A program made the position numbers and the translations under genes. The notes under the pieces were generated by a model. It worked only from the letters and a program-made list of their open reading frames with translations, was not told the DNA's origin and searched no databases. A DNA stretch of 64,000 bases from Actinoallomurus soli (GTDB lineage Bacteria > Actinomycetota > Actinomycetes > Streptosporangiales > Streptosporangiaceae): positions 1 through 64,000 of the forward strand of contig NZ_JAMXMV010000029.1 in assembly GCF_024055715.1 (NCBI RefSeq). Reading direction: 5' to 3'. The first letter of the stretch is position 1, and every line of letters starts with the position of its first letter. This document shows, piece after piece, positions 1 through 64,000 of the stretch.

Positions 1-127
1 ACCGGGCGGTCCGAGCCCGTGGGTGGTCGGCGTCCCCAAGCGGCGACCGGGCGGTCCGAGCCCGTGGGTGGTCGGCGTCCCCAAGCGGCGACCGGGCGGT
101 CCGAGCCCGTGGGTGGTCGGCGTCCCC
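1..127. repeat. 45-bp tandem repeat, 2.8 copies
   Basis: Two identical 45-bp units (1-45 and 46-90) are followed by 37 bases of a third (91-127). The unit begins accgggcggtccgagcccgt. Because 45 is a multiple of three, one plus-strand frame stays open across it until a stop at 211-213 and would encode a 15-residue repeat. The array starts at or before the window edge, so it may be the tail of an upstream gene or an intergenic minisatellite. I do not call a gene here. Confidence 0.95.
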
Positions 128-251
128 GCTTCGGCCTCCGCCGGGGCCGTACGACCTCGCTGACCGGTGCGGATGCGCGGGTGGCACCGTCGGCTGGTGA
201 GCCGTTCGGTTAGTCTGGCCCTTTCCCGGATTTAGTGGGAGAGGACGCGTC

Positions 252-1292
252 ATGTCCGTTCTCCAGCCGCACAAGAGTCCACGCGCCGCCGCGCTGAGCG
301 CCGCCGCGCTCACCGTCCTGACCTTCTCGGCGTGCTCCAGTGAGCCGAACGGCGCGGCCCCGCCCAGAGCCGCGGGCACCCCCGCACCCGCGGTCACGCC
401 GGCCCCGTCGCCGTCGGCTCAGCCGGTCCACCCCTTCACCGGCCGCCCGGGCGCGCGGAACGGCCCCGTCCTGGCCGTCAAGATCGACAACACCCGGTCG
501 GCGAAGCCCCAGCGCGGCCTGCGCTCGGCGGACATCGTCTACGTCGAACAGGTCGAAGGCGGCCTGTCCCGCATCATGGCGGTCTACTCCTCGACGCTCC
601 CGCCGCAGGTCGGACCGGTCCGCAGCGCCCGAATCTCGGACCTGCACATCCTGCCGCAGTTCGGCCGGCCCGCTTTCGCCTACTCCGGCGTGCAGAGCAA
701 GATGAAGCCCTACCTCGCGCAGGCCCCGCTGATCGACGTCTCCCCGGACAAGGCGGCCGGCGCCTACACCCGCGGCGGGCCCCACCCGGCCCCGTACAAC
801 CTGTACGCGTCGCCGCAGGAACTGCTCGCCAAGGCGCCCGGCGCGACGACGGCCCGGGACATCGGCTTCCGGTTCGGCGCCGCGCCGCCCGGTGGCACGG
901 CGACGACGTCCTACACCGCGCGTTACCCGTCGTCGACGCTCGTCTTCCACTGGTCGGCCGGGGAACACCGCTGGCTCGTGTCCCAGGACGGCCGTCCGGA
1001 CCAGGCCGCCGAAGGCGGGCGGCTCGGCGGGCAGACGGTCGTGGTCCAGCGGGTACGGACGACCCGGTCGCAGTTCCACGACTTCCTCGGCAACTACACG
1101 CCGCTGATGCAGACGGTGGGCACCGGGACGGCGACGGTGCTGCGCGACGGCAAGGCGTACGACGCCCGCTGGTCCCGCGCGTCCGAGGACCAGGGCACGA
1201 CCTACACCACCCCGTCGGGACGGCCGATGACCTTCGCGCCCGGCCAGGTCTGGATCGTCCTCGTCAACGCGGGCCGTCCCGTCACCCCGTGA
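252..1292 (+). CDS. DUF3048 (YerB-like) lipoprotein
   Basis: The 346-residue product starts with an export signal: a basic start, a hydrophobic stretch (residues 12-25) and a lipobox ending FSAC with Cys28 as the likely lipidated residue. A Pro/Ala/Ser-rich linker (about 35-58) follows. The rest matches the YerB/DUF3048 family, including HPFTGRPG, the VKIDNTRSAKPQRGL region, VYVEQVEGG, and VGPVRSARISD. The family's biochemical role is not established; members are extracytoplasmic lipoproteins. The ATG at 252 has a purine-rich stretch (gggagaggac) just upstream. pdxS follows after 104 bases on the same strand, so the two may share transcripts, but no functional link is known. Confidence 0.88.
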   Translation: MSVLQPHKSPRAAALSAAALTVLTFSACSSEPNGAAPPRAAGTPAPAVTPAPSPSAQPVHPFTGRPGARNGPVLAVKIDNTRSAKPQRGLRSADIVYVEQVEGGLSRIMAVYSSTLPPQVGPVRSARISDLHILPQFGRPAFAYSGVQSKMKPYLAQAPLIDVSPDKAAGAYTRGGPHPAPYNLYASPQELLAKAPGATTARDIGFRFGAAPPGGTATTSYTARYPSSTLVFHWSAGEHRWLVSQDGRPDQAAEGGRLGGQTVVVQRVRTTRSQFHDFLGNYTPLMQTVGTGTATVLRDGKAYDARWSRASEDQGTTYTTPSGRPMTFAPGQVWIVLVNAGRPVTP

Positions 1293-1396
1293 ACACCGCC
1301 GCGACCGGGCGTCGCCGGAGCCGGGCGCCGACCCCTCCCACCTCGAACTACCATGGAGAGCGACAAGCGTGATCGATTTCTCCTAAGAGGTAGCCC

Positions 1397-2314
1397 GTGT
1401 CCACTGCCACCCCCGCCCAGCCCACCGCCACTCCGGAGACCGGCACCGCCCGAGTCAAGCGGGGGATGGCGGAGATGCTCAAGGGCGGCGTGATCATGGA
1501 TGTCGTCACCCCGGAACAGGCCAAGATCGCCGAAGACGCCGGCGCCGTCGCGGTCATGGCGCTCGAGCGCGTGCCCGCCGACATCCGGGCCGAGGGCGGC
1601 GTCTCCCGGATGAGCGACCCGGACATGATCGAGGGCATCATCAACGCGGTGTCGATTCCGGTCATGGCCAAGGCGCGCATCGGGCACTTCGTCGAGGCTC
1701 AGGTCCTGCAGGCGCTCGGTGTCGACTACATCGACGAGTCCGAGGTCCTGACCCCGGCCGACTACGAGAACCACATCGACAAGTGGGCCTTCACCGTGCC
1801 CTTCGTCTGCGGCGCCACCAACCTCGGCGAGGCGCTCCGCCGCATCACCGAGGGCGCGGCCATGATCCGCTCCAAGGGCGAGGCCGGCACCGGCGACGTC
1901 TCCAACGCCACGACGCACATGCGCCGCCTGCGCCAGGACATCCGGCGCCTCACCGCCCTGCCCGAGGACGAGCTGTTCGTCGCGGCCAAGGAGCTGCAGG
2001 CCCCGTACGAGCTGGTCAAGGAGGTCGCCACGGCCGGCAAGCTCCCCGTCGTGCTGTTCACCGCGGGCGGCATCGCCACCCCGGCGGACGCCGCGATGAT
2101 GATGCAGCTGGGCGCCGAGGGCGTGTTCGTGGGCTCGGGCATCTTCAAGTCCGGCGACCCGGCCAAGCGCGCCGAGGCGATCGTGAAGGCCACCACCTTC
2201 TACGACGACCCCGACGTCATCGCGAAGGTCTCCCGCGGGCTCGGCGAGGCGATGGTCGGCATCAACGTCTCGACGCTGCAGGACTCCGACCGGCTCGCCG
2301 GACGCGGTTGGTAA
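1397..2314 (+). CDS. pdxS: Pyridoxal 5'-phosphate synthase lyase subunit PdxS
   Basis: PdxS condenses ribose 5-phosphate, glyceraldehyde 3-phosphate and ammonia (supplied by PdxT) into pyridoxal 5'-phosphate in the cytoplasm. The 305-residue product has the family's full (beta/alpha)8 barrel. Visible active-site elements are Asp35 in GGVIMDVV, Lys92 in VMAKARIGH (ribose Schiff base) and a second lysine near 160 in [10 protein letters not shown]. The phosphate-binding end [17 protein letters not shown] and [10 protein letters not shown] is intact. The GTG start at 1397 follows AAGAGG (1385-1390). The glutaminase partner PdxT lies 2.5 kb downstream at 4810, separated by two other genes. Confidence 0.98.
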
Positions 2315-2361
2315 GGGACCGTCCTCGTCGTCCCGGCCCGATGATCGAGCACACCGGAGAG

Positions 2362-2382
2362 GGGCCCCCGGCCAGGGGGCCC
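2362..2382 (+). terminator. Hairpin after pdxS
   Basis: An 8-bp perfect GC stem, gggccccc (2362-2369) with gggggccc (2375-2382), closes a 5-base loop. There is no T tract, which is common for high-GC terminators. It sits 48 bases after the pdxS stop. Two imperfect 21-bp direct repeats (2399-2419, 2420-2440) follow it. Confidence 0.5.
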
Positions 2383-2545
2383 GGCGGGCTCGCCGGCCGA
2401 GGCACGGAGATCATCGAGCGAGGCATGGAGATCGCCGGGCGACCGGGCCCTCCCCAGCACGGCGCGGGCGGGCTAACCTGTCCTGGGCCCGGCGGCGGGA
2501 CGCTTCCGCGGGACCGGTGCAGTGGCCGCAGGAGGGACGAGACCC

Positions 2546-3190
2546 ATGGCGTGGTCCATCGCGCTGGCGTGCGCGAGCGTTGACGATCCGGTCCGGGCGT
2601 TCCGGCAGGGCCTGATCCCGGACCCGGACGCCGCCGCCGATCTGGCGCGGCGCCTCTACCCGGATTCGGCGATCGTCGAGAGCGGCGACACGGTCCTGGA
2701 CTTCGCGTTGTGGCCGTACGAGGACGAACTGTTCGTCGGCGCGTACGGCGACGCGCTGGTCGTCTGTGACCGGCGGCTCTACGACGTCGACGACCGGGCC
2801 CGTACGCTCGCCGACCACATCGCGGCGGCCCTGCCGGGGTCCACCTGCGGGGTGCTCGTCCTGCACAGCATGGTGTCGGGGTGCTGGTTCCGGTGGTACG
2901 CCGGCGACCGTCCGCGACGGGACGTGTTCGTCACGGCCGAGGACGGCGTCGTCGTCGACCTGGGGGAGCGGCTCCCGGTGGAGGCGCCCTTCTGGAGGGC
3001 GATCGACGAGGGCGCGCCCGACGTGCCCCTGCCGTTCGACTATGAGGAGTTCGGCCTGGCGCTGGCCCGCGAGCACCTGTTCGGCCGTGGCCTCACGGAG
3101 CGCGGCGACGACGGCTTCCTGCCCCTGGAGCTCTCGCTCCGCCGGTTCAAGATCCGTTCGCCGGCCAAGCTGGGCCGCGTCTCGCGCTGA
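2546..3190 (+). CDS. DUF6928-like protein of unknown function
   Basis: A 214-residue soluble protein. I chose the ATG at 2546 because GGAGGG (2531-2536) is well placed for it; a GTG at 2522 in the same frame lacks a site. The middle (VLVLHSMVSGCWFRWY, then a short hydrophilic stretch, then GERLPVEAPFW) and the acidic C-terminal block ending LAREHLFG resemble actinobacterial DUF6928 proteins as I remember them. No signal peptide, membrane segment or catalytic motif is apparent. It lies between pdxS and an XRE regulator, and its stop is followed at once by a 24-bp tandem repeat. Function unknown; the family assignment is moderate. Confidence 0.72.
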   Translation: MAWSIALACASVDDPVRAFRQGLIPDPDAAADLARRLYPDSAIVESGDTVLDFALWPYEDELFVGAYGDALVVCDRRLYDVDDRARTLADHIAAALPGSTCGVLVLHSMVSGCWFRWYAGDRPRRDVFVTAEDGVVVDLGERLPVEAPFWRAIDEGAPDVPLPFDYEEFGLALAREHLFGRGLTERGDDGFLPLELSLRRFKIRSPAKLGRVSR

Positions 3191-3192
3191 CC

Positions 3193-3270
3193 GGCGGGTG
3201 CCTCCGTCTACCGAGCGGCGGGTGCCTCCGTCTACCGAGCGGCGGGTGCCTCCGTCTACCGACCGGCGGG
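3193..3270. repeat. 24-bp tandem repeat, three copies
   Basis: Units at 3193-3216, 3217-3240 and 3241-3264, each beginning ggcgggtgcctccgtctacc, are identical except for one base at the end of the third. A partial fourth (ggcggg) follows. The array begins two bases after the stop codon of the DUF6928-like gene. Confidence 0.95.
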
Positions 3271-3398
3271 CCCTTCGTCTCGGCCTCTCCGATAACCCCC
3301 TTTTCGGGCTGGCCGCTGGGGATGAATCGGTCGTAGCCTGAATGCAGCGCCTTGAGCGCAGTGCTTGGAGCGCAGGCGGCACCAGGGGGTGCAGAACA

Positions 3399-4607
3399 GT
3401 GTCCGAGCCCGACAACATCGGTGACCGGCTCAGATCGCTCCGCGACGAGCGCTCCATGACCCGGCGGGAACTGGCGGACGACTCCGGTGTGGACGTCGCC
3501 CTGATCGAGAAGCTCGAGCACGGCCGGCGGGGGACGGCGCGCCTCACCTGGCTCACCAGGCTCGCGGACGCGCTGAACGTCGAGGTCTCGCGGCTGCTCG
3601 GCGGGCGCCGGTCCGAGGAACGCGGCGCGGAACGCGCTCCGGGCCCGCCCGGTGACGTCCAGGACCTCGGCGACGTCGTGGCGTCGGTGGACTCGATGCC
3701 CGGGATGGACACCGACGACGCCGGGGAGGCCCCCGACCTCGCCGAGCTGAACGCCGCGGTCGACGCCGCCTGGCACGCCTACCGGATGGGGAACATGACA
3801 CGCCTCGCCGGACTGCTGCCGGGCCTGATCGGCGAGGCCCGCCTCGCGTCGAGCGAGCTCGGGGCGAGCGCGGCCGGGCCGCTCGCCGAGGCGCACCAGC
3901 TCGCCGCGCGCCTGTTCGTGCACTACGGCAGGTGCGACCTCGCCGAGGTCGCCGCCGAATGCGCGATCCGGGCCGCCGAGGGCGGCGGCGACGAGCTGGA
4001 GTGGGAGACGCTCCACGGCACCTACTCCTGGACCCTGCTGTGCGAGGGCCGCCCCCGGGCGTCCGAGGAGCACGCCGTCTCGATCGCCGCGAGCACCGAG
4101 CCGTCGATGGACGAGGCCGCCCTCCGCGACCTGACGGTGTGGGGCGGCCTGCTGCTGGCCGCCATGGCCGCGGCCAGCGCCGCGGACCGCACCGCGTCGA
4201 CGACGGAGTACCTGGGACTCGCCGGATCGGCCGCGCGCCGGTTCTCCCGCGACCGCCTCGACTATCACGTGGGGTTCGGCCCGGCCCGGGTGGCGACGGA
4301 GGCCACCCACGCCTACGCGATGCTCCACGAACCCGGCCTGGCGCTGCGGTCGGCCGGGGACGTGCACGCCGGCGAGCTGTCGCCGCGGTCCTACGGCCGC
4401 CATCTGATCGACGTCGCGCGAGCGCAGACGGAGATCCGTGATCTGCGGGCCGCGGAGGAGACGCTCTGCGAGGCCGAGAGCCTGTGCGCCACGTCGTTCT
4501 CACCCGCGGGGCCGGCCCACGCCGTCGTGAGCGACGTCGTCGTCGACGTCGGGCACCTGACCCCGGAGCTGCGCCGCATGGCGCGGGCCGTCCAGGTCCA
4601 CGCGTAG
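3399..4607 (+). CDS. XRE-family regulator with TPR-like C-terminal domain
   Basis: The 402-residue product opens with a Cro/C1-type helix-turn-helix (about residues 7-70): IGDRLRSLRDERSMTRRELA, then SGVDVALIEKLEHGRRG. The remaining roughly 300 residues are Ala/Leu/Glu-rich helices resembling tetratricopeptide-type repeats, as in many actinobacterial XRE-TPR regulators that sense a ligand or peptide. The GTG at 3399 is preferred over an in-frame ATG at 3342 because AGGGGG (3384-3389) precedes it. The location between pdxS and pdxT makes control of vitamin B6 synthesis possible, but nothing in the sequence proves it. Confidence 0.85.
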   Translation: MSEPDNIGDRLRSLRDERSMTRRELADDSGVDVALIEKLEHGRRGTARLTWLTRLADALNVEVSRLLGGRRSEERGAERAPGPPGDVQDLGDVVASVDSMPGMDTDDAGEAPDLAELNAAVDAAWHAYRMGNMTRLAGLLPGLIGEARLASSELGASAAGPLAEAHQLAARLFVHYGRCDLAEVAAECAIRAAEGGGDELEWETLHGTYSWTLLCEGRPRASEEHAVSIAASTEPSMDEAALRDLTVWGGLLLAAMAAASAADRTASTTEYLGLAGSAARRFSRDRLDYHVGFGPARVATEATHAYAMLHEPGLALRSAGDVHAGELSPRSYGRHLIDVARAQTEIRDLRAAEETLCEAESLCATSFSPAGPAHAVVSDVVVDVGHLTPELRRMARAVQVHA

Positions 4608-4693
4608 GCACCGAACGCGGCACGCGAGCCGCGCGGTGCGCGCGGGGCGCACCGCGGCACACGGGCCGGGCGCGCTGAGCGCGGAGCCGGCGC

Positions 4694-4749
4694 GCGAGCG
4701 GGGAGGACCGCTCCCTGCCGTGCGAGCGGGGAAGATCACTCCCTGCTGC
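4694..4749. repeat. Two imperfect 28-bp direct repeats
   Basis: Copies at 4694-4721 and 4722-4749 both begin gcgagcgggga and contain ctccctg. They lie in the 203-bp gap before pdxT, just upstream of its likely promoter region. Confidence 0.7.
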
Positions 4750-4809
4750 CGTTGTTATGACAGGCACTAGGCTCATTGTCCGTACATCTCATTTCTGAAG
4801 GGCTGATTC

Positions 4810-5415
4810 GTGGCTGCTGTCCCGACGATCGGCGTGCTCGCACTGCAGGGCGACGTCCGCGAGCACCGGCGCGCGCTGGAGTCCTGCGGCGCCTCGACGG
4901 AGTCCGTACGCCGTCCGGAGGAGCTCGATCGCGTCGACGCCATCGTCATCCCCGGCGGGGAGTCCACCACGATGTGGCGGCTCGCGCGCACCTTCGAGCT
5001 GCTGGAGCCGCTGCGCAAACGGATCGAGCAGGGCATGCCGGCCTACGGCTCCTGCGCCGGCATGATCATGCTGGCCGACCGGATCGCCGACGGCGCCGAG
5101 GGTCAGGAGACCATCGGCGGCATCGACATGCTCGTGCGCCGCAACGCGTTCGGCCGCCAGGTCGACTCGTTCGAGGAGGACATCCACGTGACGGGGCTCG
5201 ACGCGCCGTACCACGCGGTGTTCATCCGGGCGCCGTGGGTGGAGTCGGCCGGCGACGACGCCGAGGTCCTCGGGCGTGCGGAGTCCGGCGACGCCGCCGG
5301 TAGGATCGTTGCGGTCCGGCAGGGACACTTGCTCGCGACGTCATTCCATCCGGAGCTCACCGGCGACGCGCGGATCCACCGGCTCTTCCTCGACATGGTG
5401 AAGGGAACCCAATGA
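4810..5415 (+). CDS. pdxT: Pyridoxal 5'-phosphate synthase glutaminase subunit PdxT
   Basis: PdxT is a class I glutamine amidotransferase that releases ammonia from glutamine and passes it to PdxS. The 201-residue protein has the complete triad: Cys82 in YGSCAGM, and His180 and Glu182 in SFHPEL. The GGES loop (residues 49-52) is also intact. The GTG start at 4810 opens [16 protein letters not shown], the usual N terminus. Its stop overlaps the yebC start in an ATGA (5412-5415), so the two are translationally coupled, a common actinobacterial arrangement. Confidence 0.98.
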
Positions 5416-6164
5416 GCGGCCACTCCAAGTGGGCGACGACGAAGCACAAGAAGGCCGCCCTCGACGCCAAGCGGGGCAAGCTTTTCGCCAAGCTCATCAA
5501 GAACATCGAGGTGGCCGCCCGGACCGGCGGAGGCGACCCGGACGGCAACCCGACGCTCTACGACGCCATCCAGAAGGCCCGCAAGAACTCGGTGCCCCTC
5601 GACAACATCGAGCGGGCCCGCAAGCGCGGCGCGGGCGAGGAGGCGGGCGGCGCCGACTGGCAGACGATCATGTACGAGGGTTACGCCCCCGGCGGCGTTG
5701 CCGTGCTGATCGAGTGCCTCACCGACAACCGCAACCGCGCGGCCTCCGACGTACGCACGGCGCTCACCCGCAACGGCGGCTCGCTGGCCGACCCGGGCTC
5801 CGTGTCGTACCTGTTCAACCGCAAGGGCGTCATCATCGTGCCCAAGGAGGGCACCTCCGAGGACGACGTCATGCTGGCGGTCCTCGACGCGGGCGCCGAG
5901 GAGGTCAACGACCTCGGCGAGTCGTTCGAGGTGATCTGCGAGTCCGGCGACCTCCTGGCGGTCCGCAAGGCCCTGCAGGACGCCGGTGTCGACTACGAGT
6001 CCGCCGAGGCCAACTTCCTGCCGAGCGTCAGCGTCCCCGTCGACGAGGACAACGCCAAGAAGGTCTTCCGCCTCCTGGAGGCGCTGGAGGACAGCGACGA
6101 CGTGCAGAACGTCTTCGCCAACTTCGACGTCTCCGACGAGATCATGGAGAAGATCGAAGCCTGA
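5412..6164 (+). CDS. yebC: YebC/PmpR-family regulatory protein
   Basis: The 250-residue product is a full-length TACO1/YebC protein, beginning with the family signature [20 protein letters not shown]. Domain I (about 1-80) is basic; domains II and III follow, with characteristic blocks [25 protein letters not shown] and [14 protein letters not shown]. Family members have been described as transcription regulators and more recently as factors easing translation of proline stretches. It overlaps pdxT by four bases and precedes ruvC by 1.3 kb, with an Eis-like gene between them. A 10-bp hairpin follows its stop. Confidence 0.95.
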
Positions 6165-6170
6165 TCCGCC

Positions 6171-6196
6171 GGCCGCCGGAGCACCTTCCGGCGGCC
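6171..6196 (+). terminator. Hairpin after yebC
   Basis: A perfect 10-bp stem, ggccgccgga (6171-6180) with tccggcggcc (6187-6196), and a 6-base loop lies seven bases past the yebC stop. No T tract. It probably ends or attenuates the pdxT-yebC transcript. Confidence 0.6.
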
Positions 6197-6232
6197 GCGG
6201 GGCCGCCCCGGGCGATGCCGTAGCGTACCCAC

Positions 6233-7375
6233 GTGGACATTCGTGCGCTCGCCCCTGAGGACCTTGCCGCCGCCTACGACGTCAATCTCCGGGCGTTCGG
6301 GCCGACCGACCAGGCGGGGTGGCTGCGCCGCACCCGCACGGCCGTACGTGAGGGCCGGGTGCTCGGGATCTATGACGGCGGCCGGCTGGTCGCCTCCGGC
6401 CGGTACCACCGCTTCGAGCAGTGGTGGCACGGCCGGCCGGTGCCGATGGGCGGCGTGGCCGGCGTCGTCGTGGCCCCCGAGGAACGCGGCCGTGGGATCG
6501 GGCGCCGCCTGGCCCGGGGCCTGCTGGATTCCATGGACGGCCTGCCGCTCACGGCGCTGTACCCGGCGACCGCGCCGGTGTACCGCTCCGTCGGATACGA
6601 GCACGCGGGCGCGCAGCACTTCGTCACCGTCCCGACCGAGGCACTGCGCACGCTGGCCGCCGGTCCGGTGAAGGTACGGCGCGCCGGGCCGGAGGACGCT
6701 CCCGAGATCGTCGGCGTGCTGCGTCGCCTGCACGCCGAGGCGCGGGACGACGGGCCGATCGACCGGGGTGAGGACTGGTTCCGCGACCGGCTGGACCGCG
6801 ACGACGTCTTCGCCTACCTCGCCGAGGACGGCTTCCTCGCCTACGGCTGGAGCACGGACGCCCGGGGCCTGGTCGTGCATCGCTGCGTGGCCGGGTCCGC
6901 CGACACCGCGCGGGCCCTGTGGGCGCTGGTCGGGTCCGGCTCGTCGGTCGCCCGCAGCGTGTACGCGTGCGTCGCCCCGGACGATCCCCTGTTCTGGCTT
7001 TTGCGCGACCGTTCTCACGAGGAGGTCAAGCGGGTCTCGTGGATGCTGCGGGTGCTCGACGCTCCGGCGGCCGTCGCCGCCCGCGGCTTCCCCGGCGGGG
7101 TGTCGGCGGAGATCCCTCTGGAGATCACCGACGAGGCCCGTCCGGGCAACGCCGGCACGTGGCGGCTGACCCTCGACGGCGGCCGTGGAGCCCTGACGCC
7201 CGCCGGCGACGGCAGGGACGCCGTCCGCCTGTCCGCCCGCGGCCTGGCCGCGCTCTACGCGGGCGCCCCGATGAGCCGCCTGCGCCGCTCCGGCCTCGCG
7301 GAGGGCGACGCCTCCGCCGACGCGATCCTCGACGTCGCGTTCGGCGGGACGCCGTACATGCTGGACTACTTCTGA
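6233..7375 (+). CDS. Eis-like GNAT N-acetyltransferase
   Basis: The 380-residue protein has the Eis layout: an N-terminal GNAT domain (acetyl-CoA loop in VAPEERGRGIGRRLARG, about 83-99), a second degenerate GNAT domain, and a C-terminal sterol-carrier-like domain (about 290-375). It ends in PYMLDYF. In Eis proteins the C-terminal Phe carboxylate acts as the catalytic base, and a Tyr in the first domain as the acid; a candidate is in PVYRSVGY (near 122). Eis enzymes acetylate several amines of aminoglycosides or of peptides and proteins. The GTG start at 6233 lacks a strong ribosome-binding site. Substrate unknown. Confidence 0.85.
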   Translation: MDIRALAPEDLAAAYDVNLRAFGPTDQAGWLRRTRTAVREGRVLGIYDGGRLVASGRYHRFEQWWHGRPVPMGGVAGVVVAPEERGRGIGRRLARGLLDSMDGLPLTALYPATAPVYRSVGYEHAGAQHFVTVPTEALRTLAAGPVKVRRAGPEDAPEIVGVLRRLHAEARDDGPIDRGEDWFRDRLDRDDVFAYLAEDGFLAYGWSTDARGLVVHRCVAGSADTARALWALVGSGSSVARSVYACVAPDDPLFWLLRDRSHEEVKRVSWMLRVLDAPAAVAARGFPGGVSAEIPLEITDEARPGNAGTWRLTLDGGRGALTPAGDGRDAVRLSARGLAALYAGAPMSRLRRSGLAEGDASADAILDVAFGGTPYMLDYF

Positions 7376-7472
7376 CGATTCCGGTGCGACACGCCGGGGC
7401 CGGGGCGGCCCGGGCGTCGTATGTGGCGAGTAGCCTCGCTGCGAACACCTGTTCGGAGCGGAAGGAGCGGTC

Positions 7473-7997
7473 GTGCGGGTACTCGGCGTCGACCCCGGCT
7501 TGACCCGGTGCGGCGTGGGCGTGGTCGACGGCGCGCCGGGCGCGCCGCTGCGGCTCGTCACCGTCGACGTGATCCGCACCAGCCCCGACGACGACATCGG
7601 AACCCGGCTGGTCGGCCTGGAGCGCGGTCTGGAGAGGCTCCTGGACGACTTCCGCCCGGACGCGGTGGCCGTCGAGCGGGTGTTCAGCCAGCACAACGTC
7701 TCCACCGTCATGGGCACCGCTCAGGCCGGCGCCGTCGCGATCGTCTGCGGGGCGCGGCGGGGGCTGCCCGTCGCGCTGCACACCCCGAGCGAGGCCAAGG
7801 CCGCCGTCACCGGCAACGGCCGGGCGGACAAGGCCCAGGTGACCAGCATGGTGACCCGGCTGCTGCGGCTGGACACCCCGCCGCGGCCGGCCGACGCCGC
7901 CGACGCGCTGGCCCTCGCCATCTGCCACGTGTGGCGCGGCGGCGCCCAGGCGCGCATTCAGGCGGCGAGGATGAGAAGGTACGGAGTCGAGAAGTGA
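7473..7997 (+). CDS. ruvC: Holliday junction endodeoxyribonuclease RuvC
   Basis: RuvC resolves four-way DNA junctions together with RuvAB. The 174-residue protein has the four acidic catalytic residues of the RNase H-like fold: Asp7 in [10 protein letters not shown], Glu68 in VERVF, and Asp141 and Asp144 in [14 protein letters not shown]. The GTG at 7473 is preceded by GGAAGGAG (7459-7466). ruvA follows after 91 bases on the same strand. Confidence 0.98.
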
Positions 7998-8088
7998 GCG
8001 GAGACGACCACTCGCGGGCGGTTCGGGCCGCCCGCGGTGAGCACGGAGGCCCGGCCGGTCGGCCCGCGGCACACGGAGGGACGGCGTA

Positions 8089-8691
8089 GTGATCGCTTTC
8101 GTCAGCGGCAAGGTCGCCGGCGCCGGACCGGACGGCGCCGTGATCGACGTCGGCGGCGTCGGCCTGGCCGTCCAGTGCACCCCCGCCACGCTGGCCGGAC
8201 TGCGCGTCGGCGACGAGGCGCATGTCCCCACCTCGCTGATCGTTCGCGAGGACTCCCTCACGCTGTACGGCTTCGCGGACGACGACGAGCGCACGATCTT
8301 CGAGCTGCTGCAGACCGCGAGCGGCGTCGGCCCCCGGCTCGCGCTGGCCATGCTCGCCGTCCACCCGCCGAACGCCCTGCGCCGCGCCGTCGCCACCGAG
8401 GACGTGAACGCCCTCACCAAGGTGCCGGGGATCGGCAAGAAGGGCGCCCAGCGCATCGTCCTGGAGCTGAAGGACCGCCTCGGCATGCCCACCGACGACC
8501 TGGACGCGCCCGTCCCCGTGGCCCGTGCCGTGCCGTGGCGCGACCAGGTGCACGCCGGGCTCACGAACCTCGGCTGGTCCGGCAAGGAGGCGGACGCCGC
8601 CGTCGACGCGGTGGCCGCCGAGGTCGACGGCCAGGAGACGCCCGACCTCGCCACCCTGCTCAAGCTGGCCATGCGGAGGCTGAGCCGATGA
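8089..8691 (+). CDS. ruvA: Holliday junction branch migration protein RuvA
   Basis: RuvA binds Holliday junctions as a tetramer and loads the RuvB motor. The 200-residue product has the N-terminal OB fold (MIAFVSGKVAG), the two helix-hairpin-helix motifs (ASGVGPRLALAML and VPGIGKKGAQRIVLELKDR) and the C-terminal domain III (about 150-200) that contacts RuvB. GTG start at 8089. Its TGA (8689-8691) overlaps an ATG at 8688 that opens a small repeat-built frame running exactly to ruvB. Confidence 0.98.
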   Translation: MIAFVSGKVAGAGPDGAVIDVGGVGLAVQCTPATLAGLRVGDEAHVPTSLIVREDSLTLYGFADDDERTIFELLQTASGVGPRLALAMLAVHPPNALRRAVATEDVNALTKVPGIGKKGAQRIVLELKDRLGMPTDDLDAPVPVARAVPWRDQVHAGLTNLGWSGKEADAAVDAVAAEVDGQETPDLATLLKLAMRRLSR

Positions 8692-8903
8692 CCCCGGCGG
8701 CCGTCGTCCCGACCGAGGGCGCCGCGCGCCTCGCCGCTGAGGACGCGGGAGGGCCCGCCGTACGGGCTGAGGGAGGGCACGCCGTACGAGGTGAGGATGG
8801 GCCCGTTATAAGGGCTGAGGACGGGTCCGCTAGACGGGCCGGGGGCTGGTACGCCGTACGGGCCGGGGGCGACCCGCGCGACGGCAGGGGAGCGGGCGCA
8901 TGA
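8688..8903 (+). CDS. Possible small repeat-built protein coupled between ruvA and ruvB
   Basis: A 71-residue frame starts at ATG 8688 within the ruvA stop (ATGA) and ends with TGA 8901-8903 inside the ruvB start (ATGA). Residues about 20-60 consist of five degenerate octapeptides ([40 protein letters not shown]) encoded by the 24-bp DNA repeat. There is no recognisable domain. Both junctions are the four-base overlaps used elsewhere in this window for translational coupling, which suggests ribosomes cross it. It may serve only to carry ribosomes from ruvA to ruvB across an expanded repeat, and not make a functional protein. Confidence 0.35.
8747..8866. repeat. 24-bp degenerate tandem repeat, five copies
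   Basis: Units at 8747-8770, 8771-8794, 8795-8818, 8819-8842 and 8843-8866 follow the pattern gggagggcccgccgtacggg plus four bases, with 2-9 differences each. The array lies between ruvA and ruvB and keeps a 24-base (eight-codon) period, leaving one plus-strand frame open. Confidence 0.85.
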
Positions 8904-9937
8904 ACGACGAGCGCTTCGTTTCGCCGATCGCCGACGGCGACGAGAAGGTCATCGAGGCGGCGCTGCGGCCCAAGCGCCTCGACGAGTTCATCGGTCAGGC
9001 GCGGGTCCGCGAGCAGCTGTCGCTCGTGCTGCACAGCGCGCTGCGGCGCGGCCGGGCGCCGGACCACCTGCTGATGTCCGGGCCGCCCGGTCTGGGCAAG
9101 ACCACGCTCGCGATGATCATCGCGGGCGAGCTCGGCGTTCCGCTGCGGATCTCCTCCGGCCCGGCGATCGAGCGCGCCGGTGACCTCGCCGCGGTCCTGT
9201 CCACCCTGTCCGAGGGAGAGGTGCTCTTCCTCGACGAGATCCATCGGATGGCCCGCCCGGCCGAGGAGATGCTGTACGTCGCGATGGAGGACTTCCGGGT
9301 CGACGTCATGGTCGGCAAGGGACCGGGTGCCACCGCCATCCCGCTGGACATCCCCCCGTTCACCCTGGTGGGCGCCACGACCCGTGCCGGGCTGCTGCCG
9401 GCGCCGCTGCGCGACCGGTTCGGGTTCGTCGCGCACATGGACTTCTACGAGCCGGCCGACCTGGAAAAGATCATTCACCGGTCGGCCCGGCTCCTCGACG
9501 TGCGGATGGACGACGCGGGCGCCGCCGAGATCGCCCGGCGCGCCCGTGGCACGCCCCGGATCGCCAACCGGCTGCTGCGGCGGGTCCGCGACTACGCCGA
9601 GGTGCGCGCCGACGGCGTGATCAACGAGGAGATCGCGCGGCAGGCGCTCACGCTGTACGAGGTCGACGCCGACGGCCTGGACCGGCTCGACCGGTCGGTG
9701 CTGGAGGCGCTGCTGACCAAGTTCGGCGGCGGCCCCGTCGGCCTGTCGACGCTCGCCGTCGCCGTGGGGGAGGAGCCGGAGACCGTCGAGGTGGTGGCCG
9801 AGCCGTTCCTGGTGCGCAAGGGGCTCATCGCCCGTACCCCGCGGGGCCGGATCGCGACGCCGGCCGCCTGGCGGCATCTCGGTCTCGCCCCACCGCCCAC
9901 GGCGGCGGGTACGCTTTTCGAGGTAGCGGAGGAGTGA
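8900..9937 (+). CDS. ruvB: Holliday junction branch migration helicase RuvB
   Basis: RuvB is the hexameric AAA+ motor of the RuvAB complex. The 345-residue product contains Walker A (GPPGLGKTT, near residue 61), Walker B (LFLDEIHR), sensor 1 (LVGATTRAG), the arginine finger region (LRDRFG) and the winged-helix C-terminal domain ([12 protein letters not shown] onwards). The start [27 protein letters not shown] is quoted here only in its first part ([18 protein letters not shown]) and is typical. The ATG at 8900 overlaps the stop of the preceding small frame. Confidence 0.98.
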
Positions 9938-9972
9938 CGCGGAACTTCTCGGTGCGCGGGTTCGTCCCGTCA

Positions 9973-10002
9973 TTGCCGGGGTTTCAGATACTCCTTTACA
10001 CT
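9973..10002 (+). promoter_or_regulatory. Putative vegetative promoter for yajC-secDF
   Basis: TTGCCG (9973-9978) and TACACT (9997-10002) are separated by 18 bases, close to the actinobacterial sigma-70-type pattern with a TANNNT -10. The yajC start lies about 90 bases downstream. Identified by eye only. Confidence 0.4.
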
Positions 10003-10094
10003 CCGGAGCTTGGTCGCCGTCTGCAGATGGCACGCCTTTCGCGGCGCGAATAAGTCGACGGCGGGCTCAACACTCACATCGGAAGGATGCCCCG

Positions 10095-10622
10095 GTGCAG
10101 GGCAACACAACAATCACAGCGCTCACTCACGTCGTCGCAGCGAAGAGCGGCGGCAACCCGCTGATGTCGCTGCTTCCCCTGATCCTCATCGTCGTGGTCT
10201 TCTATTTCCTGCTGATCCGCCCGCAGCGCAGGCGGCAGCAGCAGCAGGCCCAGCTGCAGAACCAGCTGGTGCCCGGCCAGCGGGTCATGACGACCGCCGG
10301 CATGCTCGCCACGGTCGCGGCCGTGGAGGACGACGCGCTCGTCCTGGAGATCGCGCCGGGGGTCGAGGCCCGCTTCGTCAAGCAGGCCATCGGCCAGGTC
10401 CTGGACGACTCCTCCGATGAGGAAGAGGATGAGGAGGTCGACGAGGCCGAGGAGCCCGGTCAGGAGCACGCCGCCGACGAGGCGGCGGCCGATGACGAGC
10501 CCGAGGTCGCGCAGGACGACATCGAGCCGAAGACCGACGCGAAGACGGTCGCGGAGGACAAGGCATCAGCGGAAACGTTGAAGGACGGCGAGCAGAGGGC
10601 CGGCAAGAAGCCCTCGGCCTGA
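10095..10622 (+). CDS. yajC: Preprotein translocase accessory subunit YajC
   Basis: YajC is a small inner-membrane partner of SecDF. The 175-residue product has one membrane helix (about residues 21-39, LLPLILIVVVFYFLLIRPQ) followed by the family's basic RPQRRRQQQQ stretch and the QLVPGQRVMTTAGMLATV domain. A long acidic tail (about 105-175, rich in Glu, Asp and Ala) extends beyond the usual length. The GTG at 10095 is preceded by GGAAGG (10081-10086). secD starts 34 bases after the stop, so the three export genes form an operon. Confidence 0.95.
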   Translation: MQGNTTITALTHVVAAKSGGNPLMSLLPLILIVVVFYFLLIRPQRRRQQQQAQLQNQLVPGQRVMTTAGMLATVAAVEDDALVLEIAPGVEARFVKQAIGQVLDDSSDEEEDEEVDEAEEPGQEHAADEAAADDEPEVAQDDIEPKTDAKTVAEDKASAETLKDGEQRAGKKPSA

Positions 10623-10656
10623 CCACCTGACCGTAGACGAAGGACGAAAGACGACC

Positions 10657-12483
10657 GTGGCTCCGCCAAGCAGAAACACTGCAAAACCAGGGCGCGTTCT
10701 CCTCGCGCTGTTCGCGATAGTCGTAGCCCTGGTGGGCCTGATGTTCTGGCAGGGCCAGAAGAAGCCCAAACTGGCCCTAGATCTGGCGGGCGGCACCACC
10801 GTGACGCTCACCGCGGAGCCCACGAAGCCCGGTGCCAAGATCGGTGACTCCGAGATGGGCCAGGCCATCAAGATCATGCGCGAGCGCGTGAACGGCCTGG
10901 GCGTCTCCGAGGCCGAGGTGACCAAGCAGGGCAACAACGTCATCGTCGTCCAGGTGCCCGGACAGGGCCAGGAGCGGGTCGTCAAGACCATCGGGACCAC
11001 GGCGAAGCTGGAGTTCCGCCAGGTCCTGGTCGCCGCGCCGGTGGGCGTTCAGCAGGCGCCGACCCCGGCTCCCAGCCCGACGAGCACGGGCAAGACCAAG
11101 GGGGCGAGCCCCTCCGCCAGCCCGAAGCCATCGGGCAGTGCGAAGCCGTCGGGCAGCGCGAAGCCGTCGGCGTCGGCGAGCGCGACGCCGAAGGGCCGCG
11201 CGCTGGCGGAGGCCCTCACCAAGGCGTCGTCCACGCCGAAGCCGTCCACGTCCGCGAAGCCCTCGGCCCGCCCCAGCGCTTCGCAGTCGCTCACCCCGCA
11301 GCAGCTCCAGCAGTTGCAGCAGCAGCTCCAGCAGCAACAGCAGCAGTCGACCGGTGAGGACTTCTCCGGCGTCGACCCGGCCGTCAAGGCGCAGTTCGAC
11401 AAGCTCACCTGCACCGGCAACGACGTGGGCCAGGGCAGGACGCTCGACCCGGCCAAGCAGGCCGCGGTGTGCGCGAAGCCCGATCCCAAGACCCACAAGG
11501 TCGACTACAAGTTCATCCTGAGCCCGGCGAAGATCTCCGGTGAGCAGGTCACCAAGGCGCAGGCCATGCCGCCGGACCCGCAGAACGGCCGGGTGCAGTG
11601 GGTCGTCAGCCTCGACCTGAACGGCACCGCGACCAAGTCGTTCGCCACCTTCACCCAGCAGGCGGCCGCGCTCGGCGAGAACAACACGCGCAACCACTTC
11701 GCGATCGTCCTCGACGGCACGGTCTACTCCTGGCCGGGCGTCAAGGAGGCGATCACGTCGGGCAACGCGCAGATCGAGGGTCAGTTCAACCAGCAGGACG
11801 CCACCGACCTGGCCAACGTTCTGAAGTACGGCGCGCTGCCGCTGAAGTTCAACCAGAGCTCGATCGAGTCGGTCTCGGCCACCCTCGGCAAGGACCAGCT
11901 CACCGCGGGCCTGCTCGCCGGCGCGATCGGCCTCGGCCTGGTCGTGCTCTACTGCCTCTTCTACTACCGCGGCCTCGGCTTCGTCGCGATCTCCAGCCTG
12001 GCGGTCGCCGGGATCCTCACGTACGAGGCGGTCGTGCTGCTCGGGAAGTTCATCAACTTCCGGATGTCCCTGGCGGGCATCGCCGGTGCGATCGTGGCGA
12101 TCGGCATCACCGCCGACTCCTTCGTCGTCTTCTTCGAACGGCTGCGGGACGAGGTCCGTGAGGGCCGCACGCTCCGCACCGCCGTCGAACGCGGCTGGGT
12201 CCGCGCCCGGCGCACGATCATCGTGGCGGACGCGGTGTCGTTCATCGCCGCCCTGCTGCTCTACTGGTTCGCCATCGGCGGCGTGAAGGGCTTCGCCTTC
12301 ACCCTCGGGCTCACCACGCTGATCGACGTGGTCGTGGTGTTCTTCTTCACCAAGCCGATGGTCACGCTGCTCGCCCGTACGAAGTTCTTCGGCCGGGGCC
12401 ACCGGTTCTCCGGCCTCGACCCGACGACGCTGGGCGTGACCAAACGCGTTCCCACCCGTCCCGTCGGCACGAAGGAGGCCTGA
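10657..12483 (+). CDS. secD: Protein translocase subunit SecD
   Basis: SecD, with SecF, uses the proton gradient to complete protein export. The 608-residue protein has TM1 (about residues 9-28), the DLAGGTTVTL motif, the large periplasmic P1 domain, and five C-terminal membrane helices including AGAIVAIGITADSFVVFFER and GFAFTLGLTTLIDVVVVFFF. P1 contains a long low-complexity insert (about residues 128-232): Ser/Pro/Lys/Ala repeats, then a run in which 14 of 19 residues are Gln (about 213-231). The GTG at 10657 gives the expected N terminus. secF begins five bases after the stop. Confidence 0.97.
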   Translation: MAPPSRNTAKPGRVLLALFAIVVALVGLMFWQGQKKPKLALDLAGGTTVTLTAEPTKPGAKIGDSEMGQAIKIMRERVNGLGVSEAEVTKQGNNVIVVQVPGQGQERVVKTIGTTAKLEFRQVLVAAPVGVQQAPTPAPSPTSTGKTKGASPSASPKPSGSAKPSGSAKPSASASATPKGRALAEALTKASSTPKPSTSAKPSARPSASQSLTPQQLQQLQQQLQQQQQQSTGEDFSGVDPAVKAQFDKLTCTGNDVGQGRTLDPAKQAAVCAKPDPKTHKVDYKFILSPAKISGEQVTKAQAMPPDPQNGRVQWVVSLDLNGTATKSFATFTQQAAALGENNTRNHFAIVLDGTVYSWPGVKEAITSGNAQIEGQFNQQDATDLANVLKYGALPLKFNQSSIESVSATLGKDQLTAGLLAGAIGLGLVVLYCLFYYRGLGFVAISSLAVAGILTYEAVVLLGKFINFRMSLAGIAGAIVAIGITADSFVVFFERLRDEVREGRTLRTAVERGWVRARRTIIVADAVSFIAALLLYWFAIGGVKGFAFTLGLTTLIDVVVVFFFTKPMVTLLARTKFFGRGHRFSGLDPTTLGVTKRVPTRPVGTKEA

Positions 12484-12488
12484 GCCTG

Positions 12489-13640
12489 ATGTCACGCCTG
12501 GGCAACATCGGCGGTCGCCTGCACCGCGGCGAGATCTCGCTCGACTTCGTAGGGCGGCAGAAGACCTGGTACGCCATCTCCGGGCTGATTCTGGTCATCA
12601 GTGTCGTGTCGCTGCTCACCCTCGGCCTGAACTTCGGCGTCGAGTTCAAGGGCGGCACGGTCTTCCAGTTCCCGACGAAGCCGGGGGTGACGACCTCCGA
12701 CGCCCGCGACGCGGTGAAGAGCTCCGGGGTCGTCAAAGAGGACCCCATCGTCCAGAAGACCGGCACGGGCTGGCGGGTCCAGACCGAGAGCCTGAGCTCC
12801 ACGGACGTCACCAAGGTCCAGGACTCGGTGCAGCAGAGGCTGCACCTGGCCAAGCCCGATGACGTCAGCCCGCAGAGCGTCGGCGCGAGCTGGGGTAAGG
12901 ACATCTCGCAGAAGGCCCTCGAGGGTCTGCTCGTCTTCCTGGTCGCGATCATCATCTACCTGTCGATCGCGTTCGAATGGCGGATGGCGGTCGCGGCGAT
13001 CATCGCGCTGGCGCACGACATCCTGATCACGGTCGGCGTCTACTCGCTCGTGCAGTTCGAGGTGACGCCGTCCTCGGTGGTCGGCCTGCTGACCATCCTC
13101 GGCTACTCGCTGTACGACACGGTCGTCGTGTTCGACAAGGTCCGGGAGAACACCCGGTCGCTGACCACCTCGAACACCATGACCTACAGCCAGGCGGCGA
13201 ACCTCGCGGTCAACCAGACCCTGGTCCGGTCGATCAACACGTCGATCATCGCGCTGCTGCCCGTCGCGGGCCTGCTGTTCATCGGCGCCGGCGTGCTCGG
13301 CGCCGGCACCCTGAAGGACCTGGCCCTGGTCCTGTTCGTCGGCATGCTGGCCGGCGCGTACTCCTCGATCTGCATCGCCACGCCGATCGTGGCCGACCTG
13401 CAGGAACGGCAGGAGAAGTACAAGACGCTGGCCAAGCGGGTCGCGGCCAAGGCCAACAGCGCCAAGCGCAAGGCCAAGCCCGAGGTCGAGGTCGCCGAAC
13501 TGCCGCAGGAGGACGTCCCGGACGACGAGGCCGAGGCATCCTCTGTCGGGGCCGGTGTCCGGGTCGTGCAGAATGGTCCGCGGCAACAGCCGCGCCGGGG
13601 CGGCTCCAAGGGACGGCCCAGCGGCAAGAAGAAGCGCTGA
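12489..13640 (+). CDS. secF: Protein translocase subunit SecF
   Basis: The 383-residue partner of SecD. It has TM1 (about 28-48), the LNFGVEFKGGTVFQF motif typical of SecF, a short periplasmic domain, and five C-terminal helices with VVGLLTILGYSLYDTVVVFD and the LVRSINTSIIALLPV block. A hydrophilic tail of about 75 residues (Lys-rich, then acidic, then Arg/Lys-rich) extends into the cytoplasm. A hairpin lies 70 bases after the stop, before apt. Confidence 0.97.
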   Translation: MSRLGNIGGRLHRGEISLDFVGRQKTWYAISGLILVISVVSLLTLGLNFGVEFKGGTVFQFPTKPGVTTSDARDAVKSSGVVKEDPIVQKTGTGWRVQTESLSSTDVTKVQDSVQQRLHLAKPDDVSPQSVGASWGKDISQKALEGLLVFLVAIIIYLSIAFEWRMAVAAIIALAHDILITVGVYSLVQFEVTPSSVVGLLTILGYSLYDTVVVFDKVRENTRSLTTSNTMTYSQAANLAVNQTLVRSINTSIIALLPVAGLLFIGAGVLGAGTLKDLALVLFVGMLAGAYSSICIATPIVADLQERQEKYKTLAKRVAAKANSAKRKAKPEVEVAELPQEDVPDDEAEASSVGAGVRVVQNGPRQQPRRGGSKGRPSGKKKR

Positions 13641-13710
13641 GCCGACACCGGAGCCGCCGTCAACGCCCCGTCGGAGGGCCGGCGCGGCACCGGAGAACAA
13701 GCACTGAGCC

Positions 13711-13746
13711 CATCTCGCGGCGGATCGCCTGATCCGCCGCGAGATG
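13711..13746 (+). terminator. Strong hairpin between secF and apt
   Basis: A perfect 16-bp stem, catctcgcggcggatc (13711-13726) with gatccgccgcgagatg (13731-13746), has a 4-base loop. No T tract follows. An ATG inside the right arm (13744) is in frame with apt but would be buried in the stem, which supports the downstream GTG as the true start. Confidence 0.7.
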
Positions 13747-13764
13747 GCGTCCTTGAGGAGAAAC

Positions 13765-14304
13765 GTGACCTCGCGACCGGTCGACCTGACGAAGCTGATC
13801 AACGAGCGGATCCGCGAGGTCCCCGACTATCCCAAGCCCGGTGTGGTCTTCAAGGACATCACTCCGCTGCTGGCGGACCACACCGCGTTCGCGGCCGTCG
13901 TCGACGCCGTCGTGGCCTACTACGGCCGGGGGACGATCGACAAGGTCGTCGGGATCGAGGCCCGCGGCTTCATCCTGGCGGCTCCCGTCGCCTACCACTT
14001 CGGCGCCGGGTTCGTGCCGGTCCGCAAGAAGGGCAAGCTCCCGGCGGCGACGTACTCCGAGAGCTACGACCTGGAGTACGGCAGCGAGACCATCGAGGTG
14101 CACCAGGACGCTCTCGCGCCCGGCGAGCAGGTGCTCATCGTCGACGACGTGCTGGCCACGGGCGGCACGGCCGCCGCGGCCGCCGACCTCGTCCGCCGCT
14201 CGGGCGCCGAGGTCGCGGGCCTGTCCGTCCTCATCGAGCTCGGCTTCCTCAAAGGCCGGGACCGGCTGCCCGAGCTGGACGTCCACGCCCTCATCCAGGG
14301 CTGA
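13765..14304 (+). CDS. apt: Adenine phosphoribosyltransferase
   Basis: Apt salvages adenine by joining it to PRPP to give AMP. The 179-residue product carries the PRPP-binding motif VLIVDDVLATGGTA (near residue 125) and the N-terminal IREVPDYPKPGVVFKDITPL block typical of APRTs. I prefer the GTG at 13765, which follows GAGGAG (13755-13760), over the ATG at 13744 that lies in a hairpin. apt between secF and relA is a conserved actinobacterial arrangement; here a penicillin-binding protein on the other strand is inserted before relA. Confidence 0.96.
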   Translation: MTSRPVDLTKLINERIREVPDYPKPGVVFKDITPLLADHTAFAAVVDAVVAYYGRGTIDKVVGIEARGFILAAPVAYHFGAGFVPVRKKGKLPAATYSESYDLEYGSETIEVHQDALAPGEQVLIVDDVLATGGTAAAAADLVRRSGAEVAGLSVLIELGFLKGRDRLPELDVHALIQG

Positions 14305-14348
14305 GTAGCCCCCTTCCCGGGGACCCCGCCGCGAGTCCGTGCGCACAG

Positions 14349-14462
14349 CCCTGCGGGTGCGTACGGGCCCGTCCCGTGTCAGGCGTGTCCGCAGGGGCGT
14401 ACGAGCCTGGACCGGCCCGTCCGGGTCCGCGGAGGCGTACGGGTCCTTCCGTGGCGCTGGGC
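14349..14462. repeat. 38-bp degenerate repeat, three copies, between apt and the PBP gene
   Basis: The core gcgtacg recurs at 14359, 14397 and 14435, exactly 38 bases apart, giving units 14349-14386, 14387-14424 and 14425-14462. Copies 2 and 3 share gtccgc, ggcgtacg and parts between; copy 1 is more diverged. The array fills the space between two convergent stop codons. Confidence 0.65.
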
Positions 14463-14463
14463 G

Positions 14464-15903
14464 CTAGTGCACGCCCAGCGCCTGGACCATGCGGTCGACG
14501 ATCGGGCCGGCGGCGTCCGCGCCGAAGCCGCTGCCCTCGGTGACCACAGCGAAGGCGATCTGCGGATTATCGGCCGGGGCGAATCCGGCGAACCACCGCT
14601 CGTTGTACGACAGGCCCGTCTCGGCGGTGCCCGTCTTCCCGGCGATATCGCTGGACACCCTGCCGGCTCCCGTGCCGCTCGCCACGACCTCCCGCATCAT
14701 GTCCCGCAGCTGGCTCGCGGTCTGCGCGCTGGTGGCGTGGAAGAGCTCCTTCGGCGAGGCCGCCTCGATCTCGGACTGGTCCGGGGCGGTGATGCGCTGG
14801 ATGAGGTACGGCTTCATCACCACGCCGCCATGGGCGACCGCGGCGGCGGCGAGGGCCATCTGCAGCGGCGTCGCGGAGACGCTGCCCTGGCCGATGCCGC
14901 TGCGCCCGACGTCGTCGCCGCCCATGTTCTTCGGATAGACGCTGGCGGCGCTGCGCAGGTCGCTCTCGATCGGGATGTGCTGCCCGAACCCGAATCCGGA
15001 CGCCTCGGCGCCCAGGGCCTTCTGGCCCATGTCCAGTGCCAGTTTGCCGAAGGTGCTGTTGCAGGACTGCGCGAACGCCGTGATGAGCGGCAACTGCCCG
15101 CCGTTGCACGGCCCGGAGTCGGCGTCGTTGTGCAGGGGGTTCCCGGAGGGCAGGGTCAGCACCCCGGGAGTGTCGACGGGGCTGTTCTCGTTCAGCCCCT
15201 GCTTGTCCATCCCGGCGGCGGCAGTGATGATCTTGAAGGTCGATCCGGGGGCGAAGCTCTCGTCGATCGCCTTGTCGATGAGCGGGCTGCCGGACGCCTT
15301 GAGCAGCCGGTCGTACGCCTTCGTCGACGCGGTCGTGTCGTGCACCGCGATGCTGTTGGCGTCGAAGGACGGATAGGACGCCATCACCTTGATCGCGCCG
15401 GTCTTCACATCGATGGCGACGGCGGCGGCCCGGCGGGAAGTGCTCGTGCGCAGGGCGTCGTACGTCGCGCGCTGGGCGGCCGGGTCGATCGTCGTGTGCA
15501 CCGTGGCGCCCTGGTTCGTACGGCCGACGATCGCGTCGAACCAGTGCTGGACGGTCAGCCTCGGGTCCGTGCCGGACAGCAGGCTGTCGGCGGCGGCCTC
15601 CACGCCCGTCACGCCGCCGCTCGGCGCGAAGTAGCCGGTGATGGGCGCGAACACCTCGGATTCGGGGTACTCGCGCTGGTACCGGAAATCCTTCTGCCCG
15701 GTGTCGCGCGACCTGGCGATCACCGTGCCGCCCGCCATGATCGGCCCGCGGTTCCGGTTGAACTGCTCGAGGAAGTGCCGGGCGTTGAGAGGGTCGTCAC
15801 GCAGCTTCTGCTCCTGCGCGCCCTGGATGTAGGTGACGTTCACCATGAGCGCCAGGACCAGGAGCAGCGAAAAGATCGTCATCCTTCTGAGTGTCTTGTT
15901 CAT
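14464..15903 (-). CDS. Penicillin-binding protein (class B, PbpA-like transpeptidase)
   Basis: A 479-residue single-pass membrane protein that cross-links peptidoglycan outside the cell. One N-terminal helix (about residues 8-28) precedes a short linking domain and a C-terminal transpeptidase domain. The penicillin-binding motifs are complete: SxxK as Ser221-Thr-Phe-Lys224 in APGSTFK, SxN as SCN in FAQSCNSTF, and KTG in AGKTGTAE. The length and motif order match actinobacterial PbpA, which usually sits beside an FtsW/RodA gene; here it stands alone, divergent from relA. The ATG start (complement of 15901-15903) begins MNKTLRRMTIF, the family's usual N terminus. Confidence 0.93.
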   Translation of the reverse strand: MNKTLRRMTIFSLLLVLALMVNVTYIQGAQEQKLRDDPLNARHFLEQFNRNRGPIMAGGTVIARSRDTGQKDFRYQREYPESEVFAPITGYFAPSGGVTGVEAAADSLLSGTDPRLTVQHWFDAIVGRTNQGATVHTTIDPAAQRATYDALRTSTSRRAAAVAIDVKTGAIKVMASYPSFDANSIAVHDTTASTKAYDRLLKASGSPLIDKAIDESFAPGSTFKIITAAAGMDKQGLNENSPVDTPGVLTLPSGNPLHNDADSGPCNGGQLPLITAFAQSCNSTFGKLALDMGQKALGAEASGFGFGQHIPIESDLRSAASVYPKNMGGDDVGRSGIGQGSVSATPLQMALAAAAVAHGGVVMKPYLIQRITAPDQSEIEAASPKELFHATSAQTASQLRDMMREVVASGTGAGRVSSDIAGKTGTAETGLSYNERWFAGFAPADNPQIAFAVVTEGSGFGADAAGPIVDRMVQALGVH

Positions 15904-16083
15904 GCGTCAAGTTCCTCCGGTGCCGTCCCAGCATCTCGCTAGATCGTCCGGACGTCCCCCCACCCCCGGCTCGGGAGATTCCCCGGTCATCCCCCCGGGC
16001 CGATGACCGGAATGGGAGATGGGCGCCGACTGGAAAACGACAACGGATAAACTGTGGTTCCGACGCATGATTTGGGAGGCTGA

Positions 16084-18465
16084 GTGCCCGGTGAGGTGGT
16101 CTCGTCCGACGCGGTGGCCGATGCCGCGCTGACCTCGCGGGCCCAGGCAGAGCCCCCATCGCCGGCGGCGCCTGCCGATCCCCCCGAGCCGAAGCCGGAC
16201 GACGGCGACGCGACGCCATCCAGCGCGGCCGCGCCGTCCGCCGCCCGCGTACGCAGACGGCTCGCACGGCTCGGCGCCCAGCGTGGTCCAATGATGAATC
16301 CCGTACTCGAACCTTTGATCAAGACGCTCCGGAACACCCATCCGAAGGCGGATGTGCGTACCGTCGAGCGCGCCTACGACGTCGCCGCCCACCACCATCG
16401 CCACCAGAAGCGCAAGAGTGGCGATCCCTACATCACCCATCCCCTCGCCGTCGCGACGATCCTGGCCGAGCTGGGGATGAACACCGAGGTGCTGTGCGCC
16501 GCGCTGCTGCACGACACCGTCGAGGACACGCCCTACACCCTGGACCAGCTCCGGGACGACTTCGGCGACGTGATCGCCGCCCTGGTCGACGGCGTCACCA
16601 AGCTCGACAAGGTCAAGTACGGTGAGGCGGCCGAGGCCGAGACCGTCCGGAAGATGGTCGTGGCGATGTCCCGCGACATCCGGGTGCTGGTCATCAAGCT
16701 GTCGGACCGGCTGCACAACATGCGCACCCTGCGCTACCTGCCCCGGCCGAAGCAGGAGCGCAAGGCCCGCGAGACCCTGGAGATCTTCGCGCCGCTCGCG
16801 CATCGCCTGGGCATGAACACCCTGAAATGGGAGCTGGAGGACCTGGCCTTCCAGACGCTGTATCCCAAGCGGTTCGACGAGATCGCCCGGCTGGTGTCCG
16901 AGCGCGCCCCCCGGCGCGACGTCTACCTCCAGGACGTGATCGCGAACGTCTCGGCCGACCTTCGCGAGGCCAAGATCAAGGCGACCGTCAAGGGCCGGCC
17001 GAAGCACTATTACTCGATCTACCAGAAGATGATCGCCCGCGAGGTCGGCTTCGAGGAGATCTACGACCTCGTCGGCATCCGCGTGCTCGTTGACACCGTC
17101 CGCGACTGCTACGCCACACTCGGCACGATCCACGCGCGATGGAATCCGGTCCCCGGCCGGTTCAAGGACTACATCGCGATGCCGAAGTTCAACATGTACC
17201 AGTCGCTGCACACGACGGTGATCGGCCCGGAGGGCAAGCCCGTCGAGCTGCAGATCCGCACCCGTGCCATGCACAACCGCGCGGAGTACGGCATCGCGGC
17301 CCACTGGAAGTACAAGGAGGAGACGGTCGGCGGCGGGTCGCCCGCCAAGACGGGCGACATGGCCTGGCTCCGGCAGCTCCTCGACTGGCAGAAGGAGACC
17401 ACCGACCCGGCGGAGTTCCTGGAGTCGCTGCGCTTCGACCTGTCGGTCTCGGAGGTCTTCGTCTTCACCCCGAAGGGGCAGGTCCTCGCCCTTCCGCAGG
17501 GCGCGACGCCGGTCGACTTCGCGTACGCCATCCACACCGAGGTCGGGCACCGTACGATCGGCGCCCGGGTCAACGGCCGGCTCGTGCCGCTGGAGTCGAC
17601 CCTCGACAACGGCGACACGGTGGAGATCTTCACCTCCAAGTCGCCCGACGCCGGGCCCAGCCGCGACTGGCTCAACTTCGTCAAGAGCGCCCGCGCCCGC
17701 AACAAGATCAAGCACTGGTTCTCCAAGGAGCGCCGCGAGACCGCGATCGAGCAGGGCAAGGACGCCCTCGCCCGGGCGATGCGCAAGCAGAACCTCCCGC
17801 TGCAGCGCCTGCTGTCCGGGGAGGCGCTGGTGGCGCTGGCGCACGACCTGCGTTACTCCGACGTCTCGGCGCTGTACGCCGCGATCGGCGAGAGCCACCT
17901 GTCCGCGCAGAGCGTGGTGAGCAAGCTCGTCGACTCCCTCGGCGGGGTGGAGAGCGCCGCCGAGGACCTTGACGAGACCGTCATCCCGACCAAAAAGCGG
18001 CGGTCCAGGCCCGCGGGTGACCCGGGCGTGGTCGTCGCCGGTGACCCGGACGTGTGGGTCCGCCTGTCGCGGTGCTGCACGCCGGTTCCGGGCGATGAGA
18101 TCGTCGGGTTCGTCACCCGCGGCAACGGGGTCTCGGTGCACCGGGAGGACTGCGTCAACGTCGCGAACCTCCGCACTCAGCCCGACCGCATGGTCGACGT
18201 CAAGTGGTCGCCGGGGGAGGACTCGGTCTTCCTGGTGGCCATCCAGGTCGAGGCGCTGGACCGCACCCGCCTGCTGTCCGACATCACGCGGGTGCTGTCG
18301 GACCAGCACGTGAACATCCTGTCGGCCTCCGTCGCCACCAACCGCGACCGGGTCGCGATCAGCAGGTTCAGCTTCGAGATGGGCGATCCGAAGCACCTGG
18401 GCCACGTCCTGAAGGCCGTCCGCAACGTCGACGGCGTCTACGACGTCTACCGCGTCACCAACTGA
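16084..18465 (+). CDS. relA: Bifunctional (p)ppGpp synthetase/hydrolase RelA/SpoT (Rel)
   Basis: The 793-residue protein controls the stringent response. After a 70-residue disordered N-terminal extension come the HD hydrolase domain ([23 protein letters not shown]), the synthetase domain (IYQKM.. region, [29 protein letters not shown]), a TGS domain ([20 protein letters not shown]), a zinc-finger-like region ([14 protein letters not shown] with two adjacent Cys) and a C-terminal ACT domain. The GTG at 16084 follows GGGAGG; an internal ATG pair at 16291 could give a shorter form without the extension. The 180-bp gap to the divergent PBP gene must hold both promoters; TAAACT (16048-16053) is a candidate -10. 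Confidence 0.97.
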
Positions 18466-18593
18466 GGCGAAGGCGGTCGACCGCGCGGCGCCCGAGGCGA
18501 GAGCGACCCCGCCGAGGCGCTCGAACCGTCCGCCGCATCGTCGGTCGAGGCGAGAGCGCGCCTGCCGGGTCACCGGTCGTGGCGAGAACGACG

Positions 18594-18630
18594 GAAAGGG
18601 CCCGGTCTCCAGGGGAGACCGGGCCCTTTC
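18594..18630. terminator. Bidirectional terminator between relA and the DUF349 gene
   Basis: A perfect 17-bp stem pairs gaaagggcccggtctcc (18594-18610) with ggagaccgggccctttc (18614-18630) around a 3-base loop. The AAA/TTT ends give short T runs in both directions, suiting a terminator shared by convergent genes. The preceding 130 bases contain irregular copies of gaggcgagagcg. Confidence 0.85.
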
Positions 18631-18645
18631 GGCGTGATCGCGTGC

Positions 18646-19875
18646 TCAGGAGAACTCGGCGAGGGTGCGCTCGGCCTCCTGCAGCCAGGCGCGGCGTGCC
18701 GTCAGGGCCTCCTCGGCGTCCCTGACGTCCTTGTCGCGCCCGCCGCTGCGCGCCTTGTCCAGGCGTGCCTCCAGCTGCTCTATGGAGGACCGCAGCTGCG
18801 AGACGGTCGCCTCGGCGCGTGCCCGGGCCTCCGGGTTGGTGCGCCGCCACTCCGACTCCTCGGCGGAGCGTACGGCCTCCTCGATCCGGCGCAGCCGGCC
18901 CTCGAGCTGGTCACGGGAGTCGCGCGGCACCATCCCGATGGACTCCCAGCGCTCCTGGACCGTGCGCAGCATCTGGCGGGCGGTGCGCACGTCCCGTACG
19001 GGCAGGATGCGCTCGGCGTCCTCCAGGACCTTCTCCTTGGCCTCGGCGTTCTGCCGGAACTCGGCGTCGCGCTCGGCGAAGGCGGCGGAGCGGGCGGCGA
19101 AGAAGACGTCCTGGGCGCCCTTGAACCGCGCCCACAGCTCGTCCTCGACCTCGCGGGACGCACGGCCGGCCATCTTCCAGCGGCGCATCAGGTCGCGGTA
19201 GGCGGCGGCGGTCGGGCCCCAGTCGTTGGAGTCGCTCAGCGCCTCGGCCTCGGCGACCAGCTGCTCCTTCTCCTGGCGGGCGCTCTCCCGCTCCTCCTCC
19301 AGGTTGGAGAAGTACGCCTTGCGGCGCTTGGTGAAGGAGTTGCGCGCGGTCGACAGGCGCTTCCACAGCGCCGTCTCGGTCGGCCGGTCGACGCGCTCGG
19401 CGGCCTTCCACTCCTCGACGAGCTGGCGGAGGCGCTCACCACCGTTCTTCCAGTGCGTCTCCTCGGCGGCGATCCGCTCGGCCTCGGCGACGATGCGCTC
19501 CTTGACCTCGCGGGCGTGACCGCGGGCCTGGTCCCGGGCGACCTTGATCTCCTCGCGGCGGCGGCCGAGCAGCCCGGTGAGGCCGTCCAGCCGCCGTGCC
19601 AGGCTGTCGAGATCACCCACCGCGTGGGCCTCGGTCACCGACTCGCGGAGCCGGGCGATGCTGTGCTCGGCCTGCGCGGGCGCCAGGTCCGTCGTCTTGA
19701 TCCGCTGCTCGAGCAGGTCGATCTCGGTGACCAGCGCGTCGTACTTGCGCCGGAAGTACGCGAGGGCCTCTTCGGGCGCGCCGGCCTGCCAGGAGCCGAC
19801 GGTGCGCTCGCCCTCGGCGGTCTTGACGTAGACGGTGCCGTTCTCATCGACACGGCCCCAGGGATCAGCGGTCAC
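18646..19875 (-). CDS. DUF349-domain protein
   Basis: A 409-residue, highly charged, helical protein. The first 90 residues include DPWGRVDENGTVYVKT and a segment about length 40 that precedes coiled coil. The rest contains three to four DUF349 units, recognisable from repeated W-x(6)-A..LW.RF-type blocks such as LWKRLSTARNSFTKRRKAYF, RWKMAGRASREVEDELWARF and RWESIGMVPRD. DUF349 proteins commonly sit beside relA in actinobacteria; their role is not settled. The GTG start has GGGAGG upstream on the coding strand. Confidence 0.9.
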   Translation of the reverse strand: MTADPWGRVDENGTVYVKTAEGERTVGSWQAGAPEEALAYFRRKYDALVTEIDLLEQRIKTTDLAPAQAEHSIARLRESVTEAHAVGDLDSLARRLDGLTGLLGRRREEIKVARDQARGHAREVKERIVAEAERIAAEETHWKNGGERLRQLVEEWKAAERVDRPTETALWKRLSTARNSFTKRRKAYFSNLEEERESARQEKEQLVAEAEALSDSNDWGPTAAAYRDLMRRWKMAGRASREVEDELWARFKGAQDVFFAARSAAFAERDAEFRQNAEAKEKVLEDAERILPVRDVRTARQMLRTVQERWESIGMVPRDSRDQLEGRLRRIEEAVRSAEESEWRRTNPEARARAEATVSQLRSSIEQLEARLDKARSGGRDKDVRDAEEALTARRAWLQEAERTLAEFS

Positions 19876-20087
19876 CGTGGCCCTCCCGGTCGTGGAGCGT
19901 GCCCGCCATGAGCGGCCGGGCGGTCCGGGCGGAGCCGTCTCCGCCTCCCCGGCGCCGGATTCCCCAAGGATCGGTGGCGCTGCACACCGTTGCCTCCTGT
20001 ATCAAGGCCCGGGCCGTTCGTCGGGCGCCGGACCCACCGTGACGACCTCGGGAGCCGTACTCCCGCAGGCCACCCTAACCTTCCCCA

Positions 20088-20924
20088 TTACCCCATCTTC
20101 GCGACGGTGAGGTGTTTTATTTCAATTTTCTTCTTTGGGGCGGTCATCCCGGACTGCGGGTCGGGAGCGGTCGCTCCGGCCTTGGCGACCGAGTCGACGA
20201 CGTCCAGCCCCTGCGTGATCTCTCCGAAGACGGTGTAGTCGGCGGGCAGCTGGGCGTCGCCGTACATGATGAAGAACTGGCTGCCGTTGCTGTTCGGCTG
20301 GCTGCTGTGCGCCATGGCGATCATGCCGCGCTTGTAGGTCGCCTGCCCGGACGACCCGGCCTTGGGGACGTTCTCGTTGCCGAAGCCGTACTTCGGGCCG
20401 CCGCTGCCGGTGCCGGTCGGGTCGCCGCACTGCAGCACCTTGATGCCGGTGTCCAGACGGTGGCACTTGGTGTTGTCGAAGAAGTTCTTGGACGCGAGGT
20501 ACTTGAACGAGTTGACGGTGCAGGAGGCCTTGGTGCCGTCCAGCTTCGCGACGATCTTGCCCTGGTCGGTGTCGATCGTCATGTCGTACGTGCCCTTGAC
20601 CGGCTTGACCGGCGGCGTGCCGACGTCCTTGGCGTTCGGGGAGTCCGTCAGCGGCTGGTAGGCGCATTCGCCGGGCTTCGCCGAGACGGTCGGCTGCGCG
20701 CTGGCCGATTTCGACGCGGACGCGGCGGCCGTCGGAGTGGTCTTCTTGTCCGACTTGTTCATCGCGAACGCGATGGCACCGCTTCCACCGGCGATCACTG
20801 CCACGGCGGCGACCGTGCCGATGATCTTTATCCTGCGTGCTCGCGCCCGCCGGGCCGCACGGCGCTGCATCTGGCGCTCGTAGCGCTGCCGGGCCAGCTG
20901 CTTCTTGCGGTCTTTACCCGCCAC
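20088..20924 (-). CDS. Membrane-anchored cyclophilin-type peptidyl-prolyl isomerase
   Basis: The 278-residue protein has a strongly basic N terminus (residues 1-32), a single membrane helix (about 33-55, IKIIGTVAAVAVIAGGSGAI), a Ser/Ala/Lys linker and an extracytoplasmic cyclophilin domain (about 105-275). Conserved pieces are FFDNTKCHRL (catalytic-type Arg), GDPTGTGSGGP, GMIAMAHS, NGSQFFI and YTVFGEI. It should isomerise prolyl bonds of exported proteins. The GTG start is chosen for GAGGTG upstream. The combination with relA, an MBL hydrolase and hisS is a familiar actinobacterial neighbourhood. Confidence 0.93.
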   Translation of the reverse strand: MAGKDRKKQLARQRYERQMQRRAARRARARRIKIIGTVAAVAVIAGGSGAIAFAMNKSDKKTTPTAAASASKSASAQPTVSAKPGECAYQPLTDSPNAKDVGTPPVKPVKGTYDMTIDTDQGKIVAKLDGTKASCTVNSFKYLASKNFFDNTKCHRLDTGIKVLQCGDPTGTGSGGPKYGFGNENVPKAGSSGQATYKRGMIAMAHSSQPNSNGSQFFIMYGDAQLPADYTVFGEITQGLDVVDSVAKAGATAPDPQSGMTAPKKKIEIKHLTVAKMG

Positions 20925-21173
20925 CGGTGTCGCACCTCATCGAATCGCGTCATGAACAGGGAAACGTGCTGCGCATCGTAGCGGTCCTGGCCGGTATTTT
21001 CCTGAGTGGCCCACAGAGGCCAGGCAAATCGGTCCAAGACCGGACACCTCGCGGCGCTCCCGCAGGTCCTTCGCGGACGCCCTTCGACGCTGCCGCGTAT
21101 GTCGTTCGCGGTCGGCCGCGTGCCGCCGGTACGCTCAAGCTGCCGGAAGCAGGCGCCTTAAGAGAGGACGATC

Positions 21174-21857
21174 GTGCTCATCGCCGGGTTCCCCGCCGGG
21201 TCCTTCGCCACGAACTGCTATGTCGTGGCACCCGCGGCGGGGGAGGAATGCGTGATCATCGACCCTGGCCAGGACGCCGAGTCCGGGGTCGAGGACCTCC
21301 TCCGCGAGCACCGGCTCAAGCCGGTCGCCGTGATGCTCACGCACGGTCACATCGACCATATCTGGTCGGTCGCACCGGTCTGCGGCGCGCGCGACGTCCC
21401 CGCGTACATCCACCCGGACGACCGGGAGTTGCTGGCCGACCCGGCCAAGGGCTTCCCGCTCGGCGTCGGGCAGCAGCTGCTGGGCGGGCTCACGTTCAGC
21501 GAGCCCGACGACGTACGGGAGCTCGCCGACGGCGCGACGCTGACGCTGGCGGGGCTGGAGCTGATCGTCGAGCACGCCCCGGGCCATACGCCCGGGTCGG
21601 TGACCTTCCGGCTCGCGGACCAGCAGGTGATCTTCTCCGGTGACCTGCTGTTCGCGGGCTCGATCGGCCGCACCGACCTGCCGGGCGGCGACTACCCGGC
21701 GATTCTGGAGAGCCTGGCGCGCGTGTGCCTGCCGCTCCCGGACGAGACCACCGTGCTGCCCGGCCACGGCACGCAGACCACGATCGGCCACGAGCGGGCG
21801 ACCAATCCGTTCCTGAAGGACATCGCCCCGATCGACGGCCCGCACAGGGGACTTTGA
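21174..21857 (+). CDS. MBL-fold metallo-hydrolase (glyoxalase II-like)
   Basis: A 227-residue cytosolic protein with the metallo-beta-lactamase metal site THGHIDHIW (HxHxDH), later metal ligands in [10 protein letters not shown] and GHG in [14 protein letters not shown], and the bridging Asp in IFSGDLLF. The sequence is typical of the hydroxyacylglutathione-hydrolase-like proteins found upstream of hisS in actinobacteria. These hosts lack glutathione, so the natural thioester or other substrate is unknown. The GTG start at 21174 follows AGAGAGGACG. hisS starts 10 bases after the stop. Confidence 0.9.
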
Positions 21858-21867
21858 CACCACCACC

Positions 21868-23136
21868 ATGAGCTCGAACTTCCAGGCCCCCCGAGGGGTC
21901 AGCGAATATTTCCCGCCGCGCTCGGCGACCTTCCTCGCCGCCCGCGACGCGTTCGCCGCGGCCGCGACGCGCGCCGGCTACTCCTATCTCGAACTCCCGG
22001 TCTTCGAGGAGACCCGCCTGTTCGCGCGGGGCGTCGGCGAGTCGACCGACGTCGTCACCAAGGAGATGTACACCTTCGAGGACCGCGGCGGCCGGTCGCT
22101 CACGCTGCGCCCGGAGTTCACCGTCGGCGTGCTCCGGTCGGTGCTCCAGCACGGCCTCAACAAGGGCGAGCTGCCGGTCAAGGTCTGGGCCGTCGGCCCG
22201 GCGTTCCGCTACGAGCGGGCGCAGAAGGGCCGCTACCGCCAGTTCTACCAGGTCGACCTGGAGGCGATCGGGTCGGAGGACCCGGCCGTCGACGTCGAGA
22301 CGATCGCCCTCGCCTGGGACTTCTACCGCGACCTCGGACTCACCCGCCTGTCCCTGCACCTGAACTCCCTGGGCTGCCGGGAGTGCCGCCCGGTCTACCG
22401 CGCGGCGCTGCAGGAGTTCCTGCGCGGACTCGACCTGGACGAGGACACCCGCAACCGGGTCGAGATCAACCCGCTGCGGGTGCTGGACGACAAGCGGCCG
22501 GAGGTGCGCGCCCAGCTCGAGGGCGCCCCGCTCGTCACCGATCACCTGTGCGGGGCCTGCAAGGCGCACCACGACCGGGTCCGCGAGCTGCTCGCCGACC
22601 TGTCCATCCCGTGGGTCGACGACCCGCGCCTCGTGCGCGGCCTCGACTACTACACCCGCACGACGTACGAGTTCGACCACCCGCTGCTCGGCGCGCAGTC
22701 CGGCATCGGCGGCGGCGGCCGCTACGACGGCCTGTCCGAGGACATCGGCGGCCCGCCGCTGCCCGGCATCGGCTTCGGCCTCGGCCTCGACCGTACGGTC
22801 CTGGCCATGGAGGCCGAAGAGGTCGCCGCGGTCACCGCCCCGACGGTCGACGTGTACGGCGTGCCGCTGGGCGAGGAGGCCGAGCGTAAGATCTTCGGTC
22901 TGATCGCCGAGCTGCGCCGTTCGGGTGTCGCCGCCGACATGTCCTACGACGGCAAGAAGCTCAAGGGCGCGATGCGAGGGGCCGGCCGGTCCGGGGCGGC
23001 GTACGCCGTCATCCTCGGCGAGCGAGATCTCGCCGCCGGATCCGCCCAGGTCAAGGACCTGGCCAGCGGCGACCAGGTCGCCGTGCCGCTCGCCGAGCTC
23101 GTGACGACGTTGAAAGAAAGGCTTGCTGAGAGATGA
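21868..23136 (+). CDS. hisS: Histidyl-tRNA synthetase
   Basis: A class II aminoacyl-tRNA synthetase of 422 residues. Motif 1 lies near [10 protein letters not shown] and the catalytic [20 protein letters not shown] region is motif 2. The histidine-specific [13 protein letters not shown] and GGRYDGL, and motif 3 [10 protein letters not shown], are all present. The C-terminal anticodon domain begins near [13 protein letters not shown]. It forms a unit with the MBL gene upstream and overlaps aspS by four bases (ATGA, 23133-23136). Confidence 0.98.
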
Positions 23137-24923
23137 TCCGCACACACGAGGCGGGCTCGCTGCGCCGGGACCACGCCGGGCAGCAGGTCGTGCTGGCCGG
23201 CTGGGTGGCGCGCCGCCGCGACCACGGAGGCGTCACCTTCATCGACCTGCGCGACGCCTCCGGCGTCGCCCAGGTCGTGTTCCGCGAGGAGGACACGGCG
23301 CACGACCTGCGCTCGGAGTTCTGCGTCAAGATCACCGGTGAGGTCCGCGTACGCCCCGAGGGCAACGAGAACCCCGACCTGCCGACCGGCGAGATCGAGG
23401 TCGTCGCCTCCGACATCGAGGTGCTCAGCGAGGCCGCGCCGCTGCCGTTCCCGATCGAGACGGACGCCAACGTCAACGAGGAGGTGCGCCTCAAGCACCG
23501 CTACCTCGACATCCGCCGCGAGGCCCTCTCGCGCTCGCTGCGCATCCGCTCCCAGGGCTCCTACATCGTCCACGACGTCATGCGGCAGCACGGGTTCGTC
23601 AACGTCGAGACGCCGACGTTCACCAGCTCCACGCCGGAGGGCGCCCGCGACTTCCTCGTCCCCGTACGCCTCAAGCCGGGCCACTGGTACGCCCTGCCGC
23701 AGTCGCCGCAGCTGTACAAGCAGCTGCTGATGGTCGCGGGCATGGAGCGCTACTACCAGCTCGCCCGCTGCTACCGCGACGAGGACTTCCGCGCCGACCG
23801 GCAGCCGGAGTTCACCCAGATCGACATCGAGATGAGCTTCGTCGAGCAGGAGGACGTCCTCCAGGTCGCCGAGGACCTCGTCGGACGGCTCTGGAAGGAC
23901 ATCGTCGGCTACGAGATCCCGCGCCCGATCCCGCGGATGACCTACGCCGACGCCCTCAGCAAGTACGGTTCGGACAAGCCGGACCTGCGGTTCGGCAACG
24001 AGCTCGTCGACATGACCGAGTACTTCGCCGGCACGTCGTTCCGCGTGTTCCAGGCGCCGTACGTCGGCGCGGTCGTCATGCCGGGCGGCGCCTCCCAGAC
24101 CCGCAAGGAGCTGGACGGCTGGCAGGACTGGGCCAAGTCGCGCGGCGCGAAGGGCCTGGCGTACGTCCTCGTGCAGGAGGACGGCACCCTGGGCGGCCCC
24201 GTCGCCAAGAACATCTCCGAGGAGGAGCGGGCCGGCCTGGCCGCCGAGGTCGGCGCCAAGCCCGGCGACGCGGTCTTCTTCGGCGCGGGCAAGCCGCACG
24301 CCACCCGCGAGTTGCTCGGCGCGGCCCGCCTGGAGATCGGCCGCCGTTGCGGCCTGATCGACGAGTCCGCGTGGGCGTTCACGTGGGTCGTCGACGCGCC
24401 CATGTTCGAGGAGACCGACGAGGGCGGCTGGACCTCCGTCCACCACCCGTTCACCTCGCCGAAGCCCGAATGGGTCGACTCCTTCCACGACAAGCCGGGC
24501 GAGGCGCTCGCCAACGCGTACGACATCGTCTGCAACGGCAACGAGATCGGCGGCGGCTCGATCCGTATCCACCGCGGCGACGTGCAGCAGCGGGTCTTCG
24601 AGACGCTCGGCCTCGAGCGCGAGGAGGCCCAGGAGAAGTTCGGCTACCTGCTCGAGGCGTTCAAGTACGGCGCGCCGCCGCACGGCGGCATCGCCTTCGG
24701 CTGGGACCGCGTCGTCATGCTGCTGGCCGGCCGCGACACGATCCGCGACGTGATCGCCTTCCCGAAGGCCGCGTCCGGCTTCGACCCGCTGACCGGCGCG
24801 CCCACGCCGATCACCGAGGAGCAGCGCAAGGAGGCGGGCATCGACGTCCGCCCGGAGGACGAGAAGCCCGCCGAGCCGAACGAGCCCGGCCACATCGTCC
24901 GCCCCTCCACCGAGAAGTACTGA
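23133..24923 (+). CDS. aspS: Aspartyl-tRNA synthetase (bacterial type)
   Basis: The 596-residue class II synthetase has an N-terminal OB-fold anticodon domain (residues 1-110, [20 protein letters not shown]), motif 2 with [19 protein letters not shown], a GAD insertion domain (about 290-420), and motif 3 ([10 protein letters not shown]). A hydrophilic tail ends [17 protein letters not shown] cannot tell from sequence alone whether it is discriminating or also charges tRNA-Asn. A strong hairpin follows the stop. Confidence 0.98.
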
Positions 24924-24930
24924 GGGCCGG

Positions 24931-24965
24931 GACGGCGGGGATCCCCGAATGGGATCCCCGCCGTC
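24931..24965. terminator. Terminator between aspS and the DUF4253 gene
   Basis: A perfect 15-bp stem, gacggcggggatccc (24931-24945) with gggatccccgccgtc (24951-24965), and a 5-base loop separates two convergent genes. No T tract. Confidence 0.8.
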
Positions 24966-24966
24966 G

Positions 24967-25793
24967 TCAGTCCCACCAGAAGCTCCACCGGGGCGCGGTG
25001 ACGAGCTTCTCGGCGTACGTCGCGAAGACGACGAAGAAGTCCTGCTCGATGTTGTCCGGGCAGACGAGGTAGTGCTCCAGCGCGAGCCGGTCCGCCTCCT
25101 CCGGGCACGGGGGAGCGGCGACCGACACATGGACGGTGCCCCCGTCGACGGCGATCAGCCGGGTGCCGAAGCGCTCCTCCAGGACCGGATCACCGCCCAG
25201 AGGTGATCCACGTCCACGTGGTTGTTGCATCCGCAGAAGCCGATGGTCAGCAGGACGTCCGCGCTCCGTTCCACGGGGACGAGAGCAAGACGGCGCGGCT
25301 GTCCGTCCTGCGCGAGCTCGGCCGCCATGGCGGCGGCATGGTCGCCCACGTCGCGGGTCGGTGTCGACCCGGCGGCCAGACCCGGCCAGGTAGCGAACGG
25401 CGGCCCCGGATCATCGGGCCAGGGCTCCACGTCCTCGGGGATCTCGAGCGGGGGAGCGGCATCCCACTCCGCCTTCTGCCGTACGTAGCGCTCCCACTCC
25501 TGCCGGAAGTAGGCCGTCACGTCGAACGCCGAGTCGTCCAAGGGGCCTTCGCCCGGGTACCAGATGTCCTCGTAGAACATCAGGAACACCGGAAACAGCC
25601 CGGTCTCGGCCCGCTGCGCTTCGAGACGGCGCCACCACGCGGCCGCGTGCTCCAGGGGTTCGTCACTGACCCAGAGCGCGGGTGCGTCGCTGTGCTTGTC
25701 GGACGAGTAGCAGTCGGCCGCGGAGACGAGGCGCCCCGCGGGCAGGTCGGCGGGCAGCCGGGCGAAGGCGTCCGTAGAGGATCTTTCAGTCAC
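24967..25793 (-). pseudogene. Frameshifted DUF4253-domain gene
   Basis: Read on the minus strand from GTG 25793, the first frame (VTERSSTDAFARLPADLPAG onwards) runs about 205 residues and ends early at 25155. The sequence downstream continues in another frame as EERFGTRLIAVDG, SVAAPPCPEEAD, ALEHYLVCPDN and WSFWWD to the stop at 24967, which is the classic DUF4253 C terminus. The break is at about 25179-25180, where RSW-EERFG would be restored by one extra G (C on the plus strand) in a short run. So one base is missing, either a real mutation or a sequencing error. DUF4253 function is unknown. Confidence 0.82.
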
Positions 25794-25916
25794 GCGGCCG
25801 ACTGTAGGAACCGCCGCCGACAAGATCGGCCGTACCGAACGCTCGGCAAAGGCCCCACGGGCGCGGAGTTCAAAGGGCAGGCGACGTGTCCGCGCGGCGT
25901 TCACCGAGCGTTTGTC

Positions 25917-26033
25917 TCAGCGCAGCGGCTCCCACCCCGCGCTGATGACCAGGGCGACTTCCACGCACGCGCCATCACCGCTGCTGCGGGCGCTTTTACG
26001 CCAGAGAGTGGGGGGCAGGTCGGCAAAGTCCAT
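25917..26033 (-). CDS. Short DUF397-domain protein
   Basis: A 38-residue frame not reaching the usual DUF397 length of about 60. It contains the family core LWRKSARSSGDGACVEVA, then ends VISAGWEPLR, so the normal second half (the VRDSK...EW block) is absent. The ATG (complement of 26031-26033) is preceded by AAGGAA on the coding strand. It follows the XRE-DUF5753 gene by 19 bases, the standard pairing in actinomycetes, where the pair is thought to act as a regulator with a small partner. The truncation may leave it non-functional. Confidence 0.75.
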   Translation of the reverse strand: MDFADLPPTLWRKSARSSGDGACVEVALVISAGWEPLR

Positions 26034-26052
26034 GAGCCCGAGTTCCTTTCGT

Positions 26053-26907
26053 CTATCCGCCCTCCGCGAGCTTCGTGATCAGGCGGACCGAGTCTTCCGG
26101 ACTGAGTGCGATCGCACGGAGGTACTCGAAAATCACGGTATACCGGTCGATATCGGCGGGCCCGTCCAAGAAGAGATCGCCGGCCATCGAATCGATGTAG
26201 ACGACATCCGGGAGTTCCACCTGACCGAAATTGAGGACATGGAACGACCCGAGCATGCCCGGGTGGGCTCCTGCCTCGAATGGGAGAACCTGGAGAGTGA
26301 TGTTGGGCTTGTTCGCCACTTCGGTCAGGCGAAGCATCTGCTCCCGCATGACCTCATTACCACCGACGCGGTGCCGGAGGGCGCCTTCGCCCACGATGGC
26401 CCAGAGACGTATCGGGGTCTCTCTGGTGAGGACCTCCTGGCGGCGCAGCCGTACCTCGACGCGGCTGTCGACCTCGGCGAGGGTCGCCTCCGGCAGGACT
26501 CCACGGATGATGGCGCGCGCGTAGCCCTCGGTCTGGAGAAGTCCCGGCACGAATGACGATTCGTAGTTCAGGACGGAGCGGGCCTCGTCTTCCAGTTCGA
26601 CGTACGTCGTGAGGCGTTCGGGGAGGTCGGCGTCGATGGTCTCCAGCCAGCCGCGCTGGTCGGACTCGCGGAGCAGCGTGAGCAGGTAGGCGGCGCGCTC
26701 GCTGTTCACGCCGTAGAGATCGAGCAGGGCCCGCAGCGTCCGGACCTGGGGACGGCTGAGCGCGTTCTCCACGCGGTAGAGCGTCGCCTGGTTGATCGAC
26801 GTGCGTTCGAAGACCTCGTCCTGGGTCAGTCCCGACTCTTCTCGTCTGCGCCGCATCTCGGCGGCGAGACGGCGCAACCGAAGCGTGGGGCGTCGGCGGT
26901 TATGCAT
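26053..26907 (-). CDS. XRE-family regulator with DUF5753 (Scr1-type) domain
   Basis: The 284-residue product has an N-terminal helix-turn-helix (about 10-70: LAAEMRRRREESGLTQDEVF, TSINQATLYRVENA) and a C-terminal DUF5753 domain (about 95-280) with the conserved blocks FVPGLLQTEGYARAI, EVRLRRQEVL, LWAIVGEGALRH and PNITLQVLPFEAGAH. Such genes are WhiJ/Scr1-like regulators found in many copies in actinomycetes, typically next to DUF397 and an anti-sigma-type ATPase, as here. The ATPase gene diverges from it across a 190-bp gap. Confidence 0.93.
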   Translation of the reverse strand: MHNRRRPTLRLRRLAAEMRRRREESGLTQDEVFERTSINQATLYRVENALSRPQVRTLRALLDLYGVNSERAAYLLTLLRESDQRGWLETIDADLPERLTTYVELEDEARSVLNYESSFVPGLLQTEGYARAIIRGVLPEATLAEVDSRVEVRLRRQEVLTRETPIRLWAIVGEGALRHRVGGNEVMREQMLRLTEVANKPNITLQVLPFEAGAHPGMLGSFHVLNFGQVELPDVVYIDSMAGDLFLDGPADIDRYTVIFEYLRAIALSPEDSVRLITKLAEGG

Positions 26908-27093
26908 CGATCGTCCTCTTTCTCCACCCAGCGAAAGTGAAATCGCTGGTCAAGGCGGACATCTGGCGCTGTACGGAATTTGCGGGGCATGCGTTCGCAC
27001 GCCTTGCGCTTTAAACGGCGGCGAGCGCATCCTTGCGGAGAGTTTTCCATCAACTGCGATCTGTAGCGAGTCGATCCAGAGAAGGAGAGCCCG

Positions 27094-27179
27094 ATGACAG
27101 AGGCCCGCACCGAGCGGCGCTCATGACCAGGCGGCTGGTGGGGCCGGCGGCGGACCGGCTCGAGGCGGCGCCCCGATGA
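27094..27179 (+). other. Two tiny chained frames leading into the HATPase gene
   Basis: A strong ribosome-binding site (GAAGGAG, 27081-27087) precedes ATG 27094, which opens only 10 codons (MTEARTERRS) to TGA 27124-27126. That stop overlaps ATG 27123, opening 18 codons (MTRRLVGPAADRLEAAPR) to TGA 27177-27179, which in turn overlaps the HATPase ATG at 27176. Both joints are ATGA overlaps. The arrangement could deliver ribosomes to the ATPase gene or could be a relic of frameshifts in a longer N terminus. Confidence 0.4.
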
Positions 27180-27559
27180 GGCGCGCCCTCGGGCGTACGA
27201 ATCTTCGCAGCGCGCCGGAATCCGTGGCCGAGGCGCGGTGCTGGCTCGCCGGCCTGCTCGGCCGCGATCACCGGGCCTTTCGTGACATCGAGCTCATGAC
27301 CAGCGAGCTCGTCACCAACGCCATCAAGTACGCCGACTCGGCGGGCGTCTTCCTCATCGTGGACGAGGTCGACGAGAATCGAATCCGGGTGGAGGTCGTC
27401 GACGGCGGCCATCCGGTGAACAAGCCCCATTTCGGGGACGGAACATCGGACTTCGCCGAGGGCGGGCGCGGCCTGCACATCGTCCGGATGCTCGCCGCCG
27501 ACTCCGGGACAGGCGGTGACGCATGCGGGAGGACGGTCTGGTTCGAGGTGACCTTCTGA
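27176..27559 (+). CDS. Anti-sigma-factor-type ATP-binding protein (HATPase_c_2)
   Basis: A 127-residue stand-alone GHKL ATPase domain of the RsbW/SpoIIAB-like type. The N box is ELVTNAIKYA; the G1 region is VVDGGHPV, and the G2 region is EGGRGLHIVRMLA. There is no transmitter or membrane segment. Proteins like this bind sigma factors or STAS proteins, or occur as partners of XRE-DUF5753/DUF397 genes, which are divergent here. The ATG at 27176 has only a modest GAGG upstream; the strong site lies in front of the chained small frames before it. Confidence 0.9.
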   Translation: MRRALGRTNLRSAPESVAEARCWLAGLLGRDHRAFRDIELMTSELVTNAIKYADSAGVFLIVDEVDENRIRVEVVDGGHPVNKPHFGDGTSDFAEGGRGLHIVRMLAADSGTGGDACGRTVWFEVTF

Positions 27560-27630
27560 GCGGCGGACGCCCGGCCGGCCGCTCGAAAATCGGTTGATCC
27601 TGGTTAGCGCGTTGGAGATCGTGAGATCTC

Positions 27631-28224
27631 ATGCGCACGTATGAGATCAGGGCCGATCACGATCAGGCGTCGATCGTCGTCTACCAGGCGTACCGGCCGG
27701 AGATCGGGCGGCCGGCGGCCGAGCAGGGGCGGTTCGTGCCGCCGTTCTCGCGGACGCGCATGACCTGGATCAAGCCGTCGTTCCTGTGGATGATGGCGCG
27801 CAGTGACTGGGGGCGCAAGCCGGGCCAGGAGGTCATCCTGGCCGTCCGCATCAGCCGGAAGGGCTGGGAGGAGGCGCTGTCGCAGGCGGTGCTGACCCAC
27901 GCCGACCGGCGGCTCTACCGCGACAGCGCCGAATGGCGCGCGGCGTTCAAGCACGCCCGTGTCCGCGTCCAGTGGGATCCAGAGCGGACGCTGCGCGGGC
28001 AGCAGCTCGATGTTCGCAGCATCCAGGTCGGCCTCAGCCGGCACGTGATCGACCGGTACGCGGACGAGTGGATCCGCGACATCCAGGACGTGACTCCGCT
28101 CGTGCGGAAGATCCAGCGGCTGGTCCACGATGGCGAGACGACGAAGGCCAAGGCCCTCCTCCCGGCCGAGCGCGTCTATCCCCTCGACCCGGACCTCGCC
28201 CGGCGCATCGGCGCGGATGTCTGA
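27631..28224 (+). CDS. DUF4291-domain protein
   Basis: The 197-residue product matches DUF4291 over its full length: MRTYEIRADHDQASIVVYQA at the start, then GRFVPPFSRTRMTWIKPSFL, WMMARSDWG, GQEVILAVRISR, QWDPER and IQVGLSRHVIDRY. No function has been established for the family. It has no signal or membrane segment. It lies alone between the ATPase gene and the P450 gene; GGAGA sits about 15 bases before the ATG. Confidence 0.9.
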   Translation: MRTYEIRADHDQASIVVYQAYRPEIGRPAAEQGRFVPPFSRTRMTWIKPSFLWMMARSDWGRKPGQEVILAVRISRKGWEEALSQAVLTHADRRLYRDSAEWRAAFKHARVRVQWDPERTLRGQQLDVRSIQVGLSRHVIDRYADEWIRDIQDVTPLVRKIQRLVHDGETTKAKALLPAERVYPLDPDLARRIGADV

Positions 28225-28311
28225 GACTCCCGTCTATTGCGTCGGCTCGCCGGATGAGACAACGTCTGAAGGACGGACGCTACCCAGGCAGACCGGCGAT
28301 GCGAGGTTGCG

Positions 28312-29541
28312 ATGCCCGCGAGCACGACGCCCGCCACGTACGATCCGTTCGACGAGGCGTTCCAGATCGATCCGTACCCGGCGTACCGGGAGCTGCGCGA
28401 CCACGATCCGGTGCACCGGCACTCCGAGCCGCCTTTCTGGGCGCTGTCCCGCTTCGACGACATCTGGAACGCCGTACGGGACAACGAGCGCTTCTCCTCG
28501 GCGCAAGGGTTGACCTTCCACCCGGACGAGATCGGCACCCTGGGCCTGGCGCCGACGATCGTGATGCTCGACCCGCCCCGGCACGGGCGCCTGCGCGCAC
28601 TGATCGGCAAAGGCTTCACACCACGTCGCGTCGCCGCGCTGGAGGACCTGATCCGGGCGTTCGCGCGGACGCGCATCGCCGAGCTGGAGCGCAAGGCGGC
28701 CGACGGTGAGCCGATCGACCTGCACCGGGACTTCTCCTCGCCGATCCCGACCTTCGTCGTGGCGCACCTGCTCGGCGTGCCGGAACGGGACCGCGCCCGC
28801 TTCGACCCGTGGGTCTCCGCGCTGACCGGGCTGCAGGACGGCGGGTTCCGGCTGGAGGAGTCCGCCGCGGTCAGTGCCGTGGCCGAGATGTTCGAGTACT
28901 TCTCCGAGGTGATCAGTGCCCGCCGCCGCGACCCCGGCGACGACCTCGTCAGCGCGCTCATCAGGGCCGAGGTGGACGAGGAGCGCCTGACCGACTGGGA
29001 CATCCTCGGCTTCTGCTTCGTCATGGTCGCCGGCGGCAACGACACCACCGGCAACCTCATCTCCCACGGCGTCATGCTGCTCGACGTCCATCGCGACCAG
29101 CGCGAACGCCTGGTCGCCGACCCCGCGCTGATCCCGAACGCGCTGCTGGAGTTCCTCCGTCTGGAGGGCTCGGTGCAGGGGCTGGCGCGCACCACGCTTT
29201 GCCCGGTGACGCTGCACGGGGTGGAGATCCCGGCGGGGGAGAAGGTCATGATGCTGTACGGCGCGGCCAACCGCGACGAGCGCGAGTTCGGGCCCACCGC
29301 CGACCGGCTGGACATCACCCGCGAGATACCCCGGCACCTCGGCTTCTCCAGCGGCGTGCACTTCTGCATCGGCTCGCACCTGGCGCAGCTGCAGGCGCGG
29401 GTGGCCTTCGAGGAGCTCCTCGCCCGCCAGCCCACGGTCGGAGTCGACCTCGCCGGGGCACGCCGGTTGCGCTCGGCCTTCACCCGTGGCTGGGTGAGCC
29501 TGCCGGCCACGGGCGTACGCCCACACCGGCAGGGCCGCTGA
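28312..29541 (+). CDS. Cytochrome P450
   Basis: A 409-residue soluble bacterial-type P450. The I-helix oxygen-activation motif is AGGNDTT (near 240), the K-helix ExxR is Glu280-Phe-Leu-Arg283, and the heme-binding loop is GFSSGVHFCIG with Cys352 as heme ligand. The motif varies from the common FGxGxHxC in having FSSGVHFC. The substrate cannot be inferred; no ferredoxin, ferredoxin reductase or biosynthetic genes are adjacent, so redox partners must come from elsewhere. It converges with the FAD oxidoreductase gene. Confidence 0.95.
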   Translation: MPASTTPATYDPFDEAFQIDPYPAYRELRDHDPVHRHSEPPFWALSRFDDIWNAVRDNERFSSAQGLTFHPDEIGTLGLAPTIVMLDPPRHGRLRALIGKGFTPRRVAALEDLIRAFARTRIAELERKAADGEPIDLHRDFSSPIPTFVVAHLLGVPERDRARFDPWVSALTGLQDGGFRLEESAAVSAVAEMFEYFSEVISARRRDPGDDLVSALIRAEVDEERLTDWDILGFCFVMVAGGNDTTGNLISHGVMLLDVHRDQRERLVADPALIPNALLEFLRLEGSVQGLARTTLCPVTLHGVEIPAGEKVMMLYGAANRDEREFGPTADRLDITREIPRHLGFSSGVHFCIGSHLAQLQARVAFEELLARQPTVGVDLAGARRLRSAFTRGWVSLPATGVRPHRQGR

Positions 29542-29643
29542 CGCGCATCTCGACCGAAAGGCCGGAGCCCCGGCCAGAGGCCGCCGCCACCGGGTCCGGC
29601 CACCCGAAGTCCCGACCGGCCGCCTGGCCGCGGGTCACGGACG

Positions 29644-30867
29644 TCAGGACGCCGCGCGGCCGGATTCCTCGGTGAAGCGCTCGAGCCGGTAGGGCTCCAG
29701 CTCCGGCAGCCGAACGTCCTCCAGCAGCTCCCGGCTCACGAGCTCGGCGAGGCGCGCCGCGAGGGTGACGCCGCTGTGCGTCACCACGACGTACAGGCCG
29801 GGGACGGCGCCGACCGCTCCGGCCACCGGCATGCCGTCGGCCGGCATCGGCCGCACGCACACCCGGTACTCCTGCACACGGGCCTCGCGCAGGCTCGGCA
29901 CGACGAGCCGGGCCCGCTCCAGGAGCGTGTCCGCGAGGTCCCGCAGGACGGGCTCGGGAGTGTGCAGGTCCGCCGTGACGTCCCCGGCCTCCAGGTGCAC
30001 CGTGTGCGGGCCGTGCGGGCGCAGGTGCACGCCGGGCGTGTGCAGGACCCGGGTCGGCGGGACGTCGACCGGGCCGACCCGCACCACGAACCCCGGCGCG
30101 GTCGAGCCCGGCGGCTCCGGATCGACGATCGGGACGCGGATCCCCGCCATCGCGGCGACCGCGGGAGTCCAGCGCCCGGCGCAGCAGACGACGACGTCGG
30201 CGGGGATGAGGTCGCCCGCGGCGGTGCGCACCCCGGTGATCCGGTCACCGGGGCCCTCCGCTCCGGTGACCTGCCCCGCCTCGCCTGCGCGCTCGGTCTG
30301 ACCGCCCCGCGCGGCATCGCCGGCGCGCTGGAGTCCGGTGACCCGCCCGGCGTCGCCGGTGCGCACCCGCGCCCCGCGCCGGCGGGCCCGCGCCACCAGC
30401 CGCTCCACCAGAGGCTCGGTCAGCAGGTAGCCCTCCTCCGGGAACCAGGCGAAGGACAGGTCCCGCGCCGGCGTGTCCGGCAGGCGCAGGGCGGGTTCGA
30501 TCCCGGCCGCCTCATCCCGGTCGACCAGGCGCGCCGCGTACCCCCACGCTCGCGCCCGGGTCACCGTGGCCTCCAGCCGGTCCCGTCGCCCGGCGTCGGC
30601 GACCTCCAGGTTGCCGACCGGCCGGTACCAGGCGGGGCCGGCCAGCTCGGCGGCAAGGCGAGCCCAGGCGCGCATGCCGTCCGCGTTGAGCCGGTGATAG
30701 CCCTCCGGTGTCTTGGCGGCGGCGTTGAGCCAGGCGAGGCTCCACCTGCTGGTCGCCCGGCCGGGCCGGTCCTGCTCCAGGAGGGTCACCGACGCGCCTT
30801 CTCCGGCGAGCCGGTCCGCCAGGGCCGCTCCCACGATCCCGCCGCCGATCACCGCGTACCGAAGCAT
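29644..30867 (-). CDS. FAD-dependent oxidoreductase (DAO family)
   Basis: A 407-residue flavoprotein of the D-amino-acid/glycine-sarcosine oxidase fold. The N-terminal dinucleotide site is YAVIGGGIVGAALADRLAGE, followed by a typical TSRWSLAWLNA flavin-contact segment; the C-terminal block VRPMPADGMPVAGAVG..THSGVTLA closes the FAD site. The start at ATG 30867 (MLRYAVIGGG) is preferred to an upstream in-frame codon. Residues about 173-210 are an Arg/Gly/Glu/Ala stretch from a local DNA repeat, probably a surface insertion. It lies downstream of lacI on the same strand and likely belongs to that transcript; a secondary or tertiary amine substrate is plausible but unproven. Confidence 0.88.
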   Translation of the reverse strand: MLRYAVIGGGIVGAALADRLAGEGASVTLLEQDRPGRATSRWSLAWLNAAAKTPEGYHRLNADGMRAWARLAAELAGPAWYRPVGNLEVADAGRRDRLEATVTRARAWGYAARLVDRDEAAGIEPALRLPDTPARDLSFAWFPEEGYLLTEPLVERLVARARRRGARVRTGDAGRVTGLQRAGDAARGGQTERAGEAGQVTGAEGPGDRITGVRTAAGDLIPADVVVCCAGRWTPAVAAMAGIRVPIVDPEPPGSTAPGFVVRVGPVDVPPTRVLHTPGVHLRPHGPHTVHLEAGDVTADLHTPEPVLRDLADTLLERARLVVPSLREARVQEYRVCVRPMPADGMPVAGAVGAVPGLYVVVTHSGVTLAARLAELVSRELLEDVRLPELEPYRLERFTEESGRAAS

Positions 30868-30890
30868 GCTCCACCCGTTTCCTTCCGCTC

Positions 30891-31042
30891 GACGCCTCTG
30901 GTCTCCGGCGGCCATGAGCCGCCCGCCAGACGCCTCTGGTCTCCGGCCGTCATGCGCCGCCCGCCAGACGCCTCCGGTGCCCGGCCGTCACGCGCCACTC
31001 GCCAGACGCCTCCGGTGCCCGGCCGTCACGCGCCACTCGCCG
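30891..31042. repeat. 38-bp tandem repeat, four copies, overlapping the end of lacI
   Basis: Units at 30891-30928, 30929-30966, 30967-31004 and 31005-31042 begin gacgcctctggtctccggcc or a close variant. Copies 3 and 4 are identical apart from the last base; copies 1 and 2 differ by a few bases. Copy 4 includes the lacI stop (31026-31028) and last codons; read on the minus strand the array repeats the codons Ala-Ser-Gly-Ala-stop, imperfectly in the outer copies. Confidence 0.95.
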
Positions 31043-32135
31043 GGGCGGGCGCGGTCGAGGCCCTGCGCACCAGCTTCGCCTGGAGCCGCAGGTGCACGGC
31101 CTCGTCATCCGCCGGGCCGCCGCCCTCGCGTTGTGCCTGCACGCGCGCGAGCAACTGCTTCGCGGCGGCGGCTCCGAGCTCGCGATGGGGCTGCCGGACC
31201 ACCGTGAGCTGGGGACGTACCAGAGTCGTCCACTCCTGGTCGTCGAAGCCGACCAGGGAGATCTCCTCGGGGCAGGCGCGGCCGCTGCGCTGCACCGCCG
31301 CGAGGGCGCCCGAGGTGAGGATGTTGTCGGTGCAGAAGAGGGCGGTGACGGACGGGTTGCGGCGCAGCAGCCGGGCGGTGGCCCGTTCGGCGGCGGCCCG
31401 GTCGTACGGGGCCTGCACCACGAGGTCGGGATCCGGCCGGATACCGGCGCGCTGGAGAGCGGAGAGGTAGCCGGCGAGCCGGGCGGCGCTGGGCCGCTCC
31501 CCGTCGCCGTCCACGGAGGGGTCGAGCAGCCGGGAGAAGTCGCGTGACGCCTCGCTGACCACCGCGATGCGGCGGTGGCCCAGGCGGATCAGGTGGTCGA
31601 CGGCCCTGCGGGCGCAGGCGGTGTTGTTGACGAGCACCTGGTCGACCTGGGGGAGGGCCGGCAGCGGGCGGTCCAGGAGGACGACCGGGAGGCCGCCGTC
31701 GACCAGGGTGCGCAGCCGCCCGGCGCTGTCCGGCCCCTCGGGCGCGATGATCAGGCCGTCGACCCGCTTCTCCCACATGACCTGGATGGCGCGCTGCTCG
31801 GCCTCGGGGTCGGAGTCGGTGTTGGCGAGGAGGATCTCGAAGCCGCCGGCCCGCACCACGTCGGCGATGCCCCGTACGGCCTGGGCGAAGAAGGAGTTGC
31901 CGACGTCGGTGACGATGACGCCGATCGTCTCGGTCGAGCCCTGGATGAGGCTTCGGGCGAGCCCGTTGGGCCGGTATCCGAGCCGCTGGGCGGCCTCTTC
32001 CACCTTCTTCCGGGAGGCCGCGCTGGCCTGGCCGTATCCGCCGAGGACCCGGCCGGCCGTGGCGGTGGAGACCCCTGCGGCCCGTGCGACCTCGACGATG
32101 CTCGGCGGCCCGCCGGTCTGCCCCTTGCTGTGCAC
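31026..32135 (-). CDS. LacI-family transcriptional regulator
   Basis: The 369-residue product has the N-terminal LacI helix-turn-helix and hinge (SIVEVARAAGVSTATAGRVL, then VEEAAQRLGYRPNGLARSL) and a periplasmic-binding-type sensor domain (IGVIVTDVGNSFFAQAVRGI to LVGFDDQEWTTLVRPQLTVV). GTG 32135 is the best start; upstream in-frame codons would add over 40 unrelated residues. It is divergent from the frlB-like gene across a region holding three operator-like palindromes, so it most likely represses that operon and itself, with release by a sugar-derived ligand. Confidence 0.93.
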   Translation of the reverse strand: MHSKGQTGGPPSIVEVARAAGVSTATAGRVLGGYGQASAASRKKVEEAAQRLGYRPNGLARSLIQGSTETIGVIVTDVGNSFFAQAVRGIADVVRAGGFEILLANTDSDPEAEQRAIQVMWEKRVDGLIIAPEGPDSAGRLRTLVDGGLPVVLLDRPLPALPQVDQVLVNNTACARRAVDHLIRLGHRRIAVVSEASRDFSRLLDPSVDGDGERPSAARLAGYLSALQRAGIRPDPDLVVQAPYDRAAAERATARLLRRNPSVTALFCTDNILTSGALAAVQRSGRACPEEISLVGFDDQEWTTLVRPQLTVVRQPHRELGAAAAKQLLARVQAQREGGGPADDEAVHLRLQAKLVRRASTAPAPASGA

Positions 32136-32243
32136 GTGGCTGCCCCTGCTCTCCAGACGTCGTTCCCCGGGAGACGCCGCCCACTGGGCGTGACTCCCGA
32201 GGGTCTCCGCGGCCGCGGACCCTTGACACCAGTCTAGATCCGC

Positions 32244-32303
32244 TGAGAAGGTTCTCAGCACTGCGACTGAGAACCTTCTCAGTCCGTACTGAGAACCTTC
32301 TCA
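32244..32303. promoter_or_regulatory. Three operator-like palindromes between lacI and the frlB-like gene
   Basis: The 14-mer TGAGAAGGTTCTCA (32244-32257) and its exact reverse complement TGAGAACCTTCTCA (32268-32281 and 32290-32303) occur three times. Each has 6-bp inverted arms around a two-base centre. Start-to-start spacings are 24 and 22 bases, about two helical turns, so bound dimers would lie roughly on one face of the DNA. A perfect TTGACA lies at 32223-32228 next to the first site. This is the expected layout for LacI-family control of both directions. Confidence 0.8.
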
Positions 32304-32392
32304 CCCGTTAACCGCGAAGCCACACCGGCCCCGTACGGCGTTCGCCGTCCCGGGCCGTACGTGAACCCGTTCGTACGAGGAGATCCCCCGAA

Positions 32393-33421
32393 ATGCTGGA
32401 CGTCGCCGTCGACCCGATCCCGCTGTCCGACGACCTGACCCCCACCCTCGAGCACACCGTCGCCCAGGCCGGCAAGGCGCGCGACCTGGCCGCCCGCCTG
32501 GTGGGGGAGGGGCTGAAGACGGCGTACTTCATCGGCTGCGGCGGTTCCTACTACTCGACCTTCCCCGCCCAGGACCTCATGGAGAGCGTCACCGGCGCGG
32601 TCGTGTCGCACCGGATGACCGCCGCGGAACTGATCCACCGCCCCCTCGCCGGGCTCGACCGGACCTCTCTCGTCGTCGCCTCCTCCCACTCCGGCGCCAC
32701 CCCCGAGACGCTGGAGGCCGTGCGGGTGGCGAAGAAGGCGGGCGCGACCGTGGCCGGCATCGCCCGGGCCGGCGACTCACCGCTCGCCGACGAGGCCGAC
32801 GTGCTCTTCGACTACCCGAGCGACGTCACCGTCACCGAGCCCAAGGCCATCCACTTCACGCAGGTGGCCCTCGCCCTCCTGGAGGCGACCGGATCCCTGC
32901 GGGACGCCGAACAGGCCTGGCGGGCCGTCGCCGCCGTACCGGAGGCGCTCACGGACGCCAAGCGGGAGGTCGCCTCCCTCGGGGCACGGGTCGGCGCCCA
33001 GTGGCGCGACGCCGAACTGGTGTACGTGCTCGCCGCCGGCCCGAACTTCGGCGCCGCGAACGCCCTGGCCGCCTGCTACCTGCAGGAGATGAACTGGCTG
33101 CACGCGTCGGCGGTCCACGCCGGGGACTTCTTCCACGGCCCGTTCGAGATCGTCGGCGACCACCCCGTGCTGGTGCTGGTGGGCGAGGACGCCACCCGGC
33201 CGATGGGCGAGCGGGCGGTGGCCTTCGCCGAGCGCTACTACCGCACCTGGTCCGTGCTGGATTCGAAGGACTTCGCCCTGCCGGGCGTGCCGCAGGAGCA
33301 GCGCGGTCTGATCAGTCCGCTCGCCGTGGCGAGCGCCTCCCGCCGGCTGCTCGACTTCTGCGCCGCCGAGCGCGGCCACAACACCGCCCAGCGCCGGTAC
33401 ATGTACCGGGTCGAGTACTGA
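32393..33421 (+). CDS. frlB: FrlB-like SIS-domain deglycase (fructosamine 6-phosphate type)
   Basis: The 342-residue protein has two SIS domains (about 35-165 and 205-330) without an amidotransferase domain. It resembles FrlB, which splits fructoselysine 6-phosphate into glucose 6-phosphate and lysine: YFIGCGGSYYS, SSHSGATPETLEA, VLAAGPNFGAA, HAGDFFHGPFEIV and the C-terminal HNTAQRRYMYRVEY, which parallels the HNP-RRYY-VEY end of FrlB. An FrlD-like kinase follows with a one-base stop/start overlap (TGATG, 33419-33423), the same pairing as in frl operons. GAGGAGA precedes the ATG. The amino group carried by the sugar is unknown. Confidence 0.83.
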   Translation: MLDVAVDPIPLSDDLTPTLEHTVAQAGKARDLAARLVGEGLKTAYFIGCGGSYYSTFPAQDLMESVTGAVVSHRMTAAELIHRPLAGLDRTSLVVASSHSGATPETLEAVRVAKKAGATVAGIARAGDSPLADEADVLFDYPSDVTVTEPKAIHFTQVALALLEATGSLRDAEQAWRAVAAVPEALTDAKREVASLGARVGAQWRDAELVYVLAAGPNFGAANALAACYLQEMNWLHASAVHAGDFFHGPFEIVGDHPVLVLVGEDATRPMGERAVAFAERYYRTWSVLDSKDFALPGVPQEQRGLISPLAVASASRRLLDFCAAERGHNTAQRRYMYRVEY

Positions 33422-34335
33422 TGCGGCTGATCGGCATCGGCGACAACGTGGTCGACCGTTATCCTGACCTGGGAACGATGTTCCCCGGCGGCAACGCGGT
33501 CAACGTCGCGGTCTACGCTCGGCGCGCCGGTGCCCGCGCCGCCTATCTGGGGGTGACCGGAGACGACGCCGCCGGCCGGGCCGTGCGCGCGGCGCTGCGC
33601 GCGGAGGACGTCGACACCGGCGAGGTGCGGACCGCGTCCGGTCCGAACGCCTGGGCCCAGATCGGCCTGGTCGACGGCGACCGGGTCTTCGAGGGCGCGT
33701 CCGACGGCGTCTCCCGCTTCCGGCTGACGGACGCGGAGATCGCCGGCCTGGCCGCCCATGACATCGTGCATACCGCCTACAGCGGCTCGCTGATCGAGCA
33801 GGTTCCGCGGATCGCCCGGCGGACCCGGGTGTCGTTCGACTTCTCCCAGCAGCGTGACGCGCCCTGGGCCCCGGACCTGGTGCCCCACCTGTACCTCGCC
33901 GCGTTCTCCGGAGCGGGCCTGGACGACGGGGAGGTGCGCGGGCTGCTGGCCGAGGCCGTGGCCCGCGGCGCGGGCTGGGCCCTGGTCACCCGGGGCCGCG
34001 ACGGGGCGTGGCTGAGCGACGGCGCCACCGTGTGGCGGCAGCCGGCGCGGCCGGTGGAGGTCGTGGACAGTCTCGGCGCGGGAGACGCGTTCATCGGCAC
34101 GCTGCTGGTGGCGCTCGCCGGCGGCGGGGATCCGACGCCGGGCCTGGCCGCCGCGGCGGCGGCGGCGGCGCGCGCCTGCGAGGAGCACGGCGGGTTCGGT
34201 CACGGCGTCCCCCTGGAACCGCCCGAGCCGCCCGGTCCCGTCCGCCCGCCGCGCCCGGCCGCGCGGACGCCCGGGATCGGGCCGGCCCCGGACGACCGCA
34301 CCCCCCACGCGAGCACCATCGGAGGAACGACATGA
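33421..34335 (+). CDS. frlD: FrlD-like PfkB-family sugar kinase
   Basis: A 304-residue kinase of the ribokinase fold. It parallels fructoselysine 6-kinase FrlD in the opening IGIGDNVVDRYPDLG, the sugar-binding GGNAVNVAVYARRAGA, the middle DRVFEGASDGV, VSFDFSQQRDAPW and the catalytic VDSLGAGDAF, where Asp222 is the base. It should phosphorylate the 6-position of a fructosamine before cleavage by the upstream deglycase. The kinase core ends near residue 262 (EEHGGFG); a Pro/Arg-rich tail of about 40 residues follows, longer than FrlD. Its stop overlaps the hyuA start (ATGA). Confidence 0.85.
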   Translation: MRLIGIGDNVVDRYPDLGTMFPGGNAVNVAVYARRAGARAAYLGVTGDDAAGRAVRAALRAEDVDTGEVRTASGPNAWAQIGLVDGDRVFEGASDGVSRFRLTDAEIAGLAAHDIVHTAYSGSLIEQVPRIARRTRVSFDFSQQRDAPWAPDLVPHLYLAAFSGAGLDDGEVRGLLAEAVARGAGWALVTRGRDGAWLSDGATVWRQPARPVEVVDSLGAGDAFIGTLLVALAGGGDPTPGLAAAAAAAARACEEHGGFGHGVPLEPPEPPGPVRPPRPAARTPGIGPAPDDRTPHASTIGGTT

Positions 34336-36404
34336 CACTGCGCATCGGCGTCGACACCGGAGGCACCTTCACCGACGTCGTCGCCTATGACGAGGTGACG
34401 GGGACCGTGCACGTGCGGAAGGTCTCCAGCACTCCGCAGGACCCCGGGCTGGCCATCGTCGAGGGCGTACGCCAGATCCTGGAGCAGGCCGGCGACCGGT
34501 CCATGGCCGAGGTGTCGTACTTCGCGCACGGCACGACCGTGGGCACCAACGCGCTGCTCACCGGCCACGGCGTGCGGACCGCCGTGATCACCACTCGTGG
34601 CTTCCGCGACCTGCTGGAACTGGGCCGCGGCCGCCGCCCGCGCCTGTACGACCTGCAGGCCGACAAGCCCGCCCCGTTCGCGCCGCGCGACCTGCGGCTG
34701 GAGGTCACCGAGCGGGTCCGGCACGACGGCCGGGTGGAGACGCCGCTGGACGAGCAGGACGTACGGGCCGCCGCCAAGGTGCTGCGCGAACGGGACGTCC
34801 GGGCCGTGGCGGTCTGCCTGCTCTACAGTTTCCTTCACCCCGAGCACGAGGAGCGGATCGGGGAGATCCTCGCCGAGGAACTGCCCGGCGCGTACGTGTC
34901 GCTGTCCAGCCGGGTGCTGCCGGAGTTCCGCGAGTACGAGCGGCTGTCCACCGTGGCCACCAACGCCTACGTCGGCCCGATCGTCGCCGACTACCTGGCC
35001 GGCCTGCGCCGGCGGCTGGCGGAGCAGGGCCTGGCCGTGGTCCCGCACGTCACCCAGTCCAACGGCGGCATCATCCCGTTCGAGGCGGCCGAGGCACTGC
35101 CGGTGCGCATGGTCCTGTCCGGCCCGAGCACCGGCGTGGTCGGAGCGGCCGGCATCTGCGCCGCCGCCGGGCACCCCGACATCATCACCTTCGACATGGG
35201 CGGCACGTCCTCCGACGTGTCCCTGGTGCAGGGTGGCGAGCCGAAGGTCACCACCGGCATGGAGCTGGACGGCCGGCCGATCCGCAGCCCGATGCTCGAC
35301 ATTCACACGGTCGGCGCCGGTGGCGGCTCCCTGGCCTGGGTGGACGCCGGCGGTCACCTCAAGGTCGGCCCGGCCAGCGCGGGCGCCGACCCGGGCCCCG
35401 CCTGCTACGGCAGGGGCGCCGAGGCGTCGGTGACCGACGCCAACGTGGTGCTGCACGTCCTCAACCCCGAGTACCTCCTGGACGGCCGGAAACGGATCGA
35501 CGAGGGCGCCGCCCGTGCGGCCGTCGAGCGGATCGCGGCCCGCGTCGGCCTGGGCACCGAGGAGACCGCCCAGGGCATCCTGCGCGTGGTCACCGCGAAC
35601 ATGGCCCGCGCGATCCGCGTCATCTCGGTGCAGCGCGGCTACGACCCCCGTGACTACACCCTGGTGCCCTTCGGTGGCGCGGGACCGCTGCACGCCTCCC
35701 GGCTCGCCCGCGAGCTGGGGATGCGCACCGTGCTGATCCCGCCGACGCCGGGCGCGCAGTCCGCCCTCGGCCTGCTCATGACCGACGTGCGCGCGGACTT
35801 CTCACGTACGCGCATCCAGCCGCTGGACGAGGACTCCGCCGGGCGGCTCGGCGCGGTGTACGCCGAGCTCGCCGCCGAGGCGCGCGCCTGGTTCGACGAC
35901 GAGCGCATCCCCGCGGCGGACCGTACCCTGCAGCGCGCCGCCGAGCTGCGCTACGTCGGACAGAACTACGAGATCGCAGTGCCCGTGCCCGACGGCGAGC
36001 TGGACGCGGCCGCCGTACGCGGCGTGCTCGACGCCTTCGCCGCCGAGCACGAGCGCATGTACGGCTACTCCTCCGCCGAGGAGCCCGTCCAGATCGTCAC
36101 CTTCCGGGTCCAGGGCGTGGGCGCGGTCCCGAAGGCCGCGCCGGCCCGGCAGGAGCCGGCCGGTGCGGACGCCTCCGCCGCGGTCGCCGGCAGCCGTGAG
36201 GTGTACCTGCCGGAGCTGGGCGGCTTCACGCCCGTCCCCATCTACCGGCGCGACCGGCTGCGCCCCGGCAACCGCGTCACGGGACCGGCCGTGGTCGAGC
36301 AGATGGACACCACGACCCTCCTGCTGCCCGGCGACACCCTCACGGTCGACGAGCACTCCAACCTCGTCGTCGCCATCGCCGAGCCCGTCGCCGCCACGGC
36401 CTGA
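34332..36404 (+). CDS. hyuA: Hydantoinase/5-oxoprolinase subunit A
   Basis: The 690-residue product is HyuA, the ATP-binding half of N-methylhydantoinase and 5-oxoprolinase-type enzymes, which open cyclic imides or lactams with ATP. It starts with the actin-like phosphate loop IGVDTGGTFTDVV, then FAHGTTVGTNALL, VLPEFREYERLSTVATNAYV, NGGIIPFE, TFDMGGTSSDVSLV, GAGGGSLAW and PFGGAGPLHA. Length and motif order are complete. GGAGGAA (34320-34326) precedes the ATG at 34332, which sits in an ATGA overlap with the kinase. With hyuB 35 bases on, it forms the normal A-B pair. Confidence 0.94.
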   Translation: MTLRIGVDTGGTFTDVVAYDEVTGTVHVRKVSSTPQDPGLAIVEGVRQILEQAGDRSMAEVSYFAHGTTVGTNALLTGHGVRTAVITTRGFRDLLELGRGRRPRLYDLQADKPAPFAPRDLRLEVTERVRHDGRVETPLDEQDVRAAAKVLRERDVRAVAVCLLYSFLHPEHEERIGEILAEELPGAYVSLSSRVLPEFREYERLSTVATNAYVGPIVADYLAGLRRRLAEQGLAVVPHVTQSNGGIIPFEAAEALPVRMVLSGPSTGVVGAAGICAAAGHPDIITFDMGGTSSDVSLVQGGEPKVTTGMELDGRPIRSPMLDIHTVGAGGGSLAWVDAGGHLKVGPASAGADPGPACYGRGAEASVTDANVVLHVLNPEYLLDGRKRIDEGAARAAVERIAARVGLGTEETAQGILRVVTANMARAIRVISVQRGYDPRDYTLVPFGGAGPLHASRLARELGMRTVLIPPTPGAQSALGLLMTDVRADFSRTRIQPLDEDSAGRLGAVYAELAAEARAWFDDERIPAADRTLQRAAELRYVGQNYEIAVPVPDGELDAAAVRGVLDAFAAEHERMYGYSSAEEPVQIVTFRVQGVGAVPKAAPARQEPAGADASAAVAGSREVYLPELGGFTPVPIYRRDRLRPGNRVTGPAVVEQMDTTTLLLPGDTLTVDEHSNLVVAIAEPVAATA

Positions 36405-36439
36405 CCCGACCCGCCTTCCGGCCCGCCCCGAGGAACGCA

Positions 36440-38116
36440 ATGAACGCCAACGCCAAGAGCACAGCCGCACCGGACCCCGTGCTGGTCGAGGTCATGGGCT
36501 CGGCCCTGTCCTCCATCGTCGAGGAGATGGGCGAGACCCTGGTGCGCGCCGCCTACTCCAGCAACATCAAGGAGCGCCGGGACTGCACCGCCGGCCTGTT
36601 CGGCGCCGACGGCCACATGCTGGCGCAGTCCGAGCAGGCCTCGCCGATCCACCTCGGCTCACTGATCGGCGTCGTCTCCGCCGTCCTGGAGCGTTTCCCC
36701 GTCGAGGAGATCCTCCCCGGCGACACCTTCATCAGCAACGACCCGTACTCCGGCGGCGGCTCCCACCTGCCCGACATGGTGCTGGTCACGCCGGTGTTCG
36801 TGGACGGCCTGCTGACCGCCTGGGCCGCCAACCTGGCCCATCACGCCGACTTCGGGGACCGGGGCCACGCCCACATCTTCCAGGAGGGCCTGCGCATCCC
36901 GCCGGTGCGGTTCGCCCGCGACGGCAGGATCCAGGAGGACGTCTTCCGGCTGATCCTCACCAACTGCCAGGTCCCGGCCGAGCGGCGCGCCGACTTCCGC
37001 GCCCAGCTCGCCGCCAACCGGCTCGCGACCGCCCGGTACACCGAGCTGGCCGGGCGCTACGGCCGCGACACCATGATCGCCACGGCGGCGGCGCTGCTCG
37101 ACTACACCGAGCGCCGCACCCGCGCCGCGATCGCGGAGGTACCGGACGGCACCTATACCTTCCGCGACCGGTTCGACTGCCCCGAGCTGGACGATGAGCT
37201 CGAGTTGCGGCTGACGGTCACGGTGACCGGCGACGAGCTGCACTTCGACTTCGCCGGCAATCCGGATCAGGTCCGGGCCTCGGTGAACATGGTGTGGACG
37301 GCCCTGTACGCCACCGTCTACTACGCGGTGAAGACCCTGGTCGACCCGGACATCCCGTCGAACGCGGGCCTGCACCGCCCGATCCGCATCGACGCGCCGC
37401 TCGGCTCCATCGTCAACTGTGTCGAGCCCGCCGCCGTCAACGGCCGTACCGAGACCTGCCAGCGCGTCGTCGACCTGGTGCACGGGGCCCTGGCACCGGC
37501 GGTGCCCGAGCGGGTGACCGCCGCCGCCAACGGCGCGAACACCGGAGTGCACTTCTCCGGGCTGGACTCCCGCACCGGCCGGTACTTCGTCTATCTGGAG
37601 ACCATCGGCGGCGGCTCAGGCGCTCGTGCGACCAAGGACGGGCTGGACGGCGTGCAGGTGCACGTCACCAACACCTCCAACCTCCCGGTGGAGTCGCTGG
37701 AGACCGAGTATCCGCTGGTCGTCGAGGCATACGAGCTCGTCGAGGACTCCGGCGGCGCGGGGCGGCACCGCGGGGGCATGGGCATCCGCCGCACCGTGCG
37801 CGTCGAGGACTCCGACGTGCAGTTCTGGCTGGACACCAGCCGGCGGGCCTCCCGGCCCTGGGGCCTGTTCGGCGGACGGCCCGGCGCCAGTGCCCGCGTC
37901 GAGCTCAGCGACGGAGCCCGGCCCGTGGTGCACGGCCACACCGTGCTGCAGCCCGGCGATCGGGTGAGCATCGTGACGGCCGGCGCCGGCGGCTACGGCG
38001 ACCCGGCCGAACGCTCGCCCGAACAGGTGCGGCGCGACATCCGCGAGCAGGTGATCTCCCCCGAGCAGGCGCGCGAGCACTACGGCGAGATCGCTCTCCC
38101 CACCGAGGAGTCCTGA
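36440..38116 (+). CDS. hyuB: Hydantoinase/5-oxoprolinase subunit B
   Basis: The 558-residue HyuB partner. Diagnostic stretches are SSNIKERRDCTAGLF, GDTFISNDPYSGGGSHLPDM, AHHADFGDRG, PSNAGLHRPI, GGGSGARATKDGLDG and GGAGRHRGGMGIRRT; the C terminus keeps GAGGYGDP. The family cleaves hydantoins, N-methylhydantoin, 5-oxoproline or related amides (also acetone in carboxylases); specificity cannot be set from motifs. GAGGAA precedes the ATG. A gap of 142 bases with cytosine-rich sequence, and no obvious terminator, separates it from the transporter gene. Confidence 0.94.
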   Translation: MNANAKSTAAPDPVLVEVMGSALSSIVEEMGETLVRAAYSSNIKERRDCTAGLFGADGHMLAQSEQASPIHLGSLIGVVSAVLERFPVEEILPGDTFISNDPYSGGGSHLPDMVLVTPVFVDGLLTAWAANLAHHADFGDRGHAHIFQEGLRIPPVRFARDGRIQEDVFRLILTNCQVPAERRADFRAQLAANRLATARYTELAGRYGRDTMIATAAALLDYTERRTRAAIAEVPDGTYTFRDRFDCPELDDELELRLTVTVTGDELHFDFAGNPDQVRASVNMVWTALYATVYYAVKTLVDPDIPSNAGLHRPIRIDAPLGSIVNCVEPAAVNGRTETCQRVVDLVHGALAPAVPERVTAAANGANTGVHFSGLDSRTGRYFVYLETIGGGSGARATKDGLDGVQVHVTNTSNLPVESLETEYPLVVEAYELVEDSGGAGRHRGGMGIRRTVRVEDSDVQFWLDTSRRASRPWGLFGGRPGASARVELSDGARPVVHGHTVLQPGDRVSIVTAGAGGYGDPAERSPEQVRRDIREQVISPEQAREHYGEIALPTEES

Positions 38117-38258
38117 CCCGGCACCGCCGCACGCCATCCCCGACCGCACCGCACCGCACCGCATCGCCCGTCCCGGCCACACCGCACTCCCGTCCCGGCC
38201 CACCGGCCCGCCACTGCGGGCCGGCGTCTCCCCCCACCCCCCAGAAAGGAGAGGTCCG

Positions 38259-39632
38259 GTGAGCCACACCGCAGCGCCGTCCAACGGCGACTCCGCCGGC
38301 ACTCCCGCCTCCGGTCCCGCCCGCGACCACACCGGAGCCCCGCCGACCGCCATCTCATGGCGCCGGATCCTCTTGTCCGCCGTCCTCGGCAACACCGTCG
38401 AGTGGTACGACAACGCCCTCTACGGCATCCTGGCGGTGATCATCGCCCGGCGGTTCTTCGCCGGCGGCGACTCCACCGCGGGCCTGATCTCGACCTACCT
38501 CGCCCTGATCCTCTCGTACGCGGTCCGCCCGATCGGCGGCACCCTCATGGGCCGCATCGGCGACGTCAAAGGACGCAAGTACGTCCTGACGCTGACGATC
38601 ATGCTGATGTCGGTCGGGACCGTGGCCATCGGGCTGCTGCCCTCCTACGCGGCCATCGGCGTCGCCGCGCCCGCCCTGCTCGCCGTGTGCCGGGTCGTCC
38701 AGGGCGTCGGCGCCAGCGGCGAGTACACCGCGGCCGCCGACTTCCTGCTGGAGCACGGCGACCGGCGCCGCAACTACCTGTCCGGGCTGTGCGTCGGCTC
38801 GACCTCGCTCGGCCCGCTGCTCGCCTCGGTCGTCGCGTACGTCATGATCCTGGCCGTCCCGGAGCACGCCTTCGACTCCTGGGGCTGGCGGGTGCTGTTC
38901 CTCCTGGCGGCGCCGCTGTCGCTGGTGACCATCTACATCCGCAGACACGTCACCGAGACCCCGGAATTCCAGCGGGTGATGGCGCAGGCGAAGGCGGAGA
39001 CCGTCAAGCAGACGCCGTTCCGGGAGGCGGTGCGCGAACACTGGCTCGACATGCTCCGCGCGATCGGTCTGGGGGCCGGTCAGCGGATCGGTTCCTTCGT
39101 GATCCAGAGCTACTTCGTCACCGCGCTCGTCCAGAACGGTTTCGGCGAGGACCAGGCACTGCTGGCCGCCATCCTCACGTACGTCGTCGGAGCACCGGCG
39201 GCGATCTGGGGCGGCCGCATGGCCGACCGGCACGGTGGACGGCGCCTGCTGGTGGCGGGCTACTCGGTGTTCGTCATCTTCACCGTGCCGACCTTCCTCG
39301 CCATCGAGTCGGGCTCGGTGGTCCTCGCGTTCATCGCCGTGGTCGTCTTCACCGTGATCAACAACATCATCGGCGGGCCGCTCACCACCGCGTACGTCAT
39401 GAGCTACCCGGCGCACGTGCGCGGCACGGCCTCGGCCCTCAACTACAACGTCGGAACGACGCTCCTCGGCGGCACCGCGCCGCTGCTCGCCGCCTGGCTG
39501 CACGGGCTCACCGGCACGGACGTGTCCTTCGGCTGGTACATGACGTTCTTCTGCCTGGTCTCCGCGCTCGTCGCCGGCTTCGCGCTGCCGAAGGCCATCG
39601 ACGAGGCGCGAGGGCTCCCGGCCGCCGCGTAG
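38259..39632 (+). CDS. MHS-family (major facilitator) transporter
   Basis: A 457-residue membrane protein with about 12 helices. The opening VLGNTVEWYDNALYGILAVI, the loop 2-3 motif GRIGDVKGRKYVL, and GWRVLFLLAAPLSLVTIYIR are characteristic of the metabolite:H+ symporter branch (ProP/ShiA/KgtP-like). It most likely imports the substrate of the surrounding catabolic genes. A strong site (AAAGGAGAGG) precedes the GTG at 38259. Substrate not predictable; relatives carry betaine, proline, citrate, dicarboxylates or shikimate. Confidence 0.92.
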   Translation: MSHTAAPSNGDSAGTPASGPARDHTGAPPTAISWRRILLSAVLGNTVEWYDNALYGILAVIIARRFFAGGDSTAGLISTYLALILSYAVRPIGGTLMGRIGDVKGRKYVLTLTIMLMSVGTVAIGLLPSYAAIGVAAPALLAVCRVVQGVGASGEYTAAADFLLEHGDRRRNYLSGLCVGSTSLGPLLASVVAYVMILAVPEHAFDSWGWRVLFLLAAPLSLVTIYIRRHVTETPEFQRVMAQAKAETVKQTPFREAVREHWLDMLRAIGLGAGQRIGSFVIQSYFVTALVQNGFGEDQALLAAILTYVVGAPAAIWGGRMADRHGGRRLLVAGYSVFVIFTVPTFLAIESGSVVLAFIAVVVFTVINNIIGGPLTTAYVMSYPAHVRGTASALNYNVGTTLLGGTAPLLAAWLHGLTGTDVSFGWYMTFFCLVSALVAGFALPKAIDEARGLPAAA

Positions 39633-39728
39633 CGGCCTCCCCGGTGGCGGCCGGGTCCGGGCGGCGGGGGCGCCCGGACCCGGCCCGCCCGGCCGCGTAC
39701 CCCCGTGTCGAACATCGGAAGGAAATAC

Positions 39729-41321
39729 ATGGACACCGCGCTCCCGGCCCGTTATGGGCGTAAACCCCTGGTCACCGGCACGTCGGGGATGGTGGTGACC
39801 TCGCATCCGATCGCGGCCCGTGCCGCGCGCGACGTGCTGCGCGAGGGCGGCAACGCCTGCGACGCGGCGCTCACCGCCGCCGCCGCGCAGTTGGTCGTGG
39901 AGCCGCACATGACGTCGCTCACCGGCGGACTCAGCATGCTGCACCGCCGGGCGGCCGACGGCGCGACCGTGTACCTCAACGGCAACGTCAACGCGCCGCT
40001 GGCACCGCTGCCCGACTTCACCGGGGCGGACCTGACACGGGGGAGGGGTGTTCCCGTGCCCGGCTGGTGGCCCGCCTTCGACGAGGCGCGGCGCCGGTTC
40101 GGCAGTCTGCCGGTCACCCGCCTGCTCGCCCCCGCGATCGCGGTCGCGCGGGAGGGCTTCGAGGTCAACCCGTTCCTCTTCGGGCTCATGTACGGAGCGC
40201 AGGCCGACCTGGGCGCGTCCGAGCAGATGCGCGAGGTATTCTTCCCCGACGGGCACCTGGCGATGCCCGGGCAGGTCATCCGGCAGGAGCGGGCCGCCCG
40301 CACCCTGGAGCGGCTGCGCGACGAGGGCATGGACTACTACCTCGGCGACTTCGCCCGTGCCTTCTGCGAGACCGTGCGCTCCGACGGCGGGGTCATCGGG
40401 CCGGCGGACTTCGAGCAGTACCGCGTGCTCCTGCAGGAACCGGTACGGGGCACGTACCGCGGGGCCGAGGTCGTCGCCTCCCCGCCGCCGGACGACGGGG
40501 GCGCCCAGCTCGTCGAGGCCCTCAACATGCTGGAGACCGTGGACGTGGCGCGGCTCGGCCCGCCGTCCGCGTCACCGGAGTGCCTGAAACTGCTGGTCCA
40601 GGTGCACAACACCGTGTACTACGCGCCGCCCCGGCAGCACGGCCCGGAGCAGGACGGAGAGCGGCTCGCGCTGCTGCTGTCCAAGGAGTACGCCCGCACC
40701 AGGATGGCGCTGTTGTCGTCCCGGCCTCCGCTCGGCGCCGCGCCGCCGACCCCCGGCACCATCCACGTCTCCGTGGTGGACCGCAACGGCGACATCGCCT
40801 CGGTCACCCACTCCCACATGGCGTCCGGTTGGGTGAACGGGCTGTTCTGCGAGGGTTTCCAGCTGTCCGGAGGCGGCTCCTTCTTCCAGCGGGTGATGCC
40901 GCAGCCGGGCGAGCGGGCCTGCGTCTACCTCGCGCCCAACATCGTCCTCCGGAACGGCAGGCCGGTACTCGTCTCCGGGTCGCCGTCGGTGTCCCTGGTG
41001 GCCTGTGTGCTGCAGAACGTCGTGAACCTGCTGGACTTCGGCATGACGATCGAGGAGTCCGTGCAGGCGCCGCGGTTCGGCGCCCGTCCGCACTCGCCCG
41101 AGCGGGGCTGGGAGCCCGGCAACCTGCTGGAGGCCGGCCTCGCGCCGGAGGTGCTGCGGGAGTTCCGCGCCTGGGCCGGGCGGGAACGCCTGTGGACGCG
41201 CGTGACCAACCCCTGGTACGCGCTCACCGGGAACTTCGAGGGCATCACCCTGGACCCGGCCACCGGTGTCATGGCGGCGTGCGCGGACCCACGCCGGGTC
41301 GGTGCGGCCGAGGCCGCGTGA
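39729..41321 (+). CDS. Gamma-glutamyltransferase-fold Ntn hydrolase with altered substrate pocket
   Basis: A 530-residue GGT-family protein. Family landmarks include GMVVTSHPIAARAARDVL, EGGNACDAALTAA, VPGWWPAFDEA, SPPPDDGGAQLVEALNMLE and ITLDPATG. The autoprocessing nucleophile is retained as Thr344 in GTIHVSVVD, giving predicted subunits of 343 and 187 residues. Residues that hold glutamate in E. coli GGT are not: the Arg of FREMAP is replaced in LNGNVNAP, the Ser-Ser of PLSSMSP in CVYLAP, and the Asp of the lid segment is absent. No signal peptide, so it is cytoplasmic. Start 39729 follows GGAAGGA; a GTG at 39705 is less likely. It closes the frl/hyu operon. Confidence 0.85.
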   Translation: MDTALPARYGRKPLVTGTSGMVVTSHPIAARAARDVLREGGNACDAALTAAAAQLVVEPHMTSLTGGLSMLHRRAADGATVYLNGNVNAPLAPLPDFTGADLTRGRGVPVPGWWPAFDEARRRFGSLPVTRLLAPAIAVAREGFEVNPFLFGLMYGAQADLGASEQMREVFFPDGHLAMPGQVIRQERAARTLERLRDEGMDYYLGDFARAFCETVRSDGGVIGPADFEQYRVLLQEPVRGTYRGAEVVASPPPDDGGAQLVEALNMLETVDVARLGPPSASPECLKLLVQVHNTVYYAPPRQHGPEQDGERLALLLSKEYARTRMALLSSRPPLGAAPPTPGTIHVSVVDRNGDIASVTHSHMASGWVNGLFCEGFQLSGGGSFFQRVMPQPGERACVYLAPNIVLRNGRPVLVSGSPSVSLVACVLQNVVNLLDFGMTIEESVQAPRFGARPHSPERGWEPGNLLEAGLAPEVLREFRAWAGRERLWTRVTNPWYALTGNFEGITLDPATGVMAACADPRRVGAAEAA

Positions 41322-41401
41322 CCGATGGGCGGCTGGCCGGCGGGGGCGTATCGTCAGCAGTCACTGTTCGGCCACGGGGCGGCGCAGTACGCGCCGGGAG
41401 A

Positions 41402-42112
41402 CTAAGCCGGGAGGCGCCCGCTGGTGCGGGCCTCGTCGTCGAAGCCGAGCCGGTCGTACAGCCGCATGGCCGCCGTGTTGTCCCCGTAGACCCCCAGGCC
41501 CACCCCGTCGCAGCCCTCCGCGAGCAGCCGGCGCATCGCCCAGGTCGTGATCGACGCGCCCAGCGCCCGGCGTCGGGCCTCCGGGCGCACCGCGATCGCC
41601 GCCACCTGGCCGATCTCCGGGGAGGTCGTCGTGTCGGCGAGACAGGCCAGGAGCCCACCGTCCTCACCCCTCACGGCCGCCCAGCGGCGGGCCCTGCCGT
41701 TACGAGGCCAGACCGACCAGTCCGGACCGGTGCGCTTCAGCAGCTCCGTGATCGCGTCGGTGTCGCCGTGCCAGTCGACCAGGTCCTCGCCGGGCCGGCG
41801 CGGCGGCGCCTCGTACGCGACCCGCCACTGCCAGTCGACCGGGTCCGCCAGCGGCAGCGGGGTGCCGCGCGGCACGTTGACGTACACGTTCGCGGGCAGC
41901 TCACCGCGCAGCCCGGTCAGCAGGCCGGCCACCGCCTCGGGCGTGCCCAGCCCCACGACCCGCCGGACCGTGGCACGGTCGGGATTCAGGTGCAGGAACG
42001 CGACCGCTCCATCCGCGCGCCAGGCCCTGCCGCGTCGCTCGGGGTGCACACTGCGGATCAGAGGGTGGCCTCCGGTGATCGCCAGGAGGTCGTCGATCGA
42101 GGAGGGGGTCAC
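41402..42112 (-). CDS. GNAT-family N-acetyltransferase
   Basis: A 236-residue protein with a C-terminal GNAT domain (about residues 115-235): VAAIAVRPEARRRALGASIT gives the acetyl-CoA loop in a degenerate form (RRRALG in place of the usual RGxGxG/A), followed by VYGDNTAAMRLYDRLGF, a standard GNAT ending. The N-terminal half is less conserved. GTG 42112 is taken as start; another GTG at 42151 is possible. It converges with the GGT-like gene. Acceptor unknown. Confidence 0.82.
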   Translation of the reverse strand: MTPSSIDDLLAITGGHPLIRSVHPERRGRAWRADGAVAFLHLNPDRATVRRVVGLGTPEAVAGLLTGLRGELPANVYVNVPRGTPLPLADPVDWQWRVAYEAPPRRPGEDLVDWHGDTDAITELLKRTGPDWSVWPRNGRARRWAAVRGEDGGLLACLADTTTSPEIGQVAAIAVRPEARRRALGASITTWAMRRLLAEGCDGVGLGVYGDNTAAMRLYDRLGFDDEARTSGRLPA

Positions 42113-42223
42113 GCCGCCAAGGCTAACGCCGCCCCCACCCGACCGGCTCACGACCCCGCCGCCGGTGAGCCCCGGACCGTGACGGTCCGTTCGCGCCCCA
42201 CCGGTCCTCGATCCGGGCGGAGA

Positions 42224-43120
42224 TCAGCCGTCCGACGTGCGGGCCTGGCCCTCCGGCCGGGCCGGCCGCGTCCGGTCGGTGGTGGCGGCCCAGGCGGCGA
42301 GCAGGCTGAGCGCGTCGTGGGCCGGGGTGCCGGGTTCGGCGCTGAAGGCGGTGAGGGTCAGACCGGGGTCGGCGGGCAGGGGCATCGCCTCGAAGGGGAG
42401 GGCGAGGTCGCCGACGACGGGGTGGTGGAAGTTCTTGACGCCGGTGTGGTGCAGACGGACGTCGTGCGCGGCCCACAGGGTGCGGAATTCCTCGCTGCGG
42501 GTGGCGAGCTCGCCGACGAGGTCGGTCAGGGGGCGGTCGTACGGATCCCGGCCGGCCTCGGTGCGCAGCAGGGCCACGGTGGTGTGGGCGGACTCCTCCC
42601 AGTCGGGGTAGAAGTCGCCGGCGCGGGGGTTGAGGAAGCGGAACCGGGCGAGGTTGACGGGCCGGACCGGGTCGTCGACGACCGGTGAGTACAGGGCGCG
42701 GCCGAGCCGGTTGGACGCGACGATGTCCAGCCGCCCGTTGCGGACGTACGCGGCCGTGTCGGTCATCGAGTCCAGCAGGTGCCGGATGCCGGGCCGGATC
42801 TGCTGCTGCGCGGGGCGGCGGCGGGTGCGGGGCGTGGCGTTGGCGGTCCGGGCGAGGTCGAACAGGTGGGCGTGCTCGGCCTCGTCCAGCTGAAGGGCGC
42901 GGGCGAGGGCCTCCAAGACGCTCTCGGAGACCCCGCCGAGGTTGCCCCGCTCCAGGCGGGCGTAGTACTCGGCGCTGACCCCGGCGAGCATGGCGACCTC
43001 CTCGCGGCGCAGGCCGGGAACGCGCCGGTGACCGCCGTAGGCGGGCAGCCCGGCCTGCTGCGGGGTGATCTTGGCTCGCCGCGAGGCCAGGAACTCGCGG
43101 ACCTCCCGGCGGTTGTCCAT
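42224..43120 (-). CDS. XRE regulator with MmyB-like ligand-binding domain
   Basis: The 298-residue product has an XRE helix-turn-helix (about 5-80: VREFLASRRAKITPQQAGLP, then RRVPGLRREEVAMLAGVSAE and YYARLERGN) and a PAS-like MmyB domain (about 105-280) with YVRNGRLDIVASNRLGRALY, FYPDWEESAHTTVALLR and HHPVVGDLALPFEAM. This architecture is common in actinomycetes, usually divergent from the gene it controls; here that is the AhpD-like gene. ATG 43120 gives the family's normal N terminus. Confidence 0.93.
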   Translation of the reverse strand: MDNRREVREFLASRRAKITPQQAGLPAYGGHRRVPGLRREEVAMLAGVSAEYYARLERGNLGGVSESVLEALARALQLDEAEHAHLFDLARTANATPRTRRRPAQQQIRPGIRHLLDSMTDTAAYVRNGRLDIVASNRLGRALYSPVVDDPVRPVNLARFRFLNPRAGDFYPDWEESAHTTVALLRTEAGRDPYDRPLTDLVGELATRSEEFRTLWAAHDVRLHHTGVKNFHHPVVGDLALPFEAMPLPADPGLTLTAFSAEPGTPAHDALSLLAAWAATTDRTRPARPEGQARTSDG

Positions 43121-43284
43121 GTCTTCCGAGGTTAGGCGGGTTCCGAAGGTCCTGGGGTGTTCTGTCAGTACACCGAACGGCAGGAACTCCCTCACCGGCC
43201 CGGCCGGCGGTTTCCTGGTCGATGCCCGGGGTGCGCGGCCCGCCTCCCCGGCCCCTATGACCGGCCACATCGAAAGGCATGACG

Positions 43285-43623
43285 ATGACAGAGAGCACGC
43301 AGCCCTCGGGCGCCCGTACGCTGCTCGGCGAATTCGCGCCCAAGCTGGTGGAACTGACCGATGAGGTCCTGTTCGGGGACGTGTGGGAGCGTCCGGGGCT
43401 GTCCCCGCGCGACCGGAGCCTGGTCACCGTCACCACGCTGGCGGCGCTGTACCGCACCGAACAGCTGGACTTCCACCTGCGCACGGCGCTGAACAACGGC
43501 CTGAGCAAGGACGAACTGGTCGAGGCCCTCACCCACCTGGCCTTCTACGCCGGCTGGCCGAACGCCATGAGCGCGGTGACCCGGCTGAAGAGCATCGTCG
43601 AGGAAACCGGCCCGGCCGCCTGA
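43285..43623 (+). CDS. Carboxymuconolactone decarboxylase/AhpD-like protein
   Basis: A 112-residue single-domain CMD protein: LSPRDRSLVTVTTLAALYRT, LDFHLRTALNNGLSKDELVE and HLAFYAGWPNAMSAV. The AhpD redox pair CxxC is absent, so it belongs to the gamma-carboxymuconolactone-decarboxylase-like branch. ATG 43285 fits GAAAGG (43272-43277) better than the ATG six bases earlier. It is divergent from the MmyB-type regulator and is followed by a broken cupin gene; CMD plus cupin pairs often occur together in detoxification loci. Confidence 0.9.
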   Translation: MTESTQPSGARTLLGEFAPKLVELTDEVLFGDVWERPGLSPRDRSLVTVTTLAALYRTEQLDFHLRTALNNGLSKDELVEALTHLAFYAGWPNAMSAVTRLKSIVEETGPAA

Positions 43624-43683
43624 CCACCCCGCCCGTACCCGGCCGCGCGGCCTGCGCGGCGGTGCACCGAACAAGGAGATTCG

Positions 43684-44084
43684 ATGGAGATCCTGAAGCA
43701 GCCCCCGACGATGAAGCTGCCCGAGCAGTGGTTCACCGGCGACGCCTGGGCGGACGTGATCTACCGGGGCGAGGAGCCCTCCCGCGCGCGGGCGAACATG
43801 GTCCGCTTCGCGCCCGGACCGCCTGGCACTCCCACGGCCTGGGCCAGACCCTCTACATCGTGGAGGGAACCGCCCTGATCCAGTCCCGCGGCGGCGAGAT
43901 CATCGAAGCCCGCCCCGGGGAGGTGATCTGGACGCCGCCGGGCGAGGAGCACTGGCACGGTGCCGCCCCCGACCGGTTCATGGTCCACCTGGCGCTGTGG
44001 GAGACCGACGACGTCGACTGGCTGGAGCACGTCACCGACGACGAGTACGCCGGCCCCCGCATCAGCGCGCGTACCCGTCCCTGA
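43684..44084 (+). pseudogene. Frameshifted cupin-domain gene
   Basis: From ATG 43684 the frame encodes MEILKQPPTMKLPEQWFTGD and reaches VRFAPG, then diverges into PPGTPTAWARP and stops at 43878. The lost part continues in another frame from about 43815: RTAWHSHGLGQTLYIVEGTA, PGEVIWTPPGEEHWHGAAP and HVTDDEYAGP to 44084. Relatives read VRFAPGARTAWHSH; deletion of one copy of a tandem gcgcccg heptamer (now a single copy at 43810-43816) explains both the missing residues and the shift. The metal ligands (HxH and the later Glu and His) are intact but out of frame. Pseudogene or assembly error. Confidence 0.85.
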
Positions 44085-44256
44085 CCGAGGCGACGACCGA
44101 GGGGTGAGGCGGTAGCCGTCATCGTGCCGGGCGGCCAGACGGGCGGCGGTCGGTGCGCCGAACCGGGTGCTGAGCACCCTGGAGCACACGCGCTCGCAGC
44201 GGCTGGAGTTCGTCGAAGCATCATGGTGATTCGGAACTCGAAGCAGGAGGGCTCGA

Positions 44257-44454
44257 ATGTCGGGCATCGAACCACTCAATCCGGCTCATCCCGCCTCCGC
44301 CGGCCGGGCGCTCCGCCGGTGGACGTCCACGGGCGTCCCGTACGCGCCGCTCACGCTGTTCCGTGTCCCGCACCGCAAGGTCGCCCTGGTCCCCGGATCG
44401 CCGGAACCGCCTCGGCGGGCCGGAGCCGAGCGGTCCGGCGAGAAGGACCTGTGA
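44257..44454 (+). CDS. Possible small protein coupled to the phzF-like gene
   Basis: A 65-residue frame with an excellent ribosome-binding site (AGGAGG, 44245-44250, six bases before the ATG). Its TGA (44452-44454) overlaps the phzF-like ATG (44454) as TGATG. The product is Pro/Arg/Ala-rich, basic, with the central segment PYAPLTLFRVPHRKVALVPG, and no recognised domain, signal or membrane segment. It could be a genuine small protein or a leader that feeds ribosomes into the next gene. I do not recognise it. Confidence 0.45.
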   Translation: MSGIEPLNPAHPASAGRALRRWTSTGVPYAPLTLFRVPHRKVALVPGSPEPPRRAGAERSGEKDL

Positions 44455-45320
44455 TGAGCGGGGACGGGTCGCGAATCACGATCGTCCACGCGTGCCTGCG
44501 TGACGGGCGAGGCGGCAGTCCGACCGCGGTGATGGAGGAGGCGCCGTTGACCGACGGCGAACGCCGCCGCGTGCCGGTCCTGATGGGCACCTCGCACGCG
44601 GTCTTCGTCTCCGCGCACGACGGACCCGATGGGCCCGTGGCGGCCCTGCGATTCTTCACCGCCGAAGGGGAACTGCCCGCGTGCGGTCACGGAACGGTCG
44701 CGGCCCTGGCCTTCCTCGCCGAACGCGCCGGGGGCGGGGACCACCGCACGACGCTGCACACGTCGGGACGCGCCTTCACCGGCCGGGCCGTACCGCAGAA
44801 CGGGAAGATCACGGCCTCCTTCGACACCGGCCCCGTCGACCTGCGTGAGCCCACGGCGATCGAGCGTGACCTCGTCCTGCCGACCCTCGGCGTCGCTCCG
44901 GACATCCTCATGCCCGGTACGCGGATCGCCGCGGTGGGAAGGCCGCGGTTGCTGGTTCCCGTCGCCACGCGCTCGGCACTCGCCACGCTCGACCCGGATC
45001 AAGAACGACTCCGCGCCGCCTGTGACAGGCTCGGCCTCCTGGGCTGCTACGTCTACTCCATGCCCGAGGCCACCGGCCGGGCCGCGGCCCGCATGTTCGC
45101 CCCCTCGATCGGCGTCCCCGAGGACGTCGCCAACGCCAACAGCACCGCCTGCCTCGCCGCCGACCTGGCCGACCGGGGCGTCACCGGCGTCACCGTGGAC
45201 ATGGGGGACCGCCTCGGCACTCCTGCGACGATCACCGCCACCACGCGGCCCGGCCCGCCGGGCCCCCTGGTCCGCCTGAGCGGTGCCGCGCGGATCACGC
45301 GCGTCCTCCGCCTGCCCTGA
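44454..45320 (+). CDS. PhzF-family isomerase/epimerase-like protein
   Basis: The 288-residue product has the duplicated PhzF fold. Recognisable parts are the N-terminal ITIVHACLRDGRGGSPTAVM, FFTAEGELPACGHGTVAALA in the first half and the second-half YVYSMPEA, RMFAPSIGVPEDVANANSTA. The catalytic acid of classical PhzF lies in the GNP-type loop; here the loop reads GGSPTAVMEEAP, with Glu residues nearby. No phenazine genes are present, so this is one of the many PhzF-like proteins of unknown reaction. AAGGA precedes ATG 44454. Confidence 0.87.
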   Translation: MSGDGSRITIVHACLRDGRGGSPTAVMEEAPLTDGERRRVPVLMGTSHAVFVSAHDGPDGPVAALRFFTAEGELPACGHGTVAALAFLAERAGGGDHRTTLHTSGRAFTGRAVPQNGKITASFDTGPVDLREPTAIERDLVLPTLGVAPDILMPGTRIAAVGRPRLLVPVATRSALATLDPDQERLRAACDRLGLLGCYVYSMPEATGRAAARMFAPSIGVPEDVANANSTACLAADLADRGVTGVTVDMGDRLGTPATITATTRPGPPGPLVRLSGAARITRVLRLP

Positions 45321-45521
45321 CCGACCGAGGGCGTGGCCGTCGATCGCACCGGACCACGACCCTGCTGCGGGCGGGACCGGAGACGTACGAGAGCCTCTTG
45401 CCGATCACGAGGGAGATCCGCCGTCGTGCGGGTACTCCCCGGACGGCGAAAGGGGGAGCAGCCGTCGTGGTGATCGCCTCCGTCGCGCTGAGCGGCCTCG
45501 GCGAACGGATAGTGTCGAGGC

Positions 45522-46871
45522 GTGGTGCGCAGGGAACCTGAACAGGCCGACAGCCTCTTCGACACGCCCGCCGAAGAGGCGCAGCAGGCCAACGCGCCGC
45601 TGGCGGTACGGATGCGCCCGCGCGGCCTCGACGAGGTCGTCGGCCAGGAGCACCTCCTGGGCCCCGGCACCCCGCTGCGCCAGCTGGTCGAGCGGGACGT
45701 CCCCATGTCCCTGGTGCTGTGGGGGCCGCCCGGCACCGGCAAGACCACCCTCGCGTACGTCGTCAGCCAGGCGACCGAACGCCGGTTCGTGGAGATCTCC
45801 GCGGTCTCCGACGGCGTCAAGCAGGTCCGCGCCGCCATCGACGTGGCAAAGCGCGAGCTGGGCATGGGCGGCCGGCAGACCGTGCTGTTCGTCGACGAGG
45901 TGCACCGGTTCAACAAGGCCCAGCAGGACGCCCTGCTGCCCGCCGTCGAGAACCGCTGGGTGTCCTTCATCGGCGCGACCACCGAGAACCCCTTCTTCTC
46001 CGTCATCAGCCCGCTGCTGTCCCGCTCCCTCCTGCTGACGCTCCAGCCGCTCGGCGACGACCAGCTCCGCGAGGTGATCCGCCGGGCCCTGACCGACGAG
46101 CGCGGCCTCGGCGGCGCGGTGAAGCTCGCCGAGCCCGCCGAGGACCACCTCGTACGCCTGGCGGGCGGGGACGCGCGCCGGGCGCTGACGTACCTGGAGG
46201 CCGCCTCGTACGTCGCCCCGAACGGCGCGGCCATCGACGTCGACGTCCTGGAGAAGGCGGTCGACCGGGCGGCGGTCCGCTACGACCGCGAGGGCGACCA
46301 GCACTACGACGTGGTCAGCGCGTTCATCAAGAGCATCCGCGGGTCCGACGTCGACGCGGCGCTGCACTACCTCGCCCGCATGATCGAGGCCGGTGAGGAC
46401 CCGCGCTTCATCGCCCGGCGGCTGATCGTCCACGCGAGCGAGGACATCGGCATGGCCGACCCCACGGCCCTGCAGACGGCGACGGCCGCCGCGCACGCCG
46501 TGGAGTTCGTCGGCCTGCCGGAGGCCCGCATCAACCTCGCCCAGGCGGTGATCCACCTGTCCCTGGCGCCCAAGTCCAACGCCGTGATCACGGCGATCAC
46601 CGAGGCGAGCGCCGACGTACGGCGAGGGCTGGTCGGCCCGGTGCCGCCGCACCTGCGCGACGCGCACTACAAGGGCGCGGCCAAGCTCGACCACGGGAAG
46701 GGCTACCGCTACGCCCACGACTTCCCCGGCGGGGTGGTCGAACAGCAGTACGCGCCGGACGCCGTGGCGGGCCGGGAGTACTACCATCCGACCAGGCACG
46801 GCATGGAGGCGCGCTTCTCCGACGTGGTGGAGCGGCTCCGCGCCGTGCTGCGCGGCAGGCGCGCCGACTGA
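45522..46871 (+). CDS. rarA: Replication-associated recombination protein A (RarA/MgsA)
   Basis: A 449-residue clamp-loader-like AAA+ ATPase acting at stalled forks. Walker A is GPPGTGKTT (near 68-76), Walker [12 protein letters not shown], sensor 1 FIGATTENP, and the C-terminal oligomerisation domain carries [20 protein letters not shown] and [10 protein letters not shown]. The N terminus includes [23 protein letters not shown] start at 45522. The preceding 200-bp gap shows no gene. It heads a same-strand run to aroE, and rarA near alaS is conserved in actinobacteria. Confidence 0.96.
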
Positions 46872-46981
46872 GACCGCGCCGTCGGCGGGTGCGGCATGGT
46901 CGCCTGGGCGCGTTTTCGCAAGCCCGGGACGGTAAGGTCGGTCCGACCGAGTTCTCCGCGACCACAGGAGGAGGAAGCCGC

Positions 46982-47356
46982 ATGCTGACGGGCGAACAGC
47001 TGGCCGGGCTGATCGTGGCCATGTTCTGGGCGATACTCGTCTCCTTCCTCGCCTACGTGCTCTTGAAACTCGCCCGGTTGCTGACCGAGGCGACCAAGAC
47101 GGTGGCGGAGCTCGGCGACCGGACCGCCCCGCTGCTGGACGACATGGCCGGCACGGTGGAGCGGGCCAACGAGCAACTGGACCGGGTCGACGTGATCACC
47201 AAGAACATGGGCAGCGTCAGCCAGAACGCCGCCGCGGTCAGCACCACCGTCACCTCGATCGTCGGCGGCCCTCTCGTGAAGGCCGCGGCGTTCTCCTATG
47301 GTGTCCGTAAGGCCATCGGCTCCCGTGGCCACGGCAACCAGGACGGCAAGCGATGA
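46982..47356 (+). CDS. DUF948-domain membrane-associated protein
   Basis: A 124-residue protein with one N-terminal membrane helix (about 5-30, LAGLIVAMFWAILVSFLAYV) followed by a helical, probably coiled-coil region (LLTEATKTVAELGDRTAPLL, VERANEQLDRVDVITKNMG). This is the DUF948 pattern. AGGAGGA (46966-46972) precedes ATG 46982, which I prefer to an upstream frame extension. Found before alaS in many actinobacteria. It overlaps the next gene by four bases. Confidence 0.87.
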   Translation: MLTGEQLAGLIVAMFWAILVSFLAYVLLKLARLLTEATKTVAELGDRTAPLLDDMAGTVERANEQLDRVDVITKNMGSVSQNAAAVSTTVTSIVGGPLVKAAAFSYGVRKAIGSRGHGNQDGKR

Positions 47357-47594
47357 TCCGGCGACTCTTCTGGCTGTCGCTGGGCACCGCGTTCGGCGCC
47401 TGGTCGGCGTTCCGGCTCAAGCGGGCGGTGCGCGCCGTCCTGCCGGGCAGCCTCGCCCACCAGGCCACCGGGCTCGGCCGGACCGTACGAGGGTTCGCCG
47501 GCGACGTCCGCGTCGCGATGAACCACCGCGAGGAAGAACTGCGCGACGCCCTGCGCCTCGACGCACACTCCGATACTGACAAGGACCTGCACTG

Positions 47595-47595
<1 letters not shown>
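47353..47595 (+). CDS. Small actinobacterial protein upstream of alaS (DUF6167-like)
   Basis: An 80-residue protein: an N-terminal hydrophobic segment [20 protein letters not shown] that may be a short membrane anchor, then a basic stretch and an amphipathic C-terminal helix with [20 protein letters not shown]. It resembles the small conserved proteins (DUF6167, as I recall) that sit between a DUF948 gene and alaS. Starts in an ATGA overlap and ends in a TGATG overlap with alaS, so all three are coupled. Role unknown. Confidence 0.82.
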
Positions 47596-50257
<2,662 letters not shown>

Positions 50258-50261
<4 letters not shown>

Positions 50262-50716
50262 GACAAGGCGTGCGCATCGGCGTCGATGCGGGCAGCGTCC
50301 GCATCGGCGTCGCGCGCAGCGACCCCGGCGGCATCCTGGCCTCGCCCCTGGAGACCGTACGGGCGGGTAAAGGCGACATCGACCGGATCGTTCAGATCGT
50401 CGCTGAGAACGACGCGATCGAGGTGGTCGTCGGGCTGCCGACCTCTCTCTCCGGGCGAGAGGGACCGGCGGCCGCGACGGCCCGCCGGTTCGCGGAGAAG
50501 ATCGCACAACGCCTGGATCCCGAGACGGTACGGCTGTTCGATGAGAGACTCACCACCGTGACAGCCGAAAGTGGCCTCCGGGACAAGGGAGTGCGCGGAC
50601 AGGCGCGGCGCAAGGTCGTCGACCAGGCGGCGGCCGCGGTGCTGCTGCAGGCGGCGCTCGAGGCCGAGCGCTTGACGGGCCGCCCCCCTGGGGAGACTGT
50701 CCAGGGGGACTCATGA
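50258..50716 (+). CDS. ruvX: Holliday junction resolvase-like protein RuvX (YqgF)
   Basis: A 152-residue RNase H-fold protein. Catalytic-type acidic residues lie in [34 protein letters not shown], and [12 protein letters not shown]. Members act in 16S rRNA 5'-end maturation and possibly in junction processing. GTG start inside the alaS stop and a four-base overlap with mltG; the alaS-ruvX-mltG-aroE order is conserved in actinobacteria. Confidence 0.95.
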
Positions 50717-51885
50717 GCGACGCAGACCTTGATTTCTTGCGCCAACTCTCCGAGCGCCAGCAGCGCCCGGAGCCTCCCGGCGATGCGCCACAGGCCCCTC
50801 GGTCCGGCCGGGGACGGCGCCGTAAGAAGACCCGCAAGGGGCGCAGGCTCGCGCCTCTCATCGCGATCGCCTTCCTGCTCGCGATCGTGTGCGGCGGTGG
50901 CTACATCGGCCTGACCACGATCAACGGCATGCTCAACCCGCCCGACTACAAGGGTGAGGGCACCGGCAGCGTCACCGTCTGGATCCATGAGGGCGACTCG
51001 GTCGCCCTCATGGCGAACCGGCTCAAGGACGCGGGCGTCGTCAAGTCGGTCGACGCGTTCATCAAGCTCGCGTCCAAGGACACCAGGGCGACGAGCATCC
51101 AGCCGGGCTACTACCACCTGCGCCGGCAGATGTCGGTGAAGTCGGCGCTCGACCTCCTGCTCAGCGACGCGTCCCGCGCGGGCCGCCTCACGATCCCCGA
51201 GGGCAAGCGGGTCGCCCAGATCCTGCCGTTCCTGGCCAAGAAGACCCACATCCCGCTGAAGGACTTCCAGAAGGCCGCGAACCACCCGGAGAAACTCGGC
51301 CTGCCCTCGTACGCCAAGGGCAAGCTCGAGGGCTATTTGTACCCCTTCACGTACGACCCGGACCCGAAGGCCACGGCGACGCAGGTCCTGCGCTCGATGG
51401 TCGACCAGTTCAAGAAGGTCGCCGTCGACGTCGACCTGGAGGCGAAGGCGCGCGACCTGGGCATGTCACCCGGTGACGTCGTCACGATCGCCAGCCTCGT
51501 CCAGGCCGAGAGCGGCCGGCCGGAGGACATGCCGAAGGTCGCCCGGGTCATCGACAACCGGCTCCACAGCTCGCAGCCGTGGATGAGGAAGCTCCAGCTC
51601 GACAGCACCGTGATGTACGCCCTGGGCAAGTACAACACCGTCGCCACCTACGCGGAGACGAAGACGAACAGCCCGTACAACACCTACATGGTCTCCGGCC
51701 TGCCGCCCGGCCCGATCGACAACCCGGGTGAGGTGGCGCTGAAGGCCGCGCTCGAGCCCGCGCCGGGCAACTGGCTGTACTTCGTGGCCACCGACCCGAA
51801 GAACCGGGTCACCAAGTTCACCTCGAGCTATGCCGAGTTCCAGAAGCTCAAGCAGGAGCTCGCCCGCAACACGGGGCACGGATGA
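50713..51885 (+). CDS. mltG: Endolytic murein transglycosylase MltG
   Basis: A 390-residue single-pass membrane protein that cuts nascent glycan strands. A charged cytoplasmic N terminus of about 45 residues (including RGRRRKKTRKGRRLAPL) leads into one membrane helix (about 51-70). The extracellular part has the LysM-like GTGSVTVWIHEGDSVALMAN and the YceG catalytic domain, with LVQAESGRPEDMPKVARVID (Glu as catalytic acid), LQLDSTVMYALG, and SPYNTYMVSGLPPGPIDNPG. Overlaps both neighbours by four bases. Confidence 0.96.
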   Translation: MSDADLDFLRQLSERQQRPEPPGDAPQAPRSGRGRRRKKTRKGRRLAPLIAIAFLLAIVCGGGYIGLTTINGMLNPPDYKGEGTGSVTVWIHEGDSVALMANRLKDAGVVKSVDAFIKLASKDTRATSIQPGYYHLRRQMSVKSALDLLLSDASRAGRLTIPEGKRVAQILPFLAKKTHIPLKDFQKAANHPEKLGLPSYAKGKLEGYLYPFTYDPDPKATATQVLRSMVDQFKKVAVDVDLEAKARDLGMSPGDVVTIASLVQAESGRPEDMPKVARVIDNRLHSSQPWMRKLQLDSTVMYALGKYNTVATYAETKTNSPYNTYMVSGLPPGPIDNPGEVALKAALEPAPGNWLYFVATDPKNRVTKFTSSYAEFQKLKQELARNTGHG

Positions 51886-52661
51886 CGCGCGCCGCCGTCC
51901 TCGGATCGCCGATCGCGCACTCGCTGTCGCCGGCGCTGCACCGCGCCGCGTACGCCGAGCTCGGCCTCGACTGGACCTACGAGGCCGTCGAGTGCCGTGA
52001 GGAGGACCTCCCCGGCCTGCTGGAGCGGCCGTGGGCGGGCCTGTCGCTCACGATGCCGCTGAAGCGGGCGGTGCTGCCGCTTCTCGACGAGGTGTCCGGG
52101 CTGGCCCGCGCGGTGGGCGGCGCCAACACGGTGGTCTTCCAGGAGGGCCGCCGGCTCGGTTACAACACCGACGTGCACGGGATGGTGACCGCGCTGACCG
52201 AGGCCGGCGTGCGAGCGCCCGGGTCGGCCGCCGTGCTCGGCGGCGGCGCGACCGCGTGCTCGGCCCTCGCGGCCCTGCGCGATCTCGGCCTGCCGAAGGC
52301 CGTGATCGTCGTACGGAGTCCGGGGCGCGCCGCCGAGGCGGTGTCGGCGGCCGACCGGCTGGGCGTCTCGGTGTCGGTGCAGACGTTCGCCGACGCGATG
52401 CCGCACGCGGACCTGATCATCTCGACCCTGCCGGCTCACGCCGCCGACCCGTACGCCGAGGCGATCGCCGGGGCGACGGACGCCCTCTTCGACGTCGTCT
52501 ACGCGCCGTGGCCGACCGCCGCCGCCGAGGCCGTCGGCGGGCGCGGCGGCATCGTCGTGGGCGGGCTGCCGATGCTGGTGCACCAGGCCGCCCGCCAGGT
52601 CGAGCTCATGACGGGGCGCACACCCGCTCCCGTGGAGGCGATGCGCGCCGCCGTGTCATGA
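51882..52661 (+). CDS. aroE: Shikimate dehydrogenase
   Basis: AroE reduces 3-dehydroshikimate to shikimate with NADPH. The 259-residue product has the substrate-site GSPIAHSLSPALHRAAY, the catalytic Lys in LSLTMPLKRAVLPLLD, GGANTVV, the NADP Rossmann motif LGGGATACSALAAL, and VVGGLPMLVHQAARQVELMT at the end. Start in an ATGA overlap with mltG. It ends the rarA-to-aroE run and overlaps by six bases with the 3' end of the convergent membrane-protein gene. Confidence 0.96.
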   Translation: MTRAAVLGSPIAHSLSPALHRAAYAELGLDWTYEAVECREEDLPGLLERPWAGLSLTMPLKRAVLPLLDEVSGLARAVGGANTVVFQEGRRLGYNTDVHGMVTALTEAGVRAPGSAAVLGGGATACSALAALRDLGLPKAVIVVRSPGRAAEAVSAADRLGVSVSVQTFADAMPHADLIISTLPAHAADPYAEAIAGATDALFDVVYAPWPTAAAEAVGGRGGIVVGGLPMLVHQAARQVELMTGRTPAPVEAMRAAVS

Positions 52662-53666
52662 CGTGCTGCGGCGTCGTCCGCGAAGGCGCGCGGCGAAGGC
52701 GCCGGCCATGATCGCCAGCAGTACCGGAAAAGCGGCGATGAGCAGCGCGCCGGCCGCCGAACCGAGCGTTCCGAAGCTTGTGAACCACAGGACGAGTGTG
52801 CACAGCAGCGGCGACAAGGCGAGCAGGACAACGGCGATCGACCGGCGGCCGTACGCCGATCGCGGGCGGGCGCAGGCGACGAGCATCAACGCGAGCGCGC
52901 CGGCCGCCGGCAGCCAGATCGGATCGGAGATCGTCGCAGACCGCACCAGGACGACGCCGTGCCCCTCCGGTAGAGAGTCTTCCACTGCGGGAAGCCCCAG
53001 CAACGCGTAGGCGAACATGGCGGCGCCCACCAGGAGGGCGGCGCCGCGCCACCGGCCGAGCAGCGCGAGGGCGTGGCGGAGACCATCGGACAGGGACAGC
53101 GCCGAGGCGGCCAGGACCGCCACGCCGAACCACATGAGGTTGCCCTCCACGTCACCGGTCTGCAGGGCGTAGTGCCCCTGCGCCACTGCCAGCCACGGCA
53201 GTTGCGACAAGGCCGCGGCCCATGCGAGACCGACGGCCGAGTGACGCAGCCGCAGCAGGCTCAGCGCGCCGACGAGCGGCCATGGTGCCCACATCGTCCA
53301 CACCTGGGCGGGTTCCGGGAACAGGTCCGCGTAAGAGCGGCCCGAGTCGACGTCGAACGTGATGAAGCCCTTGGGCATCAGCATCGTCTCGTCCCGGAAG
53401 TAGGCGATCAGGGCGGTACACGCCAGCGCGGCCGTCACCAGGGCGAGCACGGCGAACGCGTCGCGCCAGACCGGGCCGCCGAGAGACCGGATCTCGCGCC
53501 GCAGGCGGATGCGGACGGCTCCTCCGACGAGGTCGGCGGCCTCCCGGACGGTCGGACGTTCCTGGCCGGGGCCGGCGGTGGCGAGAAGGACGCCGAGCAT
53601 CTCCTCGCGCCGGTCGGCCGGGTACAGCCGCAGCCAGCGGCTCAGGCGGTGTTCGAGGGGGCTCAT
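52656..53666 (-). CDS. Multi-pass membrane protein paired with PadR
   Basis: A 336-residue protein with a soluble N-terminal segment (about 1-68: MSPLEHRLSRWLRLYPADRR, then VREAADLVGGAVRIRLR) and about seven to eight hydrophobic helices, ending in the basic RLRGRRRSTS. The N-terminal module resembles that of actinobacterial membrane proteins encoded next to PadR regulators, but I cannot name a family. ATG 53666 overlaps the PadR stop by four bases, so both come from one transcript. Function unknown. Confidence 0.85.
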   Translation of the reverse strand: MSPLEHRLSRWLRLYPADRREEMLGVLLATAGPGQERPTVREAADLVGGAVRIRLRREIRSLGGPVWRDAFAVLALVTAALACTALIAYFRDETMLMPKGFITFDVDSGRSYADLFPEPAQVWTMWAPWPLVGALSLLRLRHSAVGLAWAAALSQLPWLAVAQGHYALQTGDVEGNLMWFGVAVLAASALSLSDGLRHALALLGRWRGAALLVGAAMFAYALLGLPAVEDSLPEGHGVVLVRSATISDPIWLPAAGALALMLVACARPRSAYGRRSIAVVLLALSPLLCTLVLWFTSFGTLGSAAGALLIAAFPVLLAIMAGAFAARLRGRRRSTS

Positions 53667-53995
53667 GCGGATCCTCCGGCGAGGCGCAGGCGTGCGGTGG
53701 CGGTCTCGGCGTTGTGGCGCAGGCGTTCGGCCTCCGCGGCGAGACGCGCCGCGCCGGTCTCGGTGAGGCGGTAGTAGCGGCGCAGCCGGCCCTCGACGAC
53801 GTCCTCCCGGTCGATCTCCGCGAGACCGTCGGCGGTCAGCCGGTCGAGGGCCGCGTAGAGGGTCCCGGCCCGGAGGCGCACCCGCCCGTCGGAGATCCGC
53901 TCGACGTCGCCGATGATCCCGTAGCCGTGCTGCGGCCCGGCCGCCAGCGCCGTGAGGATCAGGAACGTCGGTTCCTGGAGCGGCCTGTGTTTCAT
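53663..53995 (-). CDS. PadR-family transcriptional regulator
   Basis: A 110-residue winged-helix repressor: PLQEPTFLILTALAAGPQHG, YGIIGDVERIS, LRAGTLYAALDRLTADGLAE and [20 protein letters not shown] are the PadR signature. ATG 53995 is the likely start (MKHRPLQEPTF). It precedes and overlaps the membrane-protein gene, its probable target together with itself. A palindrome at 54016-54029 lies just upstream and may be its operator. Confidence 0.94.
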   Translation of the reverse strand: MKHRPLQEPTFLILTALAAGPQHGYGIIGDVERISDGRVRLRAGTLYAALDRLTADGLAEIDREDVVEGRLRRYYRLTETGAARLAAEAERLRHNAETATARLRLAGGSA

Positions 53996-54015
53996 ACCGT
54001 CGTTATATACCGATG

Positions 54016-54029
54016 GTCGATACATCGAC
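54016..54029. promoter_or_regulatory. Palindrome between the PadR and methyltransferase genes
   Basis: GTCGATACATCGAC has 6-bp arms (GTCGAT/ATCGAC) around AC. It lies 20 bases upstream of the PadR start, next to the AT-rich ttatatac (54003-54010) that could be a -10 for the minus strand. Its position suits autorepression and could also affect the divergent methyltransferase gene. Confidence 0.45.
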
Positions 54030-54074
54030 AAGTGGCGGGACGTACCGCCCGGTCGGCTGCCCCATCATGGGAGG

Positions 54075-54944
54075 GTGCTCGCCGACGTCGTTCCGTACCT
54101 CCAGTGCCCGCTCTGCGCGGGTGACCTCGCCGTCGCGGGGACGGCCCTGCGCTGTTCCGCCGGGCACGGTTTCGACATCGCCCGGCAGGGCTACGCCAAC
54201 CTGCTGACCGGCAAGGCGAATCTGGGCACCGCCGACACCCCGGAGATGGTCGCGGCGCGCGCCGACTTCCTCGGCGGCGGCCACTTCGCGCCGCTCGCCG
54301 AGCTGATCGCCGAACGCGCGGCCGCACTGGACCCGGGAGAGGGGTGCGTGCTGGACGCCGGCGCGGGCACGGGCCACTACCTCGCGGCCGTCCTGGACCG
54401 GCTGCCCGGTCGCCCCGGCGTCGCCCTCGACATCTCCAAGCACGCCCTGCGCCGCGCCGCGCGGGCGCATCCCCGGATCGGCGCCCTGGCATGGGACGTG
54501 TGGCGGCCGCTGCCCGTGCGCACGGGTGCGGTGTCGGTCCTCATCGACGTCTTCGCCCCGCGGAGCGGTGCGGAGTTCCATCGGGTGCTGCGGCCCGACG
54601 GCGCACTGATCGTCGCGACGCCGGCCGCCCACCACCTGGGTGAGCTGGTCGGGCGGCTGGGGTTGATCTCCGTGGACGAGCGGAAGGCCGACCGTGTGGC
54701 AGACTCGGTGGGGGAGCGCTTCGCCGCTGCCGGCACCTGGTCGCTGGAGGTTCCGCTGTCCCTCACGCACGCCGAGGTCCTGTCGCTCGTGGGGATGGGA
54801 CCGAGCGCCCGCCACACCGAACCGGCGGTCCTGCGGGCGCGGGTCACGGAGCTCACCGAGCCGGTCCAGGTGACCGCGGCCTTCGAGGTGCGCGCCTTCG
54901 AAGCGCGGGAGGCTCGTGCCTTCGACGTACGGCCGGAAAGCTGA
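54075..54944 (+). CDS. RlmA-type 23S rRNA (guanine) methyltransferase
   Basis: A 289-residue protein with an N-terminal zinc-binding module (Cys11, Cys14, Cys27, His31 in CPLCAG..RCSAGHGFD), the diagnostic GFDIARQGYANLL, and a class I methyltransferase domain with VLDAGAGTGHYLAAVL as SAM-binding motif I. The family includes RlmA(I), RlmA(II)/TlrB, which methylate 23S rRNA hairpin 35; the TlrB branch gives tylosin and mycinamicin resistance. I cannot tell which branch this is. The GTG at 54075 abuts GGGAGG (54069-54074), unusually close for a ribosome-binding site, so the start is uncertain. Confidence 0.87.
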   Translation: MLADVVPYLQCPLCAGDLAVAGTALRCSAGHGFDIARQGYANLLTGKANLGTADTPEMVAARADFLGGGHFAPLAELIAERAAALDPGEGCVLDAGAGTGHYLAAVLDRLPGRPGVALDISKHALRRAARAHPRIGALAWDVWRPLPVRTGAVSVLIDVFAPRSGAEFHRVLRPDGALIVATPAAHHLGELVGRLGLISVDERKADRVADSVGERFAAAGTWSLEVPLSLTHAEVLSLVGMGPSARHTEPAVLRARVTELTEPVQVTAAFEVRAFEAREARAFDVRPES

Positions 54945-54950
54945 TACCCT
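54921..54950 (+). promoter_or_regulatory. Candidate promoter for infC-rpmI-rplT
   Basis: TTCGAC (54921-54926) and TACCCT (54945-54950) with an 18-base spacer fit the TANNNT-type actinobacterial promoter. It overlaps the 3' end of the methyltransferase gene and would give an infC leader of about 250 bases. Weak evidence, by eye. Confidence 0.3.
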
Positions 54951-55079
54951 TGACTTTTGACTGGCCCGGCGTTCACGCGTCGGGCGCGCAAGCGGAGGTT
55001 ACCTCCCACCTGATCGGCCGCGCTCCCTCGGGGAACGAGAGGCTGATGGGTTCCGGTCCGGCACGCTGTTGGCGTGCCC

Positions 55080-55153
55080 GCCTCGTCGGCTCCGGCCGTC
55101 GAGGCGTCCGGTGGTGGCCCTGCATGCGAGTCGTGCGGGGCTTTTTCGTTTGA
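55080..55153 (+). promoter_or_regulatory. infC leader: hairpin, T-tailed terminator and possible 9-codon leader peptide
   Basis: A first hairpin (55080-55105; gcctcg/cgaggc outer and cggc/gccg inner stems with one T-T mismatch) is followed by a second with gccctgca (55117-55124), a 9-base loop and tgcggggc (55134-55141), then TTTTT (55142-55146). The second is a good intrinsic terminator, 60 bases before infC, so it is probably an attenuator. An ATG at 55124 opens MRVVRGFFV and stops at 55151-55153; it overlaps the terminator's right arm and T tract. A ribosome there would disrupt the terminator. Inferred from sequence only. Confidence 0.6.
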
Positions 55154-55206
55154 AAGGGCCAGGGGCATGGCCGGTCAGGACAGCTCGAAAGCCCCAAGGA
55201 GGTCCC

Positions 55207-55797
55207 ATCAGCGCCGAACCGCGTATCAACGAGCGCATTCGCGTGCCCGAGGTCCGGCTCGTCGGTCCGAACGGCGAACAGGTCGGCATCGTGCCGATCG
55301 CCAAGGCACTCGACCTTGCCCGGGAGTCCGACCTTGACCTCGTCGAGGTCGCCCCGACCGCGAGGCCGCCCGTGGCCAAGCTCATGGACTACGGAAAGTT
55401 CAAGTACGAGTCCGCGATGAAGGCCCGCGATGCGCGACGTAACCAGGCGCACACGGTCATCAAGGAGATCAAACTCCGGCCGAAGATCGATCCGCACGAC
55501 TACGGCACCAAGAAGGGCCACGTCGAGCGGTTCCTCAAGGCAGGTGACAAGGTCAAGGTCACGATCATGTTCCGTGGCCGCGAGCAGTCCCGCCCGGAGC
55601 TGGGCTTCCGGCTGCTGCAGCGGTTGGCGGAGGACGTCGAGGAGCTCGGCTTCGTCGAGTCGCGGCCCAAGCAGGACGGCCGCAACATGATCATGGTCCT
55701 CGGGCCGCACAAGAAGAAGAGCGAGGCAAAGGCCGAAGGCCCGCGGGCGACCGGTAGTCGGCTGCGGCGGCAGGAGGAGCACGGTTCCCCGGCCTGA
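55207..55797 (+). CDS. infC: Translation initiation factor IF-3 with a rare AUC start
   Basis: IF-3 keeps 30S subunits free and checks start-codon pairing. The N-terminal domain begins [20 protein letters not shown] and the C-terminal domain includes [36 protein letters not shown] and [12 protein letters not shown]; a basic tail follows. Length about 196 residues. The start is placed at ATC 55207, four bases after AAGGAGG (55196-55202); no ATG, GTG or TTG lies correctly in frame nearby, and an upstream ATG start would add unrelated sequence read from the leader. Rare AUU/AUC starts of infC are known to permit autoregulation by IF-3. Confidence 0.93.
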
Positions 55798-55815
55798 CCG
55801 GGCACTGCTCCGCCA

Positions 55816-55840
55816 CGACCCTGCTCCCTGAGCGGGGTCG
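55816..55840 (+). promoter_or_regulatory. Hairpin between infC and rpmI
   Basis: An 11-bp stem with one G-T pair, cgaccctgctc (55816-55826) and gagcggggtcg (55830-55840), with loop CCT, lies in the 150-base gap. No T tract. It may slow or protect the transcript, or take part in ribosomal-protein autocontrol. Confidence 0.4.
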
Positions 55841-55947
55841 TCTCGCGATGAGGTATGCACACCCGCGCCTTTCCGGCGTCCGGCACTCCCCGCGGAGTTC
55901 CGCACGCCCGGAGTGAGGTGCATGGACATAGGGAGACGTCGGCGACC

Positions 55948-56142
55948 ATGCCGAAGATGAAGACGCACAGTGGTGCCAAGAAGCGTTTCAAGAAGACGGG
56001 CACCGGCAAGGTCATGCGCCGCCGCGCCAACCGCAACCACCTGCTCGAGCACAAGCCGACCAAGCGCACGCGCCGGCTCGACGGAGCGGTCGTCCTGTCG
56101 AAGAGCGACGAGAAGAAGATCAAGAAGCTGCTCGGCGACTGA
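55948..56142 (+). CDS. rpmI: 50S ribosomal protein L35
   Basis: The 64-residue basic protein [20 protein letters not shown].. ending [14 protein letters not shown] is a complete bL35. ATG 55948 is fixed by the universal [14 protein letters not shown] start; a purine stretch (gggaga) lies upstream. It sits between infC and rplT as in most bacteria. Confidence 0.98.
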
Positions 56143-56168
56143 GCCCGGCACCACCTGATCGCCGGGCT

Positions 56169-56189
56169 CCGGCACCTGTGCGGTGCCGG
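56169..56189 (+). promoter_or_regulatory. Hairpin between rpmI and rplT
   Basis: A perfect 8-bp stem, ccggcacc (56169-56176) with ggtgccgg (56182-56189), and a 5-base loop. No T tract, so it is unlikely to be a full terminator; it lies where L20-responsive structures occur in other bacteria. Confidence 0.4.
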
Positions 56190-56255
56190 CAGTCCCGTTA
56201 GTCGAACGACCGGCCGGGTCTACGAGACACGGCCTCCACGAAGGAGTTCTAAGAC

Positions 56256-56633
56256 GTGGCACGCGTGAAGCGGGCGGTCAACGCCGCCAAGAAGCGTCGG
56301 GTCGTCCTCGAGCGGGCGAGTGGCTACCGTGGCCAGCGGTCGAGGCTGTACCGCAAGGCCAAGGAGCAGCAGCTCCACTCGATGACGTACGCCTTCCGTG
56401 ACCGGAAGGACCGCAAGGGCCAGTTCCGCCGTCTGTGGATCCAGCGGATCAACGCGGCGGCCCGCGCGAACGGCATGACGTACAACCGGTTCATCCAGGG
56501 CCTGCGCGAGGCCGGGGTCGAGGTCGACCGCCGCATGCTCGCCGAGCTCGCGGTGAACGACGCCGCGGCGTTCGCGGTTCTCGTCGAGACGGCCAAGAAG
56601 GCGCTGCCCGCCGAGGGCAGCGCGGCGGCCTGA
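56256..56633 (+). CDS. rplT: 50S ribosomal protein L20
   Basis: A 125-residue bL20: [20 protein letters not shown] at the start, then [38 protein letters not shown] and [21 protein letters not shown] late assembly protein of the large subunit and, in other bacteria, a repressor of its own operon. GTG 56256 follows AAGGAG (56240-56245). Confidence 0.98.
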
Positions 56634-56653
56634 CCGAGCAGATAACGACGCTG

Positions 56654-57478
56654 ATGGCGGGCCGCGAGCTGACCTCTACTCGATCACCACGGGTGAAGGC
56701 GGCTCGTCGGCTCGCCAAACGCGCCTTCCGCCGCCGTGAGCGGCGGTTCCTCGCCGAAGGCCCCCAGGCCGTACGCGAGGCCCTCGCGCTCGACGAAGTC
56801 CTCGTCGAGCTGTTCACCACCGCCGAGGCGGAGACCCGCCACCACGACCTGATCACCCAGGCGGAGCGGTCCGGTGTCCCGATCTTCCGGGTGAGCGGTG
56901 AGGTCATGGCCGAGCTCGCCCAGACCGTCACGCCGCAGGGCCTGCTGGCCGTCTGCGCGTTCGTGGACGTCGACCTGCCCACGGTGCTCGCACCACCGCC
57001 GCGGCTCGTGACCGTGCTGGCGCACGTGCGGGACCCCGGAAACGCCGGCACGGTGCTGCGCACCGCCGACGCCGCGGGCTCCGACTCCGTGATCTTCACC
57101 GACGCGTCCGTCGATCCGTACAACGGCAAGTGCGTACGCGCGTCCGCGGGCAGCCTGTTCCATCTGCCGGTCGTCGTCGGGCCGCGCTTCGACGTCCTCA
57201 TCCCGGCGCTGAAGGAGTCCGGCCTGACCGTCCTGGCCGCCGACGGCGCGGGAAAGTGCTCCCTGGACGCCGCGCTGGACAACGGCACCCTCACCGGCCC
57301 GACCGCCTGGGTGTTCGGCAATGAGGCGTGGGGCCTGCCGGACGAGATCCTGGACGCGGTCGACGAGGTCGTGCGCGTCCCCATCTACGGCGGCGCCGAG
57401 AGCCTCAACCTCGCCACCGCCGCGGCCGTCTGCCTGTACGCCTCGGCCCGCGCCCAGCGCGCCGGCGAGCCGTCCTGA
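56654..57478 (+). CDS. SpoU/TrmH-family RNA 2'-O-methyltransferase
   Basis: The 274-residue SPOUT enzyme has an N-terminal L30e-like substrate-binding domain (about 1-100) and the knotted methyltransferase domain with the three family motifs: HVRDPGNAGTVLRTADAAG, WVFGNEAWGLPDE and VPIYGGAESLNLATAAAVCL. It methylates ribose in 23S rRNA or tRNA; the exact target is unknown. The same class includes resistance enzymes such as TsnR. ATG 56654 lies 20 bases after the rplT stop and lacks a clear ribosome-binding site. Confidence 0.92.
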   Translation: MAGRELTSTRSPRVKAARRLAKRAFRRRERRFLAEGPQAVREALALDEVLVELFTTAEAETRHHDLITQAERSGVPIFRVSGEVMAELAQTVTPQGLLAVCAFVDVDLPTVLAPPPRLVTVLAHVRDPGNAGTVLRTADAAGSDSVIFTDASVDPYNGKCVRASAGSLFHLPVVVGPRFDVLIPALKESGLTVLAADGAGKCSLDAALDNGTLTGPTAWVFGNEAWGLPDEILDAVDEVVRVPIYGGAESLNLATAAAVCLYASARAQRAGEPS

Positions 57479-57523
57479 CGGCCGCGTCCCCGTGGACCGG
57501 CGGGCACTCCCGAGCCCCGGCCC

Positions 57524-58279
57524 TCAGCGGAGGGCGAGCGCGACGGCCACTCCGAGCCCGAACGTCACGACGACGGCCCGCAGCACCCCCGGGGACATGC
57601 GCCGGGCCACACGGGCGCCGAGGAACCCGCCGGCCAGGCTGGTCACGGCCATGACCCCGACGGCCGGCCAGCGCACCGGGCCGAAGAGCGCGAAGGCGAT
57701 GAGGGCCACCGTGTTGATCACCAGGGACAGGACGGCGCGGACGGCGTTGAGCCGCTGCAGGTGGTCGTGCACGAAGACGCCGAGCAGGCCGAGCAGCATG
57801 ACGCCCAGTCCGGCGCCGAAGTACGCGCCGTAGGCGCCTCCGACCAGCACCCCGCCGTGGAGCATCATCCGGTGCCCGTTCCCGGTGAGGCGCCGCGCCC
57901 CGTCGAGCCGGCGCTTCAGCCACGGCTGTGCGGCGAGGAGGCCGCTGGCCAGCGCGATCAGCACGGGCACGAGCGCGGCGAACACCCCGGCCGGGGTGAC
58001 CAGCAGCAGGACACAGCCGGCGACGGCCCCGAACACACCGGTCACGCTCAGCGCGACCGCGCGTCCGCGCTGACCGTCCAGTTCCGCGCGGTAGCCCGCG
58101 ACGCCCCCGACATAGCCGGGCCACAGCGCGACCGTGTTGGTCACGTTGGCCGCGATGTTCGGACACCCCACGGCCAGCAGAGCGGGGAACGAGATCAGCG
58201 ATCCACCGCCGGCGATCGCGTTGACCCCTCCGGCCGCCACTCCGGCCGCGCCGAGCAGGCCCATGTCGAGGAGGTCCAC
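57524..58279 (-). CDS. TauE/SafE-family permease
   Basis: A 251-residue protein with about seven to eight helices. The repeated family motif appears as GGVNAIAGGGSLISFPALLA (first half) and GAYFGAGLGVMLL plus LNAVRAVLSLVINTVAL (second half). TauE/SafE proteins move sulfite, sulfonates or other small anions. GTG 58279 is chosen because AAGGAG lies upstream on the coding strand; longer frames would add a Pro/Arg-rich stretch. It converges with the methyltransferase gene. Confidence 0.9.
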   Translation of the reverse strand: MDLLDMGLLGAAGVAAGGVNAIAGGGSLISFPALLAVGCPNIAANVTNTVALWPGYVGGVAGYRAELDGQRGRAVALSVTGVFGAVAGCVLLLVTPAGVFAALVPVLIALASGLLAAQPWLKRRLDGARRLTGNGHRMMLHGGVLVGGAYGAYFGAGLGVMLLGLLGVFVHDHLQRLNAVRAVLSLVINTVALIAFALFGPVRWPAVGVMAVTSLAGGFLGARVARRMSPGVLRAVVVTFGLGVAVALALR

Positions 58280-58772
58280 GTGCGGCTCCTTCCCGGGACG
58301 GCGAGCCGGACGGGGGAGCCCAGTTCGCGGTCGCGGAGAGTGGTGGGGTGGTCGATGCACTGTAGCCGGACGCCCCGGGATCGGCCGCGCCCGGCCGATG
58401 CCAGAGGGACGCGGAGCGATGCGTCACCCGTTCGGCGGAGGCCGGATGTGCCGTTCGATACCGAACGCAACAGTGATGTCTTCTCGCTGTAACAAAACGG
58501 CGTCCCGATTCGTTCATTGGACGAAAAGGCGACATGATCGGTGCTGTCGATTCCGTCGCGCCGGATCGGTGGGCCGGCCCGAGGCCGGCTGCGGCTTCCC
58601 GGCGACCGTCTCGGAGCCGACGACGATTCCGATGAACGGGGCAAATAGGTTGGAAACGAACATAAGAGGCATTCCGCTGCCTCGCCGCCGCACGGCGGCG
58701 AGCTGCGAGAGGGGACCGGGCCGGTCCGCGTTGGCGCGCGGGGGCGCCCACCGGTGCCGGGCCGGGCGCGCG
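58280..58772. other. Long spacer before the STAS gene, no gene seen
   Basis: About 490 bases separate the divergent permease and STAS genes. It is less GC-rich near 58440-58550 and holds a palindrome CGTTCG-atac-CGAACG (58452-58467). An in-frame ATG at 58632 could extend the STAS protein by 47 residues, but it has no ribosome-binding site and the added sequence is unlike the family. I see no coding region or RNA gene. Confidence 0.5.
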
Positions 58773-59105
58773 ATGGCGGCCAGGGTCGTACGACGGGACG
58801 GCGCGGCGGCGGTCGTGGCGATCGTCGGCGAGATCGACGTGCAGACGGCGGGGCGGCTGCGCACGGATCTCCTCGCCCTCATCGAGGGCGGCCACACGAA
58901 CCTGGTCGCCGACTTCGGCGCCGTCAGCTTCTGCGACGCCGCCGGGCTCGGCGCGCTGGTCGCGGTGGGCAACCGGCTGCGCGAGAAAGGCGGCACGCTC
59001 CGGCTGGCGCGGGTGCGGCCCGCTCAGCGCCGGATTCTGCGAATCACTCGGCTCGACGAGCTGTTTCCGACGTATGACACGGTCGACGAGGCGTTCGGTA
59101 ACTGA
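58773..59105 (+). CDS. STAS-domain anti-sigma-factor antagonist
   Basis: A 110-residue single STAS domain: VVAIVGEIDVQTAGRLRTDL, NLVADFGAVSFCDAAGLGAL (the Ser in VSFCDAAGLG is the residue phosphorylated by anti-sigma kinases in SpoIIAA/RsbV relatives, although here the usual D-SxG pattern reads DAAG, shifting or removing the Ser) and NRLREKGGTLRLARV. It should work in partner switching. No cognate kinase or sigma factor adjoins it; the nearest GHKL ATPase of this type is at 27176. Start uncertain. Confidence 0.85.
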   Translation: MAARVVRRDGAAAVVAIVGEIDVQTAGRLRTDLLALIEGGHTNLVADFGAVSFCDAAGLGALVAVGNRLREKGGTLRLARVRPAQRRILRITRLDELFPTYDTVDEAFGN

Positions 59106-59224
59106 GGTCCGGGTGACATGCCGGGACATCCGTAATTAACGACACGGGCGTGGCGCTATTTACGTCGTCCGCACTAGAGTCAGGCCAGCACTGTCAATAG
59201 GGAGCCGGGGGAGGTGCCGCGGTC

Positions 59225-60319
59225 GTGGGCGGATCGGTGCCGCGCGGCGTTGAACCTCCCGCCGGCCAGGCGGCGCGCTGGGACGTCTCTCCCGACGCGC
59301 TGCCCGACGGGCTCATCGTGGCCGACGCCGACCGGCGGGTCGTGGTGTTCAACCGGGCCGCCGCCCGGTTGACCGGCATCACGCGGGCCGAGGCGCTCGG
59401 CCGCGACTTCGCCGACGTCCTGCCGCTGCGCGACGCCGACGGCCGCGACTGGTGGAAGTGCCTCGACCCGTACGGCGGCCTGGCCACCCGCACCCGCCAT
59501 CCGGAGCGGCCGCTCTACCTCGGCGAGGGGCCCGAGCTGCTGGTCACCGCCTCGTACGACCGCGAGCGGGACGGCACCGTCCGCCGCTTCACGATCGCGC
59601 TGCGCGACGCGGCCGAGCGCGCCCGGCACGAGCGCGGCCGCGCCGACCTCGTCTCCACCGTCGCCCACGAGCTGCGGTCCCCGCTGACGAGCGTCAAGGG
59701 CTTCACCGCCACCCTGCTGGCCAAGTGGCACCGGTTCAACGACGACCAGAAGCGGGTCATGCTCGAGACGGTCAACTCCGACGCCGACCGGGTGACCCGG
59801 CTGATCACGGAGCTGCTCGACGTCTCACGCATCGAGGCGGGCCGGCTGGAGATGCGCCGCCAGGTCGTCGACCTCGTCGAGGAGGCCCGCAAGATCATCG
59901 CCGGCCGGGTCGCGGCGGGCGACCCGGCGGACCGGTTCAAGCTGGAGGTCACCGGCGCGCTGCCGGAGATGTGGCTCGATCCGGACAAGATTGACCAGAT
60001 CATCGGCAATCTCGTCGAGAACGCTCTGCGTCACGGGGCTGGTACCGTAACGATCGTGGTGGAGCCGGACGCGAACACGCGTGGAGCCGTCGTCGCCGTG
60101 CGCGACGAGGGCGAGGGCATCCCGCCCGAGGCGGCACACCGCGTCTTCCGCCAGTTCTGGCGCGGTCACGGCCAGCCCCGCGGCGGCACCGGCCTCGGCC
60201 TCTACATCGTGAAGGGCCTCGTCGAGGCTCATGGCGGCACCATCGCCGTGCGGCGCGCCCCGAGCGGCGGCGCCGAGTTCCGATTTAGCCTGCCCGCCGG
60301 GGCTCCAGACTTCGCCTGA
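59225..60319 (+). CDS. PAS-domain sensor histidine kinase
   Basis: A 364-residue cytoplasmic kinase. An N-terminal PAS domain (about 18-130: ALPDGLIVADADRRVVVFNR, LTGITRAEALGRDFADVLPL) is followed by the HisKA dimerisation domain with the phosphorylation site His148 in TVAHELRSPLTSVKGF, then the ATPase domain (IIGNLVENALRHG N box, VRDEGEGIP G1, GGTGLGLYIVKGLVEAHGG G2). No membrane segment. No response-regulator gene is adjacent, so it is an orphan. GTG 59225 follows GGGGGAGG at a 10-base distance. Confidence 0.92.
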   Translation: MGGSVPRGVEPPAGQAARWDVSPDALPDGLIVADADRRVVVFNRAAARLTGITRAEALGRDFADVLPLRDADGRDWWKCLDPYGGLATRTRHPERPLYLGEGPELLVTASYDRERDGTVRRFTIALRDAAERARHERGRADLVSTVAHELRSPLTSVKGFTATLLAKWHRFNDDQKRVMLETVNSDADRVTRLITELLDVSRIEAGRLEMRRQVVDLVEEARKIIAGRVAAGDPADRFKLEVTGALPEMWLDPDKIDQIIGNLVENALRHGAGTVTIVVEPDANTRGAVVAVRDEGEGIPPEAAHRVFRQFWRGHGQPRGGTGLGLYIVKGLVEAHGGTIAVRRAPSGGAEFRFSLPAGAPDFA

Positions 60320-60445
60320 GAGCGCCGCGGGCTTCCCGAGCGGCCCCGTCCTGCCATGATCGTCTGATGGCCGCGTCACGGGCCGCAGGCCGTGCGCCGA
60401 CTAGACTCGATCGCCGTTCCGCCATTGCTGGAGTAACTGACACTC

Positions 60446-61555
60446 ATGTCCGCACCCAACAAGTCATATGACCCCGTCGAGGTCACCGCGCTCCATCCGG
60501 ACGAGGTGGCCCGCGCGCGGGATGAGGCCCTCGCCGCGATCAGGGCCGCCGCGAGCCTCGACGAGCTGAAGCAGGTCCGCCTCGCCCACGCCGGCGACCG
60601 CTCGCCGCTCGCGCTCGCCAACCGGGAGATCGGCGCCCTGCCGCCGCACGCCAAGGCCGAAGCGGGCAAGCGTGTCGGCACGGCCCGCCGTGAGGTCTCC
60701 GAGGCGCTCAAGACCCGTCAGGCCGAGCTGGAGGAGGAGCGCGACCAGCGCGTCCTCGTCGAGGAGGCCGTCGACGTCACCCTGCGGTTCGACCGAAACC
60801 CGCGCGGCGCCCGCCACCCGGTGACCACCATCGCCGAGCGCATGGCCGACGTCTTCGTCTCCATGGGCTTCGAGCTGGCCGAGGGCCCCGAGGTCGAGGC
60901 CGAGTGGTTCAACTTCGACGCGCTCAACTTCCCGCCCGCCCACCCGGCGCGCGAGATGCAGGACACCTTCTTCGTCGAGTCCGAGGACTCCGGGCTGGTC
61001 CTGCGGACCCACACCTCGCCGGTGCAGATCCGCGCCCTGCTCACCCGTGAGCTGCCCGTCTACGTCGTGTGCACCGGCCGCACCTTCCGCACCGACGAGC
61101 TCGACGCGACGCACAGCCCCGTCTTCCACCAGATGGAAGGCCTCGTCGTCGACGAGGGGATCACGATGGCCGACCTGCGCGGTGCCATCGGCGCGTTCGT
61201 CACCGGAATGTTCGGCGCGGGGCTGAAGACCCGGTTCCGCCCGTACTACTTCCCGTTCACCGAGCCGTCCGCCGAGGTGGACATGCAGTGCTTCGTCTGC
61301 CGCGGCGCCTCGGCCGAGCCGGGCGGCGAGCCCTGCCGCACCTGCCGGTCCGAGGGCTGGATCGAGCTGGGCGGCTGCGGCATGGTCAACCCGCGGGTGC
61401 TGGTCGCCGCCGGGGTCGACCCGGAGCGGTACAGCGGCTGGGCGTTCGGCCTCGGCGTCGAGCGGACGCTGATGTTCCGGCACGGTGTCGAGGACATGCA
61501 CGACATGTTCGAGGGTGACGTGCGCTTCACCCAGGCGTTCGGGATGGAGATCTGA
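60446..61555 (+). CDS. pheS: Phenylalanyl-tRNA synthetase alpha subunit
   Basis: The 369-residue catalytic subunit of the alpha2-beta2 enzyme. A helical N-terminal arm (about 1-100) precedes the class II core: [73 protein letters not shown] and motif 3 [12 protein letters not shown]. It also carries four cysteines in [18 protein letters not shown], an extension seen in actinobacterial and some other PheS proteins. ATG 60446; its stop overlaps the pheT start (TGATG). Confidence 0.97.
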
Positions 61556-64000
61556 TGCGCGTCCCTGTTTCGTGGCTGCGGGAGTACGCCCAGCTGCCCG
61601 CCGTGGTCACCGCCCGTGACATCGCCCAGAAGCTGATCGCGGCCGGCCTGGAGGTCGAGTCCGTCGAGGCCGTCGGGCACGACGTGTCCGGCGTGATCAC
61701 CGGCCAGATCCTGGAGATCGAGGAGCTGACCGGCTTCAAGAAGCCGATCCGCTTCTGCCAGGTCGACGTCGGCGAGGCGGAGCCGCGCGGCATCGTCTGC
61801 GGTGCGACCAACTTCACCGTCGGCGACCGGGTCCCGGTCTCGCTGCCGGGGGCCGTCCTGCCCGGCGGCTTCAAGATCGCCGCGCGCAAGACGTACGGCC
61901 GGGTGTCCGACGGCATGATCTGCTCCGAGGCCGAGCTCGGCCTGGCCGAGAGCAGCCCCGGCATCCTCGTCCTGCCGGCGGACACGCCGCTCGGCGCCGA
62001 CTTCGTCGAGCTGGCCGGGCTGCGCGACGAGGTGCTCGACATCGCGATCACGCCCGACCGCGGCTACACCGCGTCGATCCGCGGCGTGGCCCGTGAGGCG
62101 GCGACCGCGTTCGGCGTGCCGTTCCGTGACCCGGCCGACGTCGAGGTCCCGGCCGAGACCGGCGAGTCGTACCCCGCGAGCATCGCGGACCCGACCGGCT
62201 GTGACCGCTTCGTGCTGCGGGAGGTGCGCGGCTTCGCGCCGGACACGCCGTCTCCGCTGTGGCTGCGGGTCCGGCTGGCCCGCGCCGGGATGCGCTCGGT
62301 GTCCCTGGCCGTCGACGTCACCAATTACCTCATGCTGGAGCTGGGCCAGCCGCTGCACGCCTTCGACCGGGCCAAGCTCACCGGCCCGATCGTCGTGCGC
62401 CGCGCGGAGCCCGGCGAACGGCTGGAGACCCTCGACCACGTCGTACGGGACCTGCACCCGGACGACGTCCTGATCACCGATGGGTCGGGCCCGATCTCGC
62501 TGGCCGGCACGATGGGCGGCCTGACGACCGAGATCGACGAGAAGTCGACCGACATGGTGATCGAGGGCGCGCACTTCTCGGCGAGCGACCTGGCGCGCCA
62601 GGGCCGCCGCCACAAGCTCAAGAGCGAGGCGCTGTACCGGTTCGAGCGCGGCGTCGACCGGGAGCTGCCGCTCGTGGCGACCCACCGGGCCGTCCGGATG
62701 CTCGCCGAGCTCGGTGGTGCGGAGATCCTTCCGGGGGTCACCCACGCCGAGGCGCCGGCGGAGAACGTCACGATCACGGTCGCCGCGGACCACCCGGACC
62801 GCGTCGCGGGCGTCGCGTACGGCCGCGACACGGTGGTCAGGCGGCTCCGTGACGTGGGCTGCGAGGTCACCGGCGAGGACGTCCTGACCGTGACGCCGCC
62901 GTCCTGGCGGCCGGACCTGCGCGACCCGAACGACCTCGCGGAGGAGGTCATCCGGCTGGAGGGCTACGAGAACATCCCGGCCCGTGCGCCGCGCTCGGTG
63001 GCCGGCCGTGGCCTCACCCCGGCGCAGCGGCTGCGCCGCCGCGTCGGCCGCGCTCTCGCCTCCGCGGGATACGACGAGGTGATCGACTACCCGTTCGTGT
63101 CCGCGGCCGACTGGGACGCGCTGCAGCTGCCCGCCGACGACGCCCGCCGGCGCGCGCTGCGGCTGGCCAACCCGCTCACCGAGGACGAGCCGTACCTCCG
63201 GACGACGCTGCTGCCGGCGATGCTGCGCACGCTGCACCGCAACCTCGGGCGCGGCTTCACCGACGTCGCCCTGTTCGAGACGGGCCTGGTCTACCGGCCC
63301 CGACCGGACGCCCCGACGCCGCCCCGGCCGCCGGTCGACCGGGCGCCCACCGCGGAGGAGCTCGCCGCGATCGAGGCGGCTCTGCCCGACCAGCCGTTCC
63401 GCGTCGCGGTCGTCCTGGCCGGAAGCCGCGAGCCGGCCGGCTGGTGGGGCGAGGGCCGCCCGGCGACCTGGGCCGATGCCATCGAGGCCGCGCGGATCGT
63501 CGCGGCCGAGGCGGGCGTCGAGCTGGAGGTCAAGGCGGACCGGCACGCGCCCTGGCACCCCGGCCGCTGCGCCGCGCTGTTCGCCGACGGGACGCTCGTC
63601 GGCCACGCGGGAGAGCTGCACCCCCGTGTGACGAAGGCGTTCGACCTGCCGGCCCGCGCCTGCGCGATGGAGCTCGAGCTGAGCCGGCTGGAGTCGAAGG
63701 CGGCCGGTACGGTGCTCGCGCCGCACATCGCGACGTACCCGGTGGCCACCCAGGACATCGCGCTCACCGTGGCCCGGGACGTCCCCGCGGCCGAGGTGGA
63801 GGCCGCCCTGCGGGCGGGCGTCGAGGGCCACGGCGCCGCCGGGCTGCTGGAGTCGATCCGGCTGTTCGACGTCTACACGGGGGAGCAGGTCGGCGAGGGC
63901 AACAAGTCGCTGGCCTACACGCTGCGCTTCCGCGCCCCCGACCGTACGCTCACCGCCGAGGAGACGACCGCCGTCCGGGACGCCGCCGTCGCAGCGGCGG
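61555..64000 (+). CDS. pheT: Phenylalanyl-tRNA synthetase beta subunit (3' end cut by window)
   Basis: From ATG 61555 the frame is open to the last base, giving 815 residues without a stop. It starts [20 protein letters not shown] and contains the tRNA-binding EMAP-like domain (about 40-150: [31 protein letters not shown]), the B3/B4 domain with the editing site region ([20 protein letters not shown]), the B5 domain, and the catalytic-like domain (about 480-690: [15 protein letters not shown]). The C-terminal anticodon-binding domain ([20 protein letters not shown]) is underway at the window edge, so only a few residues are missing. Confidence 0.96.

Follow-up and report, generated by a model that had tools for sequence, protein, structure and literature searches.

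Within the window, by which we mean the whole stretch of 64,000 nucleotides analysed here, six open reading frames follow one another on the plus strand and encode a FrlB-like deglycase, a FrlD-like kinase, HyuA, HyuB, an MHS transporter and a GGT-fold hydrolase, with a lacI-family gene in divergent orientation (Table 1). The preliminary description had named these six same-strand genes, and the open reading frames bear it out, as each of the six proteins carries the expected Pfam domains with matches above the Pfam cut-offs. It had also given overlaps of one and four bases, a gap of 35 bases and two gaps of about 100-140 bases, which agrees with what we find: frlB and frlD overlap by one base (TGATG, 33421), frlD and hyuA by four (ATGA, 34332-34335), and 35 and 142 bases separate hyuA from hyuB and hyuB from the MHS gene, respectively. 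The distance between the MHS and GGT-fold genes is 96 bases with an ATG start at 39729, with which the orthologue in locus L056 agrees, or 72 bases with a GTG start at 39705.

Table 1. Features of the locus, in window coordinates
Feature	Position	Strand	Remarks
DAO-family FAD oxidoreductase, 3' of lacI	29644..30915	-	Pfam DAO; doubtful member
lacI-family regulator, divergent	31026..32261	-	Pfam; orthologues in L036, L056, L057
Three exact TGAGAAGGTTCTCA/TGAGAACCTTCTCA palindromes	32244-32257, 32268-32281, 32290-32303	.	Probable LacI operators
frlB-like SIS deglycase	32393..33421	+	342 aa; Pfam SIS 66 bits
frlD-like PfkB kinase	33421..34335	+	304 aa; Pfam PfkB 103 bits
hyuA, ATP-dependent lactamase/hydantoinase A subunit	34332..36404	+	Pfam Hydant_A_N/Hydantoinase_A/Hydant_A_C 189/309/67 bits
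hyuB, metal-dependent partner subunit	36440..38116	+	Pfam Hydantoinase_B 592 bits
MHS-family (TIGR00883-type) metabolite/H+ symporter, presumed importer	38259..39632	+	Pfam MFS_1/Sugar_tr 96/85 bits
GGT-fold N-terminal-nucleophile hydrolase	39729..41321	+	Pfam G_glu_transpept 250 bits

Local regulation by the LacI-type protein is suggested by the repeated palindromes between the divergent regulator and the operon, which are putative operators. No further exact copy occurs in the 9.4-Mb genome, and all four aligned loci have counterparts of the first two. The true start of lacI is probably a GTG near 32135, where the orthologues in L056 and L057 start. A sigma-70 scan returned no promoter-like site, and the two terminator-like sites were no more than were seen in shuffled sequences.

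The first two genes place a SIS deglycase next to a fructosamine-type PfkB kinase, as in the frl, fra and moc pathways, and both proteins match the corresponding family models below the equivalog cut-offs (FrlB 86 bits against NCBIfam fructoselysine-6-P deglycase, cut-off 430; FrlD 202 bits against fructoselysine 6-kinase, cut-off 247). The best solved relatives of FrlB in our alignment are 3eua, named 'putative fructose-aminoacid-6-phosphate deglycase', and 3fkj, and its residues E232 and H248, 16 positions apart, match the Glu...FHGP stretch common to solved FrlB-like chains. The exact four letters FHGP were found in 7 of 44 FrlB-like proteins by a strict motif search, which was too strict, as the protein of L072 has FCHGP. 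FrlD carries a GAGDAF motif at residues 219-224. HyuA and HyuB have the features of the ATP-dependent lactamase (oxoprolinase/hydantoinase) family, namely the ATP-site motifs DTGGT (D8) and DMGGT (D288) in the A subunit and, in the B subunit, the residues D48/H109/D112/H134, which align with the metal ligands D41/H99/D102/H124 of CapB in chain 6yra_B (ligands as given in PMC8453981, the abstract of which prints D101A for the mutant). The pair thus resembles CapAB and the N-methylhydantoinase 7hk5 in family and in ATP-site and metal-site residues, while it differs from them in gene company and in its distance from the caprolactamase equivalogs. A caprolactamase proper was rejected for HyuAB, as the scores against the NCBIfam caprolactamase alpha and beta models (579 and 283 bits) lie far under the equivalog cut-off of 1000 for each. 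Because all four proteins fall below curated NCBIfam cut-offs, FrlB, FrlD, HyuA and HyuB are to be read as relatives and as unproven equivalogs.

Taken together, these features point to a catabolic operon under LacI control that would degrade an Amadori compound in cyclised form, on balance probably N-(1-deoxyfructosyl)-pyroglutamate together with its open form, fructosyl-glutamine (santhopine). In the route that we infer, in all its activities, its substrate, its import direction and its inducer, the MHS symporter would import the compound, HyuAB would spend ATP to open the gamma-lactam, giving fructosyl-glutamate, FrlD would phosphorylate the sugar at C6, before or after ring opening, and FrlB would cleave the phosphorylated compound to glucose 6-phosphate and glutamate. 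Deglycation would have to follow ring opening, since FrlB chemistry requires a free secondary amine, which the amide nitrogen of the lactam does not offer. The GGT-fold enzyme may provide a side entry by hydrolysing the amide in the side chain of fructosyl-glutamine that has not cyclised, in the way FraE acts on fructose-asparagine, although its part in the operon is a guess. The cluster appears to join two sets of enzymes whose other known settings are crown-gall plasmids and ordinary fructosamine operons. Our literature search, which was thin on subscription journals, found no report that joins hydantoinase and fructosamine genes, and in the literature searched no catabolic route for N-fructosyl pyroglutamate was found.

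The closest parallels come from the opine plasmids of Agrobacterium. In unrooted trees of HyuA, the protein on which the grouping rests, the window HyuA groups with the HyuA of the Ti and pAoF64/95 opine regions (99/99), apart from other HyuA, and it shares 54% identity with the pAoF64/95 protein. Like the window, pAoF64/95 and pTi_CFBP2712 have a SIS deglycase, a PfkB kinase and a HyuAB of the same group, and the SIS and PfkB genes of pAoF64/95 fit the published position of mocD and mocE. On these plasmids, however, the gene sets are separate, with mocDE (on pAoF64/95) for deoxyfructosyl-glutamine and HyuAB lying about 15-18 kb apart on one plasmid and HyuAB standing beside an SDR and a FAD oxidoreductase, whereas the window has a single overlapping operon that includes the MHS and GGT-fold genes and lacks an oxidoreductase. 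The DAO oxidase next to lacI was rejected as a core part, as it was found beside lacI in L057 only and in neither L036 nor L056, and at E 1e-5 it matched neither the plasmid FAD oxidoreductases nor the oxidase of L133. Presumably the plasmid HyuAB has a role in the use of agropinic acid; we found no literature naming both agropinic acid and a hydantoinase. A mocD mutant was reported to make deoxyfructosyl-glutamine that is not degraded (PMC6341043), and the lactamase/hydantoinase genes of pTi were linked to an opine that turns into a lactam spontaneously (PMC8554961).

The same enzymatic logic could serve another main substrate, an N-glycated lactam or cyclic imide such as a fructosyl-hydantoin, the lactam that a fructosyl-dipeptide or glycated lysine could form, or an opine-like sugar lactam whose ketose is not fructose. 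Members of the HyuAB families act on rings of several kinds, none of the substrate-binding residues of HyuAB is readable, and both subunits are nearer to the solved N-methylhydantoinase 7hk5 (512 bits for HyuA and 321 for HyuB) than to the caprolactamase 6yra (399 and 224 bits), with which a hydantoin substrate would be compatible. A gamma-lactam is nevertheless favoured by the grouping of HyuA with the opine regions and by the reported occurrence of N-fructosyl pyroglutamate, which has been described from many plant materials and by mass spectrometry from tobacco, onion and buckwheat honey. We regard such another main substrate as unlikely, if still deserving serious attention.

The arrangement is conserved. 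The preliminary description would have been undermined by a lack of conservation in other genomes, and instead L036, L056 and L057 show the same six-gene order with lacI divergent. Two of these loci are from named Streptomyces, and L056 lies in S. hygroscopicus NBRC 13472. The core frlB-frlD-hyuA-hyuB is also present in L058, from a different family, where the same-strand run also includes a solute-binding protein of family 5 (Dpp-type) and a gene resembling psicose-3-epimerase/FrlC, lacI is divergent, and neither GGT nor MHS genes were found. A second HyuAB lineage occurs together with frlBD in L041, L042, L059 and L060, and a tree in which both HyuA groups were forced to one side of a branch was rejected (p-AU 1.9e-9). 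The FrlB proteins of both lineages fall together with two Klebsiella sequences on the same side of a branch (94/96), while FrlD leaves them ungrouped, so the two gene sets may have been joined only once, with HyuAB exchanged later. Among the 21 frlD loci examined in the family draw (the window, which was not randomly drawn, plus 20, from 24 with E<=1e-25, some of which stop at contig edges), 4, the window included, have hyuAB within about 10 kb, against an expected value of about 0.0044 per locus, calculated from 245 HyuB matches in 150 genomes with an assumed mean of 7.4 Mb.

Such linkage might also reflect a composite scavenging operon, in which one inducer would control both frlBD, for ordinary fructosyl amino acids, and hyuAB, GGT and MHS, for a cyclic amide unrelated to these. 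Most frlBD loci do lack hyuAB (17 of 22 in one survey and 6 of 9, three of these nine on short contigs, in another), and HyuAB of the window's own group occurs apart from frlBD, which is absent within about 9-10 kb of hyuA at all 8 plasmid loci inspected (L139-L146) and from the 17-20 kb examined at the actinobacterial loci L133 and L149, so that HyuAB of the window type is not dedicated to fructosamines. Against a composite operon speak the overlapping reading frames at both the frlB/frlD and the frlD/hyuA junction, the occurrence of two HyuAB lineages with frlBD, and the presence in the window's genome of two further frlBD sets without hyuAB (L037 and L054), and we judge it rather improbable. 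The cyclised glycated compound of the preliminary description, with fructosyl-pyroglutamate named first, gains support from co-occurrence, from the second HyuAB lineage, from the opine-plasmid grouping and from the plant reports. More specifically, we speculate, somewhat short of an even expectation, that this is a dedicated N-fructosyl-pyroglutamate pathway in which two HyuAB lineages, one of them opine-type, were recruited to actinobacterial frl modules and a GGT-fold enzyme was repurposed as an amidase that handles the uncyclised form. If true, one gene set would connect the Maillard chemistry of plants with the catabolism of crown-gall opines and with Streptomyces-type bacteria, and it would contribute a lactamase that uses ATP to open N-substituted pyroglutamates, as well as a GGT-fold enzyme of novel specificity.

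The fra locus of Salmonella (FraE, FraA, FraD, FraB; PMC12051030) likewise combines an amide-handling enzyme, a transporter, a kinase and a deglycase for an Amadori compound, fructose-asparagine, but FraE is a periplasmic asparaginase, in place of which the window has an ATP-dependent lactamase and a GGT-fold protein. As in the window, the frl operons of E. coli and B. subtilis employ a kinase and then a deglycase on fructosamines, that of B. subtilis with an ABC importer and the repressor FrlR, and the accessible text of PMC12632257, which describes them, names no ring-opening enzyme.

The GGT-fold protein keeps the threonine nucleophile and lacks most of the gamma-glutamyl-binding residues. 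T391 of E. coli Ggt aligns with T352 (numbered from the GTG at 39705) in all four orthologues, which makes this residue the predicted nucleophile. The gamma-glutamyl-binding residues of E. coli Ggt, which we take to be R114, D433 and S462/S463, and the oxyanion residues, likewise taken as G483/G484, correspond to N, a gap, V or I, Y, S and V in the four orthologues (letters checked), while N411 aligns as N in the window-type proteins, though across gaps. A true gamma-glutamyltransferase was rejected for this protein, as most of the binding residues are gone although the threonine is kept. The structure predicted for the protein has a mean pLDDT of 34.

The GGT fold beside an oxoprolinase fold recalls glutathione turnover, and the operon could in principle clear glycated pyroglutamate or glutathione-type damage made intracellularly, with no external feeding; for B. 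subtilis, intracellular fructosamine 6-phosphates have been proposed as the inducer (PMC12632257). We set glutathione repair aside because the GGT binding residues are lost and importer genes are present, and consider self-repair in general very improbable. Importer-type genes lie beside the core in the window (the MHS symporter, 294 bits against the TIGR00883-type model, cut-off 443), in L058 and in L060, where a sugar-type binding protein and an ATPase accompany it, with similar open reading frames in L041 and L042. The local operator-like repeats speak against self-repair as well, as does the rarity of the window-type HyuA, which was found in 3 of 394 genomes of the class.

All six genes of the preliminary description are present, with the expected domains above Pfam cut-offs, and its junctions agree with ours: frlB and frlD share one base and frlD and hyuA four, hyuB begins 35 bases after hyuA, and the last two gaps, put at about 100-140 bases, measure 142 (hyuB to the MHS transporter gene) and 96 (MHS to the GGT-fold hydrolase gene, given an ATG start at 39729). 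The co-occurrence in other genomes that it proposed as a check was also borne out, as the six genes in order, together with a divergent lacI gene, recur in Streptomyces hygroscopicus NBRC 13472 (L056) and Streptomyces sp. S465 (L057), the only named records returned by a scan of 84,980 species that is sensitive to close relatives only, and in L036, a locus from a different genus of the same family. Identities of the six proteins across these three loci are 65-94%. The GGT-fold protein tracks the cluster, with matches at E<=1e-60 in two of 150 family genomes, both of which carry it. L058, a locus from another family, has frlB, frlD, hyuA (66% identity) and hyuB (68%) on one strand, in an array that also takes in a gene for a family-5 solute-binding protein, ORFs that on visual inspection look like permeases and ATPase, and a TIM-barrel gene. 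This last gene resembles D-psicose 3-epimerase most and fructoselysine 3-epimerase less strongly. A gene of the lacI family points away from the array, and no MHS or GGT match was found at the locus.

In the window, the lacI-family gene is divergent from frlB and is followed by a gene for a DAO-family FAD oxidoreductase, which is kept in L057, was not found in L056 or L036, and has ThiO as its closest model, at a low score. The lacI-frlB intergenic region holds three exact 14-base palindromes, of which the first is invariant across all four aligned loci, the second differs from its L036 counterpart in the central two bases alone, and the third occurs in the window only. A genome-wide search allowing one mismatch returned these three and a single one-mismatch site elsewhere, and this near confinement makes the LacI-family protein look like a local regulator of the six-gene operon.

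Coordinates of the features discussed
Locus	Position	Strand	Feature
Window	29644-30915	-	DAO-family FAD oxidoreductase
Window	32244-32303		three 14-base palindromes
Window	32393-41321	+	six-gene cluster
L037 (G000:C8), same genome	~74600-76300		second frlBD pair with lacI
L054 (G000:C57), same genome	~255500-257400		third, more distant frlB/frlD-like pair, no hyuAB
L060	17595-18071	+	glyoxalase-superfamily (VOC) gene directly 3' of hyuB
L133	3004-16498		opine-type hyuAB, divergent oxidase exceeding the N-methyl-tryptophan-oxidase cut-off, family-5 binding protein, ABC-like ORFs, LysR
L149	13325-14134	-	glucosamine-6-phosphate-deaminase-like (NagB-family) gene upstream of opine-type hyuAB
pAoF64/95	65912-67873		SIS and PfkB genes

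HyuA also connects the window with opine plasmids. Among the matches listed (40 of 248 records), which include many Agrobacterium plasmids, plasmid relatives share 53-57% identity over their best-matching place, and in unrooted trees of HyuA only, the window protein groups with the eight plasmid HyuA inspected (support 99/99). The plasmid hyuAB genes adjoin a peptide-type ABC operon, an SDR and an FAD oxidoreductase in pTi_CFBP2712 and pAoF64/95, and an opine dehydrogenase family gene in L145 and L146; FAD-type oxidoreductases are annotated nearby in L140, L141 and L142, and neither kind of gene is annotated near hyuAB in L144. Identities between the window and pAoF64/95 are 33% for FrlB, 43% for FrlD and 54% each for HyuA and HyuB. 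In pAoF64/95, 498 bases separate the end of the SIS and PfkB genes from a small LuxR-type gene. This agrees with PMC6341043, which places mocE some 500 bases ahead of tmsP and describes a mocD mutant as converting mannopine to deoxyfructosyl-glutamine without further degradation. Two other reports tie lactamase/hydantoinase genes of pTiAB2/73 to rideopine, an opine capable of spontaneous lactam formation (PMC8554961), and describe several opines as cyclising in acid (PMC4192606).

The preliminary description had proposed a glycated compound with a cyclised or amide-linked amino part, and we favour N-fructosyl-pyroglutamate, which by analogy would be the Amadori counterpart of agropinic acid. 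Agropinic acid is the lactam of mannityl-glutamate, and a 1999 report is said to have found that hydantoinase-like genes open it. By the same analogy, HyuAB would convert N-fructosyl-pyroglutamate to fructosyl-glutamate, FrlD would phosphorylate the latter, and FrlB would split the phosphorylated product into glucose 6-phosphate and glutamate; ring opening would have to come ahead of deglycation because the lactam nitrogen is an amide. HyuA retains both ATP-site aspartates. In FrlB, a Glu and a His lie 16 residues from each other, as they do in the solved FrlB-like chains, and we take them to correspond to the catalytic pair of FraB. HyuB retains all four metal ligands of CapB, mutants of which are inactive according to PMC8453981. 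The N-methylhydantoinase 7hk5 is a closer solved relative of both HyuA and HyuB than the caprolactamase 6yra is, so that sequence alone does not settle the ring type. N-fructosyl pyroglutamate is itself reported from plant materials, with mass spectrometric records from tobacco, onion and buckwheat honey.

The GGT-fold protein, whose predicted structure is of low confidence (mean pLDDT 34), retains the nucleophilic Thr and, two positions further along, the His. Relative to the gamma-glutamyl-binding and oxyanion residues of E. coli Ggt, Arg114 is replaced by Asn, Asp433 by a gap, Ser462 by Val or Ile, Ser463 by Tyr and Gly483-484 by Ser-Val in all four orthologues, which argues that its substrate is probably not a plain gamma-glutamyl compound. 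As a guess, it might deamidate fructosyl-glutamine, in parallel to FraE as described in PMC12051030.

No paper uniting fructosamine, hydantoinase and operon, or treating a fructosamine deglycase with Streptomyces, was found in a search beyond which most subscription journals lie, and among the literature matches listed 'hydantoinase' appeared solely alongside 'oxoprolinase'. Given this coverage, there is weak evidence that the joining of hyuAB to a fructosamine pathway is novel, the individual parts being of known kinds.

Counts at other loci speak against a strict coupling of hyuAB and frlBD. They are neighbours at 5 of 22 loci in one examined set and at 3 of 9 in another, three of these nine being on short contigs; hyuA lay within 8 kb at none of eight plasmid frlB loci, and frlBD at none of 21 other HyuAB loci (L107-L122, L134-L138). 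A HyuA-only search at E<=1e-185 returned three genomes among 394 of the class, each of them with frlBD, and a draw of 297 genomes from the order of L058 gave two with this HyuA type, the genome of L058 and that of L149. The latter has no frlBD in 20 kb. frlBD is likewise missing at L133, where hyuAB is accompanied by a divergently transcribed gene for an MSOX-family oxidase and one for a 2-hydroxyacid dehydrogenase; this set may be an oxidative counterpart to the pathway of the window. L133 and L149 form a branch of their own in the HyuA tree. Altogether, HyuA searches returned this HyuA type from five actinobacterial genomes, and in three of them it is linked to frlBD.

A second lineage, in L041, L042, L059 and L060, has frlB-frlD, a spacer of about 3 kb and then hyuA-hyuB, with a lacI-family gene in three of the four. 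The L060 spacer carries sugar-type ABC genes, identified by family search as those of a binding protein and an ATPase, and the L041 and L042 spacers hold similar ORFs. HyuA of these four loci is about 41-43% identical to that of the window. The nine frl-linked HyuA, designated as a group when the first tree was built, fall in two separate places, and forcing them together was rejected (log-likelihood 67 lower, p-AU 1.9e-9) in a tree in which several other rows are long-branched. In the FrlB tree, both lineages lie on one side of a branch together with two Klebsiella rows (94/96), and in the FrlD tree they are not grouped. The HyuA split and the FrlB grouping indicate that hyuAB joined frlBD twice, or once with a later swap, and either history speaks for a functional link. 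In a family draw, hyuAB lay within about 10 kb at 4 of the 21 frlD loci examined, where 0.0044 would be expected per locus; the chance of two independent lineages among the 21 is about 0.004, with the window included although it was not randomly drawn.

At the second frlBD pair of the window's genome (L037), no hyuAB was found, and its neighbours include ORFs that look, on visual inspection, like an amino-acid-type ABC set, together with a gene resembling those for ornithine cyclodeaminase/iminosuccinate reductase; it is probably an ordinary fructosyl-amino-acid operon. On the Klebsiella plasmids of L072 and L073, lacI, frlB and frlD form a set with amino-acid ABC genes and a TIM-barrel gene.
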